In this document: positions 1-29,730 of the stretch, one piece after another | How positions within the stretch are numbered: the first letter of the stretch is position 1 | Layout of the letters: every line of letters starts with the position of its first letter | Virus record (IMG/VR): IMGVR_UViG_3300036985_004720 | Location: 1-29,730 of that record | Direction: 5' to 3' (one strand) | Length of the DNA stretch: 29,730 bases | From: a virus | Program-made: the position numbers and the translations under genes | Notes under the pieces: model-generated | Told to the model about the DNA's origin: nothing | Database searches by the model: none | What the model saw: only the letters and a program-made list of their open reading frames with translations

Positions 1-439
1 TATCTGATTCAAACATTTCAACTAATCTTTCTCTTTTAATTAGATAAACTTGGTCTCTCAATCTTCTTGGAAAGAAGTATATAAAGTAGTCAGCAGATGA
101 ACCAAATACACCAGATGTTTGTTTTTTATACTTTTTTTCAATAACTATATTACCAGTATTCATAAACTTATCTGTTTTTATTTCAAATGTCACCGACTTT
201 TTTGGACTTATATTTCCGTTTTCATATAGTCCAAATTTTAAGTCGTATGATTTTAGAATAGATTTTCTTTCACTAAATGATTTATTACTTGCTTGATAAC
301 TTGAATCGTACCAATATGCAATTTTACTTAGTGGTAATTTTTCATTAAAATATTTTTCTATAAAAGGAATCAATGTATATTCTCCCCACTTGCCAAATTC
401 CTCATCTTTTGTAAACTTCTGATTGTTGTGTGTTTTCAT
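1..439 (-). CDS. PD-(D/E)XK nuclease-like protein, copy A (partial, C-terminus off the window)
   Basis: The reading frame is open from the ATG at 437-439 down to base 1, giving 146 residues without a stop. The product is nearly identical to the complete 221-residue protein at 27971-28636, so about 75 C-terminal residues lie outside the window. Visible elements match the PD-(D/E)XK nuclease fold: a conserved early Glu in KWGE (residue 20), an Asp in SYDLKFG (residue 66), the E-x-K pair in FEIKTD (residues 86 and 88), and a downstream GVFGSSADYF segment typical of such cores. A DNA-cutting role in recombination or resolution is inferred from the fold only. It is the last visible gene of the left cassette, separated from its sigma-like partner by an inserted peptidase-like gene. 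If the window edge is a natural end, this would instead be a truncated gene. Confidence 0.72.
   Translation of the reverse strand, partial: MKTHNNQKFTKDEEFGKWGEYTLIPFIEKYFNEKLPLSKIAYWYDSSYQASNKSFSERKSILKSYDLKFGLYENGNISPKKSVTFEIKTDKFMNTGNIVIEKKYKKQTSGVFGSSADYFIYFFPRRLRDQVYLIKRERLVEMFESD
168..287. repeat. 120-bp perfect repeat within nuclease copy A
   Basis: These 120 bases are identical to 28365-28484 (constant offset 28197), including all synonymous positions. The flanking parts of the two nuclease genes differ at many sites. This is the most conserved block of the duplicated cassette and covers the predicted catalytic E-x-K region. Confidence 0.9.
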
Positions 440-445
440 AATTTC

Positions 446-463
446 TATATCTTTTTAGATATA
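446..463 (-). promoter_or_regulatory. Short hairpin in the leader of nuclease copy A
   Basis: TATATCT pairs with AGATATA around a TTTT loop, 6 nt upstream of the nuclease start codon. The same 7-bp stem with a 5-nt loop is found at 28641-28659 before the second nuclease copy, although surrounding bases differ. Conservation in both copies suggests an operator or an RNA structure near the start codon. AT-rich composition makes chance palindromes common, so confidence is moderate. Confidence 0.45.
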
Positions 464-586
464 TATTATGTTCCAAACACAACTTTTTTCAACAACCTTG
501 ATTTTTCTAAAATTTAAGGGGTCAGTAAATTATTTTATTTTATTTTTTTGATAATATTCTTTATAATATTCTTCGTGTGTATGTTA

Positions 587-601
587 GTTATGTGATATTT
601 T
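587..601. repeat. Left arm of inverted repeat bounding the peptidase-like gene
   Basis: GTTATGTGATATTTT at 587-601 is the inverted counterpart of 994-1008 (reverse complement GTTATGTGATGTTTT), matching at 14 of 15 bases. This arm contains the stop codon of the 588-980 gene, and the other arm lies 14 nt upstream of its start. The pair therefore brackets almost exactly the gene that is absent from the sister cassette. Confidence 0.6.
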
Positions 602-980
602 TTAAAATCAATTCAAACACTTGATGGCTTTCATTTTCTGCCCAACTTATTATTTCTTCCTCTAAATTCATATTATAGTTGTGCATTTCTAATGAATGGT
701 GCATAAGTTCGTGAAACACTCCACCATAAGTTGCCTGATTAATGTCACATCGTTGTAAGTTAATAAATACAAACCTACCGTCTCCAAATTTATAATCTTT
801 GTTTTGTTTAGGAATATAATTAGCTAAACCCCAAATGTAGGCATCATTAGAATTATTTTCATATAGCATACAATTTTTGTAATTCAACCCATGCATTTCT
901 TCAACACCAAAGTGTGCAAAAATTTCACAAGAATTATTTCCGAGCAAAAGCAAATAACCATCTCTTTTTATTTCTATCAT
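588..980 (-). CDS. Small HExxH-type metallopeptidase-like protein
   Basis: The 130-residue product carries HELMH near residue 91, matching the zinc-peptidase HExxH consensus. It is followed about 15 residues later by the acidic helix EEEIISWAE, which could supply the third zinc ligand, as in gluzincin/ImmA-IrrE-like proteins. The N-terminal 80 residues are not recognised. It starts at an ATG with an A-rich leader and lacks a Shine-Dalgarno sequence. It lies between the sigma-like gene and nuclease copy A, exactly where the right-hand cassette has no gene, and is flanked by inverted repeats, so it looks like an insertion (moron). Cleavage of a host or phage regulator is a guess by analogy with ImmA. 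Zinc binding is likely, substrate unknown. Confidence 0.6.
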   Translation of the reverse strand: MIEIKRDGYLLLLGNNSCEIFAHFGVEEMHGLNYKNCMLYENNSNDAYIWGLANYIPKQNKDYKFGDGRFVFINLQRCDINQATYGGVFHELMHHSLEMHNYNMNLEEEIISWAENESHQVFELILKNIT

Positions 981-993
981 AATTTCTAAAATT

Positions 994-1008
994 AAAACAT
1001 CACATAAC
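994..1008. repeat. Right arm of inverted repeat bounding the peptidase-like gene
   Basis: AAAACATCACATAAC pairs with 587-601 in inverted orientation, one mismatch in 15. It directly abuts the AGCCTGG boundary where the left and right cassettes stop being alignable. Confidence 0.6.
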
Positions 1009-1013
1009 AGCCT

Positions 1014-1029
1014 GGATTTTTTATAGAGT
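1014..1029 (-). promoter_or_regulatory. Recurrent TCTATAAAAAATCC motif before the peptidase-like gene
   Basis: Read on the minus strand this is ACTCTATAAAAAATCC. It overlaps the stop codon of the sigma-like gene and lies about 34 nt upstream of the next start codon. Matching copies occur at 2038-2053, 2901-2912, 28692-28707 and 29717-29730, each 35-60 nt before a gene start. A promoter element for cassette genes is the simplest reading; an RNA processing site is the alternative. Confidence 0.45.
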
Positions 1030-1527
1030 ATTTTTTATATTTAATTGTTTTTTTATATTTTCTAAAGTTTTCATTACACTTCGACGAACTGAAATATAAT
1101 TAATACCGGTCTTTTCCTGTATTTTTTGATAAGTTAATTTGTCAAAGTAATACATTTCAAACAATGTCTTGTCGTACCAATGTATTCTCGTTAATATGTT
1201 TTTTACTTGATTTACGATGTCTTCTTCATCAATTGATACTTCTACTTCATACTCTGGTATATCTACCATTACATTCTCTTTGATGAGGTGTTTACGATAC
1301 CACGGTGAGCTAGTTGAATAGTATTGATTAGCAATTATACGCCAAATATAATAATCAATATATCCTTCTGCATATGATTTAACTAGTTTATCAGGTTTAT
1401 CTAGAATGTTATCTAAGATGAAACTTTTAAAATCATTTCTATGATGTGATTTTATTTTCATAAACATATTTCTAATCGTTTCACTTTCACTAAAATATAT
1501 TAGAGCTTCATTTAGAGGATTTTTCAA
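1021..1527 (-). CDS. Sigma-70/ECF-like transcription factor, copy A
   Basis: The 168-residue protein has the two-part layout of a small sigma factor. The N-terminal half ends in YIWRIIANQYYSTSSPWYRK, reminiscent of region 2 of ECF-type factors. The C-terminal 50 residues (LFEMYYFDKLTYQKIQEKTG and the helix after it) look like a region 4 helix-turn-helix. The likely role is directing host RNA polymerase to phage promoters; it could instead be a sigma-like DNA-binding adaptor. The start is TTG at 1525-1527 because there is no in-frame ATG until residue 22, and the alignment with the sister protein (28708-29199, ATG start) supports the full N-terminus. It overlaps the 1508-1873 gene by 20 nt, implying translational coupling. 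Roughly 60% of residues match the sister copy by eye. Confidence 0.6.
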   Translation of the reverse strand: MKNPLNEALIYFSESETIRNMFMKIKSHHRNDFKSFILDNILDKPDKLVKSYAEGYIDYYIWRIIANQYYSTSSPWYRKHLIKENVMVDIPEYEVEVSIDEEDIVNQVKNILTRIHWYDKTLFEMYYFDKLTYQKIQEKTGINYISVRRSVMKTLENIKKQLNIKNTL

Positions 1528-1873
1528 AAAGGTCTAGTAGATTTTTTATATTTATACAAACTTCATAAAGTTCGCCATCTTCAGCAACTACTAAATAATA
1601 ATTTAGCATTTCTTTTAGATAGTCATAGTATAGATTAAAATAGTTGTGGTTGATTTCTAATATTAAATCTAATCTATTCCATATATTATCATAGATTGAA
1701 TCTAAGAGGTCACTTGGTAGATTTTTATTACTGAATAGTGGTTCACAAGTTATAAGAGCTTGTACTCCAGTATCTATAATTAATTTATATTTTGAATCTG
1801 TGTTATTCCTAAAGAAGTAAGGAGTTACCTCAGCATCAGTCCTAAATGCTTTTCTTATTTGTGTTGTAGTCAT
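1508..1873 (-). CDS. Conserved cassette protein of unknown function, copy A (121 aa)
   Basis: The family is not recognised. The N-terminus MTTTQIRKAFRTDA and the segments VTPYFFRN and IYDNIWNRLDLILEINH are shared almost residue for residue with the 128-aa product of 29168-29554. The core is rich in Tyr, Leu and Asn and appears helical, with no signal peptide or membrane segment. It is placed between a 49-aa ORF that overlaps its 5' end and a sigma-like gene that overlaps its 3' end, and this order is kept in both cassettes. The fixed partnership suggests a role linked to the sigma-like protein, perhaps as a regulator or adaptor, but that is inference from synteny only. Confidence 0.7.
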   Translation of the reverse strand: MTTTQIRKAFRTDAEVTPYFFRNNTDSKYKLIIDTGVQALITCEPLFSNKNLPSDLLDSIYDNIWNRLDLILEINHNYFNLYYDYLKEMLNYYLVVAEDGELYEVCINIKNLLDLFEKSSK

Positions 1874-1991
1874 TTGCCATTTTTTGCTTTATAGCTTCGT
1901 TTAGAAGTAGGCGGTAGTGTTTAACAAGTTTGTGGTTATTCTTGTTTTGGGCGATTTTTAGAAGTAAATAGTTTATCATTTTATCATTCAT
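1842..1991 (-). CDS. Small conserved cassette protein, copy A (49 aa)
   Basis: An ATG at 1989-1991 opens a 49-codon frame beginning MNDKMINYLLLKIAQNKNN and ending at TAG 1842-1844, overlapping the next gene by 32 nt in another frame. The equivalent frame at 29520-29672 gives a 50-residue product beginning MNNKMINYLLLKIAENKNN. The two keep the same reading frame, start and stop despite many base changes, which argues for a real gene. It is lysine-rich and probably helical; no family is recognised. Confidence 0.65.
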   Translation of the reverse strand: MNDKMINYLLLKIAQNKNNHKLVKHYRLLLNEAIKQKMANDYNTNKKSI

Positions 1992-2037
1992 ATTTTAAGT
2001 ATATATTTGTATTGAAATATGACTTTTTTACCACTAT

Positions 2038-2053
2038 GGATTTTTTATAGAGT
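2038..2053 (-). promoter_or_regulatory. Recurrent TCTATAAAAAATCC motif and leader of cassette A
   Basis: On the minus strand ACTCTATAAAAAATCC lies about 46 nt upstream of the 1991 start codon. The spacer to the start (1992-2037) keeps AAAAAGTCATATTT and AAATATATACTTAAAA, both also present before the equivalent gene at 29672. The conserved non-coding leader in both copies suggests a cassette promoter. It overlaps the stop codon of the 2053-2445 gene. Confidence 0.5.
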
Positions 2054-2445
2054 TAATCTAAAATAAATTCAATCTTTTTATCTCTCAATATAGTCAGGAC
2101 TTCTTCAAATGAAATAGTTCCTACGGTGTCGATGTAGAAATGGTTATTATGATTATCATGTTTTAATTCACCATATTCGATAAGCTTATTAACATTATCT
2201 ATGTTGTAAATATATCTATGTTGATTACCGACTAATTGATTAATAATGTCTTGCAACTTAATCTCTGATTTTATCAATGTAAATCCATTAAGAGTTGTCT
2301 TGTATCCGTTGATTGACTTGTATATGTTTTGTGGATTCGCACCAGTAAATCTTGATGCCTCTGCAATTGATTCAACTTGTTTAACGAATTCTTTATCTTT
2401 GTAAATACTAATTTTAGTTGCGTTCCTATAATTTTTTCTAGCCAT
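2053..2445 (-). CDS. NUMOD1-like DNA-binding domain protein (130 aa)
   Basis: Residues about 10-57 read like a NUMOD1 domain, the DNA-binding module found on homing endonucleases: KISIYKDKEFVKQVESIAEA, then SRFTGANPQNIYKSINGY and LNGFTLI. The remaining 70 residues are not recognised, and no HNH or GIY-YIG catalytic motif is visible. It may be a remnant of a homing endonuclease or a small regulator that recruited the domain. It starts at ATG 2443-2445 and overlaps the end of the AP2-like gene by 8 nt, so the two are probably co-translated. The recurrent cassette motif overlaps its stop codon. Confidence 0.6.
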   Translation of the reverse strand: MARKNYRNATKISIYKDKEFVKQVESIAEASRFTGANPQNIYKSINGYKTTLNGFTLIKSEIKLQDIINQLVGNQHRYIYNIDNVNKLIEYGELKHDNHNNHFYIDTVGTISFEEVLTILRDKKIEFILD

Positions 2446-2842
2446 TATTTTCTTTTATTTTTTCTGCATATAATAAATATGCTTTGTGTGCTTCTTCAGT
2501 AGTGTCGAAATAACCTAAATAAATTGTTTTATTATTCACTTTGATAGTAGAGCGATACTTTCTGATTTTTTTATTAAACCAATATTTTATTAAAGGATTT
2601 GAATGAAAGTTATCTGATGCTTTCTGAACATTATATAATTTTTCTAAATCTCTCCACATTAAATAGAGTTGTTCTTTTGGTTTCTTAGTGTCCCACTTAC
2701 TTATTGAAATATACTTTTGAAATAAATCTATTAACTCAATAAATAATTCTTGGTCTGAAATTTGATAATTTCTTTTTTTAATTCTCTCAACGAATTCAAT
2801 TAAATCACTTCTATCCGGTTGTTCTTTTCTATGTCTTCCCAT
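2438..2842 (-). CDS. AP2-like domain protein (134 aa)
   Basis: The C-terminal 40 residues match the AP2 DNA-binding domain pattern: KYRSTIKVNNKTIYLGYFDT followed by TEEAHKAYLLYA. This is the module found in plant AP2/ERF factors and, in phages, in HNH homing endonucleases. The N-terminal about 90 residues (basic, then SDLIEFVERIKKRNY) are not recognised, and no nuclease core is visible. It directly precedes the NUMOD1-like gene with an 8-nt overlap, so the pair may be parts of a decayed or split mobile endonuclease. Sequence-specific DNA binding is likely, target unknown. Confidence 0.6.
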   Translation of the reverse strand: MGRHRKEQPDRSDLIEFVERIKKRNYQISDQELFIELIDLFQKYISISKWDTKKPKEQLYLMWRDLEKLYNVQKASDNFHSNPLIKYWFNKKIRKYRSTIKVNNKTIYLGYFDTTEEAHKAYLLYAEKIKENNG

Positions 2843-2892
2843 GTATATTATATATTAAATTGTTAAAATGGTTTATTGAATATATTATATCT

Positions 2893-3153
2893 TTATTTTA
2901 ATTTTTTATAGATGTGGTATATGTTTATCTTATCAACTAAATTACACTCATCATAAATACTTTGTAATTCATCCCAAAAGTCATCATCTCTATCTAGTTC
3001 GCAATATTGTCTATATACATCTTCAATAGATTGACCTTTGTATATAGTTTTTCTTAAAATGTAGTTGCCTTCTTTGTCTATATGAAACAATTCGCCTTTA
3101 TAGGTTGTTGAACTCATATTGTAAATTAATCGGTTTATCTTTTCAAATCTCAT
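2893..3153 (-). CDS. Hypothetical protein (86 aa), first gene of the left minus-strand run
   Basis: The protein is not recognised. It is acidic in the middle (YCELDRDDDFWDELQSIYDE) with no membrane segment. The ATG at 3151-3153 is the leftward boundary of the divergent spacer, and a 12-bp inverted repeat begins right at the start codon. A TCTATAAAAAAT motif lies at its 3' end, upstream of the 2842 gene. Its position as first gene of an outward-facing early operon would suit a host-takeover or regulatory protein, which is inference. Confidence 0.6.
   Translation of the reverse strand: MRFEKINRLIYNMSSTTYKGELFHIDKEGNYILRKTIYKGQSIEDVYRQYCELDRDDDFWDELQSIYDECNLVDKINIYHIYKKLK
2901..2912 (-). promoter_or_regulatory. 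TCTATAAAAAAT motif before the AP2-like gene
   Basis: The minus-strand TCTATAAAAAAT lies about 59 nt upstream of the 2842 start codon, inside the 3' end of the preceding gene. It is the shortest match of the five-member motif set, without the trailing CC. Confidence 0.35.
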
Positions 3154-3195
3154 AATGAATATATCTATAATTTATATTGAATAATATATTCATTA
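3153..3195. promoter_or_regulatory. 12-bp inverted repeat at the start of the leftward operon
   Basis: TAATGAATATAT (3153-3164) and ATATATTCATTA (3184-3195) are perfect inverted repeats with a 19-nt AT-rich spacer. They overlie the start and leader of the 86-aa gene. They fit an operator or an origin-proximal binding site; the AT-richness tempers confidence. Confidence 0.4.
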
Positions 3196-3448
3196 CAAGT
3201 TTTCTTCATTATTTCTTTGGCTAAGAAATACACCACTTGAAATTTAAGTAAGGTAGATAATTTATCAAATGTATTAATAGGTTAAAGTATTTGAGGAACC
3301 AATTTCATAATCTATATATCTATATATCTATATCTATATATCATTATAATCTTATTCATAAAAATAAAAAAAAGTGAATAACTTATATAAAAAGTGTGTA
3401 GGGGAGGATAACTTTTTAATATATATAATATAAAAATAAACAAAGAAT
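3154..3448. other. Divergent AT-rich intergenic region, candidate control region or origin
   Basis: No gene is supported in these 295 bases. The region separates the leftward minus-strand genes from the only plus-strand operon, which encodes the polymerase-like protein. It holds the inverted repeat at 3153-3195, a run of repeated CTATATAT units at about 3311-3343, and a G-rich patch (GTGTGTAGGGGAGGATAAC, about 3392-3410) that stands out from its surroundings. Such a layout suits bidirectional promoters or a replication origin, but nothing here proves an origin. Confidence 0.4.
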
Positions 3449-4429
3449 ATGAAAGTAAAATTACCAAAGTTAGTAAAATACAGCATAGCTGATATTGGAA
3501 ATAAAACATTACAAAAGAATGCTCTTAAAGTATATGCGTCATTATATGAAAGAAGTAAAAGAAAAAATAGTGAAGGTTATTTTGATGTTCCATCAACATA
3601 CCTTAAAGCAATAAACACAAGATATTATAAAATAATTGATAAACTTATTGAAGATGGAATACTTGATTATTTTAAAAGAGCTGTTCAAGATGATAAAGAT
3701 ATATTTACAACAAATACTAGAAAGTACTACAATAAGAATCTAGGTATATGTATGAAATATAAATTCCTAATTGATATAGAAAAAGGTGAAGAGATAGAAG
3801 TTGATATGGAATCAAATAGAGATGAGAGATGGTATAAAATAACTCATAACACATTAACAAACCTTGGATATAAAGATATTAAAATATCAAGAGATAGTTT
3901 TGGTAGAAGAGTGCATCATAACCTAACACAAACTTATAAATATGAATTAGCTGATAGAGGACTTTCAGTTATAGATGCTAAATGTTCTCAGCCAAGGTTA
4001 TTGTATATAATGATGAAAAATAGAGGAATAGTTGATGAAGTATATAATCATATATTTGAAAATGGAATTGATTTTTATAGCTATTTAATTGAAAGATTAA
4101 ATGAAACAGATAGAAAATCAGCAAAAGATTTATTTATGTATTGGTTGAATAGTGATGGTTATGTACCTAATTATAATATAAATAAACTATTCCCAGAAGC
4201 ATCGAAATTTATAAAATCATTAAAGAGTAAAAACCATAAAAATAGTGCTGCTACACTACAAAGAGAAGAGGCAAAAATATGGATAGATGGATTATTAGAA
4301 AATCTACCAGTTGAATTTGGTTTAACTATTCATGATAGTTTAATTGTTAAAGATAAAGATGTTATAAAAGTTCTTAAATATTGTAAAGAAAAGTATCCTG
4401 ATTTAGAATATGATGTTAAAGAACTTTAA
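3449..4429 (+). CDS. Compact family-A polymerase-like replication protein with N-terminal winged-helix-like region
   Basis: The C-terminal half carries a family-A polymerase palm in order. GRRVHHNLT (152-160) resembles the TGR...PNLQN segment. DAKCSQPRLL (176-185) resembles motif A, with Asp176 as metal ligand. RKSAK (222-226) resembles the R-x3-K of motif B. Q271 starts the LQREEAKI helix, and HDSLIV (295-300) is motif C with Asp296. The HDS form is also that of T7-type RNA polymerase rather than the HDE of Pol I. At 326 residues there is no exonuclease domain and little room for a thumb. Residues 1-80 (ALKVYASLYERSK, KIIDKLIEDGILDYF) look like a winged helix as in replication initiators. 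It may be an initiator, primase or polymerase for phage DNA. It heads a two-gene plus-strand operon. The family assignment is by eye from motif order. Confidence 0.6.
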   Translation: MKVKLPKLVKYSIADIGNKTLQKNALKVYASLYERSKRKNSEGYFDVPSTYLKAINTRYYKIIDKLIEDGILDYFKRAVQDDKDIFTTNTRKYYNKNLGICMKYKFLIDIEKGEEIEVDMESNRDERWYKITHNTLTNLGYKDIKISRDSFGRRVHHNLTQTYKYELADRGLSVIDAKCSQPRLLYIMMKNRGIVDEVYNHIFENGIDFYSYLIERLNETDRKSAKDLFMYWLNSDGYVPNYNINKLFPEASKFIKSLKSKNHKNSAATLQREEAKIWIDGLLENLPVEFGLTIHDSLIVKDKDVIKVLKYCKEKYPDLEYDVKEL

Positions 4430-4452
4430 TTAAAAAAAAATAATAAAATAAT

Positions 4453-4908
4453 ATGGCAGCAGAAGATTATAAAACAAAAAGAAATGGAATTGAAATGAAT
4501 ATTTCAAAAGCAGTTCGTATAGACAAAGCAAAAATAGGACAAAAGAAATTCGAAGAATTAAAATTAGAATATGATATAGAAGTAATAGAAAATAAAAATA
4601 ATATAATAAGATTTATACACGATGAACAAGAGTATTACTATGGTGTAGTATCTAGAAAAATACGAAAGGCTGGAGAAAGAGAGTGGACCACAAAAATTAG
4701 TCAAATACTATACAATAAAAACAATAACAAAGAAAAAATTAACGAATTCAAAGAAAGATTTAATTTTGGTAAATATAAAGGTAAGGAAGTAAAATGGGTT
4801 ATAGAAAATGACCCTCAATATTATAAATGGTGTTTAGATAATGTTAAAAAGTTTAAGACATCAATTCATTGGAAAGGATATACTCTAAGTAAAAAAGAAG
4901 CAAATTAA
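4453..4908 (+). CDS. ExoX-C-like (FGKYKGK) domain protein, replication operon (151 aa)
   Basis: The C-terminal part shows FGKYKGKEVKWVIENDPQYY (105-124) followed by KWCLDN. This matches the small domain found at the C-terminus of exodeoxyribonuclease X and in many phage nucleic-acid enzymes. The N-terminal 95 residues are lysine-rich (YKTKRNGIEMNISKAVRIDK) and carry no visible DEDD exonuclease motifs, so catalysis is not supported. It begins 23 nt after the polymerase-like gene and is presumably co-transcribed, suggesting an accessory role in replication such as nucleic-acid binding. Its 3' end overlaps the convergent GIY-YIG gene by 4 nt. Confidence 0.55.
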   Translation: MAAEDYKTKRNGIEMNISKAVRIDKAKIGQKKFEELKLEYDIEVIENKNNIIRFIHDEQEYYYGVVSRKIRKAGEREWTTKISQILYNKNNNKEKINEFKERFNFGKYKGKEVKWVIENDPQYYKWCLDNVKKFKTSIHWKGYTLSKKEAN

Positions 4909-5255
4909 GAAAAATATTTATCATCATTATTCAAAGCAAAATTAATTGAGTGGACTTTCATCCACTCTTTTTCTTTTGATAACAAATAACGATTAAAACT
5001 CTTCACCAATTCTTTTCCTTTCATCTGGTTCTCTTTTTTATATTCAGTTAAACTAACATACTCCAAGATAGAGAAAGTTAAACCAACGACACCTAATTCG
5101 TTAAATTTACATTGTAATTCTGGTGAATGATGTGAGCCTTGTTTCAATAATGTGTAGTGAGAAGACCACCTAGAAAAAGTATCTATTGACTTACCAATAT
5201 AATAGTATTCACCAATTGAGATTTTATAAATACCGGCACATTTTATCTTATACAA
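4905..5255 (-). CDS. GIY-YIG family endonuclease (116 aa)
   Basis: The GIY-YIG core is complete: GIY at 8-10, YIG at 19-21, R29 in FSRW, H33, the LQCKFNELG helix region and a Glu in LLSKEKEW near residues 95-97. Length and architecture fit a freestanding homing endonuclease without an added DNA-binding module. The start is TTG (5253-5255): an in-frame stop lies just upstream, and no ATG occurs before the catalytic motif. It is the last gene of the long minus-strand run, 9 nt after the small membrane gene, and converges on the replication operon. Selfish mobility is likely; a repair role cannot be excluded. Confidence 0.8.
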   Translation of the reverse strand: MYKIKCAGIYKISIGEYYYIGKSIDTFSRWSSHYTLLKQGSHHSPELQCKFNELGVVGLTFSILEYVSLTEYKKENQMKGKELVKSFNRYLLSKEKEWMKVHSINFALNNDDKYFS

Positions 5256-5264
5256 TAGAACGGT

Positions 5265-5456
5265 TTATTTTTTCAACCATTGTTGCATAAACCCTGCACC
5301 ACACACAGCACTTGTTAGTGAGGCGAAAAAGGATAAGATAAAGGTTATGAAATCACTATTACCATACATAACTCCAGTCATAGCAAATTTAACTGCCCAA
5401 AAGGACATAAATAAGGCTGATAATACCCATAGGATAAGTGATGCTTTTGTTCTCAT
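5265..5456 (-). CDS. Small membrane protein next to holin (63 aa)
   Basis: Two hydrophobic stretches (LILWVLSALFMSFWAVKFA and FITFILSFFASLTSAVCGAG) indicate two membrane helices with a short basic tail. The start ATG overlaps the holin stop codon as ATGA, so expression is coupled to the holin. This position suits a lysis-related partner such as an antiholin, but no family is recognised. Confidence 0.55.
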   Translation of the reverse strand: MRTKASLILWVLSALFMSFWAVKFAMTGVMYGNSDFITFILSFFASLTSAVCGAGFMQQWLKK

Positions 5457-5908
5457 AATAATTCTTTAATTTTATTTTTGAGGTCTGAACCTCTTTTGAC
5501 TGCTGCTTTAATTTTAGTGAAAATATTTATTCCAGTTATTCCTTCATAGTTTTCAATTATACTAGTAATCTCAACACTAATCAAGCTAAATGTTACTATC
5601 TTAGTCAAAAATAACTCTATCGTTGTTATTGGTTGAATTATATCTTGTAGGATGAACTTTTCTATACAGAAGAATAGAACTATACAAGATTGATATAAAA
5701 ACATCTTAGAAATCAATCTAGACATCTTATTTGATGTAATCTTATCTCCTTGCTTTCTTGAACGAAGAATACCCATAATTGTGTCTATCAAAATAGCACC
5801 ACCAACTATTAAAAGTAAAGGTTTGATTGGAATTAAAAATGCACCTATAATTGATACAAAAGTAGATATTTTAAGGTTTTGGTAAAGGTTTATCAGAAGG
5901 CTTTTCAT
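5453..5908 (-). CDS. Phage holin (holin_4/TcdE-like)
   Basis: Hydrophobic segments alternate with the signature ILIDTIMGILRSRKQGDKIT and, later, SVEITSIIENYEGITG, which fit the phage_holin_4 group seen in Firmicutes and Bacteroidota phages. The C-terminal tail is basic (KAAVKRGSDLKNKIKELL). Such proteins sit in the inner membrane and time lysis. A longer frame begins at TTG 5918-5920, but the ATG at 5906-5908 is preferred because GAGGAG lies 4 nt upstream of it. It overlaps a 36-aa ORF upstream and the 63-aa membrane gene downstream. No endolysin gene was recognised nearby, which is unusual for a lysis block. Confidence 0.75.
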   Translation of the reverse strand: MKSLLINLYQNLKISTFVSIIGAFLIPIKPLLLIVGGAILIDTIMGILRSRKQGDKITSNKMSRLISKMFLYQSCIVLFFCIEKFILQDIIQPITTIELFLTKIVTFSLISVEITSIIENYEGITGINIFTKIKAAVKRGSDLKNKIKELL

Positions 5909-5981
5909 TTTTCTCCTCAATGTATTTTTTTAGCAATTCAAGATGCTTTTTTTTTATTTTATATGTATCTCGTTTCTTCAT
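5871..5981 (-). CDS. Tiny basic ORF overlapping the holin start (36 aa)
   Basis: ATG 5979-5981 opens a 36-codon frame starting MKKRDTYKIKKKHLELLKKY and ending with the Pro/Lys-rich DKPLPKP. It occupies the gap between the connector gene and the holin and overlaps the holin start in another frame. The holin Shine-Dalgarno lies within it, so it may act as a leader peptide coupling holin translation. It could also be a chance frame. Confidence 0.4.
   Translation of the reverse strand: MKKRDTYKIKKKHLELLKKYIEEKNEKPSDKPLPKP
5913..5918 (-). promoter_or_regulatory. Shine-Dalgarno site of the holin
   Basis: GAGGAG on the minus strand sits 4 nt before ATG 5906-5908. It is notable because almost every other gene here lacks such a site, and it decides the holin start in favour of the ATG over the upstream TTG. 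Confidence 0.55.
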
Positions 5982-5987
5982 ATTATA

Positions 5988-6560
5988 TTATGGACAGCAA
6001 GGTCCCCCACCAAATACAATATCATCACTCCAATTACCAGAACCTCTACCACCTAAATATACACCACCAAAATATTGGTTTATAGATGGTCTTATTTGTA
6101 ATACATTTCCATTACCGATAAAATATTCAGGAAATTGTGTTTGATTATTTATGATGTATTCTCTTATTCTTGTTGAAAGAAATTCAGCATTATCTCTAAT
6201 AGTATTTCTTAAATATTGAACCGTTTCAAGAGGTGTAACTGCTGAGTTATCACTACTTTTTTCACTTACCGCTTTATTAGTTAACTTATAATTTAAGAAA
6301 GGTAATGAATGATAAATAGCCCATTGAGCTTGTGCTGGTTGAATATAATCAGTCATTAAAGTTAAATAATAACCAGTTGTAGTTCCAGTTGTAATAATAT
6401 CATTCATCAATCTTACATACAGAGTATTACCAATTATGGTTTGAATATTTATATCTTGTGATTGAAGAATAAATGGTTCAACCAAATTGGCATCCACATT
6501 CTCGTCCATGATGGTCCATTTTACAAGATATTCAAAAGTAATAAATTTAGCTTTATTCAT
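5988..6560 (-). CDS. Putative head-tail connector/adaptor protein (190 aa)
   Basis: The segment VEPFILQSQDINIQTIIGNT resembles the start of head-completion or connector proteins in Bacteroidota phages, which begin with an E-x-FI..AQ...I...IG pattern. The middle is helical, including WAIYHSLPFLNYKL, and the C-terminus is Gly-rich (GGVYLGGRGSGNWSDD, then GGGPCCP). It follows the portal gene with an 8-nt overlap, the usual place for a connector. A role in closing the portal after packaging is inferred from position and resemblance. Confidence 0.55.
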   Translation of the reverse strand: MNKAKFITFEYLVKWTIMDENVDANLVEPFILQSQDINIQTIIGNTLYVRLMNDIITTGTTTGYYLTLMTDYIQPAQAQWAIYHSLPFLNYKLTNKAVSEKSSDNSAVTPLETVQYLRNTIRDNAEFLSTRIREYIINNQTQFPEYFIGNGNVLQIRPSINQYFGGVYLGGRGSGNWSDDIVFGGGPCCP

Positions 6561-7749
6561 TTGTATTTAATAATTTTTTAATTGAATCGTCATCATATCC
6601 AACCAATTTTAATAATTCTGCCTTTTGTTCTGTTGATAGCGGAGCTTGTAATAAATTCAAGATTTCTGTTACATTTGGTTGAATTGTTGTTTCAATCCTA
6701 AACTTATTAATGATTGCTTCACCTAAACCATTTACTGATAAAACATCATTTACAATTGATTGGATGACTTTTTGCTTTGGTTTGATATATTGTGCTGTAA
6801 ATATATCCATACTCTCTAATATAGTATTTTTACCACCTAATTCACCTTCAGTTTTTATACCAAATAGAGATGGATTTATAACTCTATGACCAGCCATTAT
6901 GCCTTCAGTAACTTCTCTATTTAATTGAATAAATCTTTCATCACTATTATTAGGATTAATTGGTGTTATTACTGGTGCGTTTTGAGCTCCATCACTAAAA
7001 GTAAATATTACTTTACCACCATTTGATGCTCCTTCATATTCTTTTTTCAATCTTCTAATGACATTATCCATTTCTTCTGGACTTGGTATTTGAGCTGAAA
7101 AGTTAATCACCATACTTGGTAAGAAACCATTCTTAACACTTGAAAGGTGAAATTGACTTATTTCGTATTCTAATTCAATCCAATTTTTAGAACTTATATA
7201 TTCTGGTAATGAATAGAACTCAGAGCCTGGTCTAAAATCCTTAACCCATAATATTTGAGAACCATTAATTCTATCTCCTGTATTGAAAGCATCATAAACA
7301 ACAGGTTTAAACATTCTAGTTCTTTCCCAATTATCACTGACAGCAAATTTACTAACAGGCATTCCTAATTCAGGTGTCATAACTCTTACTTTTGAAACAT
7401 CAATATAGTTTATTTTAGATATAGATTGTCTATCACGAGACCAAATTATATTTAAGGCAAAATTACCATACAATTCATAATCATAAGATATTCTCAATAG
7501 AACATCATCCATATTATTTTCTATTAGGAATTGTTCTGTTCTTATATCTAATGATGAAAAACCAGCACCTCCAATCATTGAGGCTTTAGATTTCATAATA
7601 GCATTATGTTTTGATGACTTATCCATTAAACTTTGTAAGTATTTAGGAAAATCATTTTCAGCACCCCAACTGATGATACCATCTCTCATGAATTTTTCTT
7701 CATAATTTATTTCGGATGTTTGTTGTAAGTTAAAAAGTTTTATTTGCAT
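6553..7749 (-). CDS. Portal protein
   Basis: The 398-residue protein shows the Bacteroidota-phage portal pattern: WGAENDFPKYLQSLMDKSSK then HNAIMKSKASMIGG near the N-terminus, DYELYGNFALNIIW in the wing region, and VTEGIMAGHRVINPSLFG in the stem/crown half. The C-terminal tail (LSTEQKAELLKLVGYDDDSI) is typical of portals. The portal forms the dodecameric ring at the head vertex through which terminase threads DNA. It lies 9 nt after the beta-rich 135-aa gene and overlaps the connector gene. It is unusually far from terminase (about 17 kb), with the tail block and capsid genes in between. Confidence 0.85.
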   Translation of the reverse strand: MQIKLFNLQQTSEINYEEKFMRDGIISWGAENDFPKYLQSLMDKSSKHNAIMKSKASMIGGAGFSSLDIRTEQFLIENNMDDVLLRISYDYELYGNFALNIIWSRDRQSISKINYIDVSKVRVMTPELGMPVSKFAVSDNWERTRMFKPVVYDAFNTGDRINGSQILWVKDFRPGSEFYSLPEYISSKNWIELEYEISQFHLSSVKNGFLPSMVINFSAQIPSPEEMDNVIRRLKKEYEGASNGGKVIFTFSDGAQNAPVITPINPNNSDERFIQLNREVTEGIMAGHRVINPSLFGIKTEGELGGKNTILESMDIFTAQYIKPKQKVIQSIVNDVLSVNGLGEAIINKFRIETTIQPNVTEILNLLQAPLSTEQKAELLKLVGYDDDSIKKLLNTNE

Positions 7750-7757
7750 ATCTTGTT

Positions 7758-8165
7758 TTATATTTGATTAAATGAAGGAATTGTTCCTGAAAAAGTAAAT
7801 GTATTTAGTCCTTCAATTCCTGATTGTGTTGATACAATTTTAAGTATTCCAACTTCAACTGGATTAGGATTACTTGCTGATGCTATATTCAAGTTATAAG
7901 GTTCATTCATTTCCCACACCGTATATGTATATTCACCAGCCGGATTATTTAATATACCAGCAGTTAAACCTGATTGAGTTGCTATTGAGAATGTAAAACT
8001 ATTATAATACCAAGGAGCCGTTGAATGGTCATCTTGATAAAAATAAGTTACATCTTTTGTTGTCTTATTAATAATTTCCCACGTAAAATATGGATTTACT
8101 ATATTAAGACACTTTTCATATAAAGTAACTACTATTGAGTTTGTACCTGGATTTAAATATATCAT
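7758..8165 (-). CDS. Beta-rich virion-associated protein (135 aa)
   Basis: No family is named. The sequence is beta-rich with an immunoglobulin-like feel: TNSIVVTLYEKC, FTWEIINKTTKD, GEYTYTVWEMNE and a closing VEVGILKIVS strand. There is no signal peptide or membrane helix. It lies between the tail-tube-like gene and the portal, preceded by a strong hairpin terminator and an AT-rich motif, so it may begin its own transcript. A neck, decoration or tail-associated virion role is inferred from position. Confidence 0.6.
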   Translation of the reverse strand: MIYLNPGTNSIVVTLYEKCLNIVNPYFTWEIINKTTKDVTYFYQDDHSTAPWYYNSFTFSIATQSGLTAGILNNPAGEYTYTVWEMNEPYNLNIASASNPNPVEVGILKIVSTQSGIEGLNTFTFSGTIPSFNQI

Positions 8166-8172
8166 ATTATCC

Positions 8173-8182
8173 TAAATATATT
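8173..8182 (-). promoter_or_regulatory. AATATATTTA motif before the 8165 gene
   Basis: The minus-strand AATATATTTA lies 7 nt before the start codon and just after the terminator at 8204-8252. Identical 10-mers occur at 10561, 13924, 20388, 22347 and 24861, always just upstream of a late gene. TATATTTA resembles the Bacteroidota -7 element TAnnTTTG, but the spacing is so short here that the transcript would be almost leaderless. A translation-related A/U element is the alternative. Confidence 0.45.
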
Positions 8183-8203
8183 TTTTAATTATTTTATTCA
8201 TTT

Positions 8204-8252
8204 AAAACAAAAAACCCAGAAGATATTCACAAACTTCTGGGTTTTTTGTTTT
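8204..8252. terminator. Strong bidirectional intrinsic terminator
   Basis: A perfect 19-bp inverted repeat (AAAACAAAAAACCCAGAAG and its complement) encloses an 11-nt loop at 8223-8233. The CCCAGAAG/CTTCTGGG core is flanked by A6 and T6 tracts, so a U-tract follows the stem in either direction. It lies downstream of the 8278-8790 gene and upstream of the 8165 gene. Confidence 0.9.
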
Positions 8253-8277
8253 TCCTATGGTAGCTAGGATAGTTTAG

Positions 8278-8790
8278 TTATACTATCATTGATAGAGCTG
8301 CTGCAGTTGTTAAAGGAAATGCTGGCTCTGGTTCTTTACCTGTAAAGGTGATAATCGCTCCATTCAAATCTCCGAATGCTTTACCCAATTGTGGGTTAGA
8401 TGCTGAGACACGAACTGGATTTTGTTTACCCATTAACCAATATGTTCCTCTTTGGTCTAAGATAATTACTCTCCAAACTCCTTGTCCAAGGATTTTGATT
8501 TGGTCTCTATTACAAGCGTCTAACTTTTGTAGTGTTATTTCTAAAACTTGTTCATAGAATGATGTTCCATTTTCCGTTGAGAACTGACCATTTTGTATAA
8601 AAGATGCTGTTTCCAACTCTTGTTCAAAAGTATAGAAAGAAGCAGTTGGACTAATTGAGCTAATGGTGTCACATGGTCCTGTTAGACCATATACCGTATC
8701 AGCATCCCAAGTTCCAATATAAACTCTTTGAATACCACCTAATGAGTCTCTACAACCTAAACTATATCCTGATGTTAAATTACATGACAT
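8278..8790 (-). CDS. Putative major tail (tube) protein (170 aa)
   Basis: The N-terminus SGYSLGCRDSLGGIQRVYIG and the middle GTSFYEQVLEITLQKLDACN followed by DQIKILGQG resemble tail-tube-type proteins of Bacteroidota phages. The C-terminal DLNGAIITFTGKEPEPAF matches the closing strands of that group. It immediately follows the major capsid gene, and a hairpin and a strong terminator bound it, suggesting dosage control of an abundant virion protein. A head decoration protein is a fair alternative because it neighbours the capsid gene rather than the tape measure. Confidence 0.5.
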   Translation of the reverse strand: MSCNLTSGYSLGCRDSLGGIQRVYIGTWDADTVYGLTGPCDTISSISPTASFYTFEQELETASFIQNGQFSTENGTSFYEQVLEITLQKLDACNRDQIKILGQGVWRVIILDQRGTYWLMGKQNPVRVSASNPQLGKAFGDLNGAIITFTGKEPEPAFPLTTAAALSMIV

Positions 8791-8818
8791 ATTATTTGTT
8801 TATTTTTTGTGTTGTTAG

Positions 8819-8840
8819 AGGTGGATGAAATCACCCACCT
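8819..8840 (-). terminator. Hairpin after the major capsid gene
   Basis: AGGTGGGTG pairs with CATCCACCT (one G-T pair) around an ATTT loop. It is one of the few GC-rich stretches in the region. No U-tract follows on the transcribed strand, so partial termination, mRNA 3' protection or processing is as likely as termination. Confidence 0.5.
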
Positions 8841-8864
8841 TTTACAACTATGTTTATATTGGTA

Positions 8865-9809
8865 TTAAGATGCTTTTAATACTACTGCTCTACCTGGAAA
8901 AGATAGTGCATTTCCAATCTTAACTTTATATCTGATTAAATACTTATCAAGATACATATTATATTCACCCTTGATAGGCTCTTCATCTGGAGTTAAATCA
9001 GTTCCCCAGTGAATGTATGAACCCTTAGTTAAAAGAGCTTTGTTAGTTCCGTTAAGACCTACGGTTGCAAACATTGTGATGTTTCTTTTACCGAATAATC
9101 TTACAGCTGCTCCATCAATCTCATCTGGTGAGAAATGATACAAGTTAAGGTTTCTTACTGAACGTGTATATTTATCAAAGATGTCTTGACCTACTGCCAA
9201 TACTAATTCTTCACTTAACATATCTGAGTTAAGAGCGTCAATAGCTGAATCAATAGCTGCGATAACACCGTTGTTTACTGCTGAAGATACTTGTGAGAAA
9301 GATGCAGTTGTAATTACCGTACCACCAGAAGCTGTAATACCAGCGATACCAGCAGTTGAAAGTACACCACCTACACAAGAATCACCTTGCCAGAATGTTA
9401 CGTCTAATTTCTTAGCGATTTTTTCAAATTTCTCATTGAAGAAAGCCTCTTCGAATGGTAAATTTTCTTGGTCTGAACCACGTCTCATAAATTGACCAAA
9501 ATAGTATTGTTCCATTTCGTTAAGACAGATTGATTCTTCCATTTTTTTATAACAAGTTGTTAATGTAATACCTGTTATTGAAGTTGTTGCTCCGTTAGCA
9601 AAAGTTGTACATGTATCAGCTGCAATTAAATCAAGAGTAGTATCCACATTTGGAATAACTTTTGAATATTTAACATCTGGAACAACGCTAATGAAGTCAA
9701 GAGTTCTTACTTTACCAACAACTGAAGGAATGAATCCATCGTATAATTGGTCAACATACTTGTTGATTGATGTGTAAGAAGCACTAAATTTTAGATTTTT
9801 CTTTTCCAT
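8865..9809 (-). CDS. Major capsid protein (HK97-like fold)
   Basis: The 314-residue product follows the scaffold gene by 19 nt and has the features of Bacteroidota-phage capsids. It has an N-terminal arm, a KMEESICLNEMEQYYFGQFM segment followed by the E-loop-like acidic stretch, a central Ala/Ser/Thr-rich region and AIDSAIDALNSDML. The closing SYIHWGTDLTPDEEPIKGEY, YRVK-like strand and ALSFPGRAVVL are typical for the last strands. It would form the icosahedral shell. GC and codon choice look higher than its neighbours (GCT/GGT-rich codons), consistent with high expression. Confidence 0.82.
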   Translation of the reverse strand: MEKKNLKFSASYTSINKYVDQLYDGFIPSVVGKVRTLDFISVVPDVKYSKVIPNVDTTLDLIAADTCTTFANGATTSITGITLTTCYKKMEESICLNEMEQYYFGQFMRRGSDQENLPFEEAFFNEKFEKIAKKLDVTFWQGDSCVGGVLSTAGIAGITASGGTVITTASFSQVSSAVNNGVIAAIDSAIDALNSDMLSEELVLAVGQDIFDKYTRSVRNLNLYHFSPDEIDGAAVRLFGKRNITMFATVGLNGTNKALLTKGSYIHWGTDLTPDEEPIKGEYNMYLDKYLIRYKVKIGNALSFPGRAVVLKAS

Positions 9810-9828
9810 TTTTATTTTTATTTTTTTT

Positions 9829-10530
9829 TTATTTGTTTTTAGTCAATGATTTTAATCTTTCAACTCTCAATTCAGCTGGTGTTAAGTTTTTCTCCATAAT
9901 TACTGGAACCACCGCTGGTTGATTTGATAAATTAATAATTTTTTCACTTAATTTCTCAGTAATATCTATTAATGATGTAATCATATTAGACATTTCTAAA
10001 ACTTTTGATTCAAGTTCTGACATATTTGTTTCTTTTTCAGATTCCATTTTGTCTGAACCCATTTTTTCGTCATAGATTGCATAACACATACCAAGTGCTT
10101 GGTCTTGCTCTTTACCATTACCTACTTCGTAAGATACACATCTTGACACAAATTCATCTTTTGATTCATCTGCTTTTGGCTCCATAACCATTTCAGTTTC
10201 AACTTTTTCAGTTGCTTCAACTGGTTCTGCTGGATTCTCAACTTCTACTTCAACTTCAGTCTCCATAATACCTACAACGGCACCATCTTTAACTTCAATT
10301 GAATACTCGTCAGTTGGATATACACCATCTTCGGCAGGAGTTCTATTACCTTCACCATCTATCTTATAGATAGCGGCACCAACTTCTAAAGTAGCACCAT
10401 CAGTTTCTAGAACTTGTCCATCCATAGTTGTGCATTGATACAACTTAACTTCAGTTGATACAATTTCTTCAGATGTAAAAAGAGCTTTCAATCTTGTTTT
10501 AATTTCTTGTAAAGCTTGTTCTTTATTCAT
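9829..10530 (-). CDS. Head scaffolding protein with embedded ESxxEF-SRC motif
   Basis: The N-terminal 90 residues show the repeat-like pattern of Bacteroidota-phage scaffolds: TMDGQVLETDGATLEVGAA, then GEGNRTPAEDGVYPTDEY and KDGAVVGIME. An acidic linker rich in VE follows. Residues 122-156 (ESKDEFVSRCVSYEV, then QALGMCYAIYDEK) match a short Cys-containing motif usually seen near the ends of phage protease or portal proteins. Residues 170-203 look like a coiled coil. It lies directly before the capsid gene, the expected place for a scaffold. Proteolytic removal by the neighbouring protease is expected from the family. Confidence 0.7.
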   Translation of the reverse strand: MNKEQALQEIKTRLKALFTSEEIVSTEVKLYQCTTMDGQVLETDGATLEVGAAIYKIDGEGNRTPAEDGVYPTDEYSIEVKDGAVVGIMETEVEVEVENPAEPVEATEKVETEMVMEPKADESKDEFVSRCVSYEVGNGKEQDQALGMCYAIYDEKMGSDKMESEKETNMSELESKVLEMSNMITSLIDITEKLSEKIINLSNQPAVVPVIMEKNLTPAELRVERLKSLTKNK

Positions 10531-10560
10531 TTTTGTTTTTGTTTTTTTGTTTAACTACCT

Positions 10561-10570
10561 TAAATATATT
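10561..10570 (-). promoter_or_regulatory. AATATATTTA motif before the scaffold gene
   Basis: The minus-strand AATATATTTAAGG lies 30 nt before the scaffold start, a spacing that would suit a promoter driving scaffold and capsid. Confidence 0.5.
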
Positions 10571-10595
10571 AGTAGTTAATATTTTTCATTTTCAT

Positions 10596-10841
10596 TTATA
10601 AATATGTAATGGCTATTGTAAGTAGACCACCTGCAACACTCCATATAATATCTAAAAAACTAAACCTATCACCGTCAAATACTTCTTTACAGGAGGCTAT
10701 TATAAAACAAAGATATATTGATAATATTGGTTCTTGTATAATTCCAAAAATCAATGCTGTTATAATAGCTCCATAAATAAAATGGTTTGCCTTATCTTGT
10801 TTGATAAGTAAAAGTTCAAATAATCTTTTAATTCTTTTCAT
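10596..10841 (-). CDS. Small membrane protein in the head block (81 aa)
   Basis: After a basic N-terminus (MKRIKRLFELLLIKQDKANH) come two or three hydrophobic segments: FIYGAIITALIFGII, ILSIYLCFIIAS and a final IIWSVAGGLLTIAITYL. The conserved-looking KANHF..G and KEVFD...D pattern resembles small bacterial membrane proteins of unknown function. The ATG at 10839-10841 is preferred over the adjacent upstream TTG. It overlaps the protease gene by 14 nt. A lysis-related or envelope role is possible, but its place among head genes gives no clear clue. Confidence 0.55.
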   Translation of the reverse strand: MKRIKRLFELLLIKQDKANHFIYGAIITALIFGIIQEPILSIYLCFIIASCKEVFDGDRFSFLDIIWSVAGGLLTIAITYL

Positions 10842-12057
10842 CAATTTGTTTTAATTTTCTTTGAGCCCACTCAATTCCTTCACGACCTCCCCATGCTAAA
10901 ATCATCAATTTTGCACAACCATCACCTAATTCTTTATTATCATATTGTAAGTGTCTAGCAAAAGAAGCCATTCTTGAAATAGTATCTCTTGAAATGTTTT
11001 CACCTTTTGCCAATTGATTTGCTCTTGCTTTACCTACTGCTGTTCCACAACTACCCCATCCATTCTCTTCAGCCCAATTTAAGGCTCTTTTAGCATTATT
11101 TTTAACTACTTCTGGATAATCACTATATGTTTGTAAAAATCTTACTGGTTTAGATTTTTTTTTTAAGTCGGTATAAATTTCAAAGAAATCATCCTCACTT
11201 AAACCATCAATGTAATCAAGTATATTTTTTGATTTAGACATTTCAACCTTTTCAAGTCCTAATATTCCTTCAATTGAAAAACTATAATATCCTTCATCTT
11301 TGACTTTACTATTCCAAAAGTTATCATCTTCAACTTTAACTTCAATAAACCAAGTACCTATTGGTAGGTCTTTAAATTCTGGATAACCTACACTTTTATC
11401 GTTCTCACTATCTTTAATCCAACTAGAATTAATAAAAGCATTAACCATTTGTTTTGTATGATTGAAATTAATTCTACGAGTAGAGCCAGCTTTATTAAAC
11501 TTTTCAACTAATTTTTCAATAGTTTCTTTTGAGAATCGAATAAAGTATTCAAAACCATCAGGGTCTCTTCTATAAATATCCATATCAGGTATAAGTGCTG
11601 GACCTATAATCTTTTTCTTTTCTGATTGAACACTAAATTTTAATTGAGTTCCTAATCTCTCATATCTTACACCTCTATCAATTAAATAATTCCACACAGC
11701 AGCTCCAACACTTGGTGATTTACCAATAAACCAAGAACCAAACTCGTTTTCACCTTCTGTTGTACAAGTTGCATCACCTAAAACTATATTTTCATATTCA
11801 GTAAAATCTACACCAGAATATCTATATCTTGAACCATCGTTAAATATTAAGATTAACTCACCATTATTTGTGTTGTATCTATAAGAATCAACATTAGATG
11901 AATTGACTGAACCTTGTAATAATTCAAGATTAAAGTTTTTAGACAATTTTACACCCATAATTTCAATTGCTGGGTCTCTAACGATTGATACTAAATCTAA
12001 TCCAATTTCGTCATCATTATCATCTATTACTATTTTGTATATTGGTAATTTATTCAT
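10828..12057 (-). CDS. Prohead maturation protease (XkdF-like) with inserted KTSC domain
   Basis: The protein has three parts. Residues about 50-112 form a KTSC domain (VNSSNVDSYRYN, LILIFNDGSRYRYSGV), inserted after a short N-terminal strand. Residues about 140-268 are the protease: GPALIPDMDIYRRD, His200 in RINFNH, TWFIEVKVEDDNFW and Ser259/Ser261 in YYSFSIEG, in line with XkdF/S78-type maturation proteases. Residues 311-409 are a separate helical domain (NAKRALNWAEENG, GTAVGKARANQLAKGENIS, ILAWGG) recurrent in Bacteroidota-phage head proteins. It probably cleaves scaffold and capsid during maturation. It starts 17 nt after the tape measure stop, so head genes follow tail genes in the same run. 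Confidence 0.78.
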   Translation of the reverse strand: MNKLPIYKIVIDDNDDEIGLDLVSIVRDPAIEIMGVKLSKNFNLELLQGSVNSSNVDSYRYNTNNGELILIFNDGSRYRYSGVDFTEYENIVLGDATCTTEGENEFGSWFIGKSPSVGAAVWNYLIDRGVRYERLGTQLKFSVQSEKKKIIGPALIPDMDIYRRDPDGFEYFIRFSKETIEKLVEKFNKAGSTRRINFNHTKQMVNAFINSSWIKDSENDKSVGYPEFKDLPIGTWFIEVKVEDDNFWNSKVKDEGYYSFSIEGILGLEKVEMSKSKNILDYIDGLSEDDFFEIYTDLKKKSKPVRFLQTYSDYPEVVKNNAKRALNWAEENGWGSCGTAVGKARANQLAKGENISRDTISRMASFARHLQYDNKELGDGCAKLMILAWGGREGIEWAQRKLKQIDEKN

Positions 12058-12074
12058 AATTATATTTGTTTTTT

Positions 12075-13901
12075 TTAAAATTTACTTCTATTTTCTATCA
12101 CACTAACCTTGCGTTGTACACCAGTAATATCACTCTCTACAACATAAACTCTTTGTTCTTTTAATTCACCAGCCTTGAAATCACCAAATTCAGTAAATTG
12201 TCCTGGTGACACGGTTGTTGGTTGATTTGCTCCACTTATATTTGGAGCTGCTCCGCCACCACCACCACCAGCACCACCACCAGCACCACCACCAGCTGAT
12301 GAACTCTTAAATTGTTGTTGTCTAATTCTTTGAACATTTGCTAAACCAGCAGCCACAGCAGCTGCGGCGGCTACGGCACCTAAAGCCGGTCCTACAACTG
12401 GTATTCCAGCTAATGATTTATAAGCGGCTGTTGCTGATTGATATGTATCCATTATTGTTGAGGCTATATTTACAGCCTTTTGAATGTTGAATGCTTTTTC
12501 CTGTTCCTTTTCTGATTTACCAGCAAAAGCTTGTGCTAAATTACCAATAGCTGATAATCCATTATATACAGCTTGTACTTTTAATTCATTTAACTCTTGT
12601 TCTTCTAATAATTCTTGTTCTCGTTTTAATCTATAATACTCAGCTTCTGCCTCTGATTGAGCCTTCTTACCATCTATAAGTTGTTGATTAATATCTAACT
12701 CAGCAGTTGCCTTATCAATCATCGCTTGCTCATCGGTATCAATTACTTCTGGAGGAGCAACAGGTATTGGAGCTATTCCAAGTTCTTCAAATTGCTTTTT
12801 TCTTGCATCTTTTTTAGCCTGTAATTCAGCAGCAGCAGATTCTTCAGCTGTCTTTTTAGCATTTTCTATTGCATCTTTTCGAGCTTGTTTATTAATTTCA
12901 GATATATTACCGACTTTTAATTCTTCTATTTTACCCAAGTCTTCTTGAGCTTTTAAACCGATTTTAACTAATTCACTTGATTCTAGTTTTTTTAGCTCAA
13001 TAAATTCACTTGTTGTCTTTAAATATCCTAAGGCTCTTAAAGTTTCCAACCTCTGTAAGGCAGCCAATCCATCTTGTACGTTTTTATCTGCAAGTAATTC
13101 TCTTTTTCTATTTTCAGCATCCTGTTGAGCAAGTATTCTTTCTCTTTCAGGACCGGATTTACCTAAGACAGCTAATTCATCGTCTAATTTTCTAATTCTA
13201 TCATCCAATGATAAATTTGTATCATCAATTGATTTTTTATAATCCTGTTCAGTTTTCTTGGCTTTCTCTAATTCCTCACTATTTAGTTCTTGACTCTCTG
13301 TTGCATCATCAGTTGTACTTGTAAATAAAGCTATGGCACCTACTAACAAGGTCAATACGGTAATGATAGCTCCAATTGGATTAGCTTTCATAGCAGCATT
13401 TAATCCTGTTTGAGCTACGACAGCTCCTTCTGTTGCTGCAGTTTGTGCAAACAATGAAGGGATTAATGTTCCTAATACAACTTTGAAGTCTTTTGCTGCT
13501 TGACCAATATTAGCAAATTCTTTTATACCAGCTGATAAGTTTAAAAGACCCTGAAGTTTTACCATTTGTTTTTGTAAATCCTCATTCTCAACACCGAATA
13601 CAGCCTGAGCTCCTTCTACTGCTTGGAATGCACCAATACCAGCGGAAGCAACACGACTAAACGCACCTGTTAAATTCTCAGCAACATTACCTGTTAAAAC
13701 TCTTGCGGTATCATTAGCGTCATTAAGTGTGTCTTTTAATTGACCTATCTTTACTGATGCCTTTACATATTCATCTGAACTTTCACCAAATTCTAATTGA
13801 ATATTTTTTAGAGCTTTAATAGATTCTCTAACCTCTTTTATAGAACTAGCAGCATCAGCCGTATTTATTGCTAAGTCAAAAACTACTTTATTATCAGCCA
13901 T
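12075..13901 (-). CDS. Tail tape measure protein
   Basis: The 608-residue protein begins with an amphipathic helical region (SIKEVRESIKALKNIQLEFG) and contains the tape-measure hallmark MKANPIGAIITVLTLLVGAI (171-190), a membrane-type helix. Long Lys/Glu-rich coiled-coil segments follow to about residue 460, then an Ala-rich hydrophobic stretch and a Gly-rich linker at 536-551. The ending VYVVESDITGVQRKVSVIEN is characteristic of Bacteroidota-phage tape measures. It would set tail length and help DNA pass the cell envelope. By the usual relation of length to residues the tail would be about 90 nm. Confidence 0.88.
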   Translation of the reverse strand: MADNKVVFDLAINTADAASSIKEVRESIKALKNIQLEFGESSDEYVKASVKIGQLKDTLNDANDTARVLTGNVAENLTGAFSRVASAGIGAFQAVEGAQAVFGVENEDLQKQMVKLQGLLNLSAGIKEFANIGQAAKDFKVVLGTLIPSLFAQTAATEGAVVAQTGLNAAMKANPIGAIITVLTLLVGAIALFTSTTDDATESQELNSEELEKAKKTEQDYKKSIDDTNLSLDDRIRKLDDELAVLGKSGPERERILAQQDAENRKRELLADKNVQDGLAALQRLETLRALGYLKTTSEFIELKKLESSELVKIGLKAQEDLGKIEELKVGNISEINKQARKDAIENAKKTAEESAAAELQAKKDARKKQFEELGIAPIPVAPPEVIDTDEQAMIDKATAELDINQQLIDGKKAQSEAEAEYYRLKREQELLEEQELNELKVQAVYNGLSAIGNLAQAFAGKSEKEQEKAFNIQKAVNIASTIMDTYQSATAAYKSLAGIPVVGPALGAVAAAAAVAAGLANVQRIRQQQFKSSSAGGGAGGGAGGGGGGAAPNISGANQPTTVSPGQFTEFGDFKAGELKEQRVYVVESDITGVQRKVSVIENRSKF

Positions 13902-13923
13902 TTTTATTGATTATTTTATATCT

Positions 13924-13933
13924 TAAATATATT
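13924..13933 (-). promoter_or_regulatory. AATATATTTAAGATA motif before the tape measure gene
   Basis: On the minus strand AAAATATATTTAAGATA is identical over 17 bases to the copy at 22347-22356 before the 22299 gene. It lies 22 nt upstream of the tape measure start. Confidence 0.5.
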
Positions 13934-13948
13934 TTTTTCATATTTATT

Positions 13949-15001
13949 TTAATCTGGTATGTATTGAAATCTAATCCAACCTCTATTATATGAAGTTGCG
14001 TCAAAATTTGTATTATCAAATATACCAGCAGTTATTCTACTTAAATTAAAATTTGTACTATCTAATGAATCTAAATTACCACCAGAATTTAATGTTCCAG
14101 GTGCACCTGATTGTGATAAATCATAATATGTCGTGTCAGCATCATTTCTAATCATAATAGATATATTAGTTATTGTTTTCCATTCTGTTGCTGATAAGCT
14201 GTGTGGAACATTTAAAGTAGCTGTCGTATCCATGTTCCAATCATTAATAGCAATTATTTTGAAGGCATAACCATTAAACTTAAAACCTTCTTCATTGGCT
14301 GATATTATAGTTACTAAACCATTACCTACACCAACACTAGCAGTGGAACCAAATATAGCAACTTGATTTGGTTCGATTACTAATGCCTCATTTAAAGTAT
14401 TATCTAATGATAGTGTAACTCTTAAACCAGCACCAGCATAATCAAAATTTAATTCACCTTGAAGTTGTCCTTTAATTAAGTCGCCACTTGTGACTTCTAT
14501 ATCTTGACCATTAGTTATATTATTAACGGTTAAAACTTGATTTAAGTTTTGACTACTACCACTACCACCAATCGGAACACCACTACTATTAAATATACTG
14601 AAACTTGGACCTAAAAAGACATTCTCATTTAAGTATATACCTGATTGAGTTGGTGATGGTCCTTCTGAGAACATATATACTTTTGATACGGATTGAGTTA
14701 TAGACATACCATTAACACCAAATAGAAATACATCACCATTTGTTGAAACGGTATTACCAGTACCAACTACAATGCCTGTTGAAATGATATTATTTGAATC
14801 ACCAATTACTAAGCCACGGCCAATATCAGCAACTATATTAATATCACCTGATATAATTGTTTTTGAACCAGCACTATTTAAGTTACCCAATAGTAAATTG
14901 TGTTGAAATGCGGTAGTATTAAATCTACCTGTTGTATAGTTATCTATACTTTCTCTTTCTTGTAAAAATGGAAAATTTGTCCTTGATTGTGTATTTGGCA
15001 T
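13949..15001 (-). CDS. Beta-helix-like tail fibre or tip protein (350 aa)
   Basis: Residues about 30-110 show short repeated strands with G-N and G-D turns (LLLGNLNSAGSKTIISGDIN, GLVIGDSNNIIS, GIVVGTGNTVSTNGDVFLFG). These look like a left-handed beta-roll or trimeric adhesin head. The middle is Gly/Ser-rich, and the C-terminal 130 residues (TATLNVPHSLSATEWKTITN, RGWIRFQYIPD) look like a separate beta domain. Its position at the end of the tail block, 1 nt after the hub gene and before the tape measure, suits a receptor-binding or tail-tip protein. The family is not identified. Confidence 0.6.
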   Translation of the reverse strand: MPNTQSRTNFPFLQERESIDNYTTGRFNTTAFQHNLLLGNLNSAGSKTIISGDINIVADIGRGLVIGDSNNIISTGIVVGTGNTVSTNGDVFLFGVNGMSITQSVSKVYMFSEGPSPTQSGIYLNENVFLGPSFSIFNSSGVPIGGSGSSQNLNQVLTVNNITNGQDIEVTSGDLIKGQLQGELNFDYAGAGLRVTLSLDNTLNEALVIEPNQVAIFGSTASVGVGNGLVTIISANEEGFKFNGYAFKIIAINDWNMDTTATLNVPHSLSATEWKTITNISIMIRNDADTTYYDLSQSGAPGTLNSGGNLDSLDSTNFNLSRITAGIFDNTNFDATSYNRGWIRFQYIPD

Positions 15002-15002
15002 A

Positions 15003-17387
15003 TTATTTTATTCTTATTAATTGTACTTTTGTTAAAGTATATTCAATTGGATTGTAATCACTAATTGAGTTAACTATCCATATCGTTGGTTGTCCATTTA
15101 GTTCTAAGAATATTTTAGTTTTAAAACTAAAATTAGCCATATCTGTTTCATCTAAGAAAAACTCAGCTTCTAAAAACTTACAATATGAGGAGTTTATCAA
15201 TTCAATATAATCGTTCCAATAATTTTCATATAAAGTATTTAATGTTGCATCCCAATTGAACGATGAAGTATATACTTGACCAAAGTTAAGGTCCTTTGTT
15301 GGTGTAAATGGATTGTCTAAATGTCCTGCCCAAGGTATTTCATAAAAAACATTTGCGTCACCACCTTCAACAACGGTTTCCCATAAAACCCATAATTGTC
15401 CGTTCTCAAGAGGAATAGGACTACTAGGTCTAATCATTATTCTACAATTTGCCTCATATACTCCACCATTCTCATCTTTAGCCAATCTCGACATAGGAAA
15501 TTGATTAAATCCTGTTCCAACTGGTAAAGCTATTATTGGAGTAGGACTAAATTGTGATTCTATTTTATTCTCTTCTGTAATGAAATCATTATCAAATTCC
15601 CAAATCTGTTGTCCATATATTTCTTCTGTTTCTGCTGTATATTTTTTATTTAAGTAATCACTATCAGCCTTATAAGATATAGTTGTTTTCTTTGCTTGAA
15701 ACTCAGATGTTAAAGATACTTTAATTGACGATAAATTAATCTTATCGGTCCAATCTAAAGGTATATCATCATTATAAAAATCCACTCTTGGTTCTATATT
15801 TAATACTTTATTATTAGTGGAATCTGTTTCAACATAGAGATTAAACATACTTAATAATCCCTTAAAAAAGTCCTTTTGTTTAAATTTCTTAGGTAACATA
15901 CTACGCATTGATATTATCCCACCAGGAATAATATTACCACTTTGAATAGTATTAAAGAAACTAAATTCATTGCTATTTAATAATTCACCACCAGTAAGTG
16001 GTAGTAAAGCTAGTCCAAATCCAGCTGAATCGATATTATATTTCATACCAATTATACAATCAATCTTTTCACCTAATGCTGGTAGGTAATATTTATCAAC
16101 ATCAGCCGGATTACTTCTATTATCTAAATCATCACTAAATACAAAACATGAAAATGAAGCATATATATTATTACCAATCTGAACAAACTCTGCAGTTGAA
16201 CCAGGTCTAGCATATGTATATTCTGGATAAAATATACCACTACTATCAGGTCCACCCATTAGCGCAGAAGCAATAGGTGTATAGAAGTCATCAGCTGAAC
16301 CACCATCAATAGGTACATTTCTTTGACCTCCAACTGCATCATCTCTTCTAAATTTTAGTGTTAAATCACAATTATAAAACCTAGTATTAGCATTTGTTGT
16401 TATATTATTACCAATTAATGTTCCTGAGATTGTTGCTGCTAATAAGAAATTAACTATAACTTCTGAACCGAATGAAACAATAAATGTCTCACTTGGTTGT
16501 ACATAACCATATGTTGGTCCTGCTTGATATGTATTATTTGGGTTCTCTAGTATATTACCAAATGAAACAACATTATCATTTTGGTTCAATGTATTCCAGT
16601 TACCAGCTGATGAATAACCAGTTGCACCACTTAATTCAACTCTAAATCTATTATCAAAAATTAAATCACTTTGAAGAGCTAAACCTTGTCCATTATGTGG
16701 TATGATTAGACTCTTAAAAAAGTCACTATTAAAGAAATCAGAACGATATGTAAATCCTGATTCAAGAAACATTCTATCTAAAATCGCTTTTACTTGAAAT
16801 GCTGGTTTCATATTATCCATAACAACACCAGTTGCTGGGTCAACTAAACCTGATGAAAGTAAACTACCAATATTGGCTTCTGTATAATTCACACCATTAT
16901 CAATTAGTGGATAATAGTAAGGACCATAACCATACCAAGAAGCCACAGCATTTGCATAAGTCCATTGATGGTCTAAATAAGACATATCTAAATCACTCAA
17001 ATATTTTTCACCAATATTTCTAATAAATGTATCTACTTCATTAAAGATAACTACTTCATATTCAGAAAATCCTTCTGAGTAATTTATATTAATATTTTTT
17101 AATTGTAAATTACCTCTAAATACACTTAAACCATTTGCATTAATATAACAAGATGATTTTAGATTTGGATTGAATAAACTATCTGATGTAACTTCACTGA
17201 TATATTCAAAAGCCTCTCTATTATTTTTTGTATCTGGTAATATAATTGTTTTTGAAAAAGATGAATTTCTCGATGATATATCTTGTATATCTGCTAAGTT
17301 ATAATTTAGAGATATAGTTTCATTTTCATAAGTATCTAAAAGTCGCCATTCATCATTTATTTTAACAAATATTTCTATATTATTCAT
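15003..17387 (-). CDS. Baseplate hub / distal tail protein (794 aa)
   Basis: The N-terminus has the pattern of Bacteroidota-phage hub proteins: ISLNYNLADIQDISSRNSSF followed by SKTIILPDTKNNREAFEYI, then a short FRGNLQLKNI strand. A later KFKQKDFFKGLLSMFNLYVE with EPRVDFYNDDIPLDWTDKIN is also typical of the central hub. The rest is beta-rich with many Asn, Tyr and Gly. The gene starts 1 nt inside the stop of the 998-residue protein, so translation is probably coupled. It would form the tail tip that contacts tape measure and fibres. Confidence 0.65.
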   Translation of the reverse strand: MNNIEIFVKINDEWRLLDTYENETISLNYNLADIQDISSRNSSFSKTIILPDTKNNREAFEYISEVTSDSLFNPNLKSSCYINANGLSVFRGNLQLKNININYSEGFSEYEVVIFNEVDTFIRNIGEKYLSDLDMSYLDHQWTYANAVASWYGYGPYYYPLIDNGVNYTEANIGSLLSSGLVDPATGVVMDNMKPAFQVKAILDRMFLESGFTYRSDFFNSDFFKSLIIPHNGQGLALQSDLIFDNRFRVELSGATGYSSAGNWNTLNQNDNVVSFGNILENPNNTYQAGPTYGYVQPSETFIVSFGSEVIVNFLLAATISGTLIGNNITTNANTRFYNCDLTLKFRRDDAVGGQRNVPIDGGSADDFYTPIASALMGGPDSSGIFYPEYTYARPGSTAEFVQIGNNIYASFSCFVFSDDLDNRSNPADVDKYYLPALGEKIDCIIGMKYNIDSAGFGLALLPLTGGELLNSNEFSFFNTIQSGNIIPGGIISMRSMLPKKFKQKDFFKGLLSMFNLYVETDSTNNKVLNIEPRVDFYNDDIPLDWTDKINLSSIKVSLTSEFQAKKTTISYKADSDYLNKKYTAETEEIYGQQIWEFDNDFITEENKIESQFSPTPIIALPVGTGFNQFPMSRLAKDENGGVYEANCRIMIRPSSPIPLENGQLWVLWETVVEGGDANVFYEIPWAGHLDNPFTPTKDLNFGQVYTSSFNWDATLNTLYENYWNDYIELINSSYCKFLEAEFFLDETDMANFSFKTKIFLELNGQPTIWIVNSISDYNPIEYTLTKVQLIRIK

Positions 17388-20383
17388 TATTGATTCTGTA
17401 GATTTATATCAAATGCCATTTGAATGGTCAATTGTAAATTAAAGATTTGCTCTCTTAAATATGTTTTATTTTGAAAACTGGTATCTTGAACTAAAACAGG
17501 AATATACACTTCAATTGGTATACCTTGATTTGGTGACACATTACTACCAACAGATGTATTTGGTGGCATTTGAACCACATATACTTCTGGTGATGTTAAT
17601 AATTCTTCATAAAAAGTTAATTTATTTTGAGTTAACCAATTAGAATTGATTACATATTGTTCAGTTGCCTTTTGTGATAAAATTGTGTTTGAATGTTTTT
17701 CATTAAATAAACCCCATCTATCTCTAATCATACTCTTATTATAGTTCTTTCTACTTATATTGACACTTCTTTTAGAATCTAATTCAAAATATAATCTCTC
17801 ATATGAACCTAATCTATTTAAGAATAATAATTCTACTGGTTGTCCATAATCCCATTTACCAAAAGGTATTGAATATGGATTTGTTCCTCTACAAATTATA
17901 TTACATTTAAATTCTTTTTGAGCCAAAACTATATCTGATTTATGTCTTATTTTTAGAGGTCTTATTTTAATTGAACCTCCTGGGTCTATTTGACCTTCGA
18001 ACCACATTTCTCCACCATTAGGACTATAAATTTCAATATCTCTATAAATCGTACCTACTACAAGTGGTAATGAAGTTTGACCTGTACCAATATTCCAAAT
18101 TAATCCTAAAATATCTGGTGATGATTGAGTTGCTTGTGTAACAACATAATCGATTGAATATGTTCCTGCTGGTAGGTGTTTATAACCTAAGTCACCATTA
18201 CTACCTAAATCTGAGCCATAACCATCAGTATATAGTTCATTAAATTTTAATAAATTTATTGTTGGAAAATAACCACAACTTGGGTCATTAACTTGGAAAA
18301 CCATTTCAGAATTCCAAAAACCTCTATTATTTGGACCTGCTTGTGGTGTATAAGGCCAATTAGCATCATTAACACTTACGGTTGCTGATGTCTGCTTAAA
18401 ATTGTAATCAGTAATTGACCAATTACCAGTTGAGCCATTTTGTTGTAAACTTCCAAAAGGACCTTTAAAAGAAGCAAAGTTATCACAACCCGGCTCATAA
18501 TAATCACTCCATTGGTAATGAAATGGATAAGCACTTATAAAGGTGGAACTTCCGAATGCGTTATAATCTACACCATCAAAATCCATTATTACATTAAAGT
18601 CACTTGAATAATCATCTCTATATTCAGATGAAGTCCAACCTGGAATTTGTTTCTTAATTAATTCAACTCTTAATATATCATCTTGAAGTGGCACGTTATT
18701 AAACTGCGAGTACCATAAATCATTACCAGACATTATCATTTCAAATTTCTCATAATCAAAAGGCATATTATTATAGTTAGTAATAGTATTTGGCATCAAA
18801 TCACCAAATTCCTTATCATATTGTGCTTTAACACTACCAGTTGCACTTAACCAAGTATATCTTAAAGTATTGAAAGTACATACGGTTGACAATTTTTCAC
18901 CTGGTTCAGTTGGATTTTCTGGTTCACCGAAATTTCTAAAATATGCTGGCCAATAATTTTGATGTGATAAAATACCAAGCGTATAATTTGGTATTTTTGT
19001 ATCTCTTGAAGCACCAGTATTCCAAGTATAGAAGTTTAATTCTTTTCTACCCATATAGGCATCATCCCAATTAGATAGAAAAAATCTTGGTGAGTCCCAA
19101 GCAACAACATTATCTATTCTTACATTTGGAAATAAAAACTTATCAGCTATGAGACCTGATGCATCATTTATAACCGTCTTTTGTAATAAATCTGGTAATG
19201 TAGAAGAACTCATTAAACCTACTTGTCCAAAATTATTGAAAGCTGGATTTATATTTCTTTGAGTTGTTGAATTGATTGAAAAATTTGTAATCTGTCTACC
19301 ATTCAAAAATCCAAGTGGATATGTTCCTTTATAATAATCTGATTGTACAAATCTTGAATTAACATACTTCCACCAATTACCAGTTTGAATTTCATTTGCT
19401 CTCAATAGATATGTGACTGAACCTCCCTCATTTGTACTCGCGGCTCCAAACAATTTATCAACCACAATATGATATGGATTAACTACATCAACAACATAAC
19501 ATAATCCATTATAAGTAGGATTCAATCCTAAATTGTTCATTTGTATCACAATCTCATCACCATATTTCAAATAGTGTGGATATGAAAATGTAAAACCTAA
19601 ACTATATGTTGCTGCCAATCCTGTTGCTGGATTAATATATGAACCTTCTGTAAAATAAGTATCACTGAAAGTTAAACCTGGATTCACTTCAAAACCATAC
19701 TCTATATTCCATTTAATACTATTCTCTGTATCAGGTCTATACCAAGGTAAAGGATTACCATATAAGTTCGGGTCAGATTTATTAATTAAGTTTCTAACTT
19801 TTTCAGACATATCTGAACTCTCATAAACTTCACTACCAGGATATTGTAATCCTTGAGCAAGTGTTGTTTGTGGTTTTTTATGTGCTTTTAAAATTCTTGA
19901 TATATTTAATGAACCTAAACCTGTTTCTGGATGAGGTGACACTTTATATCTACCAAGGTTTTTAATCTTCTTACCAGCATTATATGTATTGATTCCATAC
20001 ATCTCATATTGATTATATCTATAACCATAAATGTCTTGTAGATTTGGTATTCTCTCATCTAATTGATAAACATCAAAAACAAAATTAAAATCAGTAAATC
20101 TATTCGCATCTATAAGTCCAGTGTTTGAATTTGAAGAAGTAAATATATTATTATCAGTATCAATACCATCACCACCAAAATAGTCAAACCATAAACCAGA
20201 GCTCGTAAATGAACCTGTTGTTTGAACAAAGAAGGATGGAACTACACCAATAGTTGTATAGACATCACCATTATAAGAAGTATATTGTGGTTGTCTATTA
20301 TAACTTAGAATATCTTGAGCTCCTAATATTTCTTGTTTTTCATAAGGTGCTATTTGAGCCAATGAGTGTGTAAATGTTGTCAT
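17387..20383 (-). CDS. Very large tail protein (998 aa)
   Basis: This is the largest gene in the window and no named domain was recognised. The sequence is Tyr/Asn/Gly/Trp-rich and beta-rich throughout, as in baseplate or tail-tip proteins, for example YEKQEILGAQDILSYNRQP near the start. A LEVEL-like structural segment, SGNDLWYSQFNNVPLQDDIL, occurs in the middle, and a hydrophobic C-terminus ends in MAFDINLQNQ. It lies between the gp10-like gene and the hub gene and overlaps the hub start by 1 nt. A baseplate wedge or host-contact structural role is inferred from size and location. No enzymatic motif is visible. Confidence 0.6.
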   Translation of the reverse strand: MTTFTHSLAQIAPYEKQEILGAQDILSYNRQPQYTSYNGDVYTTIGVVPSFFVQTTGSFTSSGLWFDYFGGDGIDTDNNIFTSSNSNTGLIDANRFTDFNFVFDVYQLDERIPNLQDIYGYRYNQYEMYGINTYNAGKKIKNLGRYKVSPHPETGLGSLNISRILKAHKKPQTTLAQGLQYPGSEVYESSDMSEKVRNLINKSDPNLYGNPLPWYRPDTENSIKWNIEYGFEVNPGLTFSDTYFTEGSYINPATGLAATYSLGFTFSYPHYLKYGDEIVIQMNNLGLNPTYNGLCYVVDVVNPYHIVVDKLFGAASTNEGGSVTYLLRANEIQTGNWWKYVNSRFVQSDYYKGTYPLGFLNGRQITNFSINSTTQRNINPAFNNFGQVGLMSSSTLPDLLQKTVINDASGLIADKFLFPNVRIDNVVAWDSPRFFLSNWDDAYMGRKELNFYTWNTGASRDTKIPNYTLGILSHQNYWPAYFRNFGEPENPTEPGEKLSTVCTFNTLRYTWLSATGSVKAQYDKEFGDLMPNTITNYNNMPFDYEKFEMIMSGNDLWYSQFNNVPLQDDILRVELIKKQIPGWTSSEYRDDYSSDFNVIMDFDGVDYNAFGSSTFISAYPFHYQWSDYYEPGCDNFASFKGPFGSLQQNGSTGNWSITDYNFKQTSATVSVNDANWPYTPQAGPNNRGFWNSEMVFQVNDPSCGYFPTINLLKFNELYTDGYGSDLGSNGDLGYKHLPAGTYSIDYVVTQATQSSPDILGLIWNIGTGQTSLPLVVGTIYRDIEIYSPNGGEMWFEGQIDPGGSIKIRPLKIRHKSDIVLAQKEFKCNIICRGTNPYSIPFGKWDYGQPVELLFLNRLGSYERLYFELDSKRSVNISRKNYNKSMIRDRWGLFNEKHSNTILSQKATEQYVINSNWLTQNKLTFYEELLTSPEVYVVQMPPNTSVGSNVSPNQGIPIEVYIPVLVQDTSFQNKTYLREQIFNLQLTIQMAFDINLQNQ

Positions 20384-20387
20384 ACTA

Positions 20388-20397
20388 TAAATATATT
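20388..20397 (-). promoter_or_regulatory. AATATATTTA motif before the 998-aa tail gene
   Basis: The minus-strand AATATATTTA ends 4 nt before the start codon and follows repeated AAAAT units. A promoter this close would give a leaderless mRNA, so it may instead aid ribosome binding. Confidence 0.4.
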
Positions 20398-20402
20398 TTA
20401 TT

Positions 20403-20882
20403 TTATTTTATTTCTTGTTGAATTACAGAACTTACTAATTTTTCTATATCAATCATACCACTTTTTAAGATTTTGTTTTTTAAATTTAAAACATTACCAA
20501 GTGTTTTCTTTAAGACATCAGTTTTTTTGATTCCTTTTTGTCCTATACTTCTTCTTATAATAAAAGCTGTTTGTTCATTTTTTAGAAATCCTTGTCCATT
20601 TTTATTCTTAAATCTTATATTTCTTGTTTTAACCCAAGATAAAATAGGTTTTAGTGGTGGTTGTTTTCCTGGTCTTCTACCTTCATCAACAAATTTTAAG
20701 TAATCTAAAGCTTTAATTATAACCTCAAATTGTCCTTCAACCTTTTCAATAATCTCATAATCTAAACTTCTCAATAATCTACCACTAGCAACCTTATCTA
20801 ATTGAATTAATTGTATAGTTAATTCTTTAATATATTCATCACCAAATACTTCTAATTCTTTTTTTAGATTTTCAAATTCCAT
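20403..20882 (-). CDS. HK97 gp10-like neck / tail completion protein (159 aa)
   Basis: The segment ASGRLLRSLDYEI followed by LDYLKFVDEGRRPGKQPPLK and ILSWVKTRNI is the HK97-gp10-like signature. FIIRRSIGQKGIKKTDVL and a helix follow, also characteristic. Members join the head connector to the tail. The gene starts at ATG 20880-20882, overlapping the 52-aa ORF upstream by 11 nt. It lies among tail genes rather than beside the connector gene at 5988-6560, another sign of the unusual gene order. Confidence 0.75.
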   Translation of the reverse strand: MEFENLKKELEVFGDEYIKELTIQLIQLDKVASGRLLRSLDYEIIEKVEGQFEVIIKALDYLKFVDEGRRPGKQPPLKPILSWVKTRNIRFKNKNGQGFLKNEQTAFIIRRSIGQKGIKKTDVLKKTLGNVLNLKNKILKSGMIDIEKLVSSVIQQEIK

Positions 20883-21030
20883 TCCATTCTGTAAGTTTTT
20901 TTAAACTCCAATTTATAAACATATTTCTTTCTTCATACCAAACCTTAAACATAATACCGGAATCGGTCATATAGATTTTTTCTAAATTACCTATTCCTAT
21001 TGGTGTGTTAATTGGTCTGTCAAGTTTCAT
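20872..21030 (-). CDS. Small protein in the tail block (52 aa)
   Basis: ATG 21028-21030 opens a frame of 52 codons starting MKLDRPINTPIGIGNLEKIY and ending in TGA at 20872-20874. The start overlaps the stop of the preceding 53-aa frame by one base (TAATG), and its end overlaps the gp10-like start, so the three frames form a tightly coupled chain. It contains WYEERNMFINWSLKKLTEW, unlike random AT-rich sequence. No family is known. Confidence 0.6.
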   Translation of the reverse strand: MKLDRPINTPIGIGNLEKIYMTDSGIMFKVWYEERNMFINWSLKKLTEWNGI

Positions 21031-21191
21031 TAATATAAATTCTCAACTGCTAATTTTAGTTCTTCTATTGTTGAATATTCTGTGTCCTCTAGATGAACTA
21101 ATCTAATACATTCACCTAAATCAAGATGACACATTGTTTCATCTACATAGTCAAAGAAATTACTTGTTACATTAAGTCCGTTAATTATCAT
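21030..21191 (-). CDS. Small acidic protein in the tail block (53 aa)
   Basis: ATG 21189-21191 begins MIINGLNVTSNFFDYVDETM and the frame ends at TAA 21030-21032 after 53 codons. It starts 2 nt after the end of the 368-aa fibre gene and overlaps the next ORF as TAATG. It is acidic with two Cys. Compact coupling on both sides supports a real gene of unknown function. Confidence 0.6.
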   Translation of the reverse strand: MIINGLNVTSNFFDYVDETMCHLDLGECIRLVHLEDTEYSTIEELKLAVENLY

Positions 21192-21192
21192 T

Positions 21193-22299
21193 TTATTTTC
21201 TTATTTTTATTAAATCACAATAGTTGGTGTCTAGTAAACCGAGACCACCACCACCACCATTTTGTATGGCTACAACTATATAACCATTTTGTGTCCAATC
21301 AATTATTACATTACTTGGACTACGTGCTAAACTACCATTTGCATTAGTACCAAAATCACTTGCGTATGCACCACCTAATTCCGTCACAGTTGTACTATTT
21401 GTTGCACTAACAATAGCAACATTTCTGGACATATACACTGAATTGGCAGTAGGAAGAACAGTTGGTGCTATACCTAATAATGCAGGTGTGCCATCAATAT
21501 CCGGAGTTACATTCCAATACACTCTAGCTATATAATTTCCATTACCAGTTGCTCCTGTTATCCTACGAACTCGCATTGAAAATTCTGGTACGTCATTTGT
21601 GGTGTAACTATTCGCTGGTACTAGTAATGCTTTTGAGAAGGTGTTGTCTGTTGATGATACGGTTGCACCATTACTTGCTGAACTTAAAGTATCATTAGGT
21701 CCTATTGGTCCTTGTGGCCCAGTTGGTCCTTGTGGCCCAGTTGGTCCTTGTGGACCAGTTGGACCTACAACACCTGATGTAATTATCTGAGTCACACCAT
21801 TTAGATTAAATGAATAGCTTGCTATATCTTGAATAGGTATAGTGCAAGGTGTATATCTAAATCCTTGCTTAAATCTTAAAGTTGTTTTATGTCCATTTAC
21901 ATTCTCATCAGTAACCTCAAAAACAGCCTCTGTATTTATATCACCATCTAATCTTAAACCAGCTGCCACATAGTATGGGTGTTGTGATATTTCAGTAATG
22001 ATTGTATGTAAAATATATAAAGTATCTGATGTTGTATCTTGATAATTATTATCACCTTTATTTATTCTATCCATCATATATACATCAAAATCATAAAACA
22101 CTTCTCTATAAGAAATACCATTACCTCTTGAAAGTGTTGAGGATGTATTCTCAATGTGTAAATAAGGCATCTTTAATTCACCTCCAGTATTGATGTCTGA
22201 AAGTGGTCCATATGAAAAAGCATTAACCATTAAATGTCTTTCAGCAACATCCCTAAAAATATCAATGATTTTATTTATACTTAAAGTATTACTCGCCAT
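21193..22299 (-). CDS. Collagen-stalk fibre with terminator-like N-domain, short paralogue (368 aa)
   Basis: Residues 1-160 form a domain almost identical to the N-terminus of the 22374-24056 protein ([32 protein letters not shown]). Its pattern, including YILHTIITEI, recalls tail-terminator or tail-completion proteins of Bacteroidota phages. A short collagen-like stretch (GPTGPQG repeats, 179-201) follows. A C-terminal beta domain (ALLVPANSYTTNDV, NVIIDWTQNGYIVVAIQNGG) is shared in a diverged form with the paralogue. The protein is probably a trimeric fibre anchored at the neck or tail. Gene duplication with separate evolution of the tip is seen directly. Confidence 0.65.
   Translation of the reverse strand: MASNTLSINKIIDIFRDVAERHLMVNAFSYGPLSDINTGGELKMPYLHIENTSSTLSRGNGISYREVFYDFDVYMMDRINKGDNNYQDTTSDTLYILHTIITEISQHPYYVAAGLRLDGDINTEAVFEVTDENVNGHKTTLRFKQGFRYTPCTIPIQDIASYSFNLNGVTQIITSGVVGPTGPQGPTGPQGPTGPQGPIGPNDTLSSASNGATVSSTDNTFSKALLVPANSYTTNDVPEFSMRVRRITGATGNGNYIARVYWNVTPDIDGTPALLGIAPTVLPTANSVYMSRNVAIVSATNSTTVTELGGAYASDFGTNANGSLARSPSNVIIDWTQNGYIVVAIQNGGGGGLGLLDTNYCDLIKIRK
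21707..21760. repeat. Three 18-bp collagen-coding repeats
   Basis: Three tandem 18-bp units (GGTCCTTGTGGCCCAGTT, twice exact, third with one change) encode the GPQGPT triplets of the short fibre. Slippage could change stalk length. Confidence 0.85.
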
Positions 22300-22346
22300 C
22301 TGTTATTATTAAATTTGTAATTGCTTCTATTAAATCTAGCATATCT

Positions 22347-22356
22347 TAAATATATT
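22347..22356 (-). promoter_or_regulatory. AATATATTTAAGATA motif before the short fibre gene
   Basis: Identical over 17 bases to the copy before the tape measure gene. It lies 47 nt before the 22299 start codon, the most promoter-like spacing of the set. It separates the two fibre genes, allowing independent expression of the short paralogue. Confidence 0.5.
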
Positions 22357-22373
22357 TTGTTTGTATTTATTTT

Positions 22374-24056
22374 TTACCTTTTTATTTTAATAAATGAACT
22401 TCTAGCAGCTGCGCTATCTGCAGCAACCGTACATTGTGTTGATACTACAATATATAAATCAGCTGTCCAATTTGCTAACAATACATTGACACCAAGATTC
22501 GAACCGAGCCAATCTGTATTACTACCTCCAGTATTTGAAAATACTTCAGTTGAAGCAGTAGCAGATTTTATTGATAAAAATCTATTAAATTGAAGGTATG
22601 TTTGATTTACCGCTGCTGTTGTATTTGTAGCTACTAATATTGGAGAACCAGATATACTATTAATAGTATTTATATAAATCCTCATTGTCATATTACCAGC
22701 AGTGCCTGTTTTTCTACCACGAACCGTAACTTCAACATTATTTCCCACAGTGAAACTATTAGCTGGTACTAAAACACCACTTGTATAAACATTTGATGTG
22801 GTACCTGATGTTACAGCTCCATCGGTTGTTGTTTCATAAACATTTGATGGTCCTGTTGCTCCTTGAAAACCTTGAATTCCTTGTGGTCCTGTTGCTCCTT
22901 GAAAACCTTGAATTCCTTGTGGACCAGTTACTCCTTGAAAACCTTGGTTACCTTGTGGACCTGTTGGTCCTTGAAAACCTTGATTGCCTTGTGGACCTGT
23001 TGGTCCTTGAAAACCTTGGTTACCTTGTGGCCCTGCCACACCAATAGATAAAGGTACAAATATTATATCGTGTCCATTACTAAATGAATATCCACCAGTC
23101 ACATATGTAACTGGTATTGAAACATAATCATTAGGTATAATTGTAGGTGTTCCACTTACGGTCCATTTCTGATAGTTATTAGAATTATTTTCATCTTGTA
23201 TAACTATACTATCACCAATTGTAATCAATGCTAAAAAAACATCAATATCTACATTATCTCTAGTTAAATGGTCAACATATAATATAGTTGAGTTTATTTG
23301 TGTTGCATTATTCCACATAATTTGTTTAGCACCAGGAGGTGGTGTTTGTGAATTCGTTTTTGCATTATATTTATAGTATGATATTGATATACCATTTTGA
23401 CCTTGTGGGCCTGTTGCTCCTTGTAAACCTTGGAATCCTTGAGGACCAGTTGCGCCATTAATACCATTAGTACCTTGTGGACCTGTTGCTCCTTGAAAAC
23501 CTTGTGGACCTTGAGGTCCTGTTGCTCCTGAAACTGGTGATGTTGAGATTGAACCATTCAGACTAAAAGTCCATCCTGGTATCTCGTCTATTGGAATGGT
23601 ACAAGGTGTAAATCTAAATCCTTGCTTAAATCTTAAAGTCGCTCTGTGACCATTTACATTTTCATCAGTCGCTTCAAATACAGATTCAGTAGTTACATCA
23701 TCTATAAGTTTTAAACCAGCAGCCACATAATATGGATGTTGGTCTATTTCAGAAATGATTGTATGTAATATGTAAAGTGTATCACTTGTTGTGTCTTGAT
23801 AGTTTGAATCACCTTTATTTATTCTATCCATTACATACACATCAAAGTTGTAATATACTTCTCTATAATCTATTCCTGTTCCTCTTGAAAGTGTTGAGGA
23901 TGTATTTTCAATATGTAAGTAAGGCATTTTTAATTCACCTTGAGTGTTTATATCAGATAAAGGACCATATGAAAAAGCATTAATCATCATATGTCTATTT
24001 GCTATATCATTAAACATTTCGATTAATCTATTGATTGATATTGTATCACTTGCCAT
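22374..24056 (-). CDS. Collagen-stalk fibre with terminator-like N-domain, long paralogue (560 aa)
   Basis: The order is: N-terminal domain (1-160, near-identical to the short paralogue), collagen-like segment I (177-222, [12 protein letters not shown] type), a non-repetitive domain (223-340), collagen-like segment II (341-403, five 12-residue units of [12 protein letters not shown] type) and a C-terminal beta domain (404-560) that is related to but clearly diverged from the short paralogue. It follows the frameshifted tail chaperone within a few bases. The N-domain position next to the chaperone suits a terminator or neck protein carrying a fibre. The Gly-X-Y runs imply a trimer. Confidence 0.65.
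22855..23034. repeat. Five 36-bp tandem repeats encoding the second collagen stalk
   Basis: Five consecutive units of exactly 36 bp share the core CTTGAAAACCTTG and differ at a few positions. They encode 12-residue collagen units. The exact periodicity favours copy-number change by slippage or recombination. Confidence 0.9.
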
Positions 24057-24058
24057 TA

Positions 24059-24325
24059 TTATCTTTTATTTTTCTTATATTGTTGTTCTTCAAATCTTCT
24101 TTTATCTAGTAAGTAACTTAATACATCTAAACAATAAAACATATTCATTTCATATACTGCTTCGTGTTTCGTTATGTCATTGTTTGATAATTCATGTACC
24201 ATACTTATCCAGTTATATATTGGGTTTAATTCGTATTCTCCAATCCCTGAGCTTTTAACCCCTGAACCATTAAAAAGGCCTCTGTATCTATCAGAGTAGA
24301 TTTGTCTTTCCCAGCGAAAAAAAAA
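24059..24325 (-). CDS. -1 frame extension of the tail assembly chaperone (T part)
   Basis: The -1 frame relative to 24226-24855 is free of stops from the A9 tract (24317-24325) to TAA at 24059-24061. It adds about 85 residues ([19 protein letters not shown] near the start, [20 protein letters not shown] at the end) to make a fusion of about 265 residues. No ATG in this frame lies near the overlap, so expression by frameshifting is the simplest explanation. It ends 3 nt before the long fibre start. A sequencing error in the homopolymer would give the same picture, but the in-frame chaperone ORF also ends properly. Confidence 0.65.
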
Positions 24326-24855
24326 GATAAATAATGATATAAATCACACATCATTGCTTCATTCTCTAATAGTTTAGCAATCTTCTTACAATCATCTGGT
24401 CTAAACTTATCTAAAACTAATTCACCATCTTCACTTAAAACCTTTCTTAAAAGAACGCTCAATACAAGATATGTTGATTGTGATTCATTTTTTACATTCT
24501 CTTGAAATGTTTTTATTGAGATATATTCACCCATAGTTAATTTTTCAAAGTCCTTTTTGAAGGCCCATTTTTCACCACCTAATATTAAATATCTATTTTC
24601 TATTTTTGGTACTGGTAGATTCATAAAATCAAATCCTTTAACTAATTCATTCAATAGGTTTAATTCAATGTTCAAAATATCCTCTTCACTACAATCAGTT
24701 AAGAGCAATAGAACTCTAATAATAAATTCATCTTCTAAACCAAGTAATTCTTTTTCTTGTTCTAGGGTTTGAAACTTTACCCAATCATTAAATTTTAGGT
24801 CTTCCCAACTATTTTTTAGGTTGAATGTTTGTCCATTTACTTCAAATTGTTTCAT
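24226..24855 (-). CDS. Tail assembly chaperone, unshifted form (G part, 209 aa)
   Basis: The N-terminus MKQFEVNGQTFNLKNSWEDL and the helical body resemble the first tail chaperone of Bacteroidota phages. LSVLLRKVLSEDGE followed by FRPDDCKKIAKLL and a closing LSFFFAGK motif are also typical. In siphoviruses this protein and its frameshifted version guide tail tube assembly round the tape measure. The UUU UUU UUC run at codons 178-180 sits right at the expected slippage point. Unusually, the gene is next to the terminase and fibre genes, about 10 kb upstream of the tape measure. Confidence 0.7.
   Translation of the reverse strand: MKQFEVNGQTFNLKNSWEDLKFNDWVKFQTLEQEKELLGLEDEFIIRVLLLLTDCSEEDILNIELNLLNELVKGFDFMNLPVPKIENRYLILGGEKWAFKKDFEKLTMGEYISIKTFQENVKNESQSTYLVLSVLLRKVLSEDGELVLDKFRPDDCKKIAKLLENEAMMCDLYHYLSFFFAGKDKSTLIDTEAFLMVQGLKAQGLENTN
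24317..24325 (-). other. Probable -1 ribosomal slippery site (T9 on coding strand)
   Basis: The coding strand reads TCT TTT TTT TTC, which contains heptamers of the T-TTT-TTT and T-TTT-TTC type in the zero frame, matching the X-XXY-YYZ rule. A slip here joins the G and T parts. GGGAAAG a few bases later is the lambda slippery heptamer but is out of phase for it. Confidence 0.6.
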
Positions 24856-24860
24856 ACTTA

Positions 24861-24870
24861 TAAATATATT
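24861..24870 (-). promoter_or_regulatory. AATATATTTA motif before the tail chaperone gene
   Basis: The minus-strand AATATATTTA lies 5 nt before the start codon, preceded by A-rich sequence, as at 20388-20397. Confidence 0.4.
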
Positions 24871-24886
24871 TTTTTTATTTTTTATT

Positions 24887-26104
24887 TTAGTAAAATTTTA
24901 AATAGTTTACACCATTTCTGTATTTCTCAAAACACCATCTAGCTATTGCTAAACTCATAACACAATCATCATGAAATCCACTTTCAGCCATAAATTTAAT
25001 ATGACCATTATCATTTTGTTTGAATATAAATGCTTCTAGTTCAATTCGTAAGTATTCATCTTTAATAAGTTTTAATTCTTTCATATTAAAAAGATGTATA
25101 AGTCGATTAATTAATTCTGGTTTCGTTTTTGTATTTGTGTTGAAGTCGATTATATTATTAATTCTTCTTTTTAGTTCTTGAAAAATTGTTAATCCTTGAT
25201 TATTATTTTCTATTGCTATCTTTTGAAATTTCCAAGTATTATTAATCTCAACAATTTTATTAATTAAATCAGGACTTTCAATATTTGTCCATCTGTAATA
25301 TTTCACTAAATTACCATCTTCATCTAAAATTGTTAAAACAGAAGCATCTACTAATAAACCAATATCTAAACCTGCCCAATACTTTTTATTTGGTTCTGGT
25401 TCATTTATTACATCTATACACATTAATTCTATTATATTATTGAATATGGATGCGCTATCTACAAACTCTGCTTCAATCTCTTGTTTGAATAGTTTATCTG
25501 GTAAAGTTTCTTTAAATAGATTAATAAGTTCTTCATTTGCAAATGGACTATCATATGTTGAATATCTAATTGATTTCCATTTAGAATTTATTTCACCTTT
25601 TAGAAAGTAATCATATAAATAATTTTTACCTTTTGGTGTTGATATGAAAAGACATTTCTTACCTTTAACATTTAACATAGGTAAAAGTATTTCTTCAATT
25701 GTACTTTTCTTGATGAATGCTGCTTCATCTAAAATCATATAGTCAACTGACTGACCTCTCAAACTATCTTCTGAAGCTGCCGACCTAAATAATATTTTAG
25801 CATTATTTTTCAATACTATTTCAGTGTCACCTTTAGATTGTTTTGAGGATTTTATAATACCACCCTCTACTACTGATTTTTTAATATCACCAAAACATTT
25901 TTGAGCTTGACTATCTGTTGGACTAACCCAATATATTACTGAATTATTATTGTTTAGGGCCCAATATAGAGCCATATTTTCAGCAATTAATGTTTTACCA
26001 AACTGACGACCTATAATAGCAACAATAAAAAATATATTATCATCTAAACAAGAATCTACTATATGTTTTTGTTTTTCATGTGGTTTAACCAGTGTAATTA
26101 ACAT
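24887..26104 (-). CDS. terL: Terminase large subunit
   Basis: The ATPase and nuclease halves are both complete. The Walker A-like GRQFGKT is at 32-38, Walker B MILDEAAF at 123-130 (Asp126, Glu127), and the coupling motif ISTPKG at 154-159. In the nuclease domain GLDIG (Asp247), the IAIEN segment (Glu299) and HDD (378-380) supply the metal ligands of the RNase H-like fold. It pumps DNA into the prohead through the portal and cuts concatemers. At 405 residues it is slightly short but intact. It follows the small-subunit gene by 30 nt. Confidence 0.92.
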   Translation of the reverse strand: MLITLVKPHEKQKHIVDSCLDDNIFFIVAIIGRQFGKTLIAENMALYWALNNNNSVIYWVSPTDSQAQKCFGDIKKSVVEGGIIKSSKQSKGDTEIVLKNNAKILFRSAASEDSLRGQSVDYMILDEAAFIKKSTIEEILLPMLNVKGKKCLFISTPKGKNYLYDYFLKGEINSKWKSIRYSTYDSPFANEELINLFKETLPDKLFKQEIEAEFVDSASIFNNIIELMCIDVINEPEPNKKYWAGLDIGLLVDASVLTILDEDGNLVKYYRWTNIESPDLINKIVEINNTWKFQKIAIENNNQGLTIFQELKRRINNIIDFNTNTKTKPELINRLIHLFNMKELKLIKDEYLRIELEAFIFKQNDNGHIKFMAESGFHDDCVMSLAIARWCFEKYRNGVNYLKFY

Positions 26105-26134
26105 AAAATAAATTTAGTATTATTTTTATAATAA

Positions 26135-26482
26135 TTAGTCATCAAATTTTGCCTTAAATTCTATGCTGACATTTACTTTCTCAGCTGCATATAAACCTCT
26201 TAGTTTATTAATCTCTTTTAGAACTTCTAACTTTTCTTTTCTATTACCTTGCTCATATAATATTTCTAATTTTTGTATAGCATCAGCAAAAGCAACTTTA
26301 GTATCTTCATTTGTTTGTTCCATAATATATTTTTGAGCATCTTGTAGAATTTCATAAGATATTTTTCTACTCTCATTCAATTGATTCATCAAAAATTCTA
26401 ATATAGAATGTGTTGATTCACCTTTTATTCTCATCATTGCTACTTTACTAACTAGCAATTCTCTGTCATACTTTTTTGCCAC
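26135..26482 (-). CDS. terS: Putative terminase small subunit
   Basis: The 115-residue protein lies directly upstream of terL. It has a helical N-terminal half that could be a DNA-binding helix-turn-helix (YDRELLVSKVAMMRIKGEST, EFLMNQLNESRKISYEILQD). The C-terminal coiled coil (KLEILYEQGNRKEKLEVLKE) ends in INKLRGLYAAEKV. The last segment, a Lys-Leu-x-Gly-Leu sequence near the end, recurs in small terminases. The start is GTG 26480-26482, because an in-frame stop lies just upstream and no ATG fits. Assignment rests on both pattern and position. Confidence 0.7.
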   Translation of the reverse strand: MAKKYDRELLVSKVAMMRIKGESTHSILEFLMNQLNESRKISYEILQDAQKYIMEQTNEDTKVAFADAIQKLEILYEQGNRKEKLEVLKEINKLRGLYAAEKVNVSIEFKAKFDD

Positions 26483-26522
26483 GATTTATTTCTTTTTTAT
26501 TATAATATATTACTTACTCATA

Positions 26523-26690
26523 TTATTTTAATAGTTTTCTATATTCTTCATAAGCATTAATTCTTGCTTCTGCAATCTTAAAGTAATCTTCATCCATTTC
26601 CATTCCAACAAATCTAAATCCTTCTAATTGAGATGCTATACCAGTTGAACCGGAACCCATATTATTTACTAATAAACTTTCCATATTCAT
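26523..26690 (-). pseudogene. C-terminal remnant of a DNA methyltransferase
   Basis: The 55-codon frame contains [20 protein letters not shown] and [14 protein letters not shown]. This is the motif I region (DPFxGSGTT..A) and the following helix found at the C-terminus of permuted N6-adenine/N4-cytosine DNA methyltransferases. The usual DPF is replaced by VNN exactly where the frame begins to overlap the end of the HNH gene. No catalytic DPPY half exists upstream, so the enzyme cannot be functional. It still has an ATG at 26688-26690 and could be translated as a fragment. It appears to be what remains after the HNH element replaced the 5' part. Confidence 0.75.
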
Positions 26691-27165
26691 CTCTATTCAT
26701 TTTTAATTCTCTATTTAGTTCATTCCAAGAATGTTTCATATTCTCACTACAAGTCATCATTTCAAGATTTTCAACTCTATTATCAGTTTTAATTCCGTTT
26801 TTATGATTAACCTGTAAATCACAACTATAATCGTCTAAATAAAACATAGCAATTATTCTATGTTGAGAATATGGTTTTCTACCGTCTGGATTTTTAGACA
26901 AAGGTGTTTGTAATCTTGCCTTCAAATAACCCTTATGACTTAATGAAAATTTAACCTCTTTATTTGTCCTCTTGTTTATTATAGAGCCATCTCTATTAAT
27001 AATATAATTTTGCTCTAAGTATTCCTTTTCTGTTAATCCTTCAATAAAATTATTCTTATAGGATTTATTATCTCTACATTTAAGGCTACAATATATGTTC
27101 TCACTTTTAATCATACTTGGTTTTCTATTAAACTCCTTTTTACATACTTTACATTCTACTATCAT
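26662..27165 (-). CDS. HNH homing endonuclease (167 aa)
   Basis: The N-terminus has a zinc-ribbon-like arrangement (Cys5, Cys8, Cys26, Cys30). A middle segment, [17 protein letters not shown] then HKGYLKARL, resembles the recognition strands of NUMOD4/HNH proteins. The nuclease core is complete: HRIIAMFYL (His102), [20 protein letters not shown] (Asn120, His121, Asn129, Asn133) and ENMKHSW. The gene ends inside a methyltransferase remnant, with 29 nt of overlap. It was probably inserted in that gene or its intron, and the 5' half was lost. It is likely selfish DNA. Confidence 0.85.
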
Positions 27166-27238
27166 AATATACTTTTTCTTTTATATATAAAATAGTAGGG
27201 TCTCCCATTATACTTTTTTCATAATTATTTTTTATTTT

Positions 27239-27421
27239 TTAAATATGTAAATCTGTTATTTGACCTTTTCTTATTTTGTCTAAAAGTTTCTCATATAAAT
27301 TATTAATTGATGTATCACAACTACACCCTGTTTTATATGAAGTTAAATGTGTGTCGATGTATTTTTTATATAAGTTGAAAATCTCATCGTAGTTTTGTGG
27401 TTTTAATTCGGGCATTTTCAT
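27239..27421 (-). CDS. Hypothetical small protein with CxC motif (60 aa)
   Basis: Not recognised. It has a helical segment (YDEIFNLYKKYIDTHLTSYK), a GCSCDTS turn and a second helix (NNLYEKLLDKIRKGQITDL). A matched layout of helix, Cys pair and helix is seen in many small phage proteins of unknown role. Its start overlaps the stop of the 95-aa gene by 4 nt, implying coupling. Confidence 0.55.
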   Translation of the reverse strand: MKMPELKPQNYDEIFNLYKKYIDTHLTSYKTGCSCDTSINNLYEKLLDKIRKGQITDLHI

Positions 27422-27705
27422 ATTCCTAATTCTTTTAATTTTTTATTTCTTAATTCTGATTTAATTAAACTAATATCATTTTCAATAATCTTAATGACTT
27501 CTAAATGATTATTTTGGCAATCATATATACATAACTCTCTATCATATTTAAATCCATCTACTTCATTACCATATTTAAAAGTTATACAAAATGAACCAAT
27601 TTGCCAAGTTCCCTTTGTAATAGTTTCAAAATCTGTTTTAACATCATATTTAGCATCTATACCAGCGTCTTTAAACATATTTTCTATATCTCCAATAAAG
27701 TCCAC
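27418..27705 (-). CDS. Hypothetical protein (95 aa)
   Basis: Not recognised. The sequence alternates predicted strands (GTWQIGSFCITFKYGNEVDG) with a C-terminal helix (NHLEVIKIIENDISLIKSEL), a mixed alpha/beta layout with no membrane segment. The start is GTG 27703-27705, as no ATG lies in frame before an upstream stop. It lies between a membrane protein gene and the 60-aa gene in the run leading into terminase. Confidence 0.55.
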   Translation of the reverse strand: MDFIGDIENMFKDAGIDAKYDVKTDFETITKGTWQIGSFCITFKYGNEVDGFKYDRELCIYDCQNNHLEVIKIIENDISLIKSELRNKKLKELGI

Positions 27706-27714
27706 GTCACCATA

Positions 27715-27951
27715 TTAAATTTTAAATTTATTTTTTATTACTTGTAATAAACTTGCTATCACAGACGCAGTTAGAGCAGTCCATATATCTTGACTTAAAA
27801 TTAATCCTATAAAAAGTGATGAGCATTTGAAACATCCAGTAACCGCTATGAGGATTAGTTTAGGCCATAACCATTTTATTTCATTTAATAACCAACTAAG
27901 AGGTTGAAAGTGTGATACAAACCAACTTAATAATAAAATCTTAATTATCAT
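27715..27951 (-). CDS. Small membrane protein (78 aa)
   Basis: Two or three hydrophobic stretches (IIKILLLSWFVSHF, LILIAVTGCFKCSSLFIGLI, ALTASVIASLLQVI) and a basic tail indicate an inner-membrane protein. A GCFKCS motif sits inside the second. It could be a holin-like or superinfection-related protein, but nothing specific is recognised. Confidence 0.55.
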   Translation of the reverse strand: MIIKILLLSWFVSHFQPLSWLLNEIKWLWPKLILIAVTGCFKCSSLFIGLILSQDIWTALTASVIASLLQVIKNKFKI

Positions 27952-27970
27952 ATCTATTATATATTATTTT

Positions 27971-28636
27971 TTAATTAAAGTCGAACGGCTCATCGTATTT
28001 TTTCATAGTGTCTGAAACATAAGAAATAGTGTTATCAGTAAATTTATCAATACCGAATTCTTCTGGAATTTCTACCTCGTATGTTTCTAATTTACCACCT
28101 GATTTTAAGAACTCAGCTTCAAATTCAGATGATGGTATAACATACATTAAGGCGAAATCTTTATCGCCACCATATCTTAAATATTCTGACCATTTTGTAT
28201 CTGATTCAAACATCTCAATTAATCTTTCTCTTTTAATGATATAAACTTGGTCTTTTAATCTTCTTGGAAAAAAGTATATAAAGTAGTCAGCAGATGAACC
28301 AAATACACCAGATGGTTGTTTTTTATACTTTTTCTCAATGACTACATTACCAGTATTCATAAATTTATCTGTTTTTATTTCAAATGTCACCGACTTTTTT
28401 GGACTTATATTTCCGTTTTCATATAGTCCAAATTTTAAGTCGTATGATTTTAGAATAGATTTTCTTTCACTAAATGATTTATTATTTGCTTGATAACCTG
28501 AATCATACCAGTAAGCTAACTTATGATTTACTAATTTTTCATTAAAATATTTTTCTATAAAAGGAATCAATGTATATTCACCCCATTTTCCAAATTCCTC
28601 ATCTTTTGTAAACTTCTGATTGTTGTGTGTTTTCAT
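27971..28636 (-). CDS. PD-(D/E)XK nuclease-like protein, copy B (221 aa)
   Basis: This is the complete version of the gene cut by the left window edge. Catalytic elements are Glu20 in KWGE, Asp66 in SYDLKFG and Glu86/Lys88 in FEIKTD, followed by GVFGSSADYFIYFFP (110-124), as in PD-(D/E)XK resolvase- and restriction-type cores. The C-terminal 70 residues (EVEIPEEFGIDKF and on) are acidic and not recognised. It follows the sigma-like gene after a 71-nt leader containing the recurrent motif and a small hairpin. A role in phage recombination, DNA processing or host DNA breakdown is possible; the target is unknown. Confidence 0.75.
   Translation of the reverse strand: MKTHNNQKFTKDEEFGKWGEYTLIPFIEKYFNEKLVNHKLAYWYDSGYQANNKSFSERKSILKSYDLKFGLYENGNISPKKSVTFEIKTDKFMNTGNVVIEKKYKKQPSGVFGSSADYFIYFFPRRLKDQVYIIKRERLIEMFESDTKWSEYLRYGGDKDFALMYVIPSSEFEAEFLKSGGKLETYEVEIPEEFGIDKFTDNTISYVSDTMKKYDEPFDFN
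28365..28484. repeat. 120-bp perfect repeat within nuclease copy B
   Basis: Identical base for base to 168-287. See the left copy. Confidence 0.9.
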
Positions 28637-28640
28637 AATT

Positions 28641-28659
28641 TATATCTTTTTTAGATATA
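28641..28659 (-). promoter_or_regulatory. Short hairpin in the leader of nuclease copy B
   Basis: A 7-bp TATATCT/AGATATA stem with a T5 loop, 4 nt upstream of the start codon, equivalent to 446-463. Confidence 0.45.
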
Positions 28660-28691
28660 TATTATGTTAAAAATACAACTTTTAAAAGCCT

Positions 28692-28707
28692 GGATTTTTT
28701 ATAGAGT
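28692..28707 (-). promoter_or_regulatory. Recurrent TCTATAAAAAATCC motif before nuclease copy B
   Basis: The minus-strand ACTCTATAAAAAATCC directly follows the sigma-like stop codon and lies 55 nt upstream of the nuclease start. The adjoining AGGCT is shared with the left copy. Confidence 0.45.
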
Positions 28708-29199
28708 TTATTTTATATTTAATTGTTTTTTTACATCTTCTAATGTTTTTGTCACTGCTCTTCTTACAGCTGTATATCCTATTCCTGTTTTTATTTGTAT
28801 TTCTTGATATGTCATTTTATCAAAATAATACATCTCGAATAGTTTTCGATTGAACCAATGGGTTCTTCTTAATATATCTTTTACTTTTTGTATTATTACA
28901 TCTTCTTGTATTGAGTCATCTTCCTCTATAATTTCAGGAATATCAATCATTGTATAGTCTTTAATTAAGTGTTTTCTATACCACGGACTTGTAGTTGAGA
29001 AGTATTGATTAGCAATTATTCGCCAAATAAAGAAGTCAATCCAACCACCTTCATATGCTTTAATTAGTTTTTCATCATTATCTAAAAGTATATCAAGTAT
29101 AAAAGATTTAAATTCACTTCTATCTTTTGATTTGATTTTTAGAAACATATTTTTTATTGTATCACTATTATTGAAATAGAGTAGAGCTTGATTTATCAT
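28708..29199 (-). CDS. Sigma-70/ECF-like transcription factor, copy B (163 aa)
   Basis: This paralogue of the 1021-1527 product starts at ATG 29197-29199 and begins MINQALLYFNNSDTIKNMFL. It keeps WIDFFIWRIIANQYFSTTSP in the region 2-like half and LFEMYYFDKMTYQEIQIKTG plus a basic recognition helix in the region 4-like C-terminus. Linker residues between the halves differ most (acidic EEDDSIQED here). Two divergent copies in one phage could recognise different promoters. It overlaps the 128-aa gene by 32 nt. Sigma activity is inferred from layout only. Confidence 0.6.
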   Translation of the reverse strand: MINQALLYFNNSDTIKNMFLKIKSKDRSEFKSFILDILLDNDEKLIKAYEGGWIDFFIWRIIANQYFSTTSPWYRKHLIKDYTMIDIPEIIEEDDSIQEDVIIQKVKDILRRTHWFNRKLFEMYYFDKMTYQEIQIKTGIGYTAVRRAVTKTLEDVKKQLNIK

Positions 29200-29554
29200 A
29201 ACTGTTAAAGAGTTGTATTAATTCACGTAAATTTATACATGCATCATACTGCTCATTGTCTTCACATATTTTTAGATAGAAATCTAACATTTCTAGTAGG
29301 TAATCATAATATAGATTAAAATATCTATGGTTTATGTCAAGAATTAAATCTAATCTATTCCATACATTATCATAAATGGATTGGATTAAATCATTACTTA
29401 TTTTTTTACTAAATACTGGTTCACAAGATAACATTGCTTGTTTTCCTGTGTCAATTATTAAGTTAAGTGCTGGGTCATAGTTGTGGCGAAAAAAGTACGG
29501 TGTTGTACTAGCATCTTGATTATATGCTTTCCTTATTTGTGCTGTTGTGGTCAT
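29168..29554 (-). CDS. Conserved cassette protein of unknown function, copy B (128 aa)
   Basis: Paralogue of the 1508-1873 product. It shares MTTTAQIRKAYNQDASTTPY, SIYDNVWNRLDLILDINHRY and FNLYYDYLLEML. It has seven more residues at the C-terminus because its reading frame runs further into the sigma-like gene. No family is recognised and no membrane segment is present. Order and overlaps match the left cassette. Confidence 0.7.
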   Translation of the reverse strand: MTTTAQIRKAYNQDASTTPYFFRHNYDPALNLIIDTGKQAMLSCEPVFSKKISNDLIQSIYDNVWNRLDLILDINHRYFNLYYDYLLEMLDFYLKICEDNEQYDACINLRELIQLFNSYDKSSSTLFQ

Positions 29555-29672
29555 GATTTAATTTTAATTTTATTGCCTCATTTAATAACATCCAATAGAA
29601 TCTAAAAAGTTCTGGATTATTCTTATTCTCAGCGATTTTTAAAAGCAAATAGTTTATCATTTTATTATTCAT
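29520..29672 (-). CDS. Small conserved cassette protein, copy B (50 aa)
   Basis: ATG 29670-29672 opens a 50-codon frame starting MNNKMINYLLLKIAENKNNP and ending at TAA 29520-29522. It overlaps the next gene by 35 nt. It matches the 49-aa left copy in start, length and N-terminal sequence, with diverged middle residues, which supports coding. Confidence 0.65.
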   Translation of the reverse strand: MNNKMINYLLLKIAENKNNPELFRFYWMLLNEAIKLKLNHDHNSTNKESI

Positions 29673-29730
29673 TTTTAAGTATATATTTACTTTAAAATAT
29701 GACTTTTTTTTGCTATGGATTTTTTATACA
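29673..29730 (-). promoter_or_regulatory. Leader of cassette B with recurrent motif at the window edge
   Basis: The motif TGTATAAAAAATCC lies at 29717-29730 (one base off the consensus), then AAAAAAGTCATATTT and AAATATATACTTAAAA before the ATG, as in the leader at 1992-2053. The preservation of these blocks in both copies suggests a promoter. Confidence 0.45.

Follow-up and report, generated by a model that had tools for sequence, protein, structure and literature searches.

Genes and features at the locus

The window, meaning the whole stretch of DNA analysed, is a tailed phage record of 29,730 bp that encodes a terminase large subunit (PF03237, 6e-18) and a portal protein (PF04860, 3e-11). 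Here we describe P0001, the product of an open reading frame with an ATG start at 3449-4429. This gene and the one that follows it are:

3449-4429, plus strand: gene for a mini family-A polymerase and putative replication initiator, 326 aa (from the ORF, the model, PDB matches and conservation)
4453-4908, plus strand: downstream, co-directional gene P0002, 151 aa, with an ExoX-like C-terminal domain (PF20600, E = 8.7e-12)

P0002 contains the ExoX-like C-terminal domain without an exonuclease domain, and is not kept beside the polymerase gene in relatives. Beyond it, all genes to the contig end lie on the minus strand. Minus-strand genes also occupy 588-3153, upstream of the polymerase gene, so that the AT-rich intergenic stretch 3154-3448 lies between divergent genes.

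Among the small minus-strand genes beside the polymerase gene, one encodes an AP2-domain HNH-type fragment (2438-2842, E = 7e-7) and another a sigma region-4-like protein (1021-1527, E = 2e-4). The window ends carry two pairs of diverged direct copies (1-506 and 28198-28699, 91.7%; 960-2049 and 28644-29728, 71.5%), which represent either a tandem duplication of the nuclease-like gene, the sigma-like gene and a third gene, or an assembly joining two strains. Elsewhere in the window, two adjacent paralogous genes with collagen-like repeats (21193-22299 and 22374-24056) probably encode fibre or head-decoration proteins.

Homologues and selection

Searches of Pfam, NCBIfam and, by sequence, the PDB with the window protein gave nothing usable (a Pfam match to Glyco_hydro_59 at 0.013 was dismissed as chance), and a direct tblastn search of annotated phage and plasmid records gave no match. 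Homologous loci are present in scanned viral contigs (24) and genome contigs (2), mostly with 48-65% identity, and their sources include a Flavobacterium genome and a Bacteroidetes MAG. The family occurs in tailed phages of Bacteroidota (~31 kb) and in integrase-linked elements. The window protein and its 26 homologues were aligned (alignment A2, 27 rows, one of them truncated). Synonymous divergence far exceeds nonsynonymous divergence in all pairs tried (e.g. dN 0.10 and dS 1.36 for L014/L015; dN 0.26 and dS 1.13 for the window and L013), and the ORF is therefore a real gene under purifying selection.

Fold and domain layout

An AlphaFold2 model built from alignment A2 (mean pLDDT 88.0, pTM 0.60) gives the protein a winged-helix N-terminal domain and a palm-like core:

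3449-3739, plus strand: predicted winged-helix N-terminal domain, residues 1-97 (helices 19-36, 49-55 and 59-68 in the model)

The beta wing (72-92) is made of strands 72-74, 76-80 and 88-92. Weak matches of this region are to DNA-binding and replication families, namely phrog_25401 (DNA binding protein) for the window protein and phrog_270 (replication initiation protein) for the N-terminus of the homologue L026. The sole helix between the wing and the palm (127-138) lies at the thumb position, and the two-helix antiparallel thumb was not found in the model. The exonuclease domain is absent, and the thumb almost so.

The best 35 matches of the model in a Foldseek search of the PDB are all family-A DNA polymerases, the best of them at E = 1e-3 (probability 1.00), with modest TM-scores of 0.31-0.41 of the query. 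Against models of viral proteins the best matches reach 4e-14, one of them titled 'Putative DNA polymerase I'. Other matches are to the Zamilon virophage replication protein (E = 5.5e-4), a Qinghai Lake virophage protein, and a barbavirus 'DNA polymerase'. The latter is divPolA2, a thumb-less, divergent form of PolA found in barbaviruses, in ICP1-like phages and in other tailed phages, whose role was left unassigned (PMC11348598). The initial annotation had described a miniature family-A polymerase joined to a winged helix, lacking the exonuclease domain and with reduced thumb and fingers, and had proposed structure prediction and comparison with Pol I as a check. A palm fold is indeed predicted, and structure, sequence profiles and conservation agree in supporting the view that the window protein is a reduced family-A polymerase core joined to a winged helix, as modelled.

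Catalytic motifs

The palm and fingers carry the following segments, with counts over those rows of A2 that reach the columns:

3890-3919, plus strand: GR segment RDSFGRRVHH, residues 148-157, with the predicted template-strand Arg (R148 and R154, 27/27)
3971-3994, plus strand: motif A, IDAKCSQP, residues 175-182, with the catalytic-type Asp176 at the end of strand 172-177 (D176 and S180-Q181-P182, 27/27)
4112-4150, plus strand: motif B or O-helix, residues 222-234, R222-x3-K226 (R and K, 26/26)
4259-4288, plus strand: helix segment LQREEAKIWID preceding motif C, residues 271-280 (E274 and D280, 26/26)
4331-4339, plus strand: motif C, H295-D296-S297, in hairpin 292-301 (HD, 26/26; Ser, 12/26)

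In the model, D176 closes its strand and D296 lies in the turn of its hairpin, a palm-like placement, while R222 and K226 are borne on helix 222-234. The counterparts of the TGR segment, motif A, R-x3-K and motif C noted from the single sequence are thus real and constrained, being invariant in A2. By ungapped alignment, Q181 would fall at the sugar-gate position (E710) of Pol I.

The absence of Tyr-Gly from motif B was also correctly noted and is family-wide. In the window family, M230 and N234 replace the Phe and Tyr of the O-helix, and position 234 is Asn in 23 of the 27 rows. The O-helix Phe and Tyr-Gly are a motif of canonical Pol I, and not of the whole family-A superfamily. Since larger relatives retain F/Y at these positions (see below), the absence looks like a derived loss. 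The HDS form of motif C had been taken as a hint of T7-type RNA polymerases, a suggestion that does not hold up: position 297 varies (Ser in 12 rows, Cys in 10 and Ala in 4, of 26), so that HDS is no particular sign of kinship with T7 RNA polymerase, and Tyr-Gly is missing from motif B.

A wider clan of larger relatives

A remote row of A2, L027 (516 aa), opened the way to a clan of 387-686 aa proteins in which motif A reads D-x-x-NSQP (DxxNSQP). Its members are found in 595-735 kb megaphages, a Hymenobacter plasmid and five further Bacteroidota genomes (of 395 searched). No Pfam or NCBIfam name was found for the NSQP clan, so that naming it would give an identity to many proteins listed as 'hypothetical' in megaphages, plasmids and Bacteroidota genomes. 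In profile-profile comparison the window family matches the clan with 99.8% probability (E = 1.6e-28) over columns 42-317, which include the winged helix, and the clan matches divPolA2 with 96.9% (E = 1.7e-10), covering motifs A to C with A and C in register. The direct match of the window family to divPolA2 (85.7%) covers the C-terminal 70 columns only. Sequence profiles gave no significant match to Pol I (hhalign probabilities of 0.3 and 2.2), and one of these two alignments orders motifs A to C alike. Single clan members match RNA_pol (0.018) and the RNA polymerase family phrog_2051 (7e-4).

The model of clan member L052 (pLDDT 75) matches Pol I at 2e-8 and has 140 PDB matches at E <= 0.001. 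It contains long helices (118-142, 154-175 and 201-229) that are absent from the window family, and its O-helix retains F331 and Y335 at the helix positions of M230 and N234 in the window protein. From these helices and the retained F/Y it follows that the window family is a reduced form, in which the thumb is nearly gone and the O-helix altered, with the catalytic residues retained.

Two clan loci have further features. The longest clan ORF (L050:553-2613, from a Bacteroidota genome) carries in-frame C-terminal GIY-YIG/NUMOD homing-endonuclease domains, and in the 595-kb megaphage LR756511 (L031:5434-7880) the NSQP mini-polymerase gene is followed, with a 4 bp overlap, by a gene for an apparently normal family-A polymerase domain.

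Repeats in front of the polymerase gene

The 8-mer CTCACTTT occurs within 300 bp upstream of the polymerase gene in 14 of 23 loci (19 copies), compared with 7 copies in 317 kb elsewhere, a 119-fold upstream enrichment. Applied to twelve other gene families from these phages, this test yielded no enrichment above 40-fold and no more than 6 loci. The shorter CACTTT is present in the last 250 bp upstream in 18 of the 23 loci, with at least two copies in 11, and is absent in 5. The window contains:

3370-3382, minus strand: iteron-like copy 1, GTTATTCACTTTT
3390-3401, minus strand: iteron-like copy 2, CTACACACTTTT, 20 bp from copy 1
3335-3363, plus strand: conserved stretch TATATATCATTATAATCTTATTCAT, with a putative weaker, degenerate inverted copy at 3351-3363 (by eye, against relatives)

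Repeats adjoining the initiator's own gene and a winged-helix domain are traits of iteron-type initiators, and both are present in the window family. The upstream repeats fit a role as iterons or as operator sites for the winged helix, perhaps both. GC skew was discarded as an origin marker, with no inflection at the repeat site in the two complete genomes (G001 and G002) and a skew in the window that tracks gene direction.

The same repeats would be promoters if the protein were a small single-subunit RNA polymerase transcribing the phage genes. The shared palm superfamily, the D-x-x-C-S spacing of motif A as in T7 RNA polymerase and the RNA polymerase matches of single clan members (above) all point that way, and the authors who described divPolA2 left an RNA polymerase role open for it (PMC11348598). 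However, a phage transcriptase needs promoters at other genes, and the repeat stands upstream of the polymerase gene only; motif B lacks Tyr-Gly, the Ser of HDS is variable, the PDB matches are to DNA rather than RNA polymerases, and sigma-like genes are present in these phages. We regard a transcriptase as very improbable.

Replication genes in related phages

Two relatives have terminal direct repeats, G001 (32,484 bp; 136 bp repeats, 99%) and G002 (30,899 bp; 122 bp repeats, 100%), and therefore look like complete genomes of ~31-32 kb. Their ORFs encode virion proteins, a DNA methylase, sigma-like proteins and small unknowns, together with a metallophosphatase in G001. In neither genome was a replicative helicase, a primase, an SSB or another polymerase recognised, and, apart from the terminase, no ORF with a helicase-like Walker-A motif was seen. 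Across related contigs, DnaB_C was found in none of 19, while DNA_pol_A, SSB families and SF3 helicases above the cut-off were found in none of 18. Small unknown genes could hide other replication factors.

No conserved downstream partner gene was seen beside the polymerase gene in relatives. P0002 was considered as an SSB partner of the kind found in CcPol-MP and rejected, given its ExoX-like domain and its absence beside the gene in relatives. A candidate helicase in G014/G015 was also rejected, as the sub-threshold DUF5906 matches lie in an ORF that reads as ParB plus an ABC-type ATPase.

In some loci the polymerase gene is linked to integration genes. It stands near an integrase gene in L019, and after an integrase and small HTH-type genes in the Bacteroidetes MAG locus L029 (4919-8282; order integrase, HTH-like, 50-aa genes, then polymerase). 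The HTH-like and 50-aa genes are shared with a Flavobacterium chromosomal locus that also carries the polymerase gene (L028:4521-10972). The gene order in L029 and L019 is one that we take to resemble that of phage satellites, and the L028 and L029 loci are possibly satellites using this initiator.

Gene content also bears on whether the protein might be an accessory polymerase for repair or gap filling, extending primers already in place, with the winged helix as a regulatory or thumb-substitute domain. There is precedent in isolated CcPol, which without MP only extends primers (PMC10061031), and in divPolA2, for which a repair role was proposed as a possibility (PMC11348598); the altered O-helix suggests low fidelity. 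Against this, the gene is the sole recognisable replication gene in complete small genomes, the upstream repeats are conserved, and linked repair genes are absent. An accessory role is, in our assessment, unlikely.

Proposed mechanism

As no other recognisable replication gene is present in these phages, the window protein probably starts the copying of the phage genome. The reading we favour, at a probability of about 0.6, is that of a replication initiator that binds the origin and synthesises a primer for itself, after which the host replisome takes over. It builds on the computed fold class, the invariant active-site residues, the signature of purifying selection, the motif in front of the gene and the absence, in related complete genomes, of other recognisable replication genes, and goes beyond them in having the winged helix bind the repeats, the repeats serve as origin, and synthesis begin de novo. 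In the first step, the winged helix would bind CTCACTTT-type sites upstream of its own gene, which would constitute the origin and perhaps an operator as well. The AT-rich stretch at the repeats would then open, and the palm and fingers would synthesise a short primer or the first stretch of DNA, with D176 and D296 predicted to bind metal, R148/R154 to contact the template, and R222/K226 to contact the nucleotide. Host helicase and replicase would take over after the primer.

A self-contained initiator-primase or initiator-polymerase had been raised as a possibility in the initial annotation. Genomic context supports it, through the lack of another recognised replication gene in two apparently complete relatives and through the iteron-like motif, while synthesis is a proposal. 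That one ~326-residue protein both recognises the origin and makes the first primer, without a phage helicase or SSB partner, is a tentative claim, which we place a little short of even odds.

Several observations weigh against the favoured reading: the modest TM-scores, the non-significant sequence profiles against Pol I, the 5 loci without a CACTTT copy, the missing GC-skew inflection, and the lack of a conserved partner like the SSB that CcPol requires. Moreover, without a thumb and without Tyr-Gly on its O-helix, the protein could have weak or no polymerisation activity. Together with the absence of an SSB partner, these losses would suit an initiator whose polymerase core binds or unwinds DNA without synthesis, the primer being made by the host primase; many initiators have no polymerase activity. 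Yet neither the two catalytic Asp residues nor R-x3-K nor the template Arg varies among deeply diverged homologues, a constancy difficult to account for if the core were not catalytic, and a non-synthesising core seems to us quite unlikely.

Significance

Almost every primase known so far is a member of the DnaG or AEP family. CcPol-MP, an A-family primase, is a recent exception and requires a second protein (PMC7581432, PMC10061031). If the favoured reading is true, the fusion of a family-A core to an origin-binding domain would represent a third primase design. It would illustrate how small a part of Pol I suffices to start a strand, and explain how a group of ~31-kb Bacteroidota phages is copied without another recognisable replication gene. 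On the more tentative claim of one protein acting without a phage helicase or SSB partner, it would be a self-contained initiator-primase on a family-A scaffold, one of the smallest polymerases of that family, and would by itself make up the replication module of these tailed phages and of integrase-linked elements in Bacteroidota.

Comparison with known systems

The PolA-SSB primases offer a precedent for priming by an A-family catalytic core in mobile elements. CcPol-MP starts DNA strands de novo (PMC7581432), CcPol of SCC elements requires its SSB partner for priming (PMC7581432, PMC10061031), and PolA-SSB pairs are widespread in Bacillota (PMC10061031). In these primases the exonuclease domain is retained in part or in full, and an OB-fold SSB and a helicase accompany them; no such feature is seen here.

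T7-like single-subunit RNA polymerases share with the window protein the palm superfamily and the D-x-x-C-S spacing of motif A, whereas the window protein lacks the motif B Tyr-Gly and a conserved Ser after HD, and is about a third of their length.

The TV-Pol group, defined in 2008, comprises minimal family-A polymerases from transposons and viruses, for which a role as prim-pols was proposed (PMC2579912). The window protein resembles them in its minimal family-A core without a nuclease, its occurrence in mobile elements and viruses, its two Asp residues, template-strand (hairpin) Arg and RxxxK, but lacks the two-helix thumb, the linked D5 helicase and the all-helical N-terminal domain. Ma-LMM01 is reported to carry a TV-Pol; with this phage as a yardstick, profiles gave no significant match, and its gp030 is TV-Pol-like by eye.

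Like the window protein, divPolA2 occurs in tailed phages and has a family-A palm with no exonuclease and no canonical thumb. It is about 430 aa long with an unrelated N-terminal domain, whereas the window protein is shorter and has a winged helix. In addition, divPolA2 is encoded alongside a regular polymerase, in phages of at least 80 kb, while the window family is the sole recognisable replication gene of ~31-kb phages. The expectation that such a protein would be unusual for a tailed phage is therefore weakened by the presence of this related mini-PolA in tailed phages (PMC11348598), and stands insofar as divPolA2 sits beside a regular polymerase.

On this reading, the window protein would work like a TV-Pol primase, yet it misses two defining features of TV-Pols (the thumb, and the D5 helicase or helical N-terminus) and one of divPolA2 (occurrence in addition to a regular polymerase). 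We set it among the family-A mini-polymerases. What is new is the winged-helix fusion, the near-total loss of the thumb, the altered O-helix and the iteron-like repeats, in a gene that is the sole recognisable replication gene of complete tailed-phage genomes.

Follow-up and report, generated by a model that had tools for sequence, protein, structure and literature searches.

Tail-terminator-like phage proteins running into collagen-like stalks: a candidate fusion of tail terminator and neck fibre

Two adjacent genes in the window (the whole stretch of DNA analysed, a linear, metagenome-derived IMG/VR virus record of 29,730 bases) encode proteins A and B, which are probably tail terminators, each extended at its C-terminus into a neck fibre that would touch the host. 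Judging from its predicted fold, the N-domain common to both would form a hexameric ring closing the tail tube below the head, and the six C-terminal arms of a ring would pair off into two trimeric neck fibres, whose exchangeable tips would bind the host surface. One terminator hexamer per tail and three chains per collagen helix would give two fibres per virion; with one gene, both would be alike. Placement of the fibres at the head-tail junction probably follows from the terminator reading of the N-domain. In the lineage of the window the gene was duplicated, A having a long two-part stalk and B a short one, and the two fibres of a virion could be a long one beside a short one (3A+3B), both long (6A) or both short (6B).

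The gene pair and its surroundings

The genes for A (22374..24056, minus strand, 560 aa) and B (21193..22299, minus strand, 368 aa) lie head to tail on the same strand, with 74 bases between the two ORFs. Their parts and nearest neighbours, with the evidence for each, are as follows.

24887..26104, minus: terminase large subunit (phrog_2, E 6.7e-55)
24226..24855, minus: 209-aa ORF upstream of A, with an ORF of similar size in the same slot of relatives L001, L002 and L008-L016
23559..24056, minus: N-domain of A, residues 1-166, tail-terminator-like (AF2 fold, Foldseek and VIA-align, free-standing homologues)
23385..23528, minus: first collagen-like stalk of A, residues 177-224, 16 triplets (Gly-X-Y count, Pfam PF01391)
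23043..23384, minus: inserted domain of A, residues 225-338 (tblastn matches to other phage fibre proteins)
22845..23042, minus: second collagen-like stalk of A, residues 339-404, 22 triplets (Gly-X-Y count, shuffles)
22377..22844, minus: C-terminal tip of A, residues 405-560, exchanged between phages (tip 85% identical in amino acids in L026 and L027)
21802..22299, minus: N-domain of B, residues 1-166, tail-terminator-like, paralogue of that of A (identity to A, tree)
21694..21774, minus: collagen-like stalk of B, residues 176-202, nine triplets (Gly-X-Y count, shuffles; Pfam below cut-off)
21196..21693, minus: C-terminal tip of B, residues 203-368, diverged homologue of the tip of A (tip alignment)
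20403..20882, minus: tail-completion-like (HK97 gp10-like) ORF, 159 aa, next after B (phrog_29822, E 4.4e-7)

The two N-domains align without a gap and are identical in 129 of 166 residues (78%) and in 385 of 498 bases. The original prediction had this shared domain nearly unchanged: the sharing stands, but the domain is better described as well conserved. Beyond it the proteins part company, as had been foreseen both for the stalks, one short and one double with an insert, and for the diverged tips. A has 16 in-phase Gly-X-Y triplets, a 114-residue insert, 22 further triplets and a tip, while B has a single in-phase run of nine and then its tip; 49 of 154 aligned tip residues are identical. 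The longest Gly-X-Y run in 5000 shuffles was 6 for A (observed 22) and 5 for B (observed 9), and the whole-protein scores against the Pfam collagen family lie above its cut-off of 27.2 for A (65.4) and below it for B (19.3). A collagen triple helix measures 0.286 nm per residue, at which rate the stalks would be about 14 and 19 nm long in A and about 8 nm in B. The insert of A has tblastn matches in a protein of Methylophilaceae phage P19250A that bears a tape measure annotation (46%, E 1e-18), in a putative tail fiber of Pelagibacter phage HTVC010P and in Synechococcus phage S-CAM7, and the same domain is present in L018, L020, L005, L017 and L019.

The N-domain tree groups A and B as sisters (support 100/100), so the duplication took place within the window's own lineage. 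Between the two N-domains dN is 0.153 and dS 0.823 (dN/dS about 0.19); since the changes are mostly synonymous per site, the sequences indicate that both copies are kept under purifying selection. In the tips dN is 0.82 and dS 1.29, the latter values being near saturation.

The rest of the window is that of a tailed phage. A portal (phrog_33693, E 4e-33) and a tape measure protein (phrog_3336, E 2e-15) were recognised, as were genes resembling those of a head maturation protease and a holin, and a 794-aa protein matches phrog_38559. No sheath family was matched among the 20 window proteins put through family scans, so the tail is likely to be long and non-contractile. The 209-aa ORF is possibly a tail-assembly chaperone, which is a guess; phrog_32199 was found in the ORF of this slot in L029 and L045 and in gp38 of the isolate Nonlabens phage P12024S. 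The phrog_29822 protein of P12024S has a further match, to phrog_5, "tail completion or Neck1 protein" (E 4e-4). By eye, the left part of the window also has a small GIY-YIG-like ORF (4905-5255), and a small sigma-factor-like protein is found at 1021-1527; L002 and P12024S (gp33, annotated Sigma-70 region 2) have sigma-factor-like genes upstream of the terminase.

Predicted fold and genomic slot of the N-domain

An AF2 prediction of the N-domain, built on 10 sequences, gave a model with pLDDT 76.6 and pTM 0.70, in the order helix, strands, long helix, strands. Foldseek against the PDB returned 46 chains at E ≤ 1e-3: 45 belong, by entry titles (some of which name no protein), to tail terminators or to neck, collar, connector or cap assemblies, and the remaining one is a baseplate chain at rank 39, with probability 0.47. 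Setting the predicted structure against known terminators, offered by the original prediction as a check, came out in its favour at the level of the single chain: VIA-align superposed it on lambda gpU (3fz2_A) with Z 12.9, rmsd 2.8 and 127 aligned, and on T5 p142 (8bcu_A) with Z 11.5, rmsd 3.1 and 137 aligned. Its alignment with the NF5 neck chain has Z 12.9, rmsd 2.7 and 124 aligned. PMC11784142 (excerpt) describes PDB entries 2gjv and 4acv as terminators.

By sequence, Pfam has no match for the N-domain, PHROG matches are insignificant (the best, "tail terminator" phrog_3907, has E 0.12 for L002, with none for A or B), and an HMMER search of PDB sequences with the N-domain profile matched no terminator. 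Within the window, a profile made without the window's rows and compared with 32 ORFs gave A and B 99.8% and the next best 1.6%, in a record of unknown completeness and by a method that misses remote folds. In P12024S the slot order is TerL, a 175-aa ORF, small ORFs, gp41 (138 aa), gp42 (phrog_29822) and large tail proteins, and gp41 matches a mixed N-domain profile at 81.9% and E 1.1e-5, versus 6.6%, no match, for the fused-only profile.

Because fold, lone profile match in the window and the slot of P12024S gp41 agree, the most economical and a strongly supported reading is that the N-domain represents the predicted tail terminator of these phages. The terminator-like character claimed for it by the original prediction is thus upheld by the match of the predicted fold to terminators and neck assemblies, by free-standing homologues in the same slot (see below) and by the lack of a rival window ORF in the profile comparison. 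A terminator fold alone is no proof of function. In contractile systems the C-terminal arm of the terminator extends out to the sheath (PMC10491603; PMC10457771; excerpts), which makes an extension running outwards plausible; tagging the T5 terminator at its C-terminus gave aberrant polymers (PMC11784142, excerpt), so such an extension is not always tolerated. The T5 tail completion protein sits at the tail tip (PMC11784142, excerpt), and a gp10-like neighbour therefore by itself locates nothing at the neck.

Relatives, tips and rival readings

In 20 contigs retrieved with the N-domain as query, the domain continues into a collagen stalk whose start lies near residue 175-180. A search with the tip alignment, which is independent of the anchor, found 49 loci. 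In 11 of them a free-standing ORF of 153-156 aa lies upstream of the tip gene and matches the N-domain profile (E 1e-7 to 1e-13); each of these 11 precedes an ORF with the same tip family. By sequence, then, the parts fused in the window are separate neighbouring genes in 11 tip loci. Compared profile to profile, the fused and stand-alone sets match over the whole domain with a probability of 97.8% and E 1.2e-12. The gene order around the split pair (ORF of about 190 aa, N-domain, tip gene, small ORF, gp10-like ORF, ORFs of about 410 and 970 aa, tape-measure-like ORF) agrees with that of the window, and the ORF of about 970 aa belongs to phrog_38559, the family also matched by the window's 794-aa protein.

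When the stand-alone set served as query, with the best 80 of 106 relatives entering the contig counts, most members proved to be fused as well, here to long collagen-free C-terminal regions (596-1443 aa when complete); one of them, L103, has a Pfam SO2946-like_C domain at its end (E 1e-14). Altogether at least 108 contigs outside the window carry the N-domain, after removal of eight contig-repeating loci. Of the 108 listed, 87 have the domain joined to a long C-terminal region (20 with a collagen run and 67 without), 18 have it standing alone, two have it cut short and one is an artefact. Since the same virus from different samples, many fragments and limited stretches are included, these are counts of contigs and not of lineages. 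Every one of the 108 contigs listed has one copy, as does each of 21 IMG/VR records searched whole (L009 included), and two copies are found only in the window; a single fibre type would thus be the rule and the pair special to the window's lineage. Elizabethkingia phage TCUEAP1, the 22nd record searched whole, has no copy. A gp10-like ORF follows the N-domain gene in 72 of 116 ORF rows (some contigs being counted twice); of the remaining rows, 40 are loci that end within 2.5 kb and four have no gp10-like ORF (L012, L013, L024 and L027).

The artefact is L009, which was rejected as a free-standing form: past the stop codon, the collagen code continues in reverse orientation at the contig end. 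This inverted join (L009:10456-10584) mimics a stand-alone gene and probably arose in assembly or amplification, a true inversion being less likely; the stand-alone count is accordingly 18 and not 19. Genome contigs scanned with alignments A2 and A6 gave no relative, hence no prophage or host was identified, and scans with the 209-aa ORF, with the TCUEAP1 slot protein P0002 and with the tip of A alone gave none either. Among isolate phages, the N-domain search had an insignificant sole match (E 0.5), and the stand-alone N-domain forms and the tips of A and B had no match.

Several relatives have further features nearby. A second collagen protein, without the terminator domain, lies just downstream in L018 (4857-7160), L015 (11816-12847) and L016 (11537-12964); that of L018 has its Gly-X-Y run from residue 17 and the same insert domain as A. 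In L005 (3484-4533) and L018 (1824-2873), ORFs that look by eye like DNA methyltransferases lie between the terminase and the terminator-fibre gene, filling the place of the ORF of about 200 aa in other relatives. In L001 a small GIY-YIG-like ORF (2588-3202, by eye) overlaps the beginning of the terminator-fibre gene, a position that would suit a free-standing homing endonuclease.

The tips of L026 and L027 are 85% identical to that of A in amino acids and 88.7-88.9% in DNA over 470 bases (L026, 88.7%), on anchors that match the fused-clade profile only at E 3e-6 and lack collagen. The tip therefore moves between anchors, as receptor-binding parts do. The predicted structure of the tip has low confidence (pLDDT 51.6) and found no PDB match at E ≤ 0.001, so the host-binding role rests on variability and exchange; from their position, divergence and exchange, the tips probably bind the host surface. 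The same tip family ends proteins of 800-950 aa in L033, L038, L039, L050, L051, L055, L057, L058, L061, L062, L064 and L065, which have a different N-domain and lie after a possible tail-completion gene. The strand/helix order of that N-domain looks terminator-like by eye; against the terminator profile, the L033/L062-type domain gave 1.1%, no match.

It is quite improbable that the N-domain is a terminator-derived adaptor fastening the fibre elsewhere, e.g., to the baseplate, while another protein is the true terminator. Such an adaptor would fit the fusion to fibre-like regions in 87 of the 108 contigs listed, the nearness of large tail genes and the general point that fold is not function; yet none of the other window ORFs among the 32 compared resembles the domain by profile (profiles being blind to remote folds), every contig listed has just one copy, and stand-alone versions occupy the same slot. 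More improbable by far is an assembly artefact, or a transient duplication with one copy decaying. Two copies in this one metagenome-derived record, and an inverted join at the end of the related L009, could raise the suspicion, but both ORFs are open, synonymous change is well above non-synonymous, and the pair is no assembly duplicate, since the shared DNA is 77% identical, differing at 23% of bases, and stalks and tips differ.

Taking A and B as extended terminators, we see a substantial chance, somewhat short of even, that they are alternatives: each virion or infection would mainly use one, the second copy being a spare or a newly captured tip (a host-range variant). This is compatible with the terminator reading and rivals only the mixed ring. 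The single copy seen in all 108 contigs listed and all 21 IMG/VR records searched whole, tips far more diverged than the anchors and exchanged between phages, and the one ring expected per tail all suit it, whereas the purifying selection on both N-domains and two intact, adjacent ORFs so close together on one strand do not. A mixed ring was raised by the original prediction as a source of two fibre types on one virion. In its strict form, with 3A and 3B in one hexamer and, on every virion, exactly two neck fibres, one long and one short and differing in their tips, it is a tentative proposal and rather unlikely. Collagen stalks trimerise like with like, which would favour 3A+3B and give a heterotypic ring exactly these two fibres. 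If true, the ring that ends the tail would set both the number and the kind of the fibres.

Comparison with known tail and neck proteins

Tail terminators are normally small caps. Those of siphophages (lambda gpU, T5 p142) resemble the N-domain in predicted fold, and its free-standing homologues have 153-156 aa; unlike A and B, which continue at the C-terminus for 200-400 residues into stalk and tip, gpU and p142 are short and carry no fibre. P12024S gp41 occupies the same gene slot as the N-domain but stands alone, without a stalk, and no fibre gene lies between gp41 and gp42. TCUEAP1 (MN732896, 478-18268) has a window-like order of TerS, TerL, small ORFs, large tail proteins, tape measure, protease and portal, with products mostly annotated hypothetical and a homologue of the window's 794-aa protein (24%, E 4e-5); its gene order is similar, but its slot protein matched neither N-domain profile tried, and it was dropped as support. 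Collagen-like phage tail fibres (such as PHROGs 5073, 366 and 10972) share a Gly-X-Y stalk flanking globular domains, whereas their best stretches fall on the stalk, insert or tip, and none among the matches listed spans the whole N-domain.

The fused design occurs in 87 of the 108 environmental contigs listed, on stalks both with and without collagen. Proteins that were called tail fibres from their C-termini may in many cases be neck fibres, and terminator genes in these phages could have escaped recognition because they are hidden at the start of fibre genes. The existence of split and fused forms opens the idea to genetics and microscopy.

Neck fibres are already known; their anchoring by fusion to the terminator is undescribed in the open-licence PMC papers searched, in so far as excerpted, where no report of a terminator-fibre fusion was found. 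In Vibrio phage XM1 the collar spike gp40 forms trimeric neck spikes touching terminator gp5 and connector gp4; it is a separate protein with an Ig-like N-domain, bound non-covalently as six trimers (PMC10457771, excerpt). Phage 812 has unresolved whiskers, probably attached via decoration proteins (PMC12886913, excerpt). A parallel in architecture is the neck passage structure of lactococcal 936 and TP901-1 phages, with its conserved N-domain, trimeric stalk and variable glycan-binding tips at the neck; it is a separate, non-essential collar protein whose N-domain is predicted to be BppU-like, and the collar proposed for it is an 18-mer bearing six fibres (PMC6669499, excerpt). Absence of BppU or Ig-like folds from our structure match lists excludes neither. 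A and B likewise have a conserved N-domain, a stalk and tips that vary and are exchanged, and would share the neck location and the trimer, but differ in that their predicted anchor is the tail terminator itself. As described in these excerpts, the lactococcal, XM1 and 812 neck fibres are proteins of their own that attach to the neck; here a single polypeptide would serve as terminator and fibre alike, fixing the fibre number (six arms, two trimers) and, in a phage with a long tail, placing the putative receptor-binding tips at the head end.
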